Source: Chitinophagaceae bacterium
GTDB taxonomy: Bacteria > Bacteroidota > Bacteroidia > Chitinophagales > Chitinophagaceae
Reading direction: 5' to 3'
DNA length: 64,000 nt
Assembly: GCA_947476485.1 (NCBI GenBank)
Contig: CANJQU010000011.1
Span: forward strand, 1-64,000
Below are positions 1 to 64,000 of the stretch, one piece after another (the stretch's first letter is position 1; the number at the start of each line of letters is the position of its first letter). The notes under the pieces were generated by a model. It was not told the origin of the DNA, searched no databases, and saw only the letters and a list, made by a program, of their open reading frames with translations. The position numbers were made by a program, and so were the translations under genes.

Positions 1-227
1 ACGGAGAACTGATAATGACACAAATGAAACAGATTAAGTAAACTATATTTGTAACAGTGAAGCAACTAAATAACTCACTCATTTTTGGGATTAACTATGG
101 TGGGTCAGTTTGGCGAGGAAAAGAGGGGTCACTTTACGCGGAATATCCATTATCGTTCAATGCTGGTACAGTTTAACCTAATAACGGCTACCGTTTATCT
201 CATTTACTGTTTACTGCAATCAACAAG

Positions 228-1325
228 TTACTTTTTAAGAAGATCAAAAAGCTCAGTATTGATATATAATGTCTCCTTCCAAACCTTCTTCGATTGCAAT
301 ATGCCTAATTTCTCAAGCTCTTTAAGATATTTAGATGCGGTAATCCTTGAAATTTTAAGCCTGTCAATCAGGTAATCAATTTTGCTGTAAGGGTGTTCAA
401 ATAAAAGCTCTAACAATTCCTTATTATATGATTTTTCAGCTTCGATCTTCACTTTTTCTTGTGTCCGTATAAAAAGCTTGTTTATTTCCTGAACCTGATT
501 AATGGTCTCTTTTGCGGTAACCTCTACTCCTCTTAGTATGTATAATATCCATTCTTCCCAATTATCCTTCAGGCGTATTTCCTGTAATAGCCGGTAATAA
601 TCAGCTTTGTTATCAATGATGTAGGCACTTAAATAAAGAATAGGGCTTTCAAGTAGATTATGCAGGATAAGGTATAGTACGTTAATGATTCTCCCTGTTC
701 GTCCATTGCCGTCATAAAATGGATGAATACTCTCGAACTGGTAGTGCTGAACCGCCAGTTTAATCAATGGTGAAATATCATCATCCTCGTTTAAGTATTC
801 TTCCAGATTTTTCATTAGGCGGAGTATGGTATCATAATCATCCGGCGGAGTATATATAACTTTTCCTGTTGCAGCATTTCTTAATGCGGTACCGGGTAGT
901 TTACGGATTCCGGCATTGTTTTCTTCCAATACTTTTTGAGTTTCAATTATAGCATTCGTATTTAAAAAGCCTCTCTTTTGAATGAAATGAAACCCAAATA
1001 GCGTAGCCTCACGGTAGCGCAGCACTTCCTTTGTTGCAGAATCTATTTGAGTGTTTTTTGCCGATAATGCCTGATACAATTTATCCTGCGTTGTTATGAC
1101 GTTTTCAATTTCAGAACTGGCTCTCGCTTCTTTTAGAATGATGGCATTTAATAGTATGTTGGGATTGGGAAGGGTATTTGCAAGTCCCTTTAATTCTGCC
1201 AATGCTACAGACGATTTAACCAATTGGCGTAATACCTTGATTGTCTCGATCTTTTCCTTTGCTGGTGGCAAAAAAGGCAAGTCATTAAAAGCCTTTTCGG
1301 TATCTACTTCGTTTATCTTCTTCAT
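228..1325 (-). CDS. Fic family protein (Fic/DOC-type AMPylase-like, C-terminal winged helix)
   Basis: Motif HPFYDGNGRTGRI matches Fic core HPFx(D/E)GNGRxxR; C-terminal HTH-like region (YLIDRLKISRITASKYLKELEKLGIL). Confidence 0.92.
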   Translation of the reverse strand: MKKINEVDTEKAFNDLPFLPPAKEKIETIKVLRQLVKSSVALAELKGLANTLPNPNILLNAIILKEARASSEIENVITTQDKLYQALSAKNTQIDSATKEVLRYREATLFGFHFIQKRGFLNTNAIIETQKVLEENNAGIRKLPGTALRNAATGKVIYTPPDDYDTILRLMKNLEEYLNEDDDISPLIKLAVQHYQFESIHPFYDGNGRTGRIINVLYLILHNLLESPILYLSAYIIDNKADYYRLLQEIRLKDNWEEWILYILRGVEVTAKETINQVQEINKLFIRTQEKVKIEAEKSYNKELLELLFEHPYSKIDYLIDRLKISRITASKYLKELEKLGILQSKKVWKETLYINTELFDLLKK

Positions 1326-1580
1326 GTATAATGTTTATGAATGACCTCTTTGTCATGCAAAAATAAGGCTATTTTTTATACATGACAAGCCCGTCATGTA
1401 TAAAACTTATACACGAGGAAATCTGTAGTAATTGTGATGAACGGAGGTTTTCATACTGTAATCAACAGGAATTCAAATTATCTCGACATAATCTGACTGA
1501 AATCTAATAGGCGGGCGAATCAGAATTAAAATACCTTGATCTGGGACTTGTCTCAATTGTCTTTTCGGTAATTTTGCCGA

Positions 1581-2444
1581 ATGTCACAAGAACAGAATAG
1601 AGAATTATCAATACCCCGGCATCAGTTTCCCATTAGACTTATACAGAAGTTTAGCCAGGAATATGATGAAATGTTAAGCCATTATCCCCTTAATCAAAAA
1701 ATTGAGCTAACGGAACATTTACTGCAAGCCTTAGGTTATATAAGTGAATTTGCAAAAACGAATGATGAAAAGGATTATAAAAAATATGTAACCTTAGAAG
1801 ATGAATTGCTGAAAAAATACCGGGCGAACCTGAACCCTTATGCAAGGCAACAATTTTTTCAATATTTCGATTTTGAAAGAGTAATGGTTATAAAGTTTTT
1901 GCTAAGTGCCGAAGATTCTGATGTTATAAAACCGGGGGAGCAGCGGTTAACACCCGATGAGATAGAATGGTTTATTAATAGCTGCCAAAGGCTGCTTTAT
2001 AATTCAAGGCATTATTTGTATTTACAAGATCATGGGGACAATGTGCCCGCCGTTACCTTAAACGCTCCTGTTAGTATAGCAGATGAACCCGATAAGGGCA
2101 TGACCAAAGCCCGCCAGCTACTTGCCATTTATTACTTTCTGAAAGCATCTTTAGGTATAGAAGGCCGGGATAGCAGTTCGATCAGCGGAATAGCCCGTTT
2201 TATTCATCTGCTAACAGGTACAAAATTTACTACCGTTCAGAACTCTGATATTTATAAGAAATACCTGCAAATGCCGAACTATAAAAAGGATAACCAGCTT
2301 ATAACTGATTTAAAATTCATCCGTCCTTATTTTGTGGACTTAGGCTTAGACAGTGCGGTAAAGATGATTGACGAAGAGATAAATAGGGCTATCAACGAAT
2401 TACCGTTCGGAGAACGCAAGAAATATAAAAATGATCAAGGGTAA
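1581..2444 (+). CDS. hypothetical protein of integrative element
   Basis: Long ORF, 287 aa, followed by terminator-like hairpin; family not recognised. Confidence 0.7.
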   Translation: MSQEQNRELSIPRHQFPIRLIQKFSQEYDEMLSHYPLNQKIELTEHLLQALGYISEFAKTNDEKDYKKYVTLEDELLKKYRANLNPYARQQFFQYFDFERVMVIKFLLSAEDSDVIKPGEQRLTPDEIEWFINSCQRLLYNSRHYLYLQDHGDNVPAVTLNAPVSIADEPDKGMTKARQLLAIYYFLKASLGIEGRDSSSISGIARFIHLLTGTKFTTVQNSDIYKKYLQMPNYKKDNQLITDLKFIRPYFVDLGLDSAVKMIDEEINRAINELPFGERKKYKNDQG

Positions 2445-2469
2445 TCCCTGTTACCGTTAAACGGCTGTT

Positions 2470-2608
2470 CCGTTTAACGTAAGAATATTTAGCCGACTAT
2501 AAAAAGTCGGCATTTTTTATTCAATTACGCTGCGAAATCAGTGTTATAGGGGCTTTTAGCGTTTAACGTTTATACCGTTTAACGTAACACCAGTTACCGT
2601 TTATCGCT
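2470..2608. repeat. iteron-like cluster of CCGTTTAACGT words
   Basis: CCGTTAAACGG (2454-2464), CCGTTTAACGTAA (2470-2482), GCGTTTAACGTTTA (about 2559-2572), ACCGTTTAACGTAA (about 2574-2587), related TTACCGTTTATCG (about 2594). Confidence 0.6.
2492..2520 (+). terminator. rho-independent terminator
   Basis: GCCGACT ATAAAA AGTCGGC followed by ATTTTTTAT, just after ORF 1581-2444. Confidence 0.75.
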
Positions 2609-2733
2609 AAAAATAGGTTCAGCCGTCTGTAAAAGGATGGCTTTTTTGTTGCCAAAAATTCTCAAAGATAGGTACACCAATAGGGGCATCCCACCGCAAA
2701 AATCGGTCGGAGCTTTGTACCAAAATCGGAAAT

Positions 2734-3033
2734 ATGGTAAAGACTAATGCAAAGCAAATGAAATCTCACACTGTAAATGTGAATGTAGTAATGGATGTAA
2801 TGGGCATCCTGTTTAACAACGATATTCCTTTTCAGGTTGAAGGAATAAACGAGCATGAGAACACCATGCTTATCAGGACAACCACGAACCCAAAACTAAC
2901 CCGGCATAAAAAAGCACTAAATAACCTTAAAACGCTTATGTCTGATTATAGCTATTACCGACATGAATCGGAAAGTAGTAATACCCATAATAGCGATGCA
3001 GGTAACAACGATTATGAAGATGAAGACGAATAA
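2734..3033 (+). CDS. small acidic-tailed hypothetical protein
   Basis: 99 aa ORF; paralogous pattern to 3998-4240. Confidence 0.55.
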   Translation: MVKTNAKQMKSHTVNVNVVMDVMGILFNNDIPFQVEGINEHENTMLIRTTTNPKLTRHKKALNNLKTLMSDYSYYRHESESSNTHNSDAGNNDYEDEDE

Positions 3034-3061
3034 TGAAAATTAGTTAACCAAAAATTTCAAT

Positions 3062-3901
3062 ATGACAGATTTTATAAAAAATTGTTTGCATTGCGGAACG
3101 TCCATGCAAACTCAAAGACGCACTAAAAAATACTGCTCCGATACCTGTAAGCAGGCAGCCTTTTACAGCCGGGGCGCACAACCATCGAATGCGTTAAACG
3201 GCAGCGAACCGTTAACCGCAATAGAACTTGATGGGGAAGACACCGATGAGGAACAGATAGACCGTTCAAACAACGTTGAGCGGGAGTCATTCAATGATGA
3301 GCAATTACCGGATAAGATACCGTTTAACGTTAGAAACCCTACCAACCAACAAACCATACCAGAGCCATATAACGCTAAACGTAGGGAAGAAGATAAGACC
3401 AAAGGAAACTCTAAACGCTTCGATGATACCGAGGTTGAAGAAAAACCTTACGAATGGGTTCGCTCAGAATTGATTGACGAAATTGCCGACTATGTGCAAG
3501 ACAACTATAAGACATCCGAAATGTTTCAGTATCCAAAGAAATACTGGTACGGTTCAGATTTGGAAAAGGTAAAATGGGTAAGTGTTCGGTTTCTGTGCAT
3601 AATAGAAAACCTGCTTCATTTTGATAATTCAATAGTTGAACGCAAGACTTTGATAACTATAAATAAGGCGTTGATAGCTATGATGGACGCATGGAACTTT
3701 AAATACATGCCGCACAATTACCCGCTGAAAAATGAAATAAAAGCACAGCAACAAAGGATAGAGAAAATAATAAGCGTATGTGATAAAAGTATTCGGCTTG
3801 GCTTTAAAAGGGACACAAAAGTTAAGCTAATCGCTTTAAGGTTTCAACTGGCAGACCTCGTACCAAAAGTTAGGTTTCACAACCTTGATTTTTCAAAATA
3901 G
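3062..3901 (+). CDS. hypothetical protein with N-terminal zinc-finger-like CxxC...CxxxC motif
   Basis: CLHCGTSMQTQRRTKKYCSDTCKQAAFYSR. Confidence 0.7.
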   Translation: MTDFIKNCLHCGTSMQTQRRTKKYCSDTCKQAAFYSRGAQPSNALNGSEPLTAIELDGEDTDEEQIDRSNNVERESFNDEQLPDKIPFNVRNPTNQQTIPEPYNAKRREEDKTKGNSKRFDDTEVEEKPYEWVRSELIDEIADYVQDNYKTSEMFQYPKKYWYGSDLEKVKWVSVRFLCIIENLLHFDNSIVERKTLITINKALIAMMDAWNFKYMPHNYPLKNEIKAQQQRIEKIISVCDKSIRLGFKRDTKVKLIALRFQLADLVPKVRFHNLDFSK

Positions 3902-3997
3902 AAACGGCAAATATGGGAAATAAAGCACGGGAGCCGCCTCTTAACTGAGGCTGCAAAGAAAGAAGATGAATTTTAAACAACTAAAAAACAAAACAAA

Positions 3998-4240
3998 ATG
4001 AAGACAGTAATTGTGAAAAAAGAAATAGAAGTGCCTGTTGGGATACTGATGGAAGTAGCTGACCTGCTAATTGAAAATGAACTCTCCCACGAGATCATCG
4101 GAACTGATGCAGAGAATAATTGCCTCACCCTGGAGATTGCTTATGAAAAAGATGAAAGGGACACAATCCATGAAATTGAAAATCTTATAGATGATTATGA
4201 GGAGGAGGAAGACGATGAGGAGGAAGATGAACAGAACTAA
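3998..4240 (+). CDS. small acidic-tailed hypothetical protein
   Basis: 80 aa ORF ending EEEEDDEEEDEQN, followed by terminator hairpin. Confidence 0.55.
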   Translation: MKTVIVKKEIEVPVGILMEVADLLIENELSHEIIGTDAENNCLTLEIAYEKDERDTIHEIENLIDDYEEEEDDEEEDEQN

Positions 4241-4260
4241 ATATTCATGCTGATAATTGC

Positions 4261-4294
4261 TTGATGCAGGAAGGCGAAAGCCTTTTTGCATCAA
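4261..4294 (+). terminator. rho-independent-like hairpin
   Basis: TTGATGCAGGAAGGC GAAA GCCTTTTTGCATCAA. Confidence 0.65.
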
Positions 4295-4378
4295 GTAAAT
4301 GTTGCCGAATAAAAAGTTAAAAAGACCCCATAAGGAAAAATATAACCACATTGATAATCAAGTAGTTGTAACTTAGCC

Positions 4379-4666
4379 ATGAGAAAAGAGAAGAAGAATA
4401 AAATCATCCCATTTAGAGGGAAAATCGATAGTGTCGGAGTAGAAGCAGAAGATCAGATGCCTTTAGCAAAGTGCAGGGAACTGCTGAAATGTAGGGGCAA
4501 GAAATATACTGATGAAGATATACTACTGATAAGGGATTGGTTTTATAAACTTGTTGAACTTACTTACGATGAATACTTTATTAATCAGCAAGCGTGTATT
4601 ATAATACCACTAACAGAAAATCAAAATGATGACAATGAGGAACGCCATTATTTACGTGCGGGTTAG
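4379..4666 (+). CDS. hypothetical protein upstream of recombinase
   Basis: 95 aa ORF overlapping the recombinase start. Confidence 0.5.
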   Translation: MRKEKKNKIIPFRGKIDSVGVEAEDQMPLAKCRELLKCRGKKYTDEDILLIRDWFYKLVELTYDEYFINQQACIIIPLTENQNDDNEERHYLRAG

Positions 4667-6209
4667 CACTGAAGAACAATCAGAAAAGGGTTACAGCCTT
4701 GCGCATCAGGAAGAGAGACTGCGGAATTATTGTAAGCAGCACAACATCACCGTAGTTGGCTTTTACAAAGAAGACCATTCGGCTAAAACATTCGAGCGGC
4801 CTGCTTTTAATGAGTTATTATCCTACCTTAAAAAGAACAAAAAAGCCGTTGACCTACTATTGTTCCTGAAATGGGATAGGTTTAGCCGTAACGCAGGAGA
4901 TGCCTATGGCATGATAAATACGCTGCACAAACTCGGAGTAGAGCCACAGGCTATGGAGCAACCGCTGGACTTATCCGTACCCGAAAACAAAATAATGCTG
5001 GCATTCTATCTTGCTGCGCCCGAAGTGGAGAATGACCGCCGCTCACTAAATGTAATTGCCGGGATGCGCAGGGCTATGAAGGACGGCAGATATTGTACGA
5101 CTGCACCTAAAGGCTACAAGAATGTACGCAACGACATGAACAGGCCGATCATTGTGCCGGGAAATGATGCTCATTTGGTACGATGGCTTTTTGAAGAAGT
5201 AGCTAATGGTATCAATAACGTAAAAGACCTTTGGCGAGTAGCGGTCAAAAAAGGGCTAAAGGTGGGTAGAAGCAATATTTTCTACCTGCTTCGCAACCCC
5301 GTTTACATGGGGAAGCTTTATGTTCCTGCCTACAAAGATGAGGAAGCAATGATGGTAAAAGGGATACATGAGCCGTTAATTTCCGAAGGGCTGTTTTATG
5401 AGGCACAGGATGTATTAGATGGTAAGAAAAGAAAACAGGCATCCGTACAAACGGGTAAAGCTGAATTGCCATTGAGGGGCTTTTTAATCTGCCGTAAATG
5501 CGGTAACAAGTTAACAGGCAGTGCCTCTACAGGAAGGAGCGGTAAATACTTCTATTATCATTGTACGAGTAAATGTGGGGAAAGATACAAGGCAGAAGAA
5601 GCCAATGACCACTTTTTTTCGGAACTGAAAAAATTCAGCACCTATGAAGAAGAAATTTCACTTTTCGAGGGTATTGCTGCCGATTATTATAAAAAGGCAG
5701 GGAAGCATAAGAGTATTAGCTTAAAAGACATAGACGAGGCTATAGAGAAGAACCAAGCAAGGATAACCAACGCATTGCGTAAAATGTCTGATGATGAAAT
5801 AACCTCTTTGGATTACAGGGAGATTAAAAACCTCTACGAACCTGAAATAGAGAAGCTTACCAAAAAGAAATATGACTTGAGTAAGGTAGATGATAACCTG
5901 ATGGCGTACATCAGCACAGCGACAAAGGTACTGCGTGACTTGCCGAACTACTATGAGAGATCAACGTTATCTACTAAGCAAAAGCTGATTGGTTCGATGT
6001 ACCCTGAGAAATTGGTTTATGAAAATAAATCTTATCGAACCACAAGAATTAACGAGGCTGCCCGTGTAATATGCAACCCTGACGGGCTTTTAGAAGGATT
6101 AAAAAAAGGACAGGCTTCCGAAATTGGAAGCCTGTCCGAACAGGTGAACCCATTGGTACTCGAACCCGAGACGCATTCACTAAAAGTGCATTTGCAAGCT
6201 TCAGAATAG
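4635..6209 (+). CDS. large serine site-specific recombinase (resolvase/invertase N-terminal, recombinase and zinc-ribbon domains)
   Basis: AIIYVRVSTEEQSEKGYSLAHQEE catalytic N-terminus; LKWDRFSRNAGDAYGMI; zinc ribbon CRKCGNKLTG...CTSKCG; C-terminal coiled coil. Confidence 0.95.
   Translation: MRNAIIYVRVSTEEQSEKGYSLAHQEERLRNYCKQHNITVVGFYKEDHSAKTFERPAFNELLSYLKKNKKAVDLLLFLKWDRFSRNAGDAYGMINTLHKLGVEPQAMEQPLDLSVPENKIMLAFYLAAPEVENDRRSLNVIAGMRRAMKDGRYCTTAPKGYKNVRNDMNRPIIVPGNDAHLVRWLFEEVANGINNVKDLWRVAVKKGLKVGRSNIFYLLRNPVYMGKLYVPAYKDEEAMMVKGIHEPLISEGLFYEAQDVLDGKKRKQASVQTGKAELPLRGFLICRKCGNKLTGSASTGRSGKYFYYHCTSKCGERYKAEEANDHFFSELKKFSTYEEEISLFEGIAADYYKKAGKHKSISLKDIDEAIEKNQARITNALRKMSDDEITSLDYREIKNLYEPEIEKLTKKKYDLSKVDDNLMAYISTATKVLRDLPNYYERSTLSTKQKLIGSMYPEKLVYENKSYRTTRINEAARVICNPDGLLEGLKKGQASEIGSLSEQVNPLVLEPETHSLKVHLQASE
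6100..6137 (-). terminator. strong rho-independent terminator on minus strand
   Basis: Perfect 12-bp stem GGACAGGCTTCC GAAATT GGAAGCCTGTCC with an A7 run at 6101-6107 (T-tract on minus). Confidence 0.8.
6149..6197 (-). pseudogene. tRNA-Lys(UUU)-like 3' half (anticodon arm, variable loop, T arm, acceptor), probable att-site remnant
   Basis: Minus strand ATGCA CTTTTAG TGAAT GCGTC TCGGG TTCGAGT ACCAA TGGGTTC A has canonical tRNA spacing from position 27 to 73 with some mismatches; followed by the terminator at 6100-6137. Confidence 0.5.
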
Positions 6210-6539
6210 ATAATCGCATTAGTTTGGGAAATTGCAACTGAGTTAACCCGAGGCTTTGACATTCTCTATTTGAAAAGAAATGACTTGTCCCTGATTGGAT
6301 TTCCATAGAAGCCCCAACATTCGCCCTTCGGCAGGGCTCAGGGAGAAAGCTACTATTGAGCTTGCAGAATAATGAACCGCCGGCACAAGTGTGCCATAGC
6401 CACAGGCACTGATAGCAGCAGTTAAGCCCGGACCCCAACCCCTTCTTTTCCCCATGGTTATCTAGGGCTGAAGATTTTCAGCCACTACGGGCGCGAAAAC
6501 CGGTATCCTATTTATGGTGCAGGGTTGCGGCTATCTTCG

Positions 6540-6547
6540 TAACTTTG
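6540..6547 (+). promoter_or_regulatory. Bacteroidota -7 box TAACTTTG
   Basis: TAnnTTTG match 26 bp before the likely icmF ATG at 6574. Confidence 0.6.
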
Positions 6548-6573
6548 CAGCCGGATTTCAATATATTTTTCAT

Positions 6574-9500
6574 ATGTCTTATTCTCCAAAGAATAAAATA
6601 CGCCTGGTCACTGCGGCTTCATTGTTTGATGGCCACGATGCATCTATCAATATCATGCGCCGCATCATGCAGGCGAGCGGGGCAGAGGTGATTCACCTGG
6701 GTCACGACCGCAGTGTGCAGGACGTGGTGGACTGCGCCATACAGGAAGATGCCAATGCTATAGCTATCACCAGTTACCAGGGCGGGCATGTGGAGTACTT
6801 CAAATACATGTATGACCTGCTGAAACAGGCGGGCTGTGGACACATAAAAATATTCGGCGGCGGCGGCGGTGTGATACTTCCTACCGAGATCAAGGAACTG
6901 GAAGACTACGGCATCACGCGCATCTACTCGCCTGATGATGGCCGTTCGCTGGGGCTGCAGGGTATGATAGATGATCTGCTGGAGAAGAGCGATTTTCCGA
7001 CAGGCAACCGCCTGAACGGGGAGCCGGGCCACCTGGCGGAGAAGGATGTGAAATCGATAGCGCGGCTGATATCGGCAGCAGAGAATTATTACGATCTGCC
7101 GGAGACGCAAGCTGCACTGAAGAAGGTGAAAGAACAAGCTGCATTATCTAAGGTACCTGTACTGGGTATTACCGGTACGGGTGGCGCGGGTAAGAGCTCG
7201 CTGGTGGATGAGCTGGTGCGCAGGTTTTTGCTGGATTTTAAAGATAAGTACATAGGCATTATATCGGTAGACCCTACCAAGCGCAAAACAGGTGGCGCGC
7301 TGCTGGGCGACCGTATACGCATGAATGCGATAAGGAACAACCGGGTGTATATGCGCTCTATGGCTACGCGCCAGAGCAACCTGGCCGTGTCGCGCTACAT
7401 ACATGATGCGGTGAACATTCTTAAGGCTGCGAAGTATGACCTGATCATACTGGAAACATCGGGCATAGGCCAGAGCGATACACAGATCACCGAGCATTGC
7501 GACATGAGCATGTATGTGATGACGCCGGAGTTTGGCGCACCGACCCAGCTCGAGAAGATAGACATGCTTGATTTCGCAGATATTGTGGTGATCAACAAGT
7601 TTGATAAGCGTGGCGCCGCAGATGCACTGCGCGATGTGAAGAAGCAATACCAGCGCAACCATAAACTATTTGAGAAGAAAGCAGATGATATGCCGGTGTT
7701 CGGTACGATTGCCTCGCAGTTCAACGACCCGGGTACCAACACCATGTACAAAGCGCTGATGGATGTGCTGGAAACAAAGACGGGCGCACCGCTGCACAGC
7801 AGCTACAAGATAACGGATGAGATGAGCGAGAAGGTGTTCATCATTCCGCCAAACCGTACCCGCTACCTGAGCGAAATATCTGAGAACAACCGCAAATACG
7901 ATCAGTGGGCGAAGACGCAGGGTGATATAGCACAGAAGCTCTATGGCATAAAGATGACCATAGATACGCTGAACGCTTCTAAGATAGAAGACAAGGACCG
8001 CCTGATAAAGACACTGCAGGAAGTATATGCAAAGACTGAGCTGGACCTGGACCCTAAGAACAAACACCTGTTAGAAAACTGGGACGCCAAGAAGAAACAA
8101 TATACCGGTGACTACTATACTTACAAAGTCCGCGACAAGGAGCTGAAGATAAAGACGCATACTGAATCACTATCTCACCTGCAGATACCAAAGGTAGCGG
8201 TGCCGGGCTTCAGGGCATGGGGCGAGATACTGCAATGGGCGCTGCTGGAGAATTTCCCGGGTGAGTTTCCATATGCGGCGGGTATATATCCGTTCAAGCG
8301 TGAGGGTGAGGACCCTGCACGTATGTTTGCCGGTGAGGGTGGCCCTGAGCGTACCAACAAACGCTTCCATTATGTATCTCGCGGACTGCCGGCGAAGAGG
8401 CTCAGCACAGCGTTTGACAGTGTGACACTCTATGGACAGGACCCTGATCATAGGCCAGATATTTATGGCAAGGTGGGCAACTCTGGTGTGAGTGTGTGCT
8501 GCCTTGATGATGCCAAGAAATTATACAGCGGCTTTAACCTCGCCGATCCCAAGACATCGGTGTCGATGACGATAAACGGTCCGGCACCGACTATAACTGC
8601 GTTCTTTATGAATGCGGCAATAGATCAGCAGTGCGAGATCTATATAAAGGCGAACGGGCTGGAGGAAGAAGTGAACAAGAAGATAGATGCCATATATAAG
8701 GAAAAGGGATTGCAACGGCCAGCTTATGACCTCTCCCCGGCCCTCTCCAAAGGAGAGGGAGGTGTAACGCCTACGGCAGAACGTGTATTACCGGAGGGCA
8801 ATGACGGACTGGGCCTGATGCTGCTGGGTGTGACCGGCGACCAGGTGCTTCCGGCCGATGTGTATGAAAAGATAAAGAAAGATACACTGCAGGCAGTGCG
8901 CGGCACCGTGCAGGCAGACATACTGAAGGAAGACCAGGCACAGAACACCTGTATCTTCTCCACAGAATTCTCTCTGCGGGTGATGGGTGATGTGCAGCAG
9001 TACTTCATCAATCAGAAAGTGCGGAATTTCTATTCGGTATCTATTAGCGGCTACCATATAGCTGAGGCGGGCGCTAACCCGATCTCGCAACTGGCATTTA
9101 CGATATCCAACGGCTTTACGTTTGTAGAATACTACCTAAGCCGCGGAATGCATATTGATGATTTTGCACCGAACCTTTCTTTCTTCTTCAGCAACGGTAT
9201 AGACCCTGAGTATAGTGTGATAGGCCGGGTGGCCCGCCGCATATGGTCGAAGGCCATGAAGATAAAGTATGGCGGCAACGAGCGTTCGCAGATGCTGAAG
9301 TATCACATCCAGACATCGGGCCGATCGCTTCATGCGCAGGAGATAGACTTTAACGATATACGCACAACACTACAAGCATTGTATGCGATCTACGACAATT
9401 GTAACTCGCTGCACACCAACGCCTATGATGAGGCTATAACCACGCCAACCGAAGAAAGTGTGCGCAGGGCGATGGCCATTCAGCTGATCATAAATAAGGA

Positions 9501-9999
9501 ACTGGGCCTTGCTAAGAATGAGAATCCGCTGCAAGGGTCGTTCATAATTGAAGAACTGACCGACCTGGTGGAAGAGGCAGTATTGGCGGAGTTTGACCGC
9601 ATAACAGAGCGTGGTGGTGTGCTGGGAGCAATGGAGACCATGTACCAGCGCGGCAAAATACAGGAAGAAAGTCTTTACTATGAGACACTGAAACACACAG
9701 GCGAGTTTCCGATAGTGGGTGTGAATACCTTCCTGAGTTCGAAAGGTTCGCCAACTGTCATACCGTCAGAGGTGATACGGTCTACAACGGAAGAGAAGGA
9801 ATTCCAGATACAGACGGTGCAGAACTTGTGGAAGCGGAATGAGGACCGCAGCGCAGATATGCTGCACCAGTTGCAGCAAAAGGCAGTGCACAACGAGAAC
9901 ATTTTTGAGGCGCTGATGGAAACTGCGAAGTATTGTTCGCTGGGGCAGATCACTAAGGCGCTATTTGAAGTTGGCGGGCAGTACAGGAGAAATATGTAA
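6574..9999 (+). CDS. icmF: fused isobutyryl-CoA mutase IcmF (B12-binding domain, MeaI-type G-protein, mutase)
   Basis: B12 domain ([17 protein letters not shown]), P-loop [17 protein letters not shown], mutase domain ([36 protein letters not shown]); start moved from 6514 to 6574. Confidence 0.93.
8728..8766 (+). repeat. CTCTCC-type palindromic repeat inside icmF, in frame
   Basis: GACCTCTCCCCGGCCCTCTCCAAAGGAGAGGGAGGTGTA; near-identical to 46422-46462 (reverse strand). Confidence 0.8.
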
Positions 10000-10244
10000 T
10001 TTTTAAGTTAAAGGTCAGAAGTTAAAACCTAAAAGTGTGTTTTTTGCGAAAGCTGGCTGATGCCGGCTTTTGTGTTTGTATGGATGAGTGCATAGCGCTC
10101 AGGCAGAAAATTCATTTGATCAATTTTGTTATCTGAGCTGATACCGATGGAAATGGCTGAAAGTATACCTGCGGTATGGCCTTTCCGGGGTTTTGTACAC
10201 CTCATGTCTACCTGAAAAACTTGCAAAAGGGCGTGTGGTGGTGG

Positions 10245-10252
10245 TAAATTTG
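10245..10252 (+). promoter_or_regulatory. -7 box TAAATTTG
   Basis: TAnnTTTG motif upstream of ORF 10297. Confidence 0.5.
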
Positions 10253-10296
10253 CATATCAGTTAACCCGTGCAATACCTGCACACAAAACGAGACAT

Positions 10297-11175
10297 ATGA
10301 AAAAACCCTTGATGATCATTGCCGCAATTTTATTTTTCTCCCAGGCGCAAGCTCAACTTCTAAATCCCGGATTTGAATCGATTGACTCCCCGGGAAAGGC
10401 AGCAAACTGGCTGCCAATATACCTGATCGCAATACCCGTTGATTCAACGTGCTTAGCATTTGGCTTTGACAGTTTGTCATTTGCTACCACCGAGGCGCAC
10501 ACTGGCAGCTATGCTTTTGAGATGCGGGTGGCAGGCTATTGCACTGACCGGTATGGCGGAAATGCGAAAATGGTGCAGTACAACTTTGATACATTCGCCG
10601 ACCAGCGCATACATTTTACAGAGCGGGTCTATGCATTTACTTTTTTCTACCAGTTATTTCCAGAGATGGGAGATGAGGGTGCGGTACAGATCACGCTTGA
10701 AGACGAAGACGGTCTCACTGTTGCCAATGCCGACGCAACATTCGGCGGCGCGACAACCGGCTGGACCCTTGCGACAGTTCCACTCACTTATTACAGCGCG
10801 GATACCCCTTCATACCTTACTCTGAAATTTTTGCTGCATACCGACTCTGTTTTACATTATGGCACCCGCTTCCTAGTTGATGATATCGGCCACGCAGGCC
10901 CCACCGAAATAGCCACTGCCCCTATATCCTATCATTACCTCAAATGCTTCCCGGTGCCTGCAGACGACCGGTTGTATATAGAAATGCCGGGAAAGCAAAA
11001 CGCAAAGGATGTATCGCTGACTATAACGGACGCACTTGGAAGAACGCTTAAAAGAGAGTCGGTGACAATACATAGAGACCGGCTGGAGCTGGATGTGTCG
11101 GACCTGGCGAAGGGAATGTACTTTGTTGAGGTGACGGGAGGTGGGAACACGATGAAAGGTAAATTTTTGAAGTAA
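10297..11175 (+). CDS. secreted protein with T9SS C-terminal sorting domain
   Basis: Signal peptide MKKPLMIIAAILFFSQAQAQ; C-terminus LDVSDLAKGMYFVEVTGGGNTMKGKFLK. Confidence 0.85.
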   Translation: MKKPLMIIAAILFFSQAQAQLLNPGFESIDSPGKAANWLPIYLIAIPVDSTCLAFGFDSLSFATTEAHTGSYAFEMRVAGYCTDRYGGNAKMVQYNFDTFADQRIHFTERVYAFTFFYQLFPEMGDEGAVQITLEDEDGLTVANADATFGGATTGWTLATVPLTYYSADTPSYLTLKFLLHTDSVLHYGTRFLVDDIGHAGPTEIATAPISYHYLKCFPVPADDRLYIEMPGKQNAKDVSLTITDALGRTLKRESVTIHRDRLELDVSDLAKGMYFVEVTGGGNTMKGKFLK

Positions 11176-11226
11176 GGCAAGTAGTTTGTTGCGGCGGGGC
11201 TTGCCTACGGGTGAGCCCTTGTTGCA

Positions 11227-12948
11227 TTGAGGAAGATGAAGATAAGTTCTAAGGGAAGTACTAAATTTACTGTTACCGGTTATCGGAAAACAGGCATCAC
11301 AGTTATGATCTTACGTCTTTTAAAGAAAACCTGTTTTTTATTATTAGTGATATTGCCTGTGAGCAGAGCTTGTATTGCCGGCAAAGCACAGCCATTTTTA
11401 GAAAAGGGCTGGGCGGCATTAGTGCTTGACAATGATACGGCTGCACTGCAATACTTCGGGCAGGCATATATAGAGGCAGAAACGGAGCATGATACCGCAG
11501 ACAAGGCGCAGGCATTGCTGTATATGGGCATCTGCTACTATAGCGTAAGTTATAGCAAGGGTCTTGATTATTGTTTCCGGGCTATGAATGAATACAAAAA
11601 GCTGGAACGGCAATACCCTGCCCGTGCATTGGAAGGGAGGTCACGGTGCCTGCAACTGGTAAGCACCATCAAGAGCAGGCAGGGACAATACCGGGAGGCA
11701 ATAACTTTGAGCAAAGAGGCATTACCGGGTTTCAGGGAAGATAAGGATACTGCCGGCTATAGGGGTATGATCTATAACAGCCTGGGCGTGGCTTATGCCA
11801 GCCTGCAAATGCCTGATTCTTCAGCCTTTTTCCACCGGCTGGCTTTAGCAGAGCACCTGCGTAATAACAACCTCACTTATCTACCGGGTGCATATATACA
11901 GGTGGCCAACCTGGAGACAGGGTTCAAGAAGGCCAAAGAAAGCCTGGATATGTATGCCCGGGCAAAACGGCTAGCGGACAGTACCGGTAACAGACAGGCG
12001 CAGGTATGGGCGTTATTGGGACTTGGTGAGTGGTCGGTTGCTTTTCGTAACGATCACCGCGCGGCAGAAGGGTATTATTTACAGGCAGCCAGTATAGCAT
12101 CAACACTAACAGATAAGGCATTCAGCCTTAAAGCCATCAGCCATCTGCTGGCTTTATATAAAGAGACCGGCAACTACCAGCAGGCCATGATCTACCAGGA
12201 GAAGCTGGTACAAACCCGTGACAGTATTTATTCGTGGGACAAGCAGAAGGAGGTAAAGGCGATGGAGATCCGGTTTGACGTGGCGGAAAAAGACCGCGCG
12301 CTCACATTGCTGCAAAAGGAAAAAGAGATCACGGTACTCACCAATTCGCTACTGTGGGGTGGCATTGGTACTTTGCTCATACTCTCCGGCGCGATAGTGT
12401 ATGGTCAGCGGCGAATAAACCGGCGCGATAAATTACTGCTGAAAACAAAGGAAGCGCTGATAAAAGCCACCGAAGAACAAAGGCAGCTTATTGAAGAACA
12501 GAAGATCTACAAGGAGCAGCAAATGCAGCAGGAGCTGGAATTTAAAGAGAGCCAGCTAAGCGCTATGACGCTGCAGATGTTGCAGAAAAGCGAATTACTG
12601 CTGGAACTCAAAGAGCGGCTGGACGAAGACAAGTCATTTGGTAAGGACCATAAACTGGAGAAGATAATCAGCAAGGGTTTGAACCAGGATAAGGAATGGT
12701 CTGATTTCAATATTTACTTTGAAAGCATCAATAAACACTTTTATGACCGGCTGAAACAGGCATATCCAACGATCAGTCCGAATGATCTTAAAATATGCGC
12801 GCTCATAAAACTTCAACTGTCAATTAAAGAAATGGCAGCAATTCTTAACATTTCGCCAGATAGCGTAAAGACTGCCAGGTACAGGCTCCGCAAAAAATTG
12901 GATCTTAACACGGAAGATAACCTGACAAGCTTTATATTAGGGCTTTAA
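11227..12948 (+). CDS. TPR-repeat sensor/transcriptional regulator with LuxR-like C-terminal HTH
   Basis: TPR region, one TM (WGGIGTLLILSGAIVYG), coiled coil, DLKICALIKLQLSIKEMAAILNISPDSVKTARYRLRKKL; real start possibly 11305. Confidence 0.85.
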   Translation: MRKMKISSKGSTKFTVTGYRKTGITVMILRLLKKTCFLLLVILPVSRACIAGKAQPFLEKGWAALVLDNDTAALQYFGQAYIEAETEHDTADKAQALLYMGICYYSVSYSKGLDYCFRAMNEYKKLERQYPARALEGRSRCLQLVSTIKSRQGQYREAITLSKEALPGFREDKDTAGYRGMIYNSLGVAYASLQMPDSSAFFHRLALAEHLRNNNLTYLPGAYIQVANLETGFKKAKESLDMYARAKRLADSTGNRQAQVWALLGLGEWSVAFRNDHRAAEGYYLQAASIASTLTDKAFSLKAISHLLALYKETGNYQQAMIYQEKLVQTRDSIYSWDKQKEVKAMEIRFDVAEKDRALTLLQKEKEITVLTNSLLWGGIGTLLILSGAIVYGQRRINRRDKLLLKTKEALIKATEEQRQLIEEQKIYKEQQMQQELEFKESQLSAMTLQMLQKSELLLELKERLDEDKSFGKDHKLEKIISKGLNQDKEWSDFNIYFESINKHFYDRLKQAYPTISPNDLKICALIKLQLSIKEMAAILNISPDSVKTARYRLRKKLDLNTEDNLTSFILGL

Positions 12949-12981
12949 TTTACTTTTGCTGCTTTAATTTAAAACCTCAGG

Positions 12982-13407
12982 ATGCGATATTTGTTCATCA
13001 TAGTTTGCCTGTTTCTGGTCGGAAATGCGCGGGCGCAAACTGCGCAATCCAAAGCAAAAGGCACTGCGGCCGCGCCGCCACAAACCAATATTGCAGGGGT
13101 ATACGAACATCCCGAAAAACCTGCATACTTCGGGCCAGGCCGCGACAGCCTTGACCGGTTTATCAAACAGCACATTCATGTGAAACATGCCGGCGGTAGT
13201 GGCACAGCAAATGCGATCGTTGTTTTCATAGTTGAAAAGGACGGACATGTGGGCGCGGCAGAAATACTGCGCACCAGCAATGACAGTGACCTGGATGCCG
13301 AAGCGGTGAATATAGCAAAGAAAATGCCGGCATGGATACCAGCCAAAGATCATGGCGAAGTAGTACGCTCGTCAAATATGCTGGCAATTTCTTTTATGGT
13401 GAAGTAG
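12982..13407 (+). CDS. TonB C-terminal-domain-like periplasmic protein
   Basis: Signal peptide; VVFIVEKDGHVGAAEILRTSNDSDLDAEAVNIAKKMPAWIPAK. Confidence 0.75.
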   Translation: MRYLFIIVCLFLVGNARAQTAQSKAKGTAAAPPQTNIAGVYEHPEKPAYFGPGRDSLDRFIKQHIHVKHAGGSGTANAIVVFIVEKDGHVGAAEILRTSNDSDLDAEAVNIAKKMPAWIPAKDHGEVVRSSNMLAISFMVK

Positions 13408-13411
13408 ATGT

Positions 13412-14050
13412 CTATTGCACAGCCTCTGACAGTATTGTCTCCAGCTCACTGATGATCATAGCTGTTGCGCCCCAGATGATGGTGCCATCATCGAGCTTAT
13501 ATGCATTTACATTTCTGATCACATCGGGCATAACAGGTGATCTCACATCGGTAATTGTTTTCCGCGCTGGGTGAAGCAGTTTATCTACCGGTACTTCGAT
13601 GGTATACGACACCTCGTTAAGACTAAGATTATATTGCGGTCTTTGAGCAGAATACCCAACGAACGGATATACATTGAAATTACTGACCGGAATGTAAAGT
13701 GGGGTGAGGGCGCCGAGAATATCTACGTCTGACGAAACTATGCCTACTTCTTCCTGCGCCTCTCTGAGTGCAGTTGCCTTAAAATCTGCATCAGTGGTCT
13801 CGTAGCTACCACCCGGGAAACTCACCTGGCCGCTGTGCGCGGTATTGTCTTCCCTTCTTTTCATGAGCAGCATGTGCAGCTCATTATTTACAGGGAAAAG
13901 TAAGCATAACACTGCACTGGGCCTGGCATTTTCGGGCACCTTTATGGGATGCGCCAGTACACGTCCGATCATCCGCTCCTGCCCGCTGCGGCCAGGGAGG
14001 GGTTGCTGCAGGCGCTGTCTAAGCCATTCTATTGTTCCGTTATTATCCAA
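13412..14050 (-). CDS. NUDIX hydrolase (CoA pyrophosphatase-like)
   Basis: Nudix box SFPGGSYETTDADFKATALREAQEEVGI. Confidence 0.92.
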   Translation of the reverse strand: MDNNGTIEWLRQRLQQPLPGRSGQERMIGRVLAHPIKVPENARPSAVLCLLFPVNNELHMLLMKRREDNTAHSGQVSFPGGSYETTDADFKATALREAQEEVGIVSSDVDILGALTPLYIPVSNFNVYPFVGYSAQRPQYNLSLNEVSYTIEVPVDKLLHPARKTITDVRSPVMPDVIRNVNAYKLDDGTIIWGATAMIISELETILSEAVQ

Positions 14051-14055
14051 CTGCT

Positions 14056-14277
14056 CTATTGCTCTTTGATCTCAATACTAAGCGCTCCCGAGGGGCACTT
14101 TTTTACCTGCTCTGCTATGCGGTCTGCCTCGGCGCCATCCATGTTTATCCATGGGGTTGTTTTTGGGTTAAACACCTCGTGCAGTCCTTTCCAGCAAATG
14201 CAGGAGTGCTGGCAGAGGGCAGATCTCCAGACCACTGTCAGGTTGCCCTTGGTATAGTGTTTTGTGACTGCATCCAT
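14056..14277 (-). CDS. YjdI-like (4Fe-4S) mono-cluster domain protein
   Basis: YTKGNLTVVWRSALCQHSCICWKGLHEVFNP...CPSGALSIEI; start moved to MDAVTK. Confidence 0.8.
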   Translation of the reverse strand: MDAVTKHYTKGNLTVVWRSALCQHSCICWKGLHEVFNPKTTPWINMDGAEADRIAEQVKKCPSGALSIEIKEQ

Positions 14278-14300
14278 AACCAATGTTTTTATAAAAATAA

Positions 14301-14362
14301 GGAAAGCCGGGGATTTAACCACAAAGCGCGAAGGCGCAAAGTTTCTTTATCCCCGGCTTTCC
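14301..14362. repeat. perfect 14-bp inverted repeat flanking a CACAAAGCGCGAAGGCGCAAAG spacer
   Basis: GGAAAGCCGGGGAT ... ATCCCCGGCTTTCC. Confidence 0.85.
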
Positions 14363-14368
14363 GTACTA

Positions 14369-15085
14369 TCAGACCATCGGTACTTCGAATATCAGTATAT
14401 CGCTTGTTGCATCGGCCTTTATTTCGAAGCTGTCTGCTTCGCTGATACCCAGGGCGTCTCTTTTGTTGAGTGCCTGATCACCAACATTCACCTTGCCATC
14501 GATGAGGAATATGTATGCGCCATTATTCTTGTTGCGGAATGAGTGTGTAATGCTCTTGCCTGCATCCAGCGTGGTGCGGTATATCCAGGCATCCTGGTGT
14601 ATTTTCATTCCTTCATCGTCGTTATCCATGGGTGATACGATGGTCTGGAGTTTGTTCACACGGTCTTCCGGCAGAAACATTTTCTGGTCGTAGCGTGGCG
14701 TTACATTCTCCTTGTTGGGGAATATCCATGTCTGCAACAGATTGGTTTTATTGGTAGGGTCGGGGTTGTACTCGCTGTGGGTTACACCGCTGCCGGCGCT
14801 CATTACCTGTACTTCGTTGGGCACTATCTGCTGTGTGTGGCCCATGCTGTCTTTATGTTCCAGCTTACCGTCCAGCACTATGGTGATGATCTCCATATTG
14901 TCGTGCGGGTGCCTGCCGAAGCCCATGCCTGCGTCTATGATGTCATCGTTGAGTACACGCAATTCACCAAAATGTACTTTATTGGGATCGTACCAGTTGG
15001 CGAAACTGAATGAATGATGTGCATCGAGCCAGCCGTGCTTGGCGTGGCCTCTTTTATCTGCGGCGTGGAAAATTGTCTTTGCCAT
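14369..15085 (-). CDS. pirin family protein
   Basis: HGWLDAHHSFSFANWYDPNKVHFGELRVLNDDIIDAGMGFGRHPHDNMEIIT. Confidence 0.95.
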   Translation of the reverse strand: MAKTIFHAADKRGHAKHGWLDAHHSFSFANWYDPNKVHFGELRVLNDDIIDAGMGFGRHPHDNMEIITIVLDGKLEHKDSMGHTQQIVPNEVQVMSAGSGVTHSEYNPDPTNKTNLLQTWIFPNKENVTPRYDQKMFLPEDRVNKLQTIVSPMDNDDEGMKIHQDAWIYRTTLDAGKSITHSFRNKNNGAYIFLIDGKVNVGDQALNKRDALGISEADSFEIKADATSDILIFEVPMV

Positions 15086-15456
15086 AAATTTAATCCTTTT
15101 TTAAAAATGGATGTACATACATATATGCAAAACGAGTGCCTGTTTATTTTGTATGACAAAGTTGCAGGTTTTTGACGATTTTACAAGCCAATACTTCCTG
15201 ATTTCAATTACAAATGCGGTGCATTCGCAATTGGAAACATGCGGTAAAAATGGCGAAATAGTGCTATTTGCCTTTTTGATAAACTGCTTCCATATTCCGG
15301 CAGTAAGTATACCGGGAGTTAAAAATAATGGGTTTTTCCGAACAGATGCCGGAAAAAAATGGTTTGCAGATAATGAAATACCGTATCCGAAAATGTAAAC
15401 CAATACCCTTTCATTAGCACCGGGCAATTTCCCCGGAATTATATTTAAATTGGCAG

Positions 15457-16473
15457 ATGGAAACTAATTCGCAAATAGTAATCTATCAGACTGAAAACGG
15501 CCAGACAAAATTAGATGTTCGCTTAGAAAATGAAACTGTCTGGCTTACCCAAAAGTTAATGGCAGAATTGTTTCAGACAACACCTCAAAATATAACCATT
15601 CATCTGAAAAACATTTTTGATGAGGGGGAATTGATCGAATCCGCAACTTGTAAGGATTTCTTACAAGTTCGTAAAGAAGGTGAAAGAACTGTAGAGCGCA
15701 ATCAAAAATATTACAATCTTGATGCCATTATTTCTGTTGGTTATAGGATAAAATCAAACATTGCTACCCGGTTTCGGCAATGGGCTACACAGCATATAAA
15801 AGAGTACATCGTAAAGGGGTTTTTGATGGACGATGAACGCCTGAAAAACCCTCATCAGCAATTTGATTATTTCGAAGAGCTGATGAGGCGTATTCAGGAT
15901 ATCAGAACTTCTGAAAGGAGGTTTTACCAGAAGATAACCGATATCTACGCCACCAGTGCTGACTATGACCCAACCCTTGAAACCAGTATCCTGTTTTTTC
16001 AAACCGTTCAGAATAAAATGCACTGGGCTATTACCGGGAAAACAGCAGCCGAGATAGTATCAGAAAGAGCCGATAGCGGGAAACCTAATATGGGCTTGAC
16101 CTCATGGAGAGGAGTAAAACCAGGAAAACAAGATGTGACGATAGCTAAAAATTATTTGAACGAAGAAGAACTATTGGCGCTGAATAATTTAACGGAGCAA
16201 TATCTTGTATTTGCGGAAGGGCAAGCTATGCGGAGAATACCAATGTATATGAAAGACTGGATAGAAAAGCTGCATGGTTTCCTTTCCTTAAATGACAGGG
16301 AAATATTAAAACATGCCGGTAAAGTATCTCATCAGTTAGCAATAGAAAAAGCAGAGAAAGAATATGAAAAATACCATAAAACCCAGGTAAATGCTTACGA
16401 AAGTGATTTTGATATGGAAGTGAAAAAAATAAAAGCTGTAAAGCCAACGCCCGGTAAGAAGGGCAAAAAATAA
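15457..16473 (+). CDS. RhuM family (virulence RhuM-like) protein
   Basis: VWLTQKLMAELFQTTPQNITIHLKNIFDEGEL...YNLDAIISVGYRIKSNIATRFRQWATQHIKEYIVKGFLMDDERLKNP. Confidence 0.9.
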   Translation: METNSQIVIYQTENGQTKLDVRLENETVWLTQKLMAELFQTTPQNITIHLKNIFDEGELIESATCKDFLQVRKEGERTVERNQKYYNLDAIISVGYRIKSNIATRFRQWATQHIKEYIVKGFLMDDERLKNPHQQFDYFEELMRRIQDIRTSERRFYQKITDIYATSADYDPTLETSILFFQTVQNKMHWAITGKTAAEIVSERADSGKPNMGLTSWRGVKPGKQDVTIAKNYLNEEELLALNNLTEQYLVFAEGQAMRRIPMYMKDWIEKLHGFLSLNDREILKHAGKVSHQLAIEKAEKEYEKYHKTQVNAYESDFDMEVKKIKAVKPTPGKKGKK

Positions 16474-16543
16474 TTAAAAAGGAACTCTATGAAAAAAATA
16501 CGGTGACTATTTTGCTTCTTACTTTTAACCTTTACCTTTAAAC

Positions 16544-17713
16544 ATGGCTCAAAACATACTGGTTATAGACGATGAAAAAGCGATCCGCAAAGCGCTGATT
16601 GAGATATTGACCTTTGAGGGGTTTGTGGTGGATGAGGCAACCGACGGGGAAGAAGGCATAAAGAAAATAAAGGAGAACAGCTACGACTGTATCCTTTGCG
16701 ATATAAAAATGCCTAAAAAGGACGGCCTGGAGGTATTGCAACTGGCCCGCGAAGAACGGCCGGATACGCCATTCATTGTGATCTCAGGGCACGGTAATAT
16801 AGAAACAGCCGTAGATGCCGTGAGAAAGGGTGCATATGATTACATCTCTAAACCACCTGATCTGAACCGCTTGCTAATAACAGTGCGCAATGCAATGGAT
16901 AAAAAGAGCCTTGTCTCAGAGACAAGACAACTGCGCAAGCGGATATCGCGCGGTAATGAAATGATCGGTGAGAGTGAGGGGATGATCCGCATACAGGAAA
17001 CCATTAAGAAAGTAGCGCCAACCGATGCCCGCGTGCTGGTAACCGGGGAGAACGGTGTGGGTAAGGAACTGGTAGCCCGTAGAATACATGAACTCAGCAA
17101 CCGTGCAAACGGGCCTCTGATAGAGGTGAACTGTGCTGCGATACCATCTGAACTTATAGAAAGTGAATTGTTTGGCCACGAGAAGGGCTCGTTCACTTCT
17201 GCTATCAAGCAGCGGCTGGGTAAGTTTGAACAGGCTAATGGCGGCACCCTCTTCCTGGATGAGATAGGCGATATGAGCCATGATGCACAGGCAAAGATGC
17301 TGCGTGCGCTACAGGAGGGCAAAATAACCCGCGTAGGTGGTGAGAAAGAGATAAAGGTAGATGTGCGAGTAATAGCCGCTACCAACAAAAACCTGATGGA
17401 AGAAGTAGAGGCCAAAAAATTCAGGATGGATCTCTACCACCGTTTAAGTGTGATACTCATACAGGTGCCCTCGCTGAATGCACGTAGAGATGACATACCT
17501 GCTTTGATCACCCACTTCATGAAGGAGATAAGTGAAGACTACAAGCAACCGTTAAAAGAGTTAGAGCCTGCGGCAATCGCTGCCCTGCAGGCCTTCAACT
17601 GGACAGGTAATATCCGGGAGCTACGCAATGTGGTGGAACGGCTTATTATCCTTTCTGACAAGAAGATAACGAAGAAGGATGTGGAGACGTATATAGTCAC
17701 CCCCGGCCGCTAA
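16544..17713 (+). CDS. sigma-54-dependent response regulator (NtrC family)
   Basis: Receiver domain; GENGVGKELVARRIHELS; ESELFGHEKGSFTSA; GGTLFLDEIGD. Confidence 0.95.
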   Translation: MAQNILVIDDEKAIRKALIEILTFEGFVVDEATDGEEGIKKIKENSYDCILCDIKMPKKDGLEVLQLAREERPDTPFIVISGHGNIETAVDAVRKGAYDYISKPPDLNRLLITVRNAMDKKSLVSETRQLRKRISRGNEMIGESEGMIRIQETIKKVAPTDARVLVTGENGVGKELVARRIHELSNRANGPLIEVNCAAIPSELIESELFGHEKGSFTSAIKQRLGKFEQANGGTLFLDEIGDMSHDAQAKMLRALQEGKITRVGGEKEIKVDVRVIAATNKNLMEEVEAKKFRMDLYHRLSVILIQVPSLNARRDDIPALITHFMKEISEDYKQPLKELEPAAIAALQAFNWTGNIRELRNVVERLIILSDKKITKKDVETYIVTPGR

Positions 17714-17722
17714 AGGGGGAGT
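17699..17722 (+). repeat. CCCCC-type stop-codon repeat
   Basis: ACCCCCGGCCGCTAAAGGGGGAG; TAA at 17711-17713 lies inside the repeat. Confidence 0.75.
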
Positions 17723-17779
17723 GCTTTATCCGGATATTTCAGCTACGAATAAATCGCTATGCTCATTTTTATAGAGCAT

Positions 17780-17817
17780 AAGTATAAAGGCCCGCGGTTG
17801 CGCGGGCCTTTATACTT
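17780..17817. terminator. bidirectional terminator-like hairpin
   Basis: Perfect 17-bp stem AAGTATAAAGGCCCGCG GTTG CGCGGGCCTTTATACTT. Confidence 0.75.
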
Positions 17818-17863
17818 ATTGAGAACTCTGATCTCTGGATAATGATCGAAGGTTGAAGTTGCA

Positions 17864-17899
17864 TCCCCCAGTTAAGCCCCTTTAGGGGTTTGGGGTTTA
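17864..17899 (-). repeat. CCCCC-type stop-codon repeat
   Basis: Minus strand TAAACCCCAAACCCCTAAAGGGGCTTAACTGGGGG. Confidence 0.75.
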
Positions 17900-19051
17900 C
17901 CCTATCGCATGCTTCAGATCGTCTATAAGATCATCTACATCTTCGATGCCAACGCTCAGGCGAATCAGCGAGTCAACTAAACCATTCTTCAATCTTTCTT
18001 CGCGTGGAATAGAGGCATGTGTCATTGTTGCCGGATGGCCTATGAGTGACTCTACGCCGCCAAGTGATTCTGCAAGTGCAAATAGTTTTGTCGACTTCAG
18101 CACTTTTACGGCTTCTTCAATGCTGTCATTCTTCAGCGTGAAGGAGATCATACCGCCAAAACCGCGCATCTGCTTTTTAGCAATATCGTGGTTGGGATGG
18201 TCTTCAAAACCTACCCAAAGCACTTTGCCAACTTTCTTGTGTGCGCGCAGGTAGCGTGCTATTGCTTCGCCATTCTCGCAGTGACGCTGCATGCGCACAT
18301 GTAGTGTCTTTATGCCACGCAATACGAGCCAGCAATCATGCGGCCCGGGAACTGCGCCGCAACTGTTCTGTATGAAGCGCAAACGCTCTTCCATACCTGC
18401 GTCATTCATTACAAGTGCACCATGCACCACGTCGCTATGGCCGCCCAGGTATTTGGTGGCGGAGTGCAGCACTATTGTTGCACCCAGGTCCATAGGGTTC
18501 TGTAAATAAGGAGAGGCGAACGTATTGTCGCACACCAGTATGAGGTTGTGTTTCTTAGCAATTACAGCACAAGCCTCAATATCTATAACGTTAAGCAGCG
18601 GATTGGTAGGTGTCTCTATCCAAATCATTTTGGTATTGGCATTGAGATACTTGTTTATGTCCTGCGCATTCTGCATGCCAATGAAATGAAACTTGACACC
18701 ATAGGCGGCAAATACTTTGGTCATAATGCGGTAGGTGCCGCCATAGAGGTCGTTAGATACAATGACTTCATCGCCTGGTTTCAGCAACTTTATCACAGCA
18801 TCTGTAGCGGCCATGCCACTGCCAAAGCAAAGGCCATATTTTGCATTCTCAATTGCCGCGAGTGAGGCCTGCAAGGCATCCCGGGTAGGATTTTGTGTGC
18901 GGGCATATTCATATCCCTTATGATCGCCCGGACCAGCCTGCACATACGTTGAGGTCTGGTATATAGGTGTCATGATAGCGCCGGTTGTAGGATCAGGGCT
19001 TACACCCGCATGTATCATTTTTGTATTCAGCTTGTAGTTTTTGTGTGCCAT
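17897..19051 (-). CDS. cystathionine gamma-synthase / gamma-lyase-like PLP enzyme
   Basis: IYQTSTYVQAGPGDHKGYEYARTQNPTRDALQ; HSATKYLGGHSDV; SLGGVESLIGHPATMTHASI. Confidence 0.93.
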   Translation of the reverse strand: MAHKNYKLNTKMIHAGVSPDPTTGAIMTPIYQTSTYVQAGPGDHKGYEYARTQNPTRDALQASLAAIENAKYGLCFGSGMAATDAVIKLLKPGDEVIVSNDLYGGTYRIMTKVFAAYGVKFHFIGMQNAQDINKYLNANTKMIWIETPTNPLLNVIDIEACAVIAKKHNLILVCDNTFASPYLQNPMDLGATIVLHSATKYLGGHSDVVHGALVMNDAGMEERLRFIQNSCGAVPGPHDCWLVLRGIKTLHVRMQRHCENGEAIARYLRAHKKVGKVLWVGFEDHPNHDIAKKQMRGFGGMISFTLKNDSIEEAVKVLKSTKLFALAESLGGVESLIGHPATMTHASIPREERLKNGLVDSLIRLSVGIEDVDDLIDDLKHAIG

Positions 19052-19061
19052 GAAATTATAT

Positions 19062-19388
19062 TTATGGTAAATGTTTAATAACGTTTTGCAGATCGGTTTC
19101 ATCAATATCTCCCTGTTCGGATTTGTCGTATATCGAGACAAGAAAGACAGTTTCGGCATCAATAACAACATATGTAATTATCCGTGCTCCCCCCGATTTA
19201 CCCCTTCCCTTTGAGGCAATTCCAATTCTTATTTTATAACAGTTCTTTCCTAATGGAATACCTGATGTCGGATCCAGCTGAAGCCGTTTTTCAAGTTCGC
19301 CGACCTCCTTTTTTAAAGAAGGGTATTTTTTGACGAGTGGCTTTAATTCCCTGGCAAAGTTTGGTGTGGCTTCTACATTAAAGTTCAT
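19062..19388 (-). CDS. RelE/ParE-like toxin
   Basis: NFARELKPLVKKYPSLKKEVGELEKRL...KIRIGIASKGRGKSGGARIITYVV; overlaps upstream antitoxin ORF. Confidence 0.75.
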   Translation of the reverse strand: MNFNVEATPNFARELKPLVKKYPSLKKEVGELEKRLQLDPTSGIPLGKNCYKIRIGIASKGRGKSGGARIITYVVIDAETVFLVSIYDKSEQGDIDETDLQNVIKHLP

Positions 19389-19602
19389 TAAGAAGGTCTT
19401 TTAAGGGAACGGACTTTAATTTACCCTTCTTAATTTGTTCTACTTCGTCAAGGCCTGTTTTGATACTTTTTATTAATGCATCTTTCTTCTTTTTGTTTTT
19501 TTCTTCTTTCTCGCTGATGATCTTGACAAAATCCATACTGTCTACAAGCTCTTTAAAAAACTTGTACTTATTATCTTTAATATTGATCGTTAGCTGTTTC
19601 AT
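19378..19602 (-). CDS. putative antitoxin paired with RelE-like toxin
   Basis: 74 aa, lysine-rich, overlapping the start of the toxin gene. Confidence 0.65.
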   Translation of the reverse strand: MKQLTINIKDNKYKFFKELVDSMDFVKIISEKEEKNKKKKDALIKSIKTGLDEVEQIKKGKLKSVPLKDLLNEL

Positions 19603-19649
19603 AGAAAAGCTCTAAATGTCAATCGCAAAATTAAGAAATTTGGACAAGC

Positions 19650-20150
19650 CTACCACACATACTCTTTCTCTACTACCTTCTTCAGCCGGTCTACCAATGT
19701 GAGTGTGGCCGGGCAATGGATCAGGTTGTTGGTAAAAGTATCGTTGTAAAGATCGAATGGTTTTTTGTTGTGGTGCGGGAACTCAGCGCAGTCTGCCGGA
19801 CGTACCTCGTAAATAGAGCAGATATTGCCATTGAGGAACTGGCATGGCTGCGTAGTGTTGATCCAGTCGCCTGAGCCATCCTCTTTTACCAGCCATTTAT
19901 CCATGAACTCTTTAGGCTTCATCTCCAGGTGGGCGGAGATTCGCTTCACATCGGCCTTGGTAAAAGTAGGCGTCATGGTCTTGCAGCAGTTGGCGCATTC
20001 CATGCAGTTTACATCTTTCCATACCGTAGCGTCTACCTTTGCTACCAGCGCAGGCATATCATCCGGTACTATATCATCAAGTTTAGCGAGAAAGGCAGTA
20101 AGAGACTTTTTCTTACGTACGGCAGTAATTCTGAATTTTTTCAAGTCCAT
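19650..20150 (-). CDS. YkgJ family cysteine-cluster protein
   Basis: NCMECANCCKTMTPTFTKADVKRIS...CQFLNGNICSIYEVRPADCAEFPH. Confidence 0.9.
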   Translation of the reverse strand: MDLKKFRITAVRKKKSLTAFLAKLDDIVPDDMPALVAKVDATVWKDVNCMECANCCKTMTPTFTKADVKRISAHLEMKPKEFMDKWLVKEDGSGDWINTTQPCQFLNGNICSIYEVRPADCAEFPHHNKKPFDLYNDTFTNNLIHCPATLTLVDRLKKVVEKEYVW

Positions 20151-20245
20151 GGATTGTAAATATAAATGATTTTAGCGGACCGTATTAATCGGTATTTATC
20201 ATTTTTTGAGCTTGGTCCCAGATAATCAGCTATTCAGGATGCTGC

Positions 20246-20440
20246 TTACAATATTCCTTTGTTTCCCTTGATCTCGTCAATTTGCGATTCGGGAAATGAA
20301 CTGTTTTTCTCGTCAAATAACTCATCCAGTTCTTTCATGAAATCCTCATGAGTAGTAAACTCGCCATTGTCTATCCTCGCCATGGCCGCGTCAATTTCTT
20401 TATTATATAGCTCCATTTCCGATGAAGTCATGGTTTTCAA
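20246..20440 (-). CDS. small hypothetical protein (antitoxin-like)
   Basis: 64 aa ORF, acidic. Confidence 0.4.
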   Translation of the reverse strand: MKTMTSSEMELYNKEIDAAMARIDNGEFTTHEDFMKELDELFDEKNSSFPESQIDEIKGNKGIL

Positions 20441-20507
20441 TTTTGGTCAAAATTCGTCCAAAAAAAGTTAATCGGAAACCCGCAGCCCGAAAATATATTC
20501 TCAGTCA

Positions 20508-20536
20508 AAGCCCCCTTCAGGGGGTTGGGGGTTTTA
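20508..20536 (-). repeat. CCCCC-type stop-codon repeat
   Basis: Minus strand TAAAACCCCCAACCCCCTGAAGGGGGCTT directly at the cdsA stop. Confidence 0.8.
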
Positions 20537-21367
20537 CCTCATAAAATAGACGCTATACAAAAACGCAAATGGCGCAGCGAGCAGCAGCGAATCAAAGCGG
20601 TCCAGTGCGCCGCCGTGGCCAGGCATCAAGGTGCCGGAGTCCTTTATATCAGCCATACGTTTCAGCTTCGACTCCATAAGGTCTCCTAATGTGCCGGCAA
20701 TGGTAACGCAAAATGCGAGCGCCATCCAGTCGACGAAGCGATATGTTTCTGAGTAATAACCATAAATCCCTGCAGCCGCCATAGTGAGCACCGCACCGCC
20801 TATTACCCCTTCCCAGGTTTTCTTTGGAGATATGGGAGAGAACTGGTGCTTGCCCATGAACGAGCCAACCAGGTAGGCCATCGTATCGTTGCTCCAGATC
20901 ATACAGATAATGGCTGTCGGTAAATAAAAATCGTAGGTGCGGATGTTGAGGAGCAGCACCATCGGCAAGGTGATGTACATCAATCCTCCGGCAGACTGCA
21001 GCAATGGAAAAAAGGAATTCTTTTTAAACAACACACTTCCTAACAGTAGTATCGCAGGCAGGACAGGCAGCAGCATCAGAATGACCTTTGGGGCAGCGGG
21101 AGCCAGCTCGCTGACTACATTAGCGTATAGCGATAAGACAAGCAGGGCGACCAATTGCACGGCTACAGGCAACCACTTTGACCAATGGGATTCCTTGTCG
21201 ATCTTCTGCACCAGCCTGAAATAATCCCTCAGGCAAAATATGTTTATTAATACGACAAGCCCAAAGAACGGCCACTCGTTGGGGTACAGCAAGCCCGTAA
21301 GCATAATTGCTACAAACACTACGGAACTGCCTAGACGGGTGAAAAATGTGGGCCAGTTGAGCGCCAT
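20534..21367 (-). CDS. cdsA: phosphatidate cytidylyltransferase
   Basis: SPKKTWEGVIGGAVLT...GDLMESKLKRMADIKDSGTLMPGHGGALDRFDSLL. Confidence 0.95.
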   Translation of the reverse strand: MALNWPTFFTRLGSSVVFVAIMLTGLLYPNEWPFFGLVVLINIFCLRDYFRLVQKIDKESHWSKWLPVAVQLVALLVLSLYANVVSELAPAAPKVILMLLPVLPAILLLGSVLFKKNSFFPLLQSAGGLMYITLPMVLLLNIRTYDFYLPTAIICMIWSNDTMAYLVGSFMGKHQFSPISPKKTWEGVIGGAVLTMAAAGIYGYYSETYRFVDWMALAFCVTIAGTLGDLMESKLKRMADIKDSGTLMPGHGGALDRFDSLLLAAPFAFLYSVYFMR

Positions 21368-21404
21368 GAGAAAGATTTGCTACTTAAGTTAAAGATAAAA
21401 ATAT

Positions 21405-22355
21405 TTAGTTTTCATTTCTTTGTTGTTCGATCAGCGCTAACTCCTCGGGTGTAAAATTATCCGACCAGTTAGCTAGCAATGGAGTTTTGTTTTTCAATAG
21501 CAGGTAGAATGATATACCAAATACGATCGCTCCGGCAATGACATAGTATGGTGAAATGAAAGACTGACTTAGATATGACTTCACGGGGCTGTTGAAATTG
21601 CTCATATAGACCAGTATCACCTGCAGGCCATTAAAAGACAGGTGCGCAACTATACTACACCAAAGCGACCCGGTGATATTGTAAATAACTGCCAGCAATA
21701 CCCCGGCCAGGAAAATGGAAACGAAGCCATATATATTGGTATGCGACAATGAAAACAAAGTTGCAGTGAATAGCACAGGGAGCACCATATTACGGCTGCG
21801 CTGTTTCACAAACCGAAGGAGAACGCCACGGAACAACATTTCTTCCCCGAACGCCGGTATAATGGCCATAATCAGGAAGACTTTAACAAAAGTGGCAAAG
21901 GAGGTTATATTCAGAAAAGCATTCATGGTATTATCGTTGGCTTCCTGCTCTGCTTTTATAGCAGCCCCGAAGTTAATTTTGCTGATGAGCCCCTCGATTA
22001 CCTGGAAAACCGGTGTAGCGCCGATCATGATAAGGACAACCAACAGCAACTGAATGCTTTTGCCAGGTGCGCGGAAACCCAGGTATTCCGCCGGTCTGGG
22101 TGTACTCAGGTATGCAAAAAGGAATGCAGGGAGCAAAAACATGGAAAAATTCAATATGCCCTGCATGATAACAGCAACGTGTATCATAGCAGGCGGGCTG
22201 GCAGGGCTTATATGGGCCAGTTGTTCCAGAGCAAAACCGGTGGATTTGGTCAATATTACCGGCACAATGCCCCCGACACCTGAAAGCAGGGTAAAGAACA
22301 TGAGTCCAAACAATAATACCTGCAAGCCCCACGGATAGTCCCGGAAATATCTCAT
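21405..22355 (-). CDS. CPBP family intramembrane metalloprotease (CAAX-like)
   Basis: EEMLFRGVLLRFV; SLSHTNIYGF; multiple TM segments. Confidence 0.92.
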   Translation of the reverse strand: MRYFRDYPWGLQVLLFGLMFFTLLSGVGGIVPVILTKSTGFALEQLAHISPASPPAMIHVAVIMQGILNFSMFLLPAFLFAYLSTPRPAEYLGFRAPGKSIQLLLVVLIMIGATPVFQVIEGLISKINFGAAIKAEQEANDNTMNAFLNITSFATFVKVFLIMAIIPAFGEEMLFRGVLLRFVKQRSRNMVLPVLFTATLFSLSHTNIYGFVSIFLAGVLLAVIYNITGSLWCSIVAHLSFNGLQVILVYMSNFNSPVKSYLSQSFISPYYVIAGAIVFGISFYLLLKNKTPLLANWSDNFTPEELALIEQQRNEN

Positions 22356-22520
22356 TTTAACACTAATTAACTGCCGCTATAGCGCGTAGTGGCTGCAAAG
22401 GTAACTATTGGCTTAATTATTGCTCAGAATAAATATGCCTCTTAACAATACGCCGTCTCCAGTTTTCTGCGTATATAAAGGGAATTTTAATTATTTTTGC
22501 AGGTTATTACCACACAGTGA

Positions 22521-24449
22521 ATGGAAGAAATAGCAGCAGGGCCACTACTTAGCGAGATCAACACTCCCGATGACCTTAAGAAGCTGAATAAGAACCAGCT
22601 AAAACAGGTTTGCGACGAATTACGGCAGTTTATTGTAGACTGTGTAAGCGTACATGGCGGGCATTTTGGGGCCAGCCTAGGCGTGGTGGAGCTTACTGTA
22701 GCCCTTCATTATGTATTTAATACACCGGATGACCAACTGGTATGGGACGTAGGCCACCAGGCTTATGGCCATAAGATACTTACCGGCAGGCGGCAGGTGT
22801 TTCACACCAACCGTAAGTATGGCGGCATCAGCGGATTCCCTAAGCGCAGTGAGAGTGAGTATGATACATTTGGAGTAGGGCACTCATCGACTTCTATCTC
22901 GGCGGCACTGGGTATGGCCATCGCATCTAAATATAAGGGTGAAGAACACCGCAGGCACATAGCCGTTATAGGCGATGGCGCCATGACAGCCGGCCTGCCT
23001 TTTGAGGCGCTGAACCATGCAGGTGTGAGCAATGCGAATGTGCTCATTATCCTGAACGATAATAATATGTCTATAGACCCTAACGTAGGGGGCCTAAAAG
23101 AGTACTTAACCGATATTACCACATCGCATTCCTATAACAGGTTCCGTGATGATGTGTGGAAAGTGCTGGGTAAATTACCTACCAAGGATTTCCAAAGGCT
23201 GGCGTCTAAAATAGAAGCCGGGATAAAGGGCGTGGTATCCAAGAGCAGTAATTTATTTGAGGCGCTGGGTTTACGTTACTTTGGCCCAATAGACGGACAT
23301 AATGTGCTGAAGCTTGCCGAAACACTGAAGGGCCTGAATGATATACCCGGCCCAAAGCTGCTGCATATTAAAACTGTGAAAGGCAAAGGATATGGACTTG
23401 CCGAAAAGGACCAGACCCTGTGGCATGCACCCGGCACATTTGATAAGATAACAGGGAAGATCAATAAAAAAATAATCACGGTACCTGAGCCTCCTAAGTA
23501 CCAGGATGTGTTCGGACATACATTAGTGGAACTGGCGGAAAAGAACAAACTCATCATGGGCATCACACCGGCTATGCCATCGGGCTGCTCGCTGAAATTC
23601 ATGATGGATGCCATGCCCGACCGCGCTATAGACGTAGGTATTGCCGAGCAGCATGCCGTGACGCTGAGCGCCGGTATGGCTACACAGGGGCTTAAAGTAT
23701 TCTGTAACATATACAGCAGCTTTATGCAGCGAGCCTATGACATGGTGATACATGATGTGGCTATTCAAAAGCTGCCGGTGGTCTTCTGTCTCGACAGAGC
23801 CGGACTGGTGGGCGATGACGGGCCAACGCACCATGGCGCATACGATCTTGCGTTTATGCGTTGCATACCAAACATAATCGTTGCCGCACCAATGAACGAG
23901 GCAGAACTGCGCAACATGATGTACACCGCCCAGCTACCGGAAATTGATGCGCCATATACCATCCGCTACCCACGTGGGCAGGGTGTGATGCCGCAGTGGC
24001 GCACACCGTTTGAAAAAATAGAAACAGGTACCGGCCGCAAAATATGCGATGGACAGGAAGTGGCAATATTGACGATCGGTCACCCCGGTAACTTTGCGGT
24101 AGCTGCATGTAAAATGCTGGCTGAAGAAGAACTTTTCCCGGCACACTACGATATGCGCTTTGTGAAGCCGCTTGATGAATTGATGCTGCACGAAATTGCG
24201 CATAAATTCAATAAGATAGTGACCGTGGAAGACGGTACTGTAGTGGGTGGTTTTGGTAGTGCAATACTGGAGTTCATGGCAGCAAACAATTACACACCCG
24301 AAGTGACCATACTGGGCATACCGGACAGGATAGTGGAGCATGGCAAACCAGAGGAACTGCACCGCGAGTGCGGCTATGATGCCAAGGCCATTGCCGATGC
24401 AGTGCGCGAAATAGCGGGTGTAAAGGTGTTTGCAGGATCATTGGTTTAA
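22521..24449 (+). CDS. dxs: 1-deoxy-D-xylulose-5-phosphate synthase
   Basis: GHFGASLGVVELTVALHYVFNTPDDQLVWDVGHQAYGHKILTGRR; IGDGAMTAGLPFEALNHAG; DVGIAEQHAVTLSAGMA. Confidence 0.97.
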   Translation: MEEIAAGPLLSEINTPDDLKKLNKNQLKQVCDELRQFIVDCVSVHGGHFGASLGVVELTVALHYVFNTPDDQLVWDVGHQAYGHKILTGRRQVFHTNRKYGGISGFPKRSESEYDTFGVGHSSTSISAALGMAIASKYKGEEHRRHIAVIGDGAMTAGLPFEALNHAGVSNANVLIILNDNNMSIDPNVGGLKEYLTDITTSHSYNRFRDDVWKVLGKLPTKDFQRLASKIEAGIKGVVSKSSNLFEALGLRYFGPIDGHNVLKLAETLKGLNDIPGPKLLHIKTVKGKGYGLAEKDQTLWHAPGTFDKITGKINKKIITVPEPPKYQDVFGHTLVELAEKNKLIMGITPAMPSGCSLKFMMDAMPDRAIDVGIAEQHAVTLSAGMATQGLKVFCNIYSSFMQRAYDMVIHDVAIQKLPVVFCLDRAGLVGDDGPTHHGAYDLAFMRCIPNIIVAAPMNEAELRNMMYTAQLPEIDAPYTIRYPRGQGVMPQWRTPFEKIETGTGRKICDGQEVAILTIGHPGNFAVAACKMLAEEELFPAHYDMRFVKPLDELMLHEIAHKFNKIVTVEDGTVVGGFGSAILEFMAANNYTPEVTILGIPDRIVEHGKPEELHRECGYDAKAIADAVREIAGVKVFAGSLV

Positions 24450-24497
24450 TTGATCGTGGCATTTTGCTTTAATTTTTCAACATTTCAACCTATAACT

Positions 24498-24505
24498 TAC
24501 CTTTG
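24498..24505 (+). promoter_or_regulatory. -7 box TACCTTTG
   Basis: TAnnTTTG just upstream of ATG 24510. Confidence 0.5.
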
Positions 24506-24509
24506 CCAT

Positions 24510-25535
24510 ATGAACACAGAAACCAGACTCCGGAAACTACTGGAAGACCAGATACTGATAATAGATGGTGCGATGGGCACCATGGTGCAGCGCTATAAAC
24601 TACAGGAGGCAGATTATCGCGGGGACAGGTTCAGGAACTGGCATACCGATGTAAAGGGAAACAACGACCTGCTGTGCATTACACAGCCGCACATCATAAG
24701 GGAGATACATAAAAAATACCTGCAGGCAGGCGCAAATATTATTGAAACCAACACCTTTAATGCTCAGGTGATCTCGCTGGCTGACTACGATATGCAACCG
24801 CTGGCTTATGAGCTGAATGTGGCCGCTGCCAGGGTGGCGCGTGAAGCGATCACTGAATACATGGCCGAAAACAGCCTGCAGTCTGCTGATGTTTTTGTTG
24901 CCGGCGCCATAGGGCCGATGAACAAAACGCTGTCGCTATCGCCGGATGTAAATAACCCTGGCTACCGGGCGGTAACATTTGATGAGGTGGCCGATGCATA
25001 TTATGAGCAGATAAAAGGACTGGTAGACGGCGGAGTGGATATACTGGTTGTTGAAACTATTTTCGACACGCTGAATGCCAAGGCCGCTATTTACGCTATC
25101 AACAAATACTTCAGGGATACAAAGAAGGAGAAACTACCGGTGATGATTTCCGGTACGATCACAGATGCATCTGGCCGCACACTGAGTGGGCAGACACTGG
25201 AGGCTTTCTATATATCGGTAATGCATGCCAACCCTATCAGTATAGGGCTCAACTGCGCACTGGGTGCAGAGCAGATGCGCCCGCACGTGGAAGAGCTGGC
25301 ACAAATAGCTGCATGCTATGTAAGTGCATACCCTAATGCCGGCCTGCCAAATGCTATGGGCGAGTATGACGAAAGCCCCGAGCATACTGCATGGGTCATT
25401 TCGGAATGGGCTAAGGAAGGATGGGTGAACCTGGTTGGCGGCTGCTGCGGCACAACCCCTGACCATATTGCCGCTATTGCCAAAAGCATGAAAAAATATA
25501 GTCCCCGCCCGTTGCCGGAAATGGAGGTTGCGTAA
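24510..25535 (+). CDS. homocysteine S-methyltransferase domain (N-terminal MetH module only)
   Basis: [40 protein letters not shown] zinc site; stops before folate/B12 domains. Confidence 0.93.
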
Positions 25536-25612
25536 TTAGTTCCCGATAGTTTTTATATTTAGAGGCACGTAGCGAATACTATGTGCCTCTTTTGTCTAAT
25601 AGTGAATGCCGT

Positions 25613-27034
25613 ATGAGACCTTTGCTTGGTGCGCTGCTGTTTTTTACTTCTTCTTCCTTTGCGCAGGATAGTGTAAAACTGTCCGGTAACATCGTGAATC
25701 GAGCATCAGACAGCCTTGTAGTTACCTACAATGACAATCGTATCGCCTACTACCCAAATGAATTTTTCGCGCGAATTGATGATAAGGGTAATTTTTCGCT
25801 GGCCTTCCCGGTGCCGCATGGGGTATACACGCAGGCCACTATAGTAAATGGCAGCAGGCGCACAGAATTGATCTTGCATGCAGGCGATAGTCTGACCATG
25901 ACCGCCGATGCGCGGCACTTTGACAGCACTATACATTTCAACGGCCGCGGCTGCGAAATTCAAAATTTCATTGTATCGCATACAATGGCGATGGGCAGGA
26001 TAAACACTTATGCTACTAAGGTAAAGACAGACATCAATAAAGAGCCGGCGGACTTTCTGAAAGCTATTGCCAACGAAAAGAATGTAGAAACTGATTTCCT
26101 TAATAAGCATAAAGCAGGTCTCCCACCGTCGTTCATCAGTTTCTGGGAGCAGCTGTTTGTGTACTATAACTACTTTTTCATTGAGCAGTATCCGCAGACA
26201 CATGCTATGGTAAAGGTGAGGCGGTATACGGACACAATACCGGATGCAAACTTTTCGGTGGTGGCGCAACTGCCTAATGCTTTTAATGATTCCCTGCTGC
26301 AGGTGCCGTCTTACCTGCTCTATCTTACGGGGGTTTTTGAGATCAAGCTCAAAGCGGCCGGGTATTCTTATCGTACCGGAGACACAGCGGCCTACCGTCG
26401 CTTCCAGGACAGTGTGGTGAGTTTGGTATATAAACTAATGCCCTCGAAGAGCGCGGAATTCTACCTGGCTCAAAACCTTTATGGCCGGGCACGTAACCAA
26501 CCTTTAGAAAAGACGGAAAACATGTATGCAGCCTTCAAAAAGCGCTGGCCAAAAAGTGAATACCTTCTTATGCTTGACAAGCAGGTGGCTCTGGCTGAGC
26601 GGCTGGCACCGGGACAACCCGCACCGGATTTTGACATCATCACTCCCGATGGTAAGCATACAAAACTGTCTGAACTCAAGGGCAAAGTGGTGTATATAGA
26701 CTTCTGGGCAAGCTGGTGCAAGCAGTGTGTGGGTGAGATCATAAAGGGAGCTAAAATGAAAGAGCTCCTTAGAAAAAAGCCGCTGGAATTTGTGTATGTA
26801 TCTATAGACAATGACACAACTGCTGACAATATGCTGATCGAAAAGTATAAAATGGAAGGGCTATTTACCCACGCCACCGGTGCATGGAATGCCCGTGAGG
26901 TGCAGCTTTATGGGGTGACGTCGCTGCCGGCATACTTCCTTATCGATGAGTATGGAAAATTCGCGATGCAAAACCCGCCGACTTTTCTGCAGTCGACAGA
27001 GCTGATACTCGCTATTGAGAAGCTGTTCCGGTAG
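25613..27034 (+). CDS. TlpA/AhpC-TSA-like thiol-disulfide protein with N-terminal DUF4369-like domain
   Basis: GKVVYIDFWASWCKQCVGEIIKGAKMKELL; signal peptide MRPLLGALLFFTSSSFAQ. Confidence 0.9.
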   Translation: MRPLLGALLFFTSSSFAQDSVKLSGNIVNRASDSLVVTYNDNRIAYYPNEFFARIDDKGNFSLAFPVPHGVYTQATIVNGSRRTELILHAGDSLTMTADARHFDSTIHFNGRGCEIQNFIVSHTMAMGRINTYATKVKTDINKEPADFLKAIANEKNVETDFLNKHKAGLPPSFISFWEQLFVYYNYFFIEQYPQTHAMVKVRRYTDTIPDANFSVVAQLPNAFNDSLLQVPSYLLYLTGVFEIKLKAAGYSYRTGDTAAYRRFQDSVVSLVYKLMPSKSAEFYLAQNLYGRARNQPLEKTENMYAAFKKRWPKSEYLLMLDKQVALAERLAPGQPAPDFDIITPDGKHTKLSELKGKVVYIDFWASWCKQCVGEIIKGAKMKELLRKKPLEFVYVSIDNDTTADNMLIEKYKMEGLFTHATGAWNAREVQLYGVTSLPAYFLIDEYGKFAMQNPPTFLQSTELILAIEKLFR

Positions 27035-27111
27035 TTGATTAACCGCGGAGGCGCAGAGACGCTAAGGTTTATACGGGGTTTGGTTTTGTTCGCAAAGGTT
27101 TTAGTGGGATA

Positions 27112-27654
27112 CTATACTGTTCGTTCGCTTTTCAGAAGGCCTGCTACTACTACGTCTTCCGGCATACCATTGCGCAGGATGCTCTGCCGGATAATGCCTT
27201 CGATCTTAAAGCCCAGGCGCTTTGCTATTCGTGCGCTTCGCTCGTTGGCGCTCACAAAGTGTATCTCTATTTTGTTGAGTCCCAGTTTGTCGAACAGGAA
27301 GGCCACAAAGGCCGTGATGCTTTTGGTCATGATCCCCTTGCCCTGATGTCCTTCGCTGATCCAGTAGCCTATCTCTGCTCTTTTTAATTGTTGCTCCCAA
27401 TGGTGCAGTCCTATGCCGCCAATAATTTTGTTGTCACATACAATACAGAGATCCAGCCCCTCCTGGTTATGTGCTTTTTGCAGTGAGCTCTGAATGAATT
27501 CGAGTGATTGCTCCGGCCTTACGGTTTTATCGACCCAGTCGAGCCAGGGGTGCAGGTGCTTGCGGGAAGCGTTGATCGTATCAAACAGCTCCTGTGCATC
27601 GCCAACCTCGAATGAGCGAAGCTGTATGTTATCGTCTATGGTTATTGATACCAC
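27112..27654 (-). CDS. GNAT N-acetyltransferase (RimJ/RimL type)
   Basis: GGIGLHHWEQQLKRAEIGYWISEGHQGKGIMTKSITAFVAFLFDKLGLNKIEIHFVSANERSARIAKRLGFKIEG. Confidence 0.93.
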   Translation of the reverse strand: MVSITIDDNIQLRSFEVGDAQELFDTINASRKHLHPWLDWVDKTVRPEQSLEFIQSSLQKAHNQEGLDLCIVCDNKIIGGIGLHHWEQQLKRAEIGYWISEGHQGKGIMTKSITAFVAFLFDKLGLNKIEIHFVSANERSARIAKRLGFKIEGIIRQSILRNGMPEDVVVAGLLKSERTV

Positions 27655-27708
27655 TTAAGAACAGGCAATGTTTAAAAGGTAAACAAATTGAATTCCTATC
27701 TTCCTAGC

Positions 27709-27848
27709 CCCGGCCTTTCAGGCTGGGGGAAATGATCAGCAAAGAAATCAGGCTTTAGCCAAAATACGTAATAAAATACCCTTGCTGTGCTAGATTTGGC
27801 TAAAGCCAGTAGTCTTTGTTCTTTGCTCCCCCGACCTAAAGGTCGGGG
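27709..27848. repeat. REPIN-like inverted pair of palindromic repeats
   Basis: CCCCGGCCTTTCAGGCTGGGG (27709-27729) + GGCTTTAGCC (27751-27760) ... GGCTAAAGCC (27798-27807) + CCCCGACCTAAAGGTCGGGG (27829-27848). Confidence 0.8.
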
Positions 27849-27950
27849 CAACTAAGCTGATTTTCTTAAAGGTGTAATTTACTACCGCAAAAATATTCGA
27901 GCTAAATTATTTCCTCCGATCATTTTTAGCCGCAAAAGCTAAATAGATGG

Positions 27951-27979
27951 TGCCCCCTTTAGGGGGTCAGGGGGTTTAA
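27951..27979 (-). repeat. CCCCC-type stop-codon repeat overlapping lpxD-like 3' end
   Basis: Minus strand TTAAACCCCCTGACCCCCTAAAGGGGGCA; encodes ...LNPLTP*. Confidence 0.8.
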
Positions 27980-28909
27980 TTTTGCCCACATTTCCGGTAT
28001 ACGCTTTATCCATGCCAACTCACGCATCTTTGTCTTCGCATCGACCACCGGCGATCCGAAATAAGTTTTACCACCTTCCAGGCTTGCCGGCACACCGCTC
28101 TGTGCCAGCACCACGGCACCCTTACCTATGGTCAGGTCTTTGCTCACACCTACCTGGCCCCACAGTATCACCTCATCTTCTATTATGGCCTTACCGCCTA
28201 TACCCACCTGTGCTGCAAACAGGCAGTTCCTACCGATCACCGCACCATGGCCTATGTGTATATGATTATCCAGCTTGGTACCACGGCCTACGATGGTATC
28301 GCCACTTACTCCCTTATCTATGGTAGTGCCTGCGCCTATCTCCACATCATTCTCTATCACCACGCGGCCGCAGCTGTCCATTTTGTTGTATTGTACTTCA
28401 TCACTCTTGCGGCGCTTGTAGTAGAATGCATCGGCACCCAGCACACAGCCGGCGTGAATAATTACATTATCGCCGATCACACAATGGTCATATATCGTGA
28501 CGTTTGGATGAATGAGGCAGTTGCGGCCGATGCGCACATGATTGCCCACAAAAACCCCGGGCTGTATATGTGTGCCTTCGCCGATCACTGCGCTATCGCT
28601 GATCATTTTAGTCGCCGGCTCAAATGGGGAGAACCGTTTCACCAGTTTCACGTAGGCGTTGAATGGCTCATCGGTCACCAGCAGCGTCTTGCCATCGGGG
28701 CAGGGCACTTCTTTATTTATGATGATAACTGTAGCCGCAGAATTGAGACAAGCATTATAGTACTTCTCATAATCGACAAACGAAATATCTCCTGCTATTA
28801 CCTTATGTATCTCATTTATACCCGTGGCTTCCTGGTCTTTGTTCCCGATGAGCTTAGCTTCCGTAAACTCAGCGATCCATTGCACCGGAACAGGTTTTTC
28901 AAACTTCAT
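27959..28909 (-). CDS. lpxD: UDP-3-O-acylglucosamine N-acyltransferase-like (LpxD, hexapeptide repeats)
   Basis: Hexapeptide repeats VRIGRNCLIHPNVTIYDHCVIGDNVIIHAGCVLGADAF; HIHIGHGAVIGRNCLFAAQVGIGGKAIIEDEVILWGQVGVSKDLTIG. Confidence 0.85.
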   Translation of the reverse strand: MKFEKPVPVQWIAEFTEAKLIGNKDQEATGINEIHKVIAGDISFVDYEKYYNACLNSAATVIIINKEVPCPDGKTLLVTDEPFNAYVKLVKRFSPFEPATKMISDSAVIGEGTHIQPGVFVGNHVRIGRNCLIHPNVTIYDHCVIGDNVIIHAGCVLGADAFYYKRRKSDEVQYNKMDSCGRVVIENDVEIGAGTTIDKGVSGDTIVGRGTKLDNHIHIGHGAVIGRNCLFAAQVGIGGKAIIEDEVILWGQVGVSKDLTIGKGAVVLAQSGVPASLEGGKTYFGSPVVDAKTKMRELAWIKRIPEMWAKLNPLTP

Positions 28910-29032
28910 ATATTATACTTTGCCGCAAAAATACAACTTTGAGTGGGGGATTTTTAAAAAGGATGAATATTGGGCGGTATCCGCATTATCCTGGAACTCA
29001 TGGCTTAAATAACAGAGAAGGAAGGTAAGCTG

Positions 29033-29404
29033 CTATTGACTAGCAAAGTTAATTTCCTTAAACAGAGGGAAAAATTCATTGTATGGCTCAGTGATCTCTA
29101 TTATTACATTTGTATCAATAAAAACTCTTCCTTCTTCCCATTTTCGATTATCAATCGTAAAATAAATCAATGTAAAATCACCATAATCATTTGCCTTCCA
29201 GTTACCTGATACCTCTCTATCTTTATATTCAACAATGAATGACTTATCACTATTCAGAAAAAGTTTAGGTAAATCATAGTGTGACTTGCTATCAATTAAA
29301 ACATAGTTTTTCACTTCATATTTACCGACTATCTCTCTTTCATTTCTATTCATGCACGAGCACAACAATAACAAAGGCAATAACTGTTTATAAATCCGAC
29401 CCAT
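29033..29404 (-). CDS. putative lipoprotein, hypothetical
   Basis: N-terminal lipobox-like LLPLLLLCSC. Confidence 0.6.
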   Translation of the reverse strand: MGRIYKQLLPLLLLCSCMNRNEREIVGKYEVKNYVLIDSKSHYDLPKLFLNSDKSFIVEYKDREVSGNWKANDYGDFTLIYFTIDNRKWEEGRVFIDTNVIIEITEPYNEFFPLFKEINFASQ

Positions 29405-29510
29405 ATTAATGCGTGTTAGTGGTAAAAAATGATCGGCAATTATAAGGACTTGACTTTACGTTCCCGCTGAGTCTCTCCCTTTCTCAGCACTCTGCGGCAT
29501 TCAGGTACAA

Positions 29511-29789
29511 CTAGTGTTCATACTTTTCGCTCAGCGAATACAGTGTATCAGGGCTAAAATCGAGTGGGGCAGGATTGATCGTACCATCAAGCTCTCTGAT
29601 TTTAGCGAGGCCGTCCCATTTTAATGTAGGATAATCATCCAAGGTTACAGAATTAAACACGTCCGGCTTTTTTAGTGCGGGAAAGCTTGACAATAGCGAA
29701 TCGAAATTTATTTTCCTTTTTTCACCGTTTTCAAAAACAACAGTAATCGTATAAGGTTGTATGGCAACAATGGATTTTATGAAATGCAT
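29511..29789 (-). CDS. DUF2442 domain protein
   Basis: VVFENGEKRKINFDSLL...TLKWDGLAKIRELDGTINPAPLDFSPDTLY. Confidence 0.75.
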   Translation of the reverse strand: MHFIKSIVAIQPYTITVVFENGEKRKINFDSLLSSFPALKKPDVFNSVTLDDYPTLKWDGLAKIRELDGTINPAPLDFSPDTLYSLSEKYEH

Positions 29790-29794
29790 AAGCT

Positions 29795-30058
29795 CTACTT
29801 TAATGGTTCTATCCGTGAAATAATACCTCCTTCCCTAAGAGATTCTTTATAGTTACTCATAAGTTCATCTCTATGTAGTTCAGTCCATGCCTGTACCAGT
29901 CTCAATGCCCTTTTCGGCAACGTGCCTTCTATTATCTCACCATCTGAAATACTAATTTGAGCTTTAAATTCTCCATAGTCCGCGTGAAAATGTGGAGGCA
30001 CATGATCATAAAAAAACATCCTTATGATAATACCATAAAAGCGGCATATTTCAGGCAT
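29795..30058 (-). CDS. DUF4160 domain protein
   Basis: MPEICRFYGIIIRMFFYDHVPPHFHADYGEFKAQISISDGEIIEG. Confidence 0.9.
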   Translation of the reverse strand: MPEICRFYGIIIRMFFYDHVPPHFHADYGEFKAQISISDGEIIEGTLPKRALRLVQAWTELHRDELMSNYKESLREGGIISRIEPLK

Positions 30059-30154
30059 AATATATTTTATTACAAAATTAGTGCTAATTTCTACATAATC
30101 CTTAACGACAGCTCCATCAATTCATCCCACAAACTATTTTACCTTAGCACCATC

Positions 30155-30979
30155 TTGAACTACATCAACCTCAACGGAAAAATCACAGATGCTGCGGCCG
30201 CTGCAATGCCGGTGGACAATGGCGCATTCCGGTATGGGTATGGGCTGTTTGAAACTATGCTGGTGCAGGATGGGGTTATCCGGCTGGGGCAGTACCACTG
30301 GGAACGGCTATTTGCGGGTACGGTGACTTTGAATTTCGAGCTGCCTGCGCTTATGACGCCTGAGTATCTCGAGAAAGAGGTGTTGCAAACTGTAAAGAAA
30401 AATAAGCTCGAAAAGCTTTGTCGTGTGCGCCTGCAGTTATTTGCGGGTGGTGGCGGCCTTTATGGCCGGGAGAGCAACAAACCGGGTTTTGTGATAGAGT
30501 GTTTCCCACTGGATGAAATCACTTTACAGCTTAATGAGAATGGGCTGGTAGCTGGTATAGCCACAGGTGTCGCAAAAACGGTGGATACCCTTTGCAACTT
30601 AAAATCCTGCAATGCGCTTATCCATGCTATGGCCGCGCAACAGGCTATGGCAAATAAATGGAATGATGCCATTATCTGCAACAGTGAGGTACGCATGATA
30701 GAGAGCACGGTTGCCAATATCTTCTGGATAAAGGATTATATCGTATACACCCCGCCGCTGAAAGATGGTTGTGTGGCAGGTGTGATGAGACGTCATGTAC
30801 TGGAAACAACAACTGTTAAAGAAAAAAGCCTCACCATTATGGAATTGCTGCAGGCAGATGAGGTGTTCCTCACTAATGCAATAAAACAGGTGCGGTGGGT
30901 CAGCAACATAAATAAGTCCCGCTACGGCAACGAGCAAACCAGACACATTCATAATTTACTGAACAGCAGGCAAGCATAA
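30155..30979 (+). CDS. aminotransferase class IV (PabC/IlvE-like)
   Basis: VDNGAFRYGYGLFETMLVQDG; NLKSCNALIHAMAAQQAMANKWNDAIICN; likely TTG start. Confidence 0.88.
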   Translation: MNYINLNGKITDAAAAAMPVDNGAFRYGYGLFETMLVQDGVIRLGQYHWERLFAGTVTLNFELPALMTPEYLEKEVLQTVKKNKLEKLCRVRLQLFAGGGGLYGRESNKPGFVIECFPLDEITLQLNENGLVAGIATGVAKTVDTLCNLKSCNALIHAMAAQQAMANKWNDAIICNSEVRMIESTVANIFWIKDYIVYTPPLKDGCVAGVMRRHVLETTTVKEKSLTIMELLQADEVFLTNAIKQVRWVSNINKSRYGNEQTRHIHNLLNSRQA

Positions 30980-31023
30980 AATATGTATTATATTTGACTG
31001 CTCATACTTTAAGGTATCCAGTT

Positions 31024-31809
31024 ATGAAACCATTCTACTTACTATTTGCGGGTCTCTTTTTAACCGCAGCTACTGCTTCTGCACAGATATTGTTTGCTCC
31101 CGAGGCGGGCTATAATATCTGTACCTATACAGGCACTACAGATGGTCGCGTGCGCACGGGCAAGAACGCCTATGCTGTGGGCGGCAATCTCAACTTTCCG
31201 CTGAGTAAGCACTTCTCCATATTGACCGGGGTGTTCTTTGTGCGCAATGGCTACACCTCGCCCTACCGGGGCCAGAACCTGTTCGAGGGTATGAACACCT
31301 ACCAGATCCCGCTGAGCCTCGAGTACCAGATAGGCCCGGAAAAGAGCCATTTCTTTATTGGCGCGGGCCCCTACCTGGACATTAACCAGGATGGCATTGT
31401 GCGCCTTACCGGCACATTGCCCAGTTCCCGGGGCATGCGCATAGGCAACGGTGCTGCCGATGATATCAACCGCTGGGACTATGGTGCACAGGGTTGGCTC
31501 ATGATACAGATCGTTCATGGTTTGTATGTGCGGGCAACATATTCGCAGGGCTTCAATAACATGACGCCTATGGGAGATAAGCGGTGGCCAAGCGTGGATA
31601 CCAAGCACGGGACCTATAACCAGGATATGAGGTTTACACTGGGCTATGCCTTCACGGCAATTCCGAAAAAGGTGCACCGCGATAAAAACGGAAAGATAAT
31701 AGACAAGAAAGAAGAAAAAAGGAAGGAAAAAGAGAAGAAAAGGAAGGAAAAGGAGAAGGAAGAAAAAAGAGCTGAAAAGGAAGAAAGGGAAAACAAGAAG
31801 AAAAAGTAG
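31024..31809 (+). CDS. outer-membrane beta-barrel protein with Lys/Glu-rich C-terminal tail
   Basis: Signal peptide MKPFYLLFAGLFLTAATASAQ; PorT-like barrel pattern; tail KKEEKRKEKEKKRKEKEKEEKRAEKEERENKKKK. Confidence 0.8.
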   Translation: MKPFYLLFAGLFLTAATASAQILFAPEAGYNICTYTGTTDGRVRTGKNAYAVGGNLNFPLSKHFSILTGVFFVRNGYTSPYRGQNLFEGMNTYQIPLSLEYQIGPEKSHFFIGAGPYLDINQDGIVRLTGTLPSSRGMRIGNGAADDINRWDYGAQGWLMIQIVHGLYVRATYSQGFNNMTPMGDKRWPSVDTKHGTYNQDMRFTLGYAFTAIPKKVHRDKNGKIIDKKEEKRKEKEKKRKEKEKEEKRAEKEERENKKKK

Positions 31810-31891
31810 TACTTGGCCGCTCAGTCCCGAAAGGGCGATCCACTTTAGCAGATGAATATTTTAGCCTGATACTTACCTACCTTTGAGGTAT

Positions 31892-32608
31892 ATGCGATAT
31901 TTCCATCTGCTGATAAGCGCGTTAATAATATTGAGTACCACAACGAAAGCCCAAACGGGCTTCGGCCCGGAAATAGGCCTAGGCATGAGCAAGATGCGTT
32001 TTGCGCCGCCGCTCTCTTTTACAGCCGCATCTGTAAGCGGCATCGCCAGTGGTAAAATAGGCGGGCTGATAGATAAGCCGCTCAACAAGCATGTTTTTTT
32101 CCAGGCGGGACTATCTTTTTCGCGCAAGGGCGCGGTGAGGGAATTCTCCTATTATACCAATGACAGCTTTAGTGAAGCTGTGAACCAGACTCTATCTATA
32201 TATTATATCGACCTGCCGCTAAATGTGATCTGGAAATCCGGAAGACAAGGGCACGGGCGGCTTATTGCGGGCGTGGGTGCTACCCCTTCTTATATTATAG
32301 CAGGCAAAAACAAACTGCACGACAACTTTGTTTCCCAGGGAGTGAGAACGGTAACGGAAGATAATACCAATATTATTGTCGGGCAGACAGTGAAAGGATT
32401 TGACATAGGGCTGAATATCACTGCCGGCTATGAGCTGGCTACCGGCCTGTTTTTCCGCGGGTATTATACTATAGGCGTCAGCGACATTGGTCCCGGCACC
32501 GAGATAGATAAGAACAGAATGTTTGGCCTGGCAGCGGGGTACCTCTTCGGCAAAGGCCGGAATGCAAATAAGGATACAGACGGTCTTATAGACAAGAGTA
32601 AAGACTAA
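31892..32608 (+). CDS. outer-membrane beta-barrel protein
   Basis: Signal peptide; PorT/OmpW-like barrel pattern; TACCTTTG box at 31878-31885. Confidence 0.75.
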   Translation: MRYFHLLISALIILSTTTKAQTGFGPEIGLGMSKMRFAPPLSFTAASVSGIASGKIGGLIDKPLNKHVFFQAGLSFSRKGAVREFSYYTNDSFSEAVNQTLSIYYIDLPLNVIWKSGRQGHGRLIAGVGATPSYIIAGKNKLHDNFVSQGVRTVTEDNTNIIVGQTVKGFDIGLNITAGYELATGLFFRGYYTIGVSDIGPGTEIDKNRMFGLAAGYLFGKGRNANKDTDGLIDKSKD

Positions 32609-32785
32609 AAAGTCATAAAATATATAGTTTTCTGATATTGCGTTCTTTGTTTTTTGTTAAATAAAGTTCAATATCAACACTATATAAATGTTATTTTATA
32701 GCAATCGACAATTTTAACAACTTTTATCAACATCTTTTGCACACGAGTGGTATATTTGCAACCCACTTAGGGTGAAATATTGTTG

Positions 32786-33289
32786 ATGAATAGGATATAT
32801 AAAACGATTTTGGTGGTGCTTTTATCAGCATCTGGTTTTTGCGCCAGCGCGCAAAACAAGTCGTATATATCAAACCACAAGGTTATAGCCGCTGCACTTT
32901 CTCAGAAGTACGGCATTCCTGCCCCGGTGATCCTTTCTATTGCTGCAATTGAATCATCAGGCGGAGCGGGACCAGCAGCAAAAGTCCTCAACAATCACTT
33001 CGGTATAGTAGGCAAAAACAGTTATGTAAACCACAATGGCCGTAAAAGCAGGTATAAAGAGTATAGCAATGAAATTGCATCGTATGTGGATTTCTGCAAA
33101 CTCATTACCCGCAAGAGTTTTTATAACAAGTTAAAGGGTAATCCGGATTGCAATGCTTGGATCAAGGCTATCAGCCGTTGCGGTTACTCTGAGGAGCCCG
33201 GCATGTGGGAGCAAAAAGTATTTAGTGTGCTTTATACCATCAAGTTTGTGCCCGCCATCGGCTTCGCATCGCTGGCGTCTTTCAAATAA
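32786..33289 (+). CDS. glucosaminidase (FlgJ-like) domain secreted protein
   Basis: YGIPAPVILSIAAIESSGGAGPAAKVLNNHFGIVGKNSY...YKEYSNEIASYVDFCKLI. Confidence 0.88.
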   Translation: MNRIYKTILVVLLSASGFCASAQNKSYISNHKVIAAALSQKYGIPAPVILSIAAIESSGGAGPAAKVLNNHFGIVGKNSYVNHNGRKSRYKEYSNEIASYVDFCKLITRKSFYNKLKGNPDCNAWIKAISRCGYSEEPGMWEQKVFSVLYTIKFVPAIGFASLASFK

Positions 33290-33316
33290 CCAGGGCTTCC
33301 GCTCAATAACTTAGCC

Positions 33317-33697
33317 ATGTGCAGCTCATATAAATATTTCACATTGCTATTGTTGCTTACTGCTCATATTTGCTTTGCCCAAAAGGAAAAAACAATCAGT
33401 TACGAAGATAAAGTGCTTTATGGCGGTTGCTGGTTTGTGCCGCACAACTCTGAGGTAAACATAAAATTCTCCGAATATTCCAATTTTGTTTTTCATCGCC
33501 TTGACTCAAACGGCAAAGAAGAAGTGGTGCATGGCAAGTTCCTGCTGGATGGCCAAAATCTGTGGCTGATATATAATGACCGGCCGAAGCAGAAATTCTA
33601 CATCTATAAAACCGAGAGCACAGATCCTCACTTTGTGATCAGGCCCACTCCTGTAGAAACGAGCGCGTATCGATTTGTACATGGGAATTGTGAATAA
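33317..33697 (+). CDS. small secreted hypothetical protein
   Basis: Signal peptide followed by beta-rich 100 aa. Confidence 0.6.
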   Translation: MCSSYKYFTLLLLLTAHICFAQKEKTISYEDKVLYGGCWFVPHNSEVNIKFSEYSNFVFHRLDSNGKEEVVHGKFLLDGQNLWLIYNDRPKQKFYIYKTESTDPHFVIRPTPVETSAYRFVHGNCE

Positions 33698-33769
33698 GTA
33701 GGGTAGAAATTAATGCTGATATTATTTGCGGCTATCCTAATTTCACGCAGATAATTTTCCCCGCCCTGT

Positions 33770-35161
33770 ATGCGCCAAAATAAGGAGGTCGTTGTATTTA
33801 CCCTCGTCGTCACGTTCATCCTGTTTTGTTATTCTTTTTTCGCTGCTTTCCTTCATACAGATGTGCTTCATTTAAAGAATGTAAGCATACTGGCCGATAT
33901 CTTTTACGATAAAGACAGACCATCGCCGGCGAAACCTGTTATTCCGGACACCGTAATGAGCGCGACCGATCGCATAGCCGATGAGCCCCTGCCCGGAATG
34001 GACACAGGAAAGAAAATATTCAGCAAATACCTGGAACCTAAGATACTTACCAACTTCAGCGCGGACAATACAAAACCCGCTTTGCCTAGAATAATGGCAC
34101 GGCTGCATGCACTGAAGGCGGGAAAAAAAGGAAAGATACGCGTGGCATGGTTTGGTGACAGCCTTGTGGAAGCCGATATTCTTTCAATGCAATTCCGCAA
34201 GCAGATGCAGCAATACTTTGGCGCTTTTGGGGTGGGCTTTATACCTGCTACCTCTATAACCTCAAAGTTTCGCATCACCGCCACGCACAACTGGAAGGGC
34301 GACTGGGTCGAAGAAAATTTTAAGTCAAAAGACAATACCGCGCCGCTGTTTTTCTCTGGTCATACTTTTTTTACCGGCAACGGCGAAGTAACCATACAGG
34401 ACAATACCGTAAGAGATACACCTGCCGTGCAGCTACTTGAAAAAAGCCTGATATGCGGCCCTTCAAAAACCGGCACGATATCGCTGGTGGTAGATGGTAA
34501 ACAGAAACAATACCGCGCCGATAAACTGGTGAACCGAATTTTGCTGGATAACCGCAACAGCCGCGCTATAACCGTGGGCATTAGTGATAGCAAGGTGCCG
34601 GTGTATGGCATCTCGATGGAGCCGGAGTCTGGTGTGATCGTAGACAATTTCTCGTTCCGCGGCATAAGCGGTGTGGAGCTGGGTAAGTTCGACAGCTCGT
34701 TTCTCAGCACGCTGACTGCGGAAGACAACTACGACCTGATAGTGCTGGAATATGGCGCCAACATCCTCTTTCGCCCGAATGATATAGACTATAGCTGGTA
34801 TGGGGTAAGTATGAACCATGTGCTGCGGAAGATAAAAAAAGCGATGCCCAATACCGAGATACTCGTGATCAGCACTGCCGACCGCGCATTTATGTATGAC
34901 GGGCAATGGCGTACCGCCAGGGGTTTATACAACCTGGTGAAAGTGCAGGCCGAAATAGCTTACAACAGCGGGGGGGCATTTTACAATATGTTCCTGAACA
35001 TGGGTGGCGAGGGTACAATATGCAAATGGGCAATGAGTAATCCGCCGCTCGCAAAGGAGGACCGCATTCACCCAAATTATAAGGCCAGCATTGTGATGGG
35101 CGATATGTTTTTTCAGTCGTTCATGGACGAATACAACAAAGCAGAGGTTAAAAAGAAGTAA
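33770..35161 (+). CDS. SGNH/GDSL-like hydrolase, membrane-anchored
   Basis: KIRVAWFGDSLVEADILSMQFR; VLEYGANIL; DRIHPNYKASIVMGD; N-terminal TM. Confidence 0.87.
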   Translation: MRQNKEVVVFTLVVTFILFCYSFFAAFLHTDVLHLKNVSILADIFYDKDRPSPAKPVIPDTVMSATDRIADEPLPGMDTGKKIFSKYLEPKILTNFSADNTKPALPRIMARLHALKAGKKGKIRVAWFGDSLVEADILSMQFRKQMQQYFGAFGVGFIPATSITSKFRITATHNWKGDWVEENFKSKDNTAPLFFSGHTFFTGNGEVTIQDNTVRDTPAVQLLEKSLICGPSKTGTISLVVDGKQKQYRADKLVNRILLDNRNSRAITVGISDSKVPVYGISMEPESGVIVDNFSFRGISGVELGKFDSSFLSTLTAEDNYDLIVLEYGANILFRPNDIDYSWYGVSMNHVLRKIKKAMPNTEILVISTADRAFMYDGQWRTARGLYNLVKVQAEIAYNSGGAFYNMFLNMGGEGTICKWAMSNPPLAKEDRIHPNYKASIVMGDMFFQSFMDEYNKAEVKKK

Positions 35162-35170
35162 CAAACACGC

Positions 35171-36658
35171 ATGCCCATTTTCAACACGCAGGAATTCCTG
35201 CACCAGTTTTTATACGACCCAAAAAATCCGTTGTTGTTCAACAACGGTTTCTTCGTGTATTTTTTTGCCGCTTTCATAAGCCTCTACTATGCCTTCCGCA
35301 ACAATATAAAGGCACGCAACCTGGTGGTAACCCTGTTCTCGCTTTATTTCTTTTACAAAGCCAGCGGCTACTTTGTGTTGCTGGTCATCGTCTCTGCGAT
35401 TGCCGACTACCTGCTGTCTAACATGATATACCGTGAGCAGGATAAACGGAAGAAGAAACTACTGCTGGCACTAAGTATCGTTGTCAACCTCGGGCTGCTG
35501 TTCTACTTCAAGTACACCAATTTCTTTCTCTCTTTCAGCAACCAGTTCCTCGCCACCCACATCAACCCGCTCAACATCCTGCTGCCCGTGGGCATCTCGT
35601 TTTACACCTTCGAGAACCTCAGTTATACTATAGATGTATACCGCGGCGAATTTGAGCCGGAGAAGAAGTTCATCAATTACATTGTATTCCTCTCCTTCTT
35701 CCCCAAGCTGGTGATGGGCCCCATAGTGCGCGCCAAAGATTTTCTGCCGCAGCTCCGCAAGCCATATGAGCTGCAGGAGGGCGACTTTGCCAAGGGCTTT
35801 TACCTCATCGTCTCAGGGCTGGTGAAGAAGCTGGTGATCTCTGATTACCTCACGCTCAACATAGTGAACTACGTTTTCGACGCACCTTCCCTGCATACCG
35901 GGCTGGAGTGCGCGGTGGCGGTTTTTGCTTATGCCATTGTCATTTATTGCGACTTCAGCGGCTACAGCGATGTGGCCATAGGTATAGCCAAGTGGCTTGG
36001 CATCACTATTCCGCCCAACTTCAACCTGCCCTACCAGAGCAAGTCCATCACGGAGTTCTGGCGCAGGTGGCATATATCGTTATCGGCCTGGCTCAAGGAT
36101 TATCTATACATCTTCTGGTTGGGTGGCAACCGCAAGGGCAGGGTGCGCACCTATATGAACCTCTTCATCACCATGTTGCTTGGCGGTTTCTGGCACGGCG
36201 CCAACTGGACTTTCATCATCTGGGGCGGGCTGCACGGCCTGGGCCTGGCAGTGCATAAGATATGGATGGAGCGCGCTAAAGGTTTTATAGAAAAAAACGA
36301 GGACAGCCGCATATACAACTTCTTCGCGGGCCTGCTCACCTTCCTGTTCGTCTGCTTCTGCTGGATTTTCTTTAAGTCGCCCGACTATGCCACGGCTTCC
36401 ATCATGATCTCGCAGATATTCACCGACTTCTCCTTCAGCGTATGGCCGGCATTCTGGGGCACCTACCACAATGTTATCTGGATCATGCTCCTCGGCTATG
36501 CCCTCCACATGGTTCCCGAAACCCTCCCCGGCCAGATAATGGAGAGAACCAAAAAGCTCCCAATGGCCGCATTCATCATCACCTTCATTATTTTCCTGGT
36601 GGTGTATGCCCAGTTCAAATCGAGTACGCCGGTGATGCCTATTTATTTGAAGTTTTGA
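35171..36658 (+). CDS. MBOAT family O-acyltransferase (AlgI-like)
   Basis: VGISFYTFENLSYTIDVYRGE; FNLPYQSKSITEFWRRWHISLSAWLKDYLYI; LLGGFWHGANWTFIIWGGLHG. Confidence 0.96.
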   Translation: MPIFNTQEFLHQFLYDPKNPLLFNNGFFVYFFAAFISLYYAFRNNIKARNLVVTLFSLYFFYKASGYFVLLVIVSAIADYLLSNMIYREQDKRKKKLLLALSIVVNLGLLFYFKYTNFFLSFSNQFLATHINPLNILLPVGISFYTFENLSYTIDVYRGEFEPEKKFINYIVFLSFFPKLVMGPIVRAKDFLPQLRKPYELQEGDFAKGFYLIVSGLVKKLVISDYLTLNIVNYVFDAPSLHTGLECAVAVFAYAIVIYCDFSGYSDVAIGIAKWLGITIPPNFNLPYQSKSITEFWRRWHISLSAWLKDYLYIFWLGGNRKGRVRTYMNLFITMLLGGFWHGANWTFIIWGGLHGLGLAVHKIWMERAKGFIEKNEDSRIYNFFAGLLTFLFVCFCWIFFKSPDYATASIMISQIFTDFSFSVWPAFWGTYHNVIWIMLLGYALHMVPETLPGQIMERTKKLPMAAFIITFIIFLVVYAQFKSSTPVMPIYLKF

Positions 36659-36727
36659 TTGGGACACTATCTTCAGTATTCCGACGGATTAAATGCGTTG
36701 CATTATCAGGCACCCGACATTTGAACA

Positions 36728-36775
36728 AAAAAAATGGCCACCCCTTTTCCGGAGCAGCCACTTTTCTATTTTCAT
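36728..36775 (-). terminator. terminator-like hairpin between convergent genes
   Basis: Minus strand TGGCTGCTCCGGAAAAGGGGTGGCCATTTTTTTT. Confidence 0.55.
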
Positions 36776-36781
36776 AGCGAG

Positions 36782-38080
36782 CTATCGTTGAACGGAGACC
36801 CGTATTACCTTACTTGATTTATCACTCACAATTCTTATGAGGTATACACCGTTCGCAACACTATCAGCCAGCATAACGGCCCTATATATACCACCATTCG
36901 CTATCACCGCCATATCATGATATACGACCCTACCCATCACATCCACCATCTCTATCGTTGCTTCCTTCGAAGTACCTGCGTTCGCCAGCGAGCCGCTCAG
37001 CGTGAAGGACCCCCTGTTAGGATTAGGGAAACAGACCAGATCGCCGGTTATTTCCAATGCAGCCGGTGCAGCGGTGGTATGATGCTCGCTGCTACAGCTA
37101 TACGATCTGCAGGTGCTGTCATCTTCCCGCACTACTGAGTAATGACCCGTTGCCGAATACAATCTGCCATACAGGTTCATTCCCGTCGGGTTATAAATCG
37201 TACTCTCAGGGAAGTTGAAGTTTTGAACCACAATATTCAGTCTGTGTGTACCCGGTACCAGGTATATACCCGTGGCGGTTGCAAAGTGGTGAAACGCTTC
37301 GTGGTTCGCATGCTCATCCGGGTTTGTACCCACCGCAGCCTGTACCGCAAATTCAGGCAGGTCTATTGTATCATCAATATTAGCCGATACAATGTAGTTA
37401 TCATTCGCGATCATGGCATCTATCATCACGCTGTCGCTCTGGCACATATTGAAAGGCCTTGATAATTTCATCCACAGGTCCAGGGTATTGTCCTCATCAG
37501 TTTCGTACCCATGCGCATTTTGCGCAGTTATCCAACTGCTCGGACTGGCGGTCGTATTTACCGCCCAGCTCCCCACCGGATAGCTCGGCAACAGGTCTGC
37601 ATCTATTATATCAGCCTTACCGCCAATAGTTACGGCCGTCGATCCGTGAGTCGATATCCGTAAGGCCGCATCCGCCGAGATACCCGTCACTATCCATTTT
37701 GGGTCCTTTATAGCGGTCCCGTTGTCTCCGGCCTCACCCGGGTCTGCCGTCATCATTATTGGATCGTAGCCTGTGTTTATTATCAGCGAGTTGGTAAGGC
37801 AGCAGGCATTTACTGTCACAGTACAAACAACAAAGTTCTTGCCGCCCGCATACGTGATCACCGCTGTTCCCGGCGATATACCCGTCACCACACCCGAGCT
37901 CATGCCCACCGTCGCCACCCCGGGATCACCGCTTGTCCACATGCCACCTATCGGCGTACTAACGCTCTCGGTAACCGTCTCCCCTATACATATCGACGTA
38001 TTGCCGGGGATGATAGAATAGGAGTAGCCGCTCACATGCAGCAGGCATAAAAAAACAGATAGGCATAATTTGCGTGTCAT
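36782..38080 (-). CDS. secreted T9SS protein with Big2-like Ig domain
   Basis: GMWTSGDPGVATVGMSSGVVTGISPGTAVITY; C-terminus GVYLIRIVSDKSSKVIRVSVQR. Confidence 0.85.
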   Translation of the reverse strand: MTRKLCLSVFLCLLHVSGYSYSIIPGNTSICIGETVTESVSTPIGGMWTSGDPGVATVGMSSGVVTGISPGTAVITYAGGKNFVVCTVTVNACCLTNSLIINTGYDPIMMTADPGEAGDNGTAIKDPKWIVTGISADAALRISTHGSTAVTIGGKADIIDADLLPSYPVGSWAVNTTASPSSWITAQNAHGYETDEDNTLDLWMKLSRPFNMCQSDSVMIDAMIANDNYIVSANIDDTIDLPEFAVQAAVGTNPDEHANHEAFHHFATATGIYLVPGTHRLNIVVQNFNFPESTIYNPTGMNLYGRLYSATGHYSVVREDDSTCRSYSCSSEHHTTAAPAALEITGDLVCFPNPNRGSFTLSGSLANAGTSKEATIEMVDVMGRVVYHDMAVIANGGIYRAVMLADSVANGVYLIRIVSDKSSKVIRVSVQR

Positions 38081-38396
38081 AGGGTATTTTTTAGGGGTGG
38101 GTAAAAAAGTTTTCTAGGCGATGCAGATTAAATTCTTTATTTCATTTTACAAATATTGCTAACATATACTTCAGCACAAGTATCAACTATATAGGCGTAT
38201 CAGGTACACAGAATGTTAGTGACACGGCAAGAAATATTTGGAGCAACCCAAAATGCAGCCGGCGCTACATCGCTTGCTCTTTCGGCTTTGCGATCAGAAA
38301 GCTCTGGTCGGGTGTTTGCAATCTCCTCCTCTTACCACATGATCGCACCCCCTAAAAAATTATTTCCAAATGTTTCTCATTTCCCCACACACCTGT

Positions 38397-38404
38397 TATA
38401 TTTG
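38397..38404 (+). promoter_or_regulatory. -7 box TATATTTG
   Basis: TAnnTTTG 18 bp before ATG 38422. Confidence 0.55.
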
Positions 38405-38421
38405 TCTGATAAAATAAAAAC

Positions 38422-38943
38422 ATGAAAAGAATATTACTGGCGGTTTTGATCACTTTCAGTTTCGGTTCATTCAGCTTCGCACAGGATTTCTCCTTCGATG
38501 AGCTCGTGAAACTCAGAACAGGAAACTTCCCCGCATTCGAATCCTATGTACACGACAAAGGATACAAGATGACCCACCTCGAGTACAACAACCGCGCTTC
38601 TGTATTCCGCCATGGCAGCAATGTTATCTCCTATTGTCATAACTATGACGACGGTTATTCATACCACAACCATGTTACCGTAAAGTTCGAAACCAGCAAC
38701 AAGGAAGAGTATGAGCGCATCAAAAAGCAGGTAGAAGCCAGCATGACCTACTACCGCACCGCTCTGCGCCGCTACACCCGCAAGCACTACATGGAGCACA
38801 TCTACAACAACGAAAATATTGTAGTGCACCTCTACGACATCTCTTACCGCGATGACGATAAGCCATACTACCAGATCGAGATCATGTCCATCTATGCCGG
38901 CGTCGACCACTACCACTGGCGCGATTACGACTACATGGAGTAG
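38422..38943 (+). CDS. secreted hypothetical protein
   Basis: Signal peptide MKRILLAVLITFSFGSFSFAQ. Confidence 0.75.
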   Translation: MKRILLAVLITFSFGSFSFAQDFSFDELVKLRTGNFPAFESYVHDKGYKMTHLEYNNRASVFRHGSNVISYCHNYDDGYSYHNHVTVKFETSNKEEYERIKKQVEASMTYYRTALRRYTRKHYMEHIYNNENIVVHLYDISYRDDDKPYYQIEIMSIYAGVDHYHWRDYDYME

Positions 38944-39139
38944 TAGTCCTTGAAAATATTTTCACCCGAAAGGATATTGAGCGTAACCTCAGTATCCTTT
39001 TTCATTTTAGATGATCGCCCACTCATTTGTAATATGAAATTAGGATAATATTAGGTTTTAGAATTCAACCTTTGCATTATGTTTCCGGCTGTTATTTTCC
39101 GGGCACAATCATTGCAATATTTGATAAAAACCTTCGTAT

Positions 39140-40393
39140 TTGAAAGTCATCGTTCAGCTTGCCGCCATGCTACTGTGTTTGTTCCCGGTCACGGGTAGCA
39201 ATGCGCAGACTGAGCCCCATACTGCACCCGGTGATACAACACACAAATTTCACCGGTACAAAGACGAGCTCGATTTCAAAGACCTCGCCGGCGATCTGTG
39301 GCACTTCACCACCGGCCGCAAAGTAACCAAACGCACAGATACCGGCGCCATCGTCACAAAGCTTCGCATATCTGCTGTTCCCGCTGCCGGCTACTCGCTC
39401 GCCACCGGCCTGGCTGGCCTCGTAGCTGCCAACGCCACGTTCCGCACCACCACCACGGCCAACACATCGACCATGGTCACCAGCTTCACCTATACCGTCC
39501 GCAACCAGATCATACTCCCTGTCCTCGCCAGCATCTGGACCGGGCGCAACAAATATAATATCGTCACCGACTGGCGTTACTTGAAGTTTCCCTCATATAC
39601 CTATGGCCTCGGTGGCTATACCAAGGTAAGCGAAGGCTACGAGATCAACTATTCGGCCATACGCCTGCACTCCACGCTGCTGCGCATGCTGCGGCCCAAC
39701 GTCTATGTAGGCATGGGCTATAACTTCGACTACTTCTACAACATCGACGAGCTCAATCCACCCATCGGCAAGATCACCGATTTCCAGCGCTACGAGATCA
39801 GCAAGATCGTGAACAAAACAGAATTCGCTTCAGGCATCACCTTCAACTTTCTATACGATACCCGCGCAAACACGGTAAATCCCGAAAAAGGAAATTATAT
39901 CAATGTCATCTACCGCACCAATGTCACCATGCTCGGCAATCACTATAGCTGGCGCTCACTCGTCATAGATGCCCGCAAATACATCCCATTCCCTGCCAAT
40001 TCTGAGAATGTGCTCGCCCTCTGGACCTACGACTGGTTCACCGTTTCCGGCCAGCCACCTTACCTCATGATGCCCAATACCGGCGGCGACCCCTTCAGCA
40101 ATACCGGCAGGGGCTACATACTTGGCCGCTTCCGGGGCAATAACATGGCCTACCTTGAAGGCGAGTACCGCTTCGGCCTCACCAACAACGGCCTCCTTGG
40201 CGGCGTAGCCTTCGTCAATGCCGAGTCATTTACAGAAATGCAATCCGGAAAGTTCGAGACCATAGCACCCGGCTGGGGCGCCGGCCTCCGCCTCAAGCTC
40301 GACAAATTCTCCCGCACCAACATAGCCGTCGACTACGGCTTTGGCCTCAAAGGCTCCGGCGGCCTCTTTGTGAATATCGGCGAGGTCTTTTAA
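39140..40393 (+). CDS. BamA/TamA-like outer-membrane surface antigen domain protein
   Basis: NFLYDTRANTVNPEKGNYINVIYRTN...NNMAYLEGEYRFGLTNNGLLGGVAFVNAESF; start TTG or ATG 39167. Confidence 0.85.
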   Translation: MKVIVQLAAMLLCLFPVTGSNAQTEPHTAPGDTTHKFHRYKDELDFKDLAGDLWHFTTGRKVTKRTDTGAIVTKLRISAVPAAGYSLATGLAGLVAANATFRTTTTANTSTMVTSFTYTVRNQIILPVLASIWTGRNKYNIVTDWRYLKFPSYTYGLGGYTKVSEGYEINYSAIRLHSTLLRMLRPNVYVGMGYNFDYFYNIDELNPPIGKITDFQRYEISKIVNKTEFASGITFNFLYDTRANTVNPEKGNYINVIYRTNVTMLGNHYSWRSLVIDARKYIPFPANSENVLALWTYDWFTVSGQPPYLMMPNTGGDPFSNTGRGYILGRFRGNNMAYLEGEYRFGLTNNGLLGGVAFVNAESFTEMQSGKFETIAPGWGAGLRLKLDKFSRTNIAVDYGFGLKGSGGLFVNIGEVF

Positions 40394-40593
40394 TTTCTCC
40401 TCTTAGAGAGGGGCCGGGGGTGGCGCGAGTTTGGCACGTAGCTTTGTGTTTAGCCAACTCGTGCCGGAATAGTTTAGGCAGTTTGCAACTCCATAAACAT
40501 ATTCTCACGCTCGCTTGAAGCGAGGATGCCTCGGAGCAGCGTCTGAGACCCACTGATCTATGCCAGCACCGAGCTTGCAAAGGAAAGACTGGT

Positions 40594-41178
40594 CTAATTT
40601 TTCATCAGCTTTGCTGACATTATTTTGCCATCTACACCATGCCACAACATTACGTATAGTCCATTAGCCCACTCCTTTGTATCAATTCCCGTTTTCCTAT
40701 TTTGTATCTGTACGTCTTGTGAGAATACTACCTGTCCTAAAGTATTTAGTATTATTAAATTACCCTCAGAGTTTGGCGGAGTAATTATCTTGACTTCCTC
40801 TTTCGCAGGATTAGGATAAACACTTATTGCAGGTTCATCCACCCTATAAACATTATTATTTACTGACAGCGATGTATAGCCAACATAGCTTACAAATGCA
40901 CCACCGCCGGGTTAGCTGCGCTTGTATCAAAATTGCCATACGTAGTTCCCTCAGTGAACGTTTTAGAACCGCTATAAACAACAGCAACATAACCTTTTAA
41001 ATAAGGTACTATAGAAAACGGACGATCAATGCTACTGCCGCCAAATATCTTATCGGTGATTCTATTTCCGGAATCATCTATTGCTAATAACCAACAATCC
41101 TGCGAGCCAATATCGTCAATTGTAGAATCAGGACAAGGGCTAGGGTTTGTGCTGCCATATACCAGGAAGCCGCCCCAC
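40594..41178 (-). pseudogene. truncated, frameshifted T9SS secreted protein
   Basis: GGFLVYGSTNPSPC...DCWLLAIDDSGN...NFDTSAANP / frameshift near 40900-40912 / GGAFVSYVGYTSLSVNNNVYRVDEPAISVYPNPAKEEVKI...; the two ORFs are in different minus frames and the 5' part is missing. Confidence 0.7.
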
Positions 41179-41556
41179 GCAGATGCCGCGATCACAATAA
41201 AACCCCAAACCGCAGTTGCCATCACGGACACGACAGCTAATGAAGACGCAACAGTGACTACAACAAGTGGTCACAATACCTTTTTTCAAAAACTGGGAAC
41301 CAGGCTTTTCCCGCATCACCCAGTCGGCGGTCGGCGCGATGCAAAGCTTGCACTCACATTCACACTATGTGGTCTTGTCTTTTCACCTCTTGGTATTGCA
41401 GCCCTGGCGTTCGGCATCCGCGCACTTAGAGCCCATACCCGCGATCGCGACATCGCCATCGCCAGCATCATTCTCGGCAGCATCGAGATAGTGATTATGA
41501 TCTTCCTTACACTCTACTTTCTTGTACGGGGGCCGGCTCTTTATTTGTATCTATGA
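41179..41556 (+). pseudogene. DUF4190-like small membrane protein lacking its native N-terminus
   Basis: AKLALTFTLCGLVFSPLGIAALAFGIRALRAHTRDRDIAIASIILGSIEIV; homologous to 45960-46376 but without a signal peptide; ORF runs back into antisense of the T9SS remnant. Confidence 0.55.
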
Positions 41557-41705
41557 TGAGACCAACGATTTAAGAAGACCGCTTTACGGGAGACAAATTC
41601 ATGACTTTATTTTCAACATAATCGAGCTGAAGAAATCGACCGATCGTACGGAAATGTTTAATATATTTACATGTTATCATGAAAAAGTGACGATTAGAAT
41701 TTAGT

Positions 41706-42563
41706 ATGGAGCAGGGAGAATTGTTTGCGTCAAACGAAAAAAATGACCGCCCCAATAAATTGGGACAATCAAGTATTTACTATAAACAAGCTGGCAGTAT
41801 TTTGAATCCGACGACTGGATTTATGGCGAGCTATGACTATACATTAAATCCTTACTCTGGCTGTGCCTTCGGATGCAGTTACTGCTATGCTGCATTTTTT
41901 GCAAGAGATAATGAATCTAAAGAAAATTGGGGGTACTGGGTGAATGTAAAAGAAAACGCGTTAGAAATATTGAAGAAATTTCGAAAAAAACCTTTAATCA
42001 ATAAAACTATTTATATAAGTAGTGTTACGGATCCTTATCAGCCAATTGAACGAAAACTTGAATTGACAAGAAGTATTTTGAGAGAATTGTTGAATTACCA
42101 TACTCCGAGAATTGTAATTCAAACAAGAAGTCCGCTCATAACAAGAGATATTGACCTTTTTATGAAGTTCGAGCATATTCAAGTTAATATGACAATTACA
42201 ACAGACAGTGAGCGAGTTCGCAAAATCTTCGAGCCTTACTGCCCTAGTAACAAGGATAGACTATCTGCGATTAAAGAGATTCACGATGCGGGAATAAATG
42301 CCTGCATTACAATGACCCCACTCCTACCTATTGAAAGTCCAATCGAATTTGTTCATTCATTGAAGGCGACAGGAATAACCAAGTTTATCGTTCAGCCATT
42401 TCACCAAGACAGAGGGAAATTTACAGCTGGAACACGGGAAGAAGCGTTAAAGCTATTCAATGAATTTAATTGGACTACCGACCGGTATCAAGAAGTTGAA
42501 GACATTATTAAACAATATATTCCGGATATAGGTATCGGTAAAGAAGGCTTTAAACCAATATAA
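41706..42563 (+). CDS. SPL-family radical SAM protein
   Basis: CxxxCxxC cluster NPYSGCAFGCSYCYA (41862-41885); TIYISSVTDPYQPIERKLELTRSILREL; IQTRSPLITRDIDLF. Confidence 0.92.
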   Translation: MEQGELFASNEKNDRPNKLGQSSIYYKQAGSILNPTTGFMASYDYTLNPYSGCAFGCSYCYAAFFARDNESKENWGYWVNVKENALEILKKFRKKPLINKTIYISSVTDPYQPIERKLELTRSILRELLNYHTPRIVIQTRSPLITRDIDLFMKFEHIQVNMTITTDSERVRKIFEPYCPSNKDRLSAIKEIHDAGINACITMTPLLPIESPIEFVHSLKATGITKFIVQPFHQDRGKFTAGTREEALKLFNEFNWTTDRYQEVEDIIKQYIPDIGIGKEGFKPI

Positions 42564-42565
42564 TT

Positions 42566-45022
42566 ATGGAGCAAAAACTTTTAGATTGGATTAAAAACCA
42601 GCAAAATACAATTGATCAAATAATTTTCGAAGCAGGAACGGCTTATCTAAAAGAAAATAAACACAAGGACAACTTCCATTTTGATCTAATTGAATGTCAG
42701 TCTGAAAGCTTTAATTTGATAGCTAACAAGGATTTGTGCTACGATCGACCTAATACCGCATTCGTCTACTCTCTTTGGTACCATGCGCGAAGGGTTAATA
42801 CATTCATAAAATATTTTGCCTCTGCTATCCTAAAATCGGATAATAACGTAATAGAGATATTTGATTTAGGTGCTGGCACAGGTGCGGTTCAATTTGCTGT
42901 TGGGCTCGTTTGCATCGGGTTAAAAACTCTAGGGCTTAGAACACCAAAAATCCGCTTAATTAATATTGATTCAAGTCCAATAATGTTATACTATAACAGG
43001 GATTTTTTGTGGAAATCATTTTTGAATCACTATTCTTCACTGCAGAATATTCAATTCGAAACAGAATACAGCGTCAACTCTTGGAGTGTAAATACCGAAT
43101 TAAAAGCGCAAAATCCTTGGTTGGTAGCCAGCTATTTGTTTGATATGTCCGACCAAAAAGATGCAATTACTAAGAACTTCCTTTCACTAATAAACTACTA
43201 TAAACCAGACACTTTTCTACTTCTTACTTCTAACCAAGCCGAAAAAGTAAAAATGTTTCATTCTGTGTTAGATAAAGTAAAACTCGAAGGTTATTTTGTC
43301 GACAATATCAAGGACTCCTCCTTACTTTTCGATGGTCCTCTTAATAAGGTAAATGCCTTTAGAACAGAGCTTGGGAAACAATATTCAGGAAAGGGAATAA
43401 GTTCTCATACGAGCTGGAGGGACAGTAGTTTCGTTGGGGCTATTTTAAAGAACACCAATATTAAACTGAATCTAATCACTAAGCCTGAATTCAAAAAAAT
43501 AGATTTATACAATACAAAAATTGCAGTTAGAAGAGATGTCAAACTAAGTGAAAAGCAAAAAGATGCAAGCGATTTCTTAGGGAGACCTTCGATAATTGTT
43601 GGCCCTGCCGGGAGTGGCAAATCAATAGTAATTACAGAGAAAATCAAAAATATTTGTGTACAGAGAAATTATAGTCCGAATCTAAAAATACTGGTTACGT
43701 CTTTTAATAAAGGCCTGATAAAGAAATTAGGCGATTGGATCGAAGATTTACTGACACCAGCTTCGGGGCGTCGAGAATATATTAAAGACATACACGGACA
43801 CTCTGACGAAATTTCCAAATTCTATTTTAGAGACTCGAATAATCCCAATATTATACTGCTAAATTTCGACCTTTTACCAACTCAACTGGGCAACTTGACT
43901 GCAGGCAGACTAATTTTCGATAAACAACATAAGTTTAATATCAGAGATTGTATCACTCAACTAAAAAAAGAAGAGAATATTACCGACGACCGGTACGATC
44001 ACATTTTAAATCCTGAGTTTATTTTCGAAGAATATCATCGAATAATTTATGGCTTGAGAGTAAAAACCAAAGAAGATTATCTTAAAATTAAACGGAGTGG
44101 CAGATGGATAGGCCTACGAAAAGAACAAAGAGAGCTAGTATATAAATGTATTCAAAAGTACAAGTACCACAACGATAAAAATAACATTGATTCTATTACG
44201 ACGAGAAGAGAACTCTTACTGGATAAGTTAGTAAACAAGAAGCTAGAACTAAAATTCGATTACATCTTGGTTGATGAATTTCAGGATTGTACCAAAGCTG
44301 ACTATGAAATATTTTACAACATAATCAAAGATGTAAATGACTTAACTCTATCTGGCGATTTGGCACAAGCAATTCATATTGGGAAAAGTGCAGATATTCC
44401 CAGAGATGAAAAAATGAAAAGAAGAGAATATTTTTTGCTGGAAGGCTCGTATAGATTGCCACATCGCATCAGTGAAAGCATTAAAAAACTTTCAGAAGTC
44501 ATTGTTGAGCGGTGGAGTAAAAATGAAGCTACAAAGGAAATTGCACCGGTGAAAAATTCACCGCCGGGTGCCCGACCAATTATTGTTTATGCCTCGTCTA
44601 TGGATGTAATGACAAACAAAATAAAATCAATTTTGGACGTCTATCGGTCTTATGATGTTAGTAAAATAACAATTCTTGAAAAAGATCCGGATTTAGCTCT
44701 TGCTCTATCACTACTGGGAATATCATGCGAAACCGACACGATACTTAGATTAAAAGGACTTGAAAAAGAATGTGTTTTATGGTCGAGTAGAATTGATATA
44801 GATGATGAGAATGAATCTTATGAGTTTATTTATACGATCTTAACAAGAACGAGCAGTTTATTAATTATCGCATTATCAGACAAAACAAAAAATTACTATA
44901 AGAAGATAATAAACTATCTCGATCAAGATAAAATAATATTATGGGATCAAGAAACTAAAGATAAATACCAGTCTTTCCGAGAATCCGTCAAAATTGAAAT
45001 GGTAATGGAAGATAATGGCTAG
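42566..45022 (+). CDS. SAM-methyltransferase-like domain fused to SF1/UvrD-like helicase
   Basis: DLGAGTG (42863-42883); Walker A GPAGSGKS (43601-43624); Walker B VDEFQD (about 44270-44287); LSGDLAQAIH; LEGSYRLPHRI; RLKGLEKECVLW; YTILTRTSSLLIIAL; begins 2 nt after upstream stop. Confidence 0.88.
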   Translation: MEQKLLDWIKNQQNTIDQIIFEAGTAYLKENKHKDNFHFDLIECQSESFNLIANKDLCYDRPNTAFVYSLWYHARRVNTFIKYFASAILKSDNNVIEIFDLGAGTGAVQFAVGLVCIGLKTLGLRTPKIRLINIDSSPIMLYYNRDFLWKSFLNHYSSLQNIQFETEYSVNSWSVNTELKAQNPWLVASYLFDMSDQKDAITKNFLSLINYYKPDTFLLLTSNQAEKVKMFHSVLDKVKLEGYFVDNIKDSSLLFDGPLNKVNAFRTELGKQYSGKGISSHTSWRDSSFVGAILKNTNIKLNLITKPEFKKIDLYNTKIAVRRDVKLSEKQKDASDFLGRPSIIVGPAGSGKSIVITEKIKNICVQRNYSPNLKILVTSFNKGLIKKLGDWIEDLLTPASGRREYIKDIHGHSDEISKFYFRDSNNPNIILLNFDLLPTQLGNLTAGRLIFDKQHKFNIRDCITQLKKEENITDDRYDHILNPEFIFEEYHRIIYGLRVKTKEDYLKIKRSGRWIGLRKEQRELVYKCIQKYKYHNDKNNIDSITTRRELLLDKLVNKKLELKFDYILVDEFQDCTKADYEIFYNIIKDVNDLTLSGDLAQAIHIGKSADIPRDEKMKRREYFLLEGSYRLPHRISESIKKLSEVIVERWSKNEATKEIAPVKNSPPGARPIIVYASSMDVMTNKIKSILDVYRSYDVSKITILEKDPDLALALSLLGISCETDTILRLKGLEKECVLWSSRIDIDDENESYEFIYTILTRTSSLLIIALSDKTKNYYKKIINYLDQDKIILWDQETKDKYQSFRESVKIEMVMEDNG

Positions 45023-45457
45023 TAAGGGTATCCGTATCTCGGTCCGCCCAGAGTCTCCTTTTTTCAAGGTACTCGGGGCAATCAGGGTACAAAAGCTGAA
45101 ATTTCATGCTATCCAAAATAGCGCTGAATATCTCATTAAAACTCACCTTCATATTTACAAACGAAACCACTTATCTGGCATCATTTTCCAAAGTCCGGGA
45201 AATCAAAGCCCAAATTCCACTCAAACCCGCACCTGTAGCCAAAAGAAATTTACATCATATACAGCCCGCAGCACATCATCTGCCGTATACGCGACATCAT
45301 AAAACTTCAATTTTTTACCTTCATATTTCAGTACGACCTTTGAGCCAAAAAAGGAAAAAATACACCCCGATCTGGAAGATCCGGGCATTGAGTACCTTGC
45401 TGATCTTTGTGAATATATACCGTATGGACATCACAAATTACACCTGTTTATTAATTG

Positions 45458-45505
45458 CCCCGGCTTTTAAGCCGGGGATGGACGGCTAACAATACGGCTT
45501 TAGCC
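45458..45505 (+). repeat. single REP-like copy related to 27709-27760
   Basis: CCCCGGCTTTTAAGCCGGGG + 18 bp + GGCTTTAGCC-TAAATACG. Confidence 0.75.
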
Positions 45506-45959
45506 TAAATACGAAAAGTGCACTTTTAAAGTCAATTTAGTATTAGTTTATAATATACGTATTAAATAATTCGATATTCAAAGTGAGCAACAATTGAGCA
45601 AGTTTTGTGCAAGAATTTCGTGGATAATCGACATTAACTTATTGATAATCACAACGAAAACATTTTCAGCAGTTTTTTTAAAAAAAAGTTGCGCAGTACA
45701 GCAGAACGCTATAACATATGCCAAGTGGAGAATGCCCCACAGCAAGTGAATGTGGGTTATTATAGCCCGTAGTGAGCTCGCCCAACTAGGAAATCTTAAT
45801 GACCATTAATATCAGCCACCGTAAAACTTTTCACCAAAAACCAATGCTACATATATCAAATAAAATATTACAAATAAAACGGGGCATTGAAACGATAACA
45901 ATGTAAATCTCCCTATCCTGAAAATCCTGATCAAAACCTGTACCTTAGCAACGTAGAAA

Positions 45960-46376
45960 ATGGAAGGCTCCATGAAAAATTTATTCATCATTTTTTTATC
46001 GCTGTTATTGTCCGGTGTTGCTCTTAAGGCAGAAGCGGGCTTTTACGTGAAAAAAAATGCCGCTGAGACTTCCGTCTCTTCCTCCGAAAGCATTCTCGCC
46101 GGCCGTAAAAGAGCAGAACGCAGGAGGCACAAAAAATGGGAACGCGAGAATGATAATGCTTACCGCATAAAGCAGGCAAAAATTGCCTTCAAATTTGCAT
46201 TATTGGGGTTGGCTGTTTTCCCGCTCGGCATCCCGGCTATCGTTCATGGCGTCCGCAGCATTAAAAAGAAAGAATGGTATTTCCACGATATGGCGCTGAC
46301 CAGCATCATCTTCGGCTCGCTGGAAATATTGGCGCTTGCATTCTGCGTTACACTGGTGGTGTTTATGCTCCTTTAA
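45960..46376 (+). CDS. small membrane protein, DUF4190-like
   Basis: Signal peptide MKNLFIIFLSLLLSGVALKAEA; two TM C-terminal domain. Confidence 0.75.
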   Translation: MEGSMKNLFIIFLSLLLSGVALKAEAGFYVKKNAAETSVSSSESILAGRKRAERRRHKKWERENDNAYRIKQAKIAFKFALLGLAVFPLGIPAIVHGVRSIKKKEWYFHDMALTSIIFGSLEILALAFCVTLVVFMLL

Positions 46377-46421
46377 TATGCCGGGACCCAACAAAGAAAA
46401 CGATGAGCGCAATACTCATTC

Positions 46422-46462
46422 GACCTCACCCTCTCCTTCGGAGAGGGCCGGGGAGAGGTCTA
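46422..46462 (-). repeat. CTCTCC-type stop-codon repeat
   Basis: Minus strand TAGACCTCTCCCCGGCCCTCTCCGAAGGAGAGGGTGAGGTC. Confidence 0.85.
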
Positions 46463-47548
46463 CCGCGCATCAAAGTCTATCACCACCTTCTCCGTCCGCG
46501 GATGGGCCTGGCAGGTAAGCACATAGCCTTTCTGAACCTCGTGTTCATCAAGTGCATAGTTCACCTCCATTTCCACCTCACCCTCGGTCACCAGTGCACG
46601 GCAGGTGCAGCACACACCACCCTTGCACGCATAAGGCAGGTCGGCGCCGGCTTTCAGGGCTGCGTCCAGTATGCTTTCCCCCACAAATGGCACTTCCATC
46701 TCAAAGGTCGTTCCATCAAGGGTTATGCTCACCTTGCTTGCAGGTCCGCCCTGGTTTTTGTGAGTGGCCACCCACTTCTCATGCTCGGCCTTAGGTTGGT
46801 CCGGAGACGTGAATAGCTCAATGTGAACATTGCTTTGCGGCATGCCCAGGTCCATAAGCTGCTGGCGCACTGAAAGGATCATATCCTCCGGGCCACAGAT
46901 GAAAGCTTCGTCAATGGTATTTATATCTATCAGCGACCTGCAGAATTCAGCACACTTTGCGGCGTCTATGCGACCGCTGAACAATGGGATGTCCATATAC
47001 TCGCGGCTCAGTATGTAGTATACCCTCAGGCGCAGCATATGCTTGTTCTTCAGCGCTTCTATGGCCTCCCTGAAAATGATGGAATTTTTAGAGCGGTTAC
47101 CGTATACCAGCGTAAAGCTGCTGTTCGGCTCTTCCTCCAGCACACTCTTCATGATGCTCATGATCGGCGTGATGCCGCTGCCGGCAGCAAATGCAAGGTA
47201 TTCTTTATGCTTTGCTTCTTTGTTTTTTATAGTGAAGTTGCCCATAGGCGGCATCACATCCAGCACATCGCCGGCCTTCAGCTCGCCATGTGCATAGGTG
47301 GAAAATTTGCCTTCCTCCACTTTCTTGATGGCCACGCGCAGCTCACCGTCTTTTGGGCTGGAGCAGATAGAATAAGACCTCCGCACTTCGGCGTCATCAA
47401 AGTGGCGGCGAAATGTAAGATACTGCCCGGGGGCAAACCGGAACTTATCTGCCAGTTCACCCGGCACCTCCAGCGATACAGAAACGCAATCAGCAGTTTC
47501 CGGCCGCACGTCCTTGACCTTTAAAGAATAGAATTTGAGCACAGACAT
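46460..47548 (-). CDS. ferredoxin reductase with C-terminal 2Fe-2S domain (PaaE-like)
   Basis: FAPGQYLTFRRHFDDAEVRRSYSICSSP; FAAGSGITPIMSIMKSVL; PYACKGGVCCTCRALVTEG. Confidence 0.92.
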   Translation of the reverse strand: MSVLKFYSLKVKDVRPETADCVSVSLEVPGELADKFRFAPGQYLTFRRHFDDAEVRRSYSICSSPKDGELRVAIKKVEEGKFSTYAHGELKAGDVLDVMPPMGNFTIKNKEAKHKEYLAFAAGSGITPIMSIMKSVLEEEPNSSFTLVYGNRSKNSIIFREAIEALKNKHMLRLRVYYILSREYMDIPLFSGRIDAAKCAEFCRSLIDINTIDEAFICGPEDMILSVRQQLMDLGMPQSNVHIELFTSPDQPKAEHEKWVATHKNQGGPASKVSITLDGTTFEMEVPFVGESILDAALKAGADLPYACKGGVCCTCRALVTEGEVEMEVNYALDEHEVQKGYVLTCQAHPRTEKVVIDFDAR

Positions 47549-47705
47549 AAAATGGTTGCAAATGTACAAAAAACCACAGGCGAAAAAAGGCAAAAGGATA
47601 ATTGGTATAAAAGCCACCGCCGATACCTCAGTTTCCCCACGATCATCGCTTTACTTTTACCCTGTTGCCCTTTTGATCAATTATCTTACTATCTTGCTTT
47701 AGACC

Positions 47706-48404
47706 ATGAAGCATGCGCTATACAAGTTGTTTTTCGGTAAGCCTGAATATAATAAGCCTATAAAATTATCGGCATACCAGACTTATGTTATCAACCTTGA
47801 TCGTATCTGGAACAATGTAAAACACCATGACATTGGCTTTGAGAAGGTGCTGAGGCTGTTTCTTGTAGCCATCCAGATCATCTTCCCCGGCATCCATATC
47901 CGCAACATTTTCGGACGCTATGGTATCATCAGGCGTAATGTGGCTATTGAGTTTTATGTATTGTTCAAAACATTCCTCCCATTCATTTTCCTTGTCACCG
48001 GCTTTTATCAGCACATTGCGGCGGTAGTTATTGCTTCATACCTGCTTATTGAAACCATTTGCTATGTGGCTTCGCTCATATTTGTATCCGATGTTTTCGT
48101 AAAACCACGCTCCTACCGCCGCAATATACTCATGTTGTTTTTAAACTATATGGAGATATCCATGTGCTTTGCCGTTATCTACGCCAGCCTCCACTTGCTG
48201 GGCAACAGGCCTTACGACATGATGGACTATATCTATTTCAGCATAGTGACCTCAACAACTATAGGATACGGTGACATGCACCCCGCCAGCCACCTGGGTC
48301 AGATCACAGTTTGCGTACAGGCTGTAATGGTGGTAGCATTCATTGTGCTGTTCCTTAATTTCTTTGGTTCAAAAGTGGAAACACTGCACAATGAAGATGA
48401 GTAG
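47706..48404 (+). CDS. two-pore-domain-type potassium channel-like protein
   Basis: Selectivity filter SIVTSTTIGYGDMHP between TM segments. Confidence 0.9.
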   Translation: MKHALYKLFFGKPEYNKPIKLSAYQTYVINLDRIWNNVKHHDIGFEKVLRLFLVAIQIIFPGIHIRNIFGRYGIIRRNVAIEFYVLFKTFLPFIFLVTGFYQHIAAVVIASYLLIETICYVASLIFVSDVFVKPRSYRRNILMLFLNYMEISMCFAVIYASLHLLGNRPYDMMDYIYFSIVTSTTIGYGDMHPASHLGQITVCVQAVMVVAFIVLFLNFFGSKVETLHNEDE

Positions 48405-48531
48405 CGAGCCGGTAAAACTGATGTTTTTTTTATTGCAATGCGTGCCCCAGCTTAAAGAATATTGATTATTTTGCGATGCTATACTAAATTAATCACAGGT
48501 TTTATTACTTTTACCCGAAGAAATAATTTTT

Positions 48532-48999
48532 ATGATAAAAAAATCGCTCAAAAAGATACTTATGGCATGCCTCATAGCGTTGCCAGTAAGCGTTTTCGCG
48601 CAAACCAATACTCCACCGGCTAACACGCAACCCATTAACAGGTATGAACTGCTTGACAAAACATGGTGTTTTGTAGCTATGAAGTGCCCGGACAAAATAG
48701 GTTCTGAAGGCCAGTATATACACTTTCTGTCTACCCTTAAGCTTACAGCGACCAACGGTAATAACATCAACTATGGTACTTACGTAAAGACCTACCGTGA
48801 TATGCGTGATAACCCGAAAGAGACCGGCACCTACGCGCTTACTAACGACGAAGTAGGAAATGTAGTGCTTACCCTGAAGAAAAATAAGACAGGTGCTACC
48901 GCCAAATATATGGTGCCTATGGTGGAAACAAACCACCTTACACTCATCAGGACCGATGAGAACGAAAAATGCAATGTAACTTATGCAGTAGCGCCTTAA
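48532..48999 (+). CDS. secreted hypothetical (lipocalin-like) protein
   Basis: Signal peptide MIKKSLKKILMACLIALPVSVFAQ. Confidence 0.7.
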   Translation: MIKKSLKKILMACLIALPVSVFAQTNTPPANTQPINRYELLDKTWCFVAMKCPDKIGSEGQYIHFLSTLKLTATNGNNINYGTYVKTYRDMRDNPKETGTYALTNDEVGNVVLTLKKNKTGATAKYMVPMVETNHLTLIRTDENEKCNVTYAVAP

Positions 49000-49017
49000 A
49001 CCGGCCTTTAATACTTT

Positions 49018-49046
49018 AGCCCTGCATACTTTGCGGGGCTTTTTTT
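49018..49046 (+). terminator. rho-independent terminator
   Basis: AGCCCTGCA TACTT TGCGGGGCT TTTTTTG. Confidence 0.8.
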
Positions 49047-49070
49047 GTGCCCCGCAATGCCAGGTTCAGG

Positions 49071-50012
49071 TTAGCAATCCTCATCAGCGCAGGGTATTTC
49101 AGCAGATTCTAGCTCCAGTGTGGCGTGGTGTATGCTGTTGTGCAGCAGCTCATGCTTTACCTCGTGCACTACTGCCAGCTTTTCAGTGAATGTGAGTGCT
49201 TCATTCAGCACAAGGTGGGCAGTAAGGGCATTCTCAGTGGTGCTCATTGCCCAGATATGGGTATGGTGCACATTTTCAACGCCTTTTACTTTCCTTATTA
49301 CACCCTCTATTTTGGCCAGGTCCAGATCTACCGGCACAGCATCCAGCGACATGCGAAGGCTGCCGGTGAGCAGGGACCATGTGCCAACCAGTATTATCGC
49401 CAGCACTCCAATACTAACAGCGCCATCCAGCCAGTACCAATTGGTGAATTTTATTATGAGCCCGGACACTACTACACCCAGCGATACCAGCGCATCGGTC
49501 ATCAGGTGCAGGTAGGCACCCCTGGTGTTCATATCGTGATCTTTATGCCGGAAGAAAAGAAGGGCGGAACCCAGGTTAATAGCTATACCTATGCCTGCTA
49601 CTACCGCTACAATGCCACCCTCAATAGGCTGCGGATGAAACAGCCTGTGTACCGATTCGTATCCCAGCATGCCAATAGCTACACATAATATTATTGCATT
49701 CGTCAAAGCCGCAAGAATCGTGGATTTTTTATAGCCATACGTAAAAGAACCCTTAGGCTTAACCTTAGCCAGGCGAAAGGCAACAAGCGATAGCACAAGG
49801 CTGGCCACATCACTCAGGTTGTGTCCCGCATCCGATAGAAGTGCCATGGAATGGGTCACAAACCCGGCAACAGCCTGAACGATCACATAGGCGCTATTGA
49901 GTACTATACCGGCAATAAAAGCGTTATTGGCCAGATCACCCGGTTGCACCTGGTGATGGTGGTGGCCGGCATGGCTATTACTATGTTCATGGGTGTGGCC
50001 GTGACTATGCAT
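49071..50012 (-). CDS. cation diffusion facilitator (CzcD-like)
   Basis: His-rich N-terminus; SMALLSDAGHNLSDVASLVLSLVAFRLA; DALVSLGVVVSGLIIKFT. Confidence 0.95.
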   Translation of the reverse strand: MHSHGHTHEHSNSHAGHHHHQVQPGDLANNAFIAGIVLNSAYVIVQAVAGFVTHSMALLSDAGHNLSDVASLVLSLVAFRLAKVKPKGSFTYGYKKSTILAALTNAIILCVAIGMLGYESVHRLFHPQPIEGGIVAVVAGIGIAINLGSALLFFRHKDHDMNTRGAYLHLMTDALVSLGVVVSGLIIKFTNWYWLDGAVSIGVLAIILVGTWSLLTGSLRMSLDAVPVDLDLAKIEGVIRKVKGVENVHHTHIWAMSTTENALTAHLVLNEALTFTEKLAVVHEVKHELLHNSIHHATLELESAEIPCADEDC

Positions 50013-50288
50013 TCACGAATTAACTTATTTGCTGCAAGCTACGAAATATAGATAGGCCGGCGATATCCCCGCCAGTATAAGTCTGGCATAATTTTTGAAA
50101 ATATTGGGTAACAGTATCGATTTAAATCAGCACAGACTTACAATAGAACGTTCTCATATTTTATTCATAGACTTATTGTATTGTCAATTGCTAGTGAATA
50201 TATTGTTAATTAAGATGAAAAATAATAATGCTTAGGTATATCGTTATACATTTATTTTGCAGACTACCCTAAGCTTTACCGACTACCG

Positions 50289-51131
50289 ATGATAGATGAA
50301 GCACGTACATTATTGAGCAGCATACAGGATACGATCGTAAACCTGGATACAATGCTTGCGGAAAAAAATGACATGATCGACCTGTTGTCTCACGACCTCA
50401 GGAGTCCCGTGAACAGGATACTTGCACTCAGCAACCTCATCAAAATAGACGACGAAACAAAAAAGGAGATCTATTCAGACTATATAGCTGAAGAGTGCAA
50501 GAGCCTGCTAAGCGTACTGGAGAACATACTGATGATGATGAAGGAAGATAGTCACGCCTTCATGCCGGGACAAGTGAATCTTAGCAACCTGATAGAGGAA
50601 ACAGTTCATTTCTTTGATTTTGCGCTTAATGAAAAGAACATAAACGTCCAGGTTTCTATTGATAAATCGATATTCATTTCGGTTCAACGTGAGTTGTTCG
50701 TTCAGGCGGTGCGCAACATTGTTGGCAATGCCATAAAGTTCTCATCTGCCGGAAAAAGTATTTCCATCTCAGCCACCCAATCACGGGACCAGGTATCACT
50801 TACTATCAAGGATGAGGGGCTTGGATTCCTTCCGGCCGATATGGAGCGGCTTTTCGACCGCTTTACAAAGGCTGGGAAAAAGGGTACCCATGGTGAAGCC
50901 TCCATAGGCCTGGGTCTTTACTTGAGCAAGAAGATGATCGAAAAGCACGAGGGTAAACTATTTGCAGAAAGCGAAGGCATAAACAAAGGCGCTACTTTCA
51001 CCATAGTGCTCTACAAGCTTATCACAAAAAAAAAGCAATCCAAGACCAGCCAATCTTCCCAAACTACAACTGAGCCATCGCCTGGCAGCAAGAAAGCGGC
51101 AACCCGCATTGTGAGTTCCAGAATAGTATAA
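50289..51131 (+). CDS. sensor histidine kinase without obvious sensor domain
   Basis: H-box LLSHDLRSPVNRIL; IVGNAIKFSSAGK; IKDEGLGF; GLGLYLSKKM. Confidence 0.92.
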   Translation: MIDEARTLLSSIQDTIVNLDTMLAEKNDMIDLLSHDLRSPVNRILALSNLIKIDDETKKEIYSDYIAEECKSLLSVLENILMMMKEDSHAFMPGQVNLSNLIEETVHFFDFALNEKNINVQVSIDKSIFISVQRELFVQAVRNIVGNAIKFSSAGKSISISATQSRDQVSLTIKDEGLGFLPADMERLFDRFTKAGKKGTHGEASIGLGLYLSKKMIEKHEGKLFAESEGINKGATFTIVLYKLITKKKQSKTSQSSQTTTEPSPGSKKAATRIVSSRIV

Positions 51132-51255
51132 AAATAACTATAACTGGAAAAATCTGGAATCAGATTCCAGATTTTTCCAAACACATAGCAATATAATTGC
51201 TTCTTCTCCTCAATAGCCTTCTACAACATCTTTCCCAAACTTTCTCCAATTACAT

Positions 51256-51263
51256 TAGTTTTG
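51256..51263 (+). promoter_or_regulatory. -7 box TAGTTTTG
   Basis: TAnnTTTG upstream of alaS ATG 51290. Confidence 0.5.
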
Positions 51264-51289
51264 CAGCCACATTATTTTATTTATTACCA

Positions 51290-53917
51290 ATGCAATCAGC
51301 AAACGAGATACGCAGGCAGTTTTTAGATTTTTTCCGCAGCAAGGGCCACGAGGTGGTGCCGTCTGCACCTATTGTTATAAAGAACGACCCTACCCTGTTG
51401 TTTACCAATGCGGGCATGAACCAGTTCAAGGATTTCTTCCTGGGTAACGGAACACCGTCTAACACGCGTATAGCAGACACGCAGAAGTGCCTGCGGGTGA
51501 GCGGTAAGCACAACGACCTGGAAGAAGTAGGTGTGGATACTTACCACCATACCATGTTCGAGATGCTGGGCAACTGGAGCTTTGGCGACTACTTTAAGGA
51601 AGAAGCGATAGCGTGGAGCTGGGAACTGCTCACGGCTGTTTATGGCATACCCAAGGACAAGCTGTATGTTACGGTCTTCCAGGGAGATGCCGCCGAGAAC
51701 CTGCCGAAGGATGAAGAGGCATATAACTTCTGGAAGCAGCATATAGCCGAAGACCGCATACTGCTGGGCAATAAGAAGGACAACTTCTGGGAGATGGGCG
51801 ATACCGGCCCATGTGGACCTTGCTCTGAGATACATGTGGATTGCAGGACTGATGATGAGAAGAAACTGGTAGATGGCAAAACATTGGTAAATGCAGATCA
51901 TCCGCAGGTGATAGAAATATGGAACAATGTGTTCATGCAGTTTAACAGACAGAAGGACGGCAGCCTGGTGCCGCTACCTGCGAAGCATGTCGACACCGGA
52001 ATGGGACTGGAGCGACTGGTACGCGTATTACAGGGCAAGCAAAGCAATTATGATACGGACCTGTTTACCGGCACGATTGAGCATATAGAGCACATCACCG
52101 GCAGAAAATATACTTATACCGATAGCAAGAAAGATGTAGCCTTCAGGGTGCTTTCTGACCATATACGTGCAATAGGTTTTACGATTGCCGATGGGCAGTT
52201 GCCATCTAATACCGGCGCGGGCTATGTTATACGTCGCATACTGCGCCGTGCGGTGCGTTACTACTATACTTACCTGGACCATAAGCAACCGCTGCTGCAC
52301 AGGCTGATGCCGTTGCTGGCAAAGCAGTTTGAAGAGGTGTTCCCAGAACTACATAAGCAGATAGACCTGGTGAGCCGCGTGGTGAAAGAAGAGGAAGAAG
52401 CATTTTTGAGGACATTGGATAAGGGGTTGAAAAAGATCGATGATATTATTACTGAAACTAAGGGACGCAATACACAAACCATTGATGGTAAAGCAGCCTT
52501 TGAACTCTATGATACTTTTGGTTTCCCGATAGACCTGACCCGCCTGATAGGCAGTGAGAATGGCCTGCATGTGGACGAAGCAGCTTTTGATAAGGCGCTG
52601 CAGGAGCAAAAGACCCGCAGCCGCGCTGCTACATCGCTCGATACAGATGACTGGGTAGTGGTGAAAGATGCTGCTCTTACTAAGTTTGTAGGCTACAACA
52701 GCCTTGAAGCAGAAGCATCTGTGCTTAAGTATCGCAAGGTGAAAGCCAAGGGTAAGGAGTCTTACCAACTGGTGCTGGACACCACCCCCTTCTATGCTGA
52801 AAGCGGTGGCCAGGTGGGCGATACGGGCGAGTTCCTCTTCCCGAATGAGCGCATACAGATCATAGACACTAAGAAAGAAGACGGTCTTACCATCCACTTT
52901 TCGGAGGTATTACCGGAGAATATATCTGCACCCGTAGTGGCAAAAGTAGATGCCGTAAAGCGTGTATCGACTGAGGTACACCACAGCGCTACACACTTGC
53001 TGCATGCAGCCTTGCGCGAGGTGCTGGGCAAGCATGTGGCACAGAAAGGCTCTTTGGTAAACGATGAGCATCTACGCTTCGACTTCTCGCACTTTGCTAA
53101 GGTGACCGATGAAGAGATAGCCAGCATAGAAGCGATAGTAAATGCTAAGATAAGGGAGAACATACCGGTAGTTATTAAAGAGATGGCTAAGGATGAAGCG
53201 GTGGCACTGGGCGCGATGGCTTTGTTTGGTGAGAAGTATGGCAACATAGTGCGTGTTGTGGTTATGGACCCAGCCTACTCCATAGAGCTTTGCGGTGGTA
53301 CCCATGTGGGCGCTACAGGTCAACTGGGCTTCTTCAAAATAACAAGTGAAGCGGCCGTGGCCGCGGGTGTGCGCCGTATAGAAGCGGTGAGTGGCAAGGC
53401 TGCGGAGCATTTCATCAATTCGCAATTGCAACTTATAGCCAGTATCTCGGCACAACTAAAGAATGCGAAAGACCCGATAAAGGCAATAGAGCGCCTGCAG
53501 GAAGAACGCAGCCAGTTTGAGAAACATGCCGAGCACCTGGAGAACAGGATGCTTGTAGGTATACGTAACGAACTGCTGACCAAGGATGAGATCATCAACC
53601 AGGTGACTTTTGTGGGTCAGATGGTAACGGTAAGTTCGCTGGACGCGCTTAAGCGCCTATGCATGGACCTGAAGACCCACCTGAACGACCACGTCATTGT
53701 ACTCTGCGCTAACATAGATGGCAAACCTTATGTGGCCATAGGCGTAGATGAAAAGGTAGCTGCGGTCAGGGGACTGGATGCCGGCAAGATAATCAAGGAA
53801 CATGTGGCCGGTCTTATAAAGGGCGGCGGTGGCGGCCAGAAGACGCTTGCAACTGCAGGCGGGCAGGATGCAGGTGGACTGCAGGCAGTGATAGATAAGG
53901 TGCGGGGATTGCTATAG
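51290..53917 (+). CDS. alaS: alanyl-tRNA synthetase
   Basis: MQSANEIRRQFLDFFRSKGHEVVPSAP; STEVHHSATHLLHAALREVLG; ELCGGTHVGATGQLG. Confidence 0.98.
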   Translation: MQSANEIRRQFLDFFRSKGHEVVPSAPIVIKNDPTLLFTNAGMNQFKDFFLGNGTPSNTRIADTQKCLRVSGKHNDLEEVGVDTYHHTMFEMLGNWSFGDYFKEEAIAWSWELLTAVYGIPKDKLYVTVFQGDAAENLPKDEEAYNFWKQHIAEDRILLGNKKDNFWEMGDTGPCGPCSEIHVDCRTDDEKKLVDGKTLVNADHPQVIEIWNNVFMQFNRQKDGSLVPLPAKHVDTGMGLERLVRVLQGKQSNYDTDLFTGTIEHIEHITGRKYTYTDSKKDVAFRVLSDHIRAIGFTIADGQLPSNTGAGYVIRRILRRAVRYYYTYLDHKQPLLHRLMPLLAKQFEEVFPELHKQIDLVSRVVKEEEEAFLRTLDKGLKKIDDIITETKGRNTQTIDGKAAFELYDTFGFPIDLTRLIGSENGLHVDEAAFDKALQEQKTRSRAATSLDTDDWVVVKDAALTKFVGYNSLEAEASVLKYRKVKAKGKESYQLVLDTTPFYAESGGQVGDTGEFLFPNERIQIIDTKKEDGLTIHFSEVLPENISAPVVAKVDAVKRVSTEVHHSATHLLHAALREVLGKHVAQKGSLVNDEHLRFDFSHFAKVTDEEIASIEAIVNAKIRENIPVVIKEMAKDEAVALGAMALFGEKYGNIVRVVVMDPAYSIELCGGTHVGATGQLGFFKITSEAAVAAGVRRIEAVSGKAAEHFINSQLQLIASISAQLKNAKDPIKAIERLQEERSQFEKHAEHLENRMLVGIRNELLTKDEIINQVTFVGQMVTVSSLDALKRLCMDLKTHLNDHVIVLCANIDGKPYVAIGVDEKVAAVRGLDAGKIIKEHVAGLIKGGGGGQKTLATAGGQDAGGLQAVIDKVRGLL

Positions 53918-53949
53918 CCTTTCAATTGTACAATTACTGATATGCATAT

Positions 53950-53982
53950 AACAAAAGACCCGGAATCTCCGGGTCTTTTGTT
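53950..53982. terminator. terminator hairpin after alaS
   Basis: AACAAAAGACCCGGA ATC TCCGGGTCTTTTGTT. Confidence 0.85.
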
Positions 53983-54002
53983 ATTCGATCATAAAACACT
54001 TT

Positions 54003-55652
54003 CTATTGCACGATCACTTTCCGGCTCAACTTTTCTGTGGCTGTGATGGCCGAGATAAAATAGATACCGGGTGCCGTGTTTAAGCGTATATCAGTATTAT
54101 TGTTCGTTGTTGTCTTTAGTTCTTTTACTTTTTCACCCAGCATGTTGGTAATAATGATCGTTACATTTTGGCTGACAGCAGAAGAAATATTGAGGGTAAA
54201 TGCCCCATGACTAGGATCGGGGAATACCGTAAGAGTCGTCAGTTGCGAACCTGCGATGTCGGCTACAGCTTCGGGGCAAGGATTAACACTGACTGTGAAC
54301 ACCGCGAGATGACTGAACCAGGTGAAGCCAGGCACCAGGTAACTTATGGTAGCAGTGCCGGTGGTTACACCGCTTACAACACCGTTGTACATCCCAACCT
54401 TTGCTATGGCTGTATCGCTGCTGCTCCAGGTGCCGCCCGGAGTAGGATCGGTCAAAGTATCGGTGCCAGATTTGCAAAAGCTGTCCAGCCCGGAGATAGG
54501 CGCTGTACCGAATTTCATTACGTTTGTCTTATTGCCGCCCAGGCGATCCATATAAGCCACGTAGGGAGTGCCACTAGTATCGAGCGCCATGGAAACATAA
54601 TCTGCCGGCCCGCCGGAAAAACCCTGGCTACCCACCAGAGACCAGCTACCTGTATTAAATGTCATTACGGTAGCATGATTGCCGAAATCCCAATCATTGA
54701 ATGAAACAAATGGCTTGTTGGTTGCCTTATTAATAGCTATTGAAGTAAACTGTACCGTTCTGTTAGAGAAGCCGCGGCTGCCAACCGTTTGCCAGGTAGT
54801 ATCAGCCATATTTATCTTCATCACAGTGATCTTGTTGCCTGCGCCCGCATCCTGATAGGCAATATAGGGAGCAAAGTTAGTATCGATAGCAATAGATGTA
54901 TACGAAGCCCATCCTCCCGAAATACCCGGGGTACCGAAGTGTGGCCAGAAGCCGCCATTATCCATGATTCTGAGGGATGTTTTATAACCAATGCCACCAT
55001 CCTGGCATACCAGGTATGGCCTGCCCCATTTATCAACTGCGAGTGAAGTGTATTCGGCCATGCCGGTTGACAAATAGTGATATCCGGTCCAGCTTGATCC
55101 GCTGAAATAAGCTACAGTAGCCGTGTACGAATGATCGAAATCCTCAAAGGCGACATAAGGATTTCCAAATGTGTCTGTTACAATGGAAGTATAGGCTGCT
55201 GCACCTGTAGACACAACGCCAGAAGAACCAACCGTAGCCCAACCTGTGTCTGCTAACCTCATTGTTTTTGCTCTCCATCCGTCACTAACATCCACATATG
55301 CAAGGAACGGTGTTCCGTAGCGGTTGATCGATATAGAGCAATAATTAACTGCGCCGGTAGTGAAATGTGGCCTTCCTACCACTACCCAGTCAATACCATT
55401 GAATTTCTTCACTGTTCCCCTCAATCCGTCACTGGAATCGGCGTAAAACACATAGGGTATACCATTGTTTGGGTCAACAGCGATAGCTGTGTAGGCTGCG
55501 CCTCCGGCTGAAACACCGGGAGCACCCAGTTGTGTCCATGCCTTTTGTGCCAGTGCCGGACCACTAAATGCGGCAAGCGCTAATACTATCAATACAGATT
55601 TTAAGTAAGACCCTGTATGGATCTGTTTGTTTGTGGGGCAAGGTATATTCAT
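54003..55652 (-). CDS. secreted T9SS protein: seven beta-propeller-like repeats, Big2-like domain, sorting domain
   Basis: Repeats YTSIAVD...PYVAY; GTWSSSDTAIAKVGMYNGVVSGVTTGTATISY; C-terminus GIYFISAITATEKLSRKVIVQ. Confidence 0.85.
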   Translation of the reverse strand: MNIPCPTNKQIHTGSYLKSVLIVLALAAFSGPALAQKAWTQLGAPGVSAGGAAYTAIAVDPNNGIPYVFYADSSDGLRGTVKKFNGIDWVVVGRPHFTTGAVNYCSISINRYGTPFLAYVDVSDGWRAKTMRLADTGWATVGSSGVVSTGAAAYTSIVTDTFGNPYVAFEDFDHSYTATVAYFSGSSWTGYHYLSTGMAEYTSLAVDKWGRPYLVCQDGGIGYKTSLRIMDNGGFWPHFGTPGISGGWASYTSIAIDTNFAPYIAYQDAGAGNKITVMKINMADTTWQTVGSRGFSNRTVQFTSIAINKATNKPFVSFNDWDFGNHATVMTFNTGSWSLVGSQGFSGGPADYVSMALDTSGTPYVAYMDRLGGNKTNVMKFGTAPISGLDSFCKSGTDTLTDPTPGGTWSSSDTAIAKVGMYNGVVSGVTTGTATISYLVPGFTWFSHLAVFTVSVNPCPEAVADIAGSQLTTLTVFPDPSHGAFTLNISSAVSQNVTIIITNMLGEKVKELKTTTNNNTDIRLNTAPGIYFISAITATEKLSRKVIVQ

Positions 55653-56124
55653 AAAAATTATTTTTCTATTTATTTTATATGCAATTATTTTATCACGAAG
55701 CAGGTAAAGATATGTATTGCTTCTATGGTTTGCAAGCCCCAATTACCTATTGAAAAAATAAATGACAAATGAGGCACACTAAACTGCTGCCGGCCTTTGC
55801 TGTGGCTGATATTATTTTTACTCAGATTTTCCATTCGTTACCCATTTGGCTAATACTAACCTAAAAATGGCTTTGTCTCGTTCATGATTTGATGAGAAAA
55901 TTCTATGAGTCGGAAATGTAAGTCGAAATGACGCGCCGGCATAAAAATAGCCTGGAGGGAAATGGGATTATTTTGTCACAAAGGCCTTCGAATGCGCGAG
56001 TTGTGGGATACATTATTTATATCTGGCTAAAGTTTTATCCCGCTTTCTGATGAAATACTCATTTCATTAATATAGTTTATCACTAGATTTTTTCCACGGT
56101 TTTATTATTTTTACTGCATAACAG

Positions 56125-56295
56125 ATGATACTGCGCAATCTTCTATATTTTATTGCTGTGCTTCTCATTGCCGGGTGGGTACTGGGCTTTTTGGTGTGGC
56201 ATCCTAAAGGCAATATGATCCATTTAATGGCTGTGCTGGCAGCAGTGGCACTGGTACTGGCTATTGCGCAAAAACCGGCTAAAGACACTGACTAA
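56125..56295 (+). CDS. lmo0937/DUF5670-like 56-aa membrane protein (not in ORF track)
   Basis: MILRNLLYFIAVLLIAGWVLGFLVWHPKGNMIHLMAVLAAVALVLAIAQKPAKDTD*. Confidence 0.75.
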   Translation: MILRNLLYFIAVLLIAGWVLGFLVWHPKGNMIHLMAVLAAVALVLAIAQKPAKDTD

Positions 56296-56413
56296 AATAC
56301 CAAAACCGGGTCTGTCGAACCTCTAAAACAAAAAGTAAATTTCTCCCAAAACACGTTCTTCCTTATTTATCCACAAAAGGTTTCTGACGCTGAAAAATTG
56401 CCCTTAATTCAAA

Positions 56414-56421
56414 TATCTTTG
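56414..56421 (+). promoter_or_regulatory. -7 box TATCTTTG
   Basis: TAnnTTTG upstream of dnaN. Confidence 0.55.
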
Positions 56422-56461
56422 CCTGCCTGCCGGTGGGCAGGTTTCAAAACCAATACTACCA

Positions 56462-57583
56462 ATGCGTTTCATAGTAACATCAACAGCACTACTCAAAAAT
56501 CTGCAGCAGATAGGTGGCGTGATCAGCGCCAATACCGTACTGTCTGTATTGGAAGATTTTCTTTTTGAATTGCGCGGCAATACCCTAACGCTTACCGCTA
56601 CTGACCTGGAGACCATGATGCGGGTGCAGATGGAGGTGAACGATGCACAAGGCGACGGCCGTATCTGCATACCCTCGAAGATACTGACCGACTACCTGAA
56701 AAACCTGCCCGAGCAGCCCATTACTTTCAACATAAACGAAAGCGACCTCTCAATAGAGATGTCGAGTGATGTGGGTAAGTACCGTATAGGCGGCGAGAAG
56801 GCGGATGATTTTCCGAAGGAGCCAGCCCCGGGCGATACTACGGCTTTCACCATACCATCTATATCCCTGATAGAGTGCATCAATAAAACACTGTTTGCAG
56901 TGAGCTCTGATACACTGCGCCCTGCTATGACGGGTGTTTACTTTGAGCTGGCTACAGATGGTATCACGTTTGTGTCTACGGATGCGCACAGGCTGGTACA
57001 GTTTCGCCGTACAGATGTGAATTGCCCTGCCAAGGATGGCTTTGTAGTGCCTAAAAAGCCACTGCAGCAGCTTCGCGGTACGCTGCCCGCTGATGAATCA
57101 ATACTGCAACTTGCCTACAACGGCAGCCACCTGTTTGTGACCGGTGAGCGCCTGAGCCTGAGCTGTCGCCTGATAGATGCACGTTTCCCTGATTATAAAG
57201 CAGTAATACCGCTGGACAATCCTTACAAGCTGACCATAAACCGTGGGGATTTTGTAAGTGCACTGCGCCGTGTGAGCATATTTGCCAACAAGACCACTAA
57301 CCAGGTGGTGCTGGACATAAACGGCAATGCGCTGCAGATAAGCGCGCAGGACGTAGACTTCTCATACGAGGGCAAGGAAATGCTGAGCTGCCAGTACAGC
57401 GGTGAGGATATGAAAATAGCCTTTAACGCCAAGCTGATGGTGGAAATGGTAGGCAACCTGGATGGCAATGAAATACAGGTAGAACTGAGCACACCTACAC
57501 GTGCCGGTATCTTCCGCTCGATGGATAAGGTGGAGAATGAAGACCTGCTAATGCTGCTGATGCCGCTGATGGTAGGGGTTTAA
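56462..57583 (+). CDS. dnaN: DNA polymerase III beta subunit (sliding clamp)
   Basis: MRFIVTSTALLKNLQQIGGVISANTVLSVLEDFLFEL; FVSTDAHRLVQFRR; LLMPLMV. Confidence 0.97.
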   Translation: MRFIVTSTALLKNLQQIGGVISANTVLSVLEDFLFELRGNTLTLTATDLETMMRVQMEVNDAQGDGRICIPSKILTDYLKNLPEQPITFNINESDLSIEMSSDVGKYRIGGEKADDFPKEPAPGDTTAFTIPSISLIECINKTLFAVSSDTLRPAMTGVYFELATDGITFVSTDAHRLVQFRRTDVNCPAKDGFVVPKKPLQQLRGTLPADESILQLAYNGSHLFVTGERLSLSCRLIDARFPDYKAVIPLDNPYKLTINRGDFVSALRRVSIFANKTTNQVVLDINGNALQISAQDVDFSYEGKEMLSCQYSGEDMKIAFNAKLMVEMVGNLDGNEIQVELSTPTRAGIFRSMDKVENEDLLMLLMPLMVGV

Positions 57584-57607
57584 CCCCCTGTCCCCCTGAA
57601 GGGGGAA
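57581..57607 (+). repeat. CCCCC-type stop-codon repeat
   Basis: TAACCCCCTGTCCCCCTGAAGGGGGAA. Confidence 0.85.
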
Positions 57608-57751
57608 CCATGCATTAAGCTGCTTGCTAATTTTGAGTTTTGGTTATAAATTCGGCGAAATATTTGTAAAATGCCCTCATTTCGGGGGCATTTTTATTTA
57701 CCCGAACTGCTCAATAGAATCACCTATTGCTCAATGTTCTTGATCATAGCA

Positions 57752-57775
57752 CTCCCCTTTAGGGGCCGGGGGTTA
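57752..57775 (-). repeat. CCCCC-type stop-codon repeat
   Basis: Minus strand TAACCCCCGGCCCCTAAAGGGGAG. Confidence 0.85.
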
Positions 57776-58903
57776 ATAGTTTATCACCTGCTCCTCCATC
57801 TCCGGCATTTTGCGGAATTCGTATTGCTGGTTGCGGAGCTGGGGCTCGAAGCCGGCTTCGCGGATAGATTGCTGAATGCTTTGTGCGGTGAAGCGGTGTG
57901 GTGCACCGGCTGCGCTCACTACATTCTCTTCGATCATAATAGAACCAAAGTCATTAGCGCCGGCATTGAGGCATATCTGTGCTACCTGCTTGCCTACTGT
58001 GAGCCATGATGCCTGTATATTCTTCACATTTGGCAGCATGATGCGGCTGAGCGCGATCATGCGTATGTATTCCTCAGGAGTGGTCATGTTCTTTATACCG
58101 CGTATTTTTTCCAGAAGTGTGTCCACATTCTGGAAGGTCCAGGGAATGAAGTTGAGGAAACCTTTTGCGCCCTCCGGTTTTTCTGCCTGCACTTCGCGCA
58201 GCTTTACGAGGTGCTCAAAGCGCTCCAGAACGGTTTCCACATGTCCGAACATCATAGTAGCGCTTGTAGTAAGACCCAGCTTATGAGCTTCGCGCATTAC
58301 ATCCAGCCATTCCTGTGCACCGCATTTACCATTTGATACCAGGCGGCGTACGCGGTCGTTAAGTATTTCTGCTCCTGCCCCGGGCATACTATCCATACCT
58401 GCAGCCATCAGCGCCTGCAACACTTCGCGGTGTGTGCTTTTTTCGAGCTTAGTGATGTGTGCTACTTCCGGCGGACCTAATGTGTGCAGTTTCAGATTCG
58501 GGTATAATCCTTTTAACGTTTTAAAGAGATCGACATAAAATGCAAGGCCCAGATCAGGATGATGGCCACCTTGTAAAAGCAATTGGTCACCACCGTATTT
58601 AAAGGTCTCTTCTATCTTGGTTTTGTAGGTTTCTATGTCTGTTATATAAGCCTCTGCATGCCCGGGAATGCGGTAAAAATTGCAGAATTTGCAGTTAGCC
58701 ACGCATACATTTGTGGTATTTACGTTGCGGTCTATCTGCCAGGTCACTTTGCCATGCGGCACTTGTATCTTGCGCAGTTCATTGGCCACAAACATCAATT
58801 CGGTAAGGGGGGCATGCTCAAACAGGAAAACACCTTCTTCGGCACTTAGAAAATCAAACTTTATGGCCCGCTCATATAACTCAGATAACTGCATCAAAAA
58901 CAA
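57773..58903 (-). CDS. mqnC: cyclic dehypoxanthinyl futalosine synthase (menaquinone futalosine pathway)
   Basis: CVANCKFCNFYR radical SAM motif; GGDQLLLQGGHHPDLGL; GMDSMPGAGAEIL; GANDFGSIMIEENVVSAAGA. Confidence 0.92.
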   Translation of the reverse strand: MFLMQLSELYERAIKFDFLSAEEGVFLFEHAPLTELMFVANELRKIQVPHGKVTWQIDRNVNTTNVCVANCKFCNFYRIPGHAEAYITDIETYKTKIEETFKYGGDQLLLQGGHHPDLGLAFYVDLFKTLKGLYPNLKLHTLGPPEVAHITKLEKSTHREVLQALMAAGMDSMPGAGAEILNDRVRRLVSNGKCGAQEWLDVMREAHKLGLTTSATMMFGHVETVLERFEHLVKLREVQAEKPEGAKGFLNFIPWTFQNVDTLLEKIRGIKNMTTPEEYIRMIALSRIMLPNVKNIQASWLTVGKQVAQICLNAGANDFGSIMIEENVVSAAGAPHRFTAQSIQQSIREAGFEPQLRNQQYEFRKMPEMEEQVINY

Positions 58904-59108
58904 CTTTAGGGCGTAAAATTACTGAATAATTATGAGGGGGGTAATTATTGCGGCATAAGTGATGGTTATGGGGCTATGCAATTATTTAAGGTGAAGAGTT
59001 GTATTTCCCCTTTCAGGGCTTGCGTTTGATCTCCGATTCTTATCACTCCGGCCGGGCTAATTTAATTTCGCACTTCGGGGTTTACCCGCGTTTTATGATC
59101 GTTATCCT

Positions 59109-59369
59109 TCAGCAATTCGGATTTTGCGGTCCGAATTTGGCATCATGTATCTGGGCTATATCGCGGCAAAAGGAATACAGGAGTTCAGTATCTATATTGT
59201 CTGCGTTCATATCAAATTTCATATTGTGCTTATCCCGTGATAAGGTAAATTCTTTTACCCCCATGCAAGCCAGTATATCTTCAAGGTCATATAGGGCTTT
59301 ATTCAGCTTCGTGTACTCGTCCTGATGTATCGTTTTCATTGCGCTTCCGTTTTTATCCGTTCTCACCAT
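59109..59369 (-). CDS. hypothetical protein
   Basis: 86 aa ORF. Confidence 0.4.
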   Translation of the reverse strand: MVRTDKNGSAMKTIHQDEYTKLNKALYDLEDILACMGVKEFTLSRDKHNMKFDMNADNIDTELLYSFCRDIAQIHDAKFGPQNPNC

Positions 59370-59481
59370 TACTTAATAAAATCACATGCCACGGGCGGAA
59401 TGCGCCGTATTTATCTGTTAAAAAGGGGAAATGATCTTGGTTTAAAGCGCCGAAATGGAAAAACGAAGAATACGCGAAATA

Positions 59482-59715
59482 TTAACCCTGCCTGGTGTAC
59501 CGGGCCTGGTAATGGCCGCCGAGTTTGCCCTCTTTTATTAACTCAGCTTTTACAGTCTCCCACGAAATGCTTTGTTCATCCTTCCTTGACTCAGCAATGA
59601 TTAAGTCCATAAGATCTTCGAATTTTTCATCATCAAAACCGGCGATACCCTTCAGATCGATTTGTGCGTAACGCCGGTTGTGTGTTTCATCTGTTACAAA
59701 ACTTACGCCTTTCAT
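59482..59715 (-). CDS. antitoxin-like small protein without adjacent toxin
   Basis: MKGVSFVTDETHNRRYAQIDLKGIAGFDDEKFEDLMDLIIAESRKDEQSISWETVKAELIKEGKL. Confidence 0.5.
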   Translation of the reverse strand: MKGVSFVTDETHNRRYAQIDLKGIAGFDDEKFEDLMDLIIAESRKDEQSISWETVKAELIKEGKLGGHYQARYTRQG

Positions 59716-59788
59716 ATCATTTCCTTTGTTATAAATTTACCTGAATTGTGATTACTTTCCTGGCTTTTCCACTATTGCGCCAATGAGT

Positions 59789-59796
59789 TAACTTTG
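59789..59796 (+). promoter_or_regulatory. -7 box TAACTTTG
   Basis: TAnnTTTG 12 bp before gpmI ATG (near-leaderless). Confidence 0.55.
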
Positions 59797-59800
59797 CACC

Positions 59801-61327
59801 ATGTCAAAAAAAGCAATGCTCATCATAATGGATGGCTGGGGACATGGTAAGGTACCCGCCGCTGATGCTATCGTTCATGCTAATGCGCCTTTCGTAAGAT
59901 CATTGTACAATAAATACCCCAATACTGAGCTAATTACCTGTGGAGAGGCCGTGGGCCTGCCGGATGGGCAAATGGGCAACTCAGAGGTGGGACACCTGAA
60001 TATAGGCGCCGGTCGTATAGTGTACCAGGAACTGCAGCGTATAAATGTAGCAGTGAGAGATGGTGAGCTGGAACGCAGTCCTGTGCTGAGCGCCGCTTTT
60101 GAGGCTGCTAAAACGCCGGGGAAGACCCTTCATTTCATCGGGCTGGTAAGTGATGGCGGCGTACACTCGCATATAGATCATCTGAAAGCATTGTGTTCAC
60201 TGGCGAAGAAAAATAATATTCCGAATACGGTAGTACATGCCTTTACGGATGGTCGCGACTGCGATCCCCGGAGCGGGCTGGGTTTTATGGCCGATCTTAG
60301 CGCCCACCTGGAAAGTACAGGCTGCAGGCTGGCTACTGTTACAGGTCGCTTCTATGCCATGGACCGCGACAAACGCTGGGAGCGGGTGAAAGTGGCTTAT
60401 GATGGCATGGTGCATAGCCTGGGGGTGCATACTACAGATCCGCTTGCCGCTATTGCAGAATCTTATAACGAGCAGGTGACCGATGAATTTATCAAACCAA
60501 TAATAGTTTGTGATGCAACCGGCAGGCCTGTGGCGCCGATAAAAGACGGGGATGTAGTGGTGTGTTTCAACTTCCGCACAGACCGCTGCCGTGAGATAAC
60601 TGTGGTGCTGACCCAGGAAGCGTTTCATGAGCAGAATATGCACCCGCTTGTGCTGCAATATGTGACGATGACAGATTATGACAAGAGCTTTAAGAACGTG
60701 CAGGTTATATTTGATAATAAAGACCTGACCAACACACTAGGTGAGGTACTGGAGGCAAATGGCAAAACACAAATACGCATTGCCGAAACCGAAAAATACC
60801 CTCATGTTACCTTTTTCTTTTCAGGAGGCAGGGAGACTCCTTTTAATGGGGAGAAGCGTATCATGATACCATCGCCCCGCACGGTACCCACCTATGACCT
60901 GAAACCGGAAATGAGCGCGATCGAGATGACTGAAGCCATATTGCCGGAAATAAACGCTCAAAGCGCAGATTTCATTTGTCTCAATTTTGCCAACGCTGAT
61001 ATGGTAGGACATACAGGCGTGTGGGGAGCAGTAGTAAAGGCAGTGGAAACCGTGGACAATTGTGTAAGCCGGATTGTACCCGCCGCGCTGGAAAATGGAT
61101 ATGCGGTATTCCTTACCGCCGATCATGGCAATGCCGACTACATGATCAACGAAGACGGAACACCAAATACGGCTCATACACTGAACCCTGTGCCGCTGTT
61201 CCTGATCTCAAATGATTTTAACGGAACGTTAAAACCGGGGAAGCTTGGCGACCTGGCACCTACTATGCTCGGCTATATGGGAATTACCATACCCATGGAC
61301 ATGACAGGAAATGTGCTGATCGGGTGA
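59801..61327 (+). CDS. gpmI: 2,3-bisphosphoglycerate-independent phosphoglycerate mutase
   Basis: LIIMDGWGHG; PDGQMGNSEVGHLNIGAGRIVYQ; TADHGNADYMINEDGTPNTAHT. Confidence 0.97.
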   Translation: MSKKAMLIIMDGWGHGKVPAADAIVHANAPFVRSLYNKYPNTELITCGEAVGLPDGQMGNSEVGHLNIGAGRIVYQELQRINVAVRDGELERSPVLSAAFEAAKTPGKTLHFIGLVSDGGVHSHIDHLKALCSLAKKNNIPNTVVHAFTDGRDCDPRSGLGFMADLSAHLESTGCRLATVTGRFYAMDRDKRWERVKVAYDGMVHSLGVHTTDPLAAIAESYNEQVTDEFIKPIIVCDATGRPVAPIKDGDVVVCFNFRTDRCREITVVLTQEAFHEQNMHPLVLQYVTMTDYDKSFKNVQVIFDNKDLTNTLGEVLEANGKTQIRIAETEKYPHVTFFFSGGRETPFNGEKRIMIPSPRTVPTYDLKPEMSAIEMTEAILPEINAQSADFICLNFANADMVGHTGVWGAVVKAVETVDNCVSRIVPAALENGYAVFLTADHGNADYMINEDGTPNTAHTLNPVPLFLISNDFNGTLKPGKLGDLAPTMLGYMGITIPMDMTGNVLIG

Positions 61328-61362
61328 GAGACCGGGGTAGACTGTGATTGGGGGTTTTTCCG

Positions 61363-61370
61363 TACCTTTG
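61363..61370 (+). promoter_or_regulatory. -7 box TACCTTTG
   Basis: TAnnTTTG 30 bp before clpX ATG. Confidence 0.6.
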
Positions 61371-61399
61371 CGCCTCAAATAACAATAGCAGACATTTAA

Positions 61400-62650
61400 A
61401 TGGCAAAGCAATCCGAAAAAAGATGTTCTTTTTGCGACCGCGCAGAAAGCGACGTAAATATCCTGTTTACAGGCATAAAGGGTAACATTTGCGACCAGTG
61501 CATAGAAAATGCACATTCATTACTGGCTGAAGCTACCGGCGCGGCAGACAAGACGAAAAAGGAGGAGCCTAAAGCCGAGATCCTTAAGACGAAAATTTAC
61601 AAGCCACGCGAAATAAAAGAATTCCTTGATCAATATGTGATCGGTCAGAATGATGCCAAAAAGGTACTTTCTGTGGCGATATATAACCATTACAAGCGCC
61701 TCACCATGCCGCCGCAGGATGATGTGGAGATCGAAAAATCAAACATCATGATGGTGGGTGAGACCGGCACGGGTAAAACCCTGCTGGCAAAGACCATTGC
61801 GCGTTTGCTGCAGGTCCCTTTTGCTATTGTTGATGCAACCGTGTTTACTGAGGCCGGCTATGTGGGCGAAGATGTGGAAAGCATCCTATCCCGCCTGCTG
61901 CAGGCCAGCAACTATGATGTGGCTGCTGCCGAGCGCGGTATTGTGTATATAGACGAGCTGGATAAGATAGGCCGCAAGAGCGACAACCCATCTATAACCC
62001 GCGATGTGAGTGGCGAGGGTGTGCAACAGGCTATGCTGAAGTTGCTGGAAGGTTCTGAAGTGCTGGTACCCCCGCAGGGCGGCCGCAAGCACCCGGAGCA
62101 GAAGATGATAAAGGTTAATACCCAGAACATACTCTTCATCTGCGGTGGCGCATTTGAAGGAATAGATAAAATGATAGCCCGCAGGATACAGACCTCTGCA
62201 ATAGGCTACAATGCAATAAAAGCCACCAAGGACCTGGACCGCGCGAACCTGCTGCAATACGTAAACGCACAAGACCTGCGCACCTTCGGGCTGATACCCG
62301 AGCTGCTGGGAAGGTTGCCGGTTGTTACTTATCTGAACCCACTGGATGCAGCTTCACTGAAGCTTATCCTGACACAGCCAAAGAATGCGCTGGTGAAACA
62401 GTACATGAGGCTGTTCGAATTTGAAGGTATAAAGCTGACCATGGAAGACGGCGCGCTGGACTACATGGTGCAAAAAGCGATACAGTACAAGCTGGGCGGC
62501 CGCGGACTGCGCGCTATATGTGAGATGATACTTACAGATGCTATGTTCGATATGCCTTCGCAGCAACACAATGGCACGTTCCATCTGACGCTTGAATATT
62601 CGAAGCAGATGATAGAGCACGCTAAGCTGGACCATATGAAGGCTGCGTAA
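61400..62650 (+). CDS. clpX: ATP-dependent Clp protease ATP-binding subunit ClpX
   Basis: Zinc-binding [78 protein letters not shown]. Confidence 0.98.
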
Positions 62651-62678
62651 CCCCCCGGCCCCCTAAAGGGGGAGCCCC
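62648..62678 (+). repeat. CCCCC-type stop-codon repeat
   Basis: TAACCCCCCGGCCCCCTAAAGGGGGAGCCCC. Confidence 0.85.
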
Positions 62679-62735
62679 TTGTTGCGTGGGCGCGGGTAAG
62701 TGTATTGTACCTTTTGACTTTATATAATTTTTGGA

Positions 62736-62915
62736 ATGGAGGATTTAGTACAACAATTGAAAGACAGAGCCGGGCTTACTGATGAGCAGGCGCATAAAGC
62801 ACTGGCAACCATGAAGGACTTCCTTATGGGTAAGGTGCCGCCAATGTTCAGTGGGTTTGTGGAGAATTTCTTTGCAAAAAACGCCCCCTCTATTGAAGAA
62901 GATCCGCTGGGTTAG
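62736..62915 (+). CDS. 59-aa hypothetical protein (not in ORF track)
   Basis: MEDLVQQLKDRAGLTDEQAHKALATMKDFLMGKVPPMFSGFVENFFAKNAPSIEEDPLG*. Confidence 0.65.
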   Translation: MEDLVQQLKDRAGLTDEQAHKALATMKDFLMGKVPPMFSGFVENFFAKNAPSIEEDPLG

Positions 62916-63415
62916 TATTTCAAAACGAAGTGCTGGCGCTCTTTAAATTCTTCCTTAAAAAATAATACACCTAGTCCAAACAGGTCGATGCTCATGCGCA
63001 CCGGTGGCTGTTTCGTCATCCTTTTCCAGGCGGCGCTATGGGCCTTTGTTTTGTGAATGTGCAGGGCTATTACGGCGCCATCATTTCCCAGCCATTGCAA
63101 GTGGTCTTTGAATTTGTTCATCCACGTTCCAGGGTTATTTTCGTTGATGACCAGCAAGTCTATGTGTTTAGCGGGTTCCAATGCATCGGCAGTGCAGCAT
63201 ACAACGGTATACCTATAGTAGGTCGCTATCCGGGTCACAAGGTTTTCGTATTTCAATTCTATCCCAGGGGTCTCAATAAGTTTTGTCCTGTCCAGTATGC
63301 TTTTATCCAGCAGCACGTGTTCCACAAAATCGTAGACAAACGGAGAGTGTGTTCCATGACGGCCTTTGGCGGTCCATTGGTATCTGATGAATTCTATAAA
63401 TGAATGCAAGCCCAT
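62912..63415 (-). CDS. hypothetical protein, possibly shortened class I methyltransferase-like
   Basis: RHGTHSPFVYDFVEHVL and C-terminal SIDLFGLGVLFF pattern; no clear SAM-binding glycine motif. Confidence 0.55.
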   Translation of the reverse strand: MGLHSFIEFIRYQWTAKGRHGTHSPFVYDFVEHVLLDKSILDRTKLIETPGIELKYENLVTRIATYYRYTVVCCTADALEPAKHIDLLVINENNPGTWMNKFKDHLQWLGNDGAVIALHIHKTKAHSAAWKRMTKQPPVRMSIDLFGLGVLFFKEEFKERQHFVLKY

Positions 63416-63475
63416 TGAGGCAAATAATGAGGAAAGCCACTGCTATCTGCCAGCAGGCAGGTTATGGCCAGGGGT

Positions 63476-63979
63476 TTACAATTCTATACGCTCAAATTTC
63501 TGGAAAGTAAAAGGGAATTGGTGAAAATCATCTACATGGTGTTTTTCTTCCCATACCAGCTTCCAGTGGGTGTGATCTATGTTGGGAAAGAAAGCATCGG
63601 CATCGTGTATTGTGGTGTGAACACGTGTTATGTACATACGGTCGGCAAGAGACATGGTGGCCTCAAATATCTGTCCGCCGCCAATGATGAAGCCCTCTTC
63701 TGTATTCTCTTGTTGCAGGCGCTCCACGGCTGCGTTTATGTCATCGTAGAGCAGCACTCCTTCAGGTAACTTCAGATCCTTGCTGCGGGACACCACTATA
63801 TTGAGTCTTCCCGGTAAAGCCCTTCCCAGCGACTCGAAAGTTTTGCGCCCCATGACCACAGGTTTGCCCATTGTAGTACGCTTGAAAAACTTCAGGTCTT
63901 CGGGCAGGTGCCAGGGCAATGTATTGTGCTTGCCAATGGCATTGTTTTCGGATACCGCAACTATAAAGGAGAGGATCAT
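63476..63979 (-). CDS. folA: dihydrofolate reductase
   Basis: ILSFIVAVSENNAIGKHNTLPWHLPEDLKFFKRTTMGKPVVMGRKTFESLGRALPGR. Confidence 0.97.
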   Translation of the reverse strand: MILSFIVAVSENNAIGKHNTLPWHLPEDLKFFKRTTMGKPVVMGRKTFESLGRALPGRLNIVVSRSKDLKLPEGVLLYDDINAAVERLQQENTEEGFIIGGGQIFEATMSLADRMYITRVHTTIHDADAFFPNIDHTHWKLVWEEKHHVDDFHQFPFTFQKFERIEL

Positions 63980-64000
63980 TTTTTAAGTCAAAGGTTAAAA

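Follow-up and report, generated by a model that had tools for sequence, protein, structure and literature searches.

What does a radical SAM protein of the SplB-like COG1533 family, a widespread family largely lacking known substrates, do when its gene is followed almost immediately by that of a helicase fused to a methyltransferase-like domain? This question is raised by a two-gene unit in a window of 64,000 nucleotides, the whole stretch analysed, from a bacterium of the Chitinophagaceae. To our knowledge, few radical SAM enzymes other than the prokaryotic viperins, whose products are modified nucleotides, have been implicated in bacterial immunity.

The two-gene unit and its flanks

The TAA stop codon of the radical SAM ORF is followed after 2 nt by the ATG of the 818-aa ORF (Table 1), and the coordinates, start codons, lengths, and 2-nt gap reported in the first-pass annotation of the window match the ORFs exactly. 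The pair had also been described as AT-richer than its neighbours and as bounded by broken genes on the left and decayed sequence on the right. Both descriptions hold, since the G+C content is 34.8% in the pair versus 46.0% in the remaining window, the minus-strand fragments on the left appear by eye to derive from a broken gene, and a conserved gene was looked for at the right boundary (45023-45959) and none was found. Among 45 ORFs of at least 150 aa, the helicase gene ranks first in AT-richness and the radical SAM gene third. Direct or att-like repeats flanking the pair were searched for and none was found.

At a distance from the unit, the AT-rich left end of the window (1-6200) contains two ORFs recognised by eye, one Fic-like (228-1325) and the other serine-recombinase-like (4626-6209), and is probably a second mobile element. 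To the right of the unit, a GC-rich repeat between genes, about 47 nt long (46415-46462; CCCTCTCCTTCGGAGAGGGCCGGGGAGAGG...), is present in many copies in most of 20 congeners.

Table 1. Features of the two-gene unit and its flanks (positions in the window).
Feature	Position	Strand	Basis or remark
Radical SAM gene, 285 aa, COG1533/PA0069-like	41706..42563	+	Pfam PF04055, NCBIfam
Fusion gene, 818 aa: N-terminal domain of probable class I methyltransferase fold and SF1A (UvrD/PcrA-like) helicase	42566..45022	+	PF00580, PcrA profile, motifs
Fusion N-terminal domain, residues 1-320	42566..43525	+	DLGAGTG, NID (D135), ASYLFD; AF2, Foldseek
SF1A helicase core, approximately residues 326-805	43541..44980	+	Walker A K352, DEFQD motif II
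Left flank, two fragments (40594-40842, 40890-41231), probably one broken gene	40594..41231	-	By eye
Left-flank ORF, matched in its C-terminal part by the left gene at the congener junction in L059 (G004)	41029..41556	+	
Right-flank gene kept in congeners	45960..46376	+	With 46460-47617 (-), marks the insertion junction

Distribution and genomic neighbourhoods of the pair

About 1,540 genome searches, covering the genus, order, class, phylum, and another family and including some genomes more than once, together with an additional search of GTDB genome contigs and plasmids for homologues of the 818-aa protein, yielded 11 further loci in Bacteroidota, located in different chromosomes and in one conjugative plasmid, pRUNSL02 of Runella slithyformis. 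In all 12 loci, the genes are adjacent and on the same strand, with the radical SAM gene directly upstream of the helicase gene, and their spacing, mostly within a few bases, ranges from an overlap of 38 nt, counted from an upstream start codon, to a gap of 18 nt. Identity of the 11 homologues to the window proteins is roughly 35-50% for the 818-aa protein and 60-69% for the radical SAM protein. The converse search with the radical SAM protein (E<=1e-40, 299 genomes) gave three hits, all three coupled to the helicase, and relatives of this subfamily without the helicase were never seen in it. The coupling proposed earlier is thus obligate in the loci covered by both searches. The distance matrices of the two proteins are correlated (Mantel r 0.57, p 0.0014), with poorly resolved trees.

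The pair is rare, occurring in about 10 of 1,500 genomes, and its spread is patchy, with carriers in two congeners besides the genome of the window and, elsewhere in the phylum, in 2 of 394 genomes. The homologues were never found apart and do not occupy a single conserved housekeeping locus, so that neither outcome named beforehand as refuting the first-pass reading occurred. The recurrence of the two genes in unchanged order at the 11 further loci, in differing surroundings, goes beyond chance. The earlier view of horizontally acquired cargo is supported. This distribution in unrelated positions is the pattern of mobile cargo. In phage records, helicase relatives were absent and only distant radical SAM relatives were found, at most 37% identical, and one single-protein scan of viral contigs returned no relative.

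Restriction, BREX, or Dnd genes repeatedly lie beside the pair. In five of the 12 loci, PADLOC detects unambiguous defence genes at most about 5 kb from the pair, namely Dnd in two loci and BREX, type I restriction, and type IIG restriction in one each, a descriptive figure from neighbour proteins picked by eye. The two Dnd cases are independent, one comprising DndC (5e-189) and DndD (3e-113) in L018 and the other DndC (3e-152) with a DndD/PbeC-type protein (2e-152) encoded 0.6 kb downstream in L027. PADLOC also detected BrxB (5e-56) and BrxC (E 0) in L022; in L029, a ZorA-like gene and apparently more BREX genes come after these two. In L020 it detected a type I MTase (1e-185) together with a specificity subunit (2e-106), and in L019 a type IIG enzyme (5e-122). 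Moreover, Doc-like and HNH-like genes are near the pair in L003 and a HipA-type pair in L004. Four of the 12 loci (the window, L015, L016, and L021) are isolated, with no adjoining RM, BREX, or Dnd genes.

The insertion site of the window is nevertheless a hotspot of defence cargo. The corresponding junction in congener G020 (L058 7362-10264) carries MTase_II (1e-118), REase_II (5e-58), Vsr (7e-22), and a HicB-like gene, and a HicB-like gene also occurs there in congeners G004 and G001. As a control, 20 defence proteins, mostly from the 12 loci and three from the G020 hotspot, were used as queries and matched 1 of 60 segments of 20 kb drawn at random from three host genomes. By the same rule, 2 of 12 test loci were positive when, in a strict leave-one-out count, only matches to proteins from other loci were admitted. 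Neighbourhoods rich in defence genes are supported, but formal enrichment is modest. Among random proteins, 1 of 20 had any PADLOC match at 1e-20.

In two loci, a set of genes recurs around the pair (L017 1461-7881 and L020 4753-15040). An AAA_15/DUF3696 ATPase and MIT_C gene pair lies immediately 5' of the radical SAM gene in both, accompanied by a nearby N6_Mtase-HATPase fusion gene, a small regulator-like gene, and a WYL regulator, identified with Pfam in L020 and by eye in L017. These genes could constitute a larger, separate system.

Conserved features of the two proteins and their relatives

The radical SAM identity initially read from CAFGCSYC is confirmed by the CxxxCxxC cluster motif (C53-AFG-C57-S-Y-C60), present in all 12 proteins, and by Pfam Radical_SAM PF04055 (E 9e-19, 68.7 bits vs a gathering cut-off of 29.5), which places the protein in this superfamily. 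In addition to the three cluster cysteines, Y59 and Y61, which adjoin the cluster, and C179 (EPxCPxN) are invariant in the 12 proteins, and C200 is kept in 11 of them. C179 is a mark of the paired subfamily, since it is missing from four aligned stand-alone relatives, and a C-terminal region (QPFHxxxGKF...GKxGFxP) is likewise missing from the aligned stand-alone relatives. The best NCBIfam matches are to the PA0069/Rv2578c family and the radical SAM mobile pair protein B (NF033668, NF038135, TIGR04470; 129, 94, and 106 bits), which have the same radical SAM core; the scores are far under the curated cut-offs (360 for rSAM_PA0069, matched with 129 bits). Whereas the partner of mobile pair protein B is a second radical SAM protein, the partner here is the helicase fusion.

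With spore photoproduct lyase (SPL, SplB), the protein shares the radical SAM fold, the CxxxCxYCY motif, and COG1533 kinship, and the radical-relay tyrosines Y97/Y99 of SPL correspond to Y59/Y61, which stand-alone relatives have too. Unlike SPL, it is always paired with a helicase-MTase gene, and its hosts, in contrast to those of SPL, are not known to form spores. Identity with SPL was rejected, TIGR04070 scoring 33.5 bits against a cut-off of 400. The hydrogen donor of the enzyme from B. subtilis, C141 (PMC3742179), is 43 residues past the last cluster cysteine, and no counterpart exists in the 12 proteins, none of which has a cysteine between the cluster and +118/+119. Thus, the SPL reaction, to which the first-pass annotation had alluded, is unlikely.

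The 818-aa protein proved to be the fusion that had been claimed, of a methyltransferase-like domain and an SF1/UvrD helicase, with DLGAGTG at residue 100, Walker A GPAGSGKS at 346, VDEFQDC at 569, GDLAQ at 597, GSYRLP at 627, LKGLEK at 729, and YTILTRT at 756. Pfam UvrD-helicase PF00580 (E 6e-22, 79 bits vs a gathering cut-off of 23), together with Walker A, DExQD, and motifs III, IV, V, and VI, assigns the motor to the UvrD/PcrA type of SF1A. In the seven full-length fusion sequences aligned, the residues of Walker A and motif II do not vary. Its nearest solved relatives are the DNA helicases PcrA, Rep, and UvrD (PcrA 2pjr, profile E 2e-16), a kinship that favours DNA as the likely track of the motor. 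Only about 95 residues separate GSYRLP from LKGLEK, which, set against the usual length in related helicases, suggests that the 2B subdomain between motifs IV and V is short or missing.

The N-terminal domain has the glycine-rich motif I and acidic motif II of class I SAM-dependent methyltransferases, with D100, G102, G104, G106, and D135 invariant in all 12 proteins. It has no significant family match in Pfam, PADLOC, or PHROGs, and a PDB sequence search with its profile gave chance-level matches only. An AF2 model from a two-sequence input (pLDDT 59, pTM 0.66) is weak, and with it Foldseek retrieves Rossmann-type methyltransferases, including GRAS proteins, mitoribosome-assembly methyltransferase-like proteins, and HEN1; a single-sequence AF2 model of the complete fusion was uninformative (pLDDT 33). 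Judging from motifs and model, the fold is probably that of a class I methyltransferase. The (D/N/S)PP(Y/F/W) motif of DNA adenine/cytosine amino-methyltransferases is missing, the motif IV region reading ASYLFD, and no nuclease domain is recognisable in either protein.

Gabija GajB and other defence SF1 helicases likewise provide a UvrD-like motor in defence islands, and the PADLOC matches to RTasHel (5e-17) and GajB (6e-13) are explained by general UvrD similarity. However, the partner of the Gabija helicase is the nuclease GajA and that of RTasHel a reverse transcriptase, whereas here it is a radical SAM enzyme, and the N-terminal methyltransferase-like domain is an additional element. No named-system model in PADLOC-DB 2023 covers both genes, which have only weak PDC-M41B/M30B and generic helicase matches. 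Nor was the gene pair found described in the literature searched, which left aside most subscription papers and all bioRxiv preprints, in agreement with the earlier statement that no such system was known. The pair is real, conserved, mobile, and defence-associated, and within the reach of these resources it is undescribed.

Candidate functions of the pair

Judged from sequence, the two genes may form a mobile DNA-processing cassette of defence islands, in which their coupling is obligate, and a function in DNA-directed defence has, in our estimate, an even chance of being correct. The 818-aa protein would load on DNA, rather than RNA, via its UvrD/PcrA-like motor, bind SAM through its N-terminal domain, and, possibly in a physical complex, hand bases or strands over to the radical SAM protein for a 5'-deoxyadenosyl-radical reaction on the nucleic acid. 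The net effect would be protection against invading DNA, such as that of phages, either because DNA is modified or marked or because foreign DNA is damaged or blocked. This reading is favoured by the constant pairing and tight coupling, the correlated distances of the two proteins, the patchy spread, the repeated proximity to restriction, BREX, and Dnd genes, the hotspot at the insertion site of the window, the DNA-helicase kinship of the motor, and the DNA-repair genes beside radical SAM relatives. The four isolated loci, the absence of a recognisable nuclease domain, the modest formal enrichment, and the lack of a published Bacteroidetes SOS motif upstream of the pair in the window count against it. 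A bolder version, which we consider rather unlikely, is an undescribed immune class in which a helicase fused to a methyltransferase-like sensor feeds nucleic acid to an SplB-like radical SAM enzyme, with C179 as the hydrogen donor or attachment site and radical chemistry on DNA as the immune reaction itself. A radical SAM subfamily that is always tied to a putative DNA motor and found repeatedly beside Dnd, BREX, or restriction genes offers a tractable handle on COG1533 substrates, the unit having two genes, about 3.3 kb, and clear catalytic residues.

The cassette could instead be a portable DNA-repair unit, in which the radical SAM protein would use SPL-like radical chemistry, with another hydrogen donor, perhaps C179, to reverse a lesion in a base, and the helicase-MTase would expose the lesion; it would travel with defence genes because it repairs damage from those systems or their targets. 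This is somewhat unlikely, yet several relatives lie beside DNA-repair genes. A second radical SAM gene of the host genome comes after a Y-family-polymerase-like gene, and the closest stand-alone relative by identity found in plasmids, from Staphylococcus saprophyticus (40-46% identical), belongs to an island of 2OG-Fe(II) oxygenase, DNA glycosylase, Ada, and MGMT alkylation-repair genes. In Bacteroidetes, genes for COG1533 SplB proteins are reported to serve DNA repair under SOS control (PMC8565304), and such proteins have been linked to ImuB-C neighbourhoods (PMC3765255). These associations support a nucleic acid as the substrate of the radical SAM protein and keep the repair reading alive, to which the tyrosine pair shared with SPL also lends support. 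However, C141 of SPL has no counterpart, the published Bacteroidetes SOS boxes are not seen upstream of the pair in the window (GGA-N5-TCC by scripted search and CTAA-N5-TTAG by eye), and the patchy spread and RM/BREX/Dnd surroundings are more typical of defence cargo.

Action on RNA is improbable. The N-terminal domain would then act like Rsm22/METTL17, and the radical SAM protein and motor would modify or repair tRNA or rRNA, e.g., after toxin attack. The model of the domain matches chains 8css_7 (E 1e-5), 8csr_7, 8csu_7, and 8d8j_0 of human and yeast mitoribosomal small-subunit assembly intermediates, which we take to be METTL17 and Rsm22, and the RNA methyltransferase HEN1 scores too. However, this fold similarity comes from a low-confidence model with which GRAS proteins and many small-molecule methyltransferases score equally well, Pfam does not find Rsm22 in the domain, and the motor resembles DNA helicases. 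A passive hitchhiker, i.e., a selfish or housekeeping pair landing in variable regions with no defence role, seems very improbable; a third of the loci are isolated among ordinary genes and formal enrichment is modest, but the active-site residues are strongly conserved over deep divergence, the pair has no transposase or integrase of its own, and its co-localisation with Dnd is repeated.

A known mobile pair of the same host genus, DUF5131-TcmP, follows the same broad logic of a three-Cys-motif radical SAM-like protein with a Rossmann-type partner, and hhalign relates the radical SAM profile to that of DUF5131 (probability 90, E 2e-6). That the pair is another form of DUF5131-TcmP with a helicase added is nevertheless largely refuted and extremely improbable, since the DUF5131 Pfam score (15 bits) is under the cut-off of 28.9, the N-terminal domain aligns with TcmP over only 18 columns around the SAM motif (hhalign probability 1.9), with no detectable homology and no match to TIGR04474 (TcmP) among the NCBIfam models, and the gene order is reversed, with TcmP before DUF5131 in four congener loci.

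The DUF5131-TcmP pairs themselves adjoin a Y-family-polymerase-like gene in L063 (congener G017) and, by eye, in L066 (G031), and a PA0069-type radical SAM gene in L065 (congener G003), which suggests that these three pairs are inserted at an SOS repair locus.
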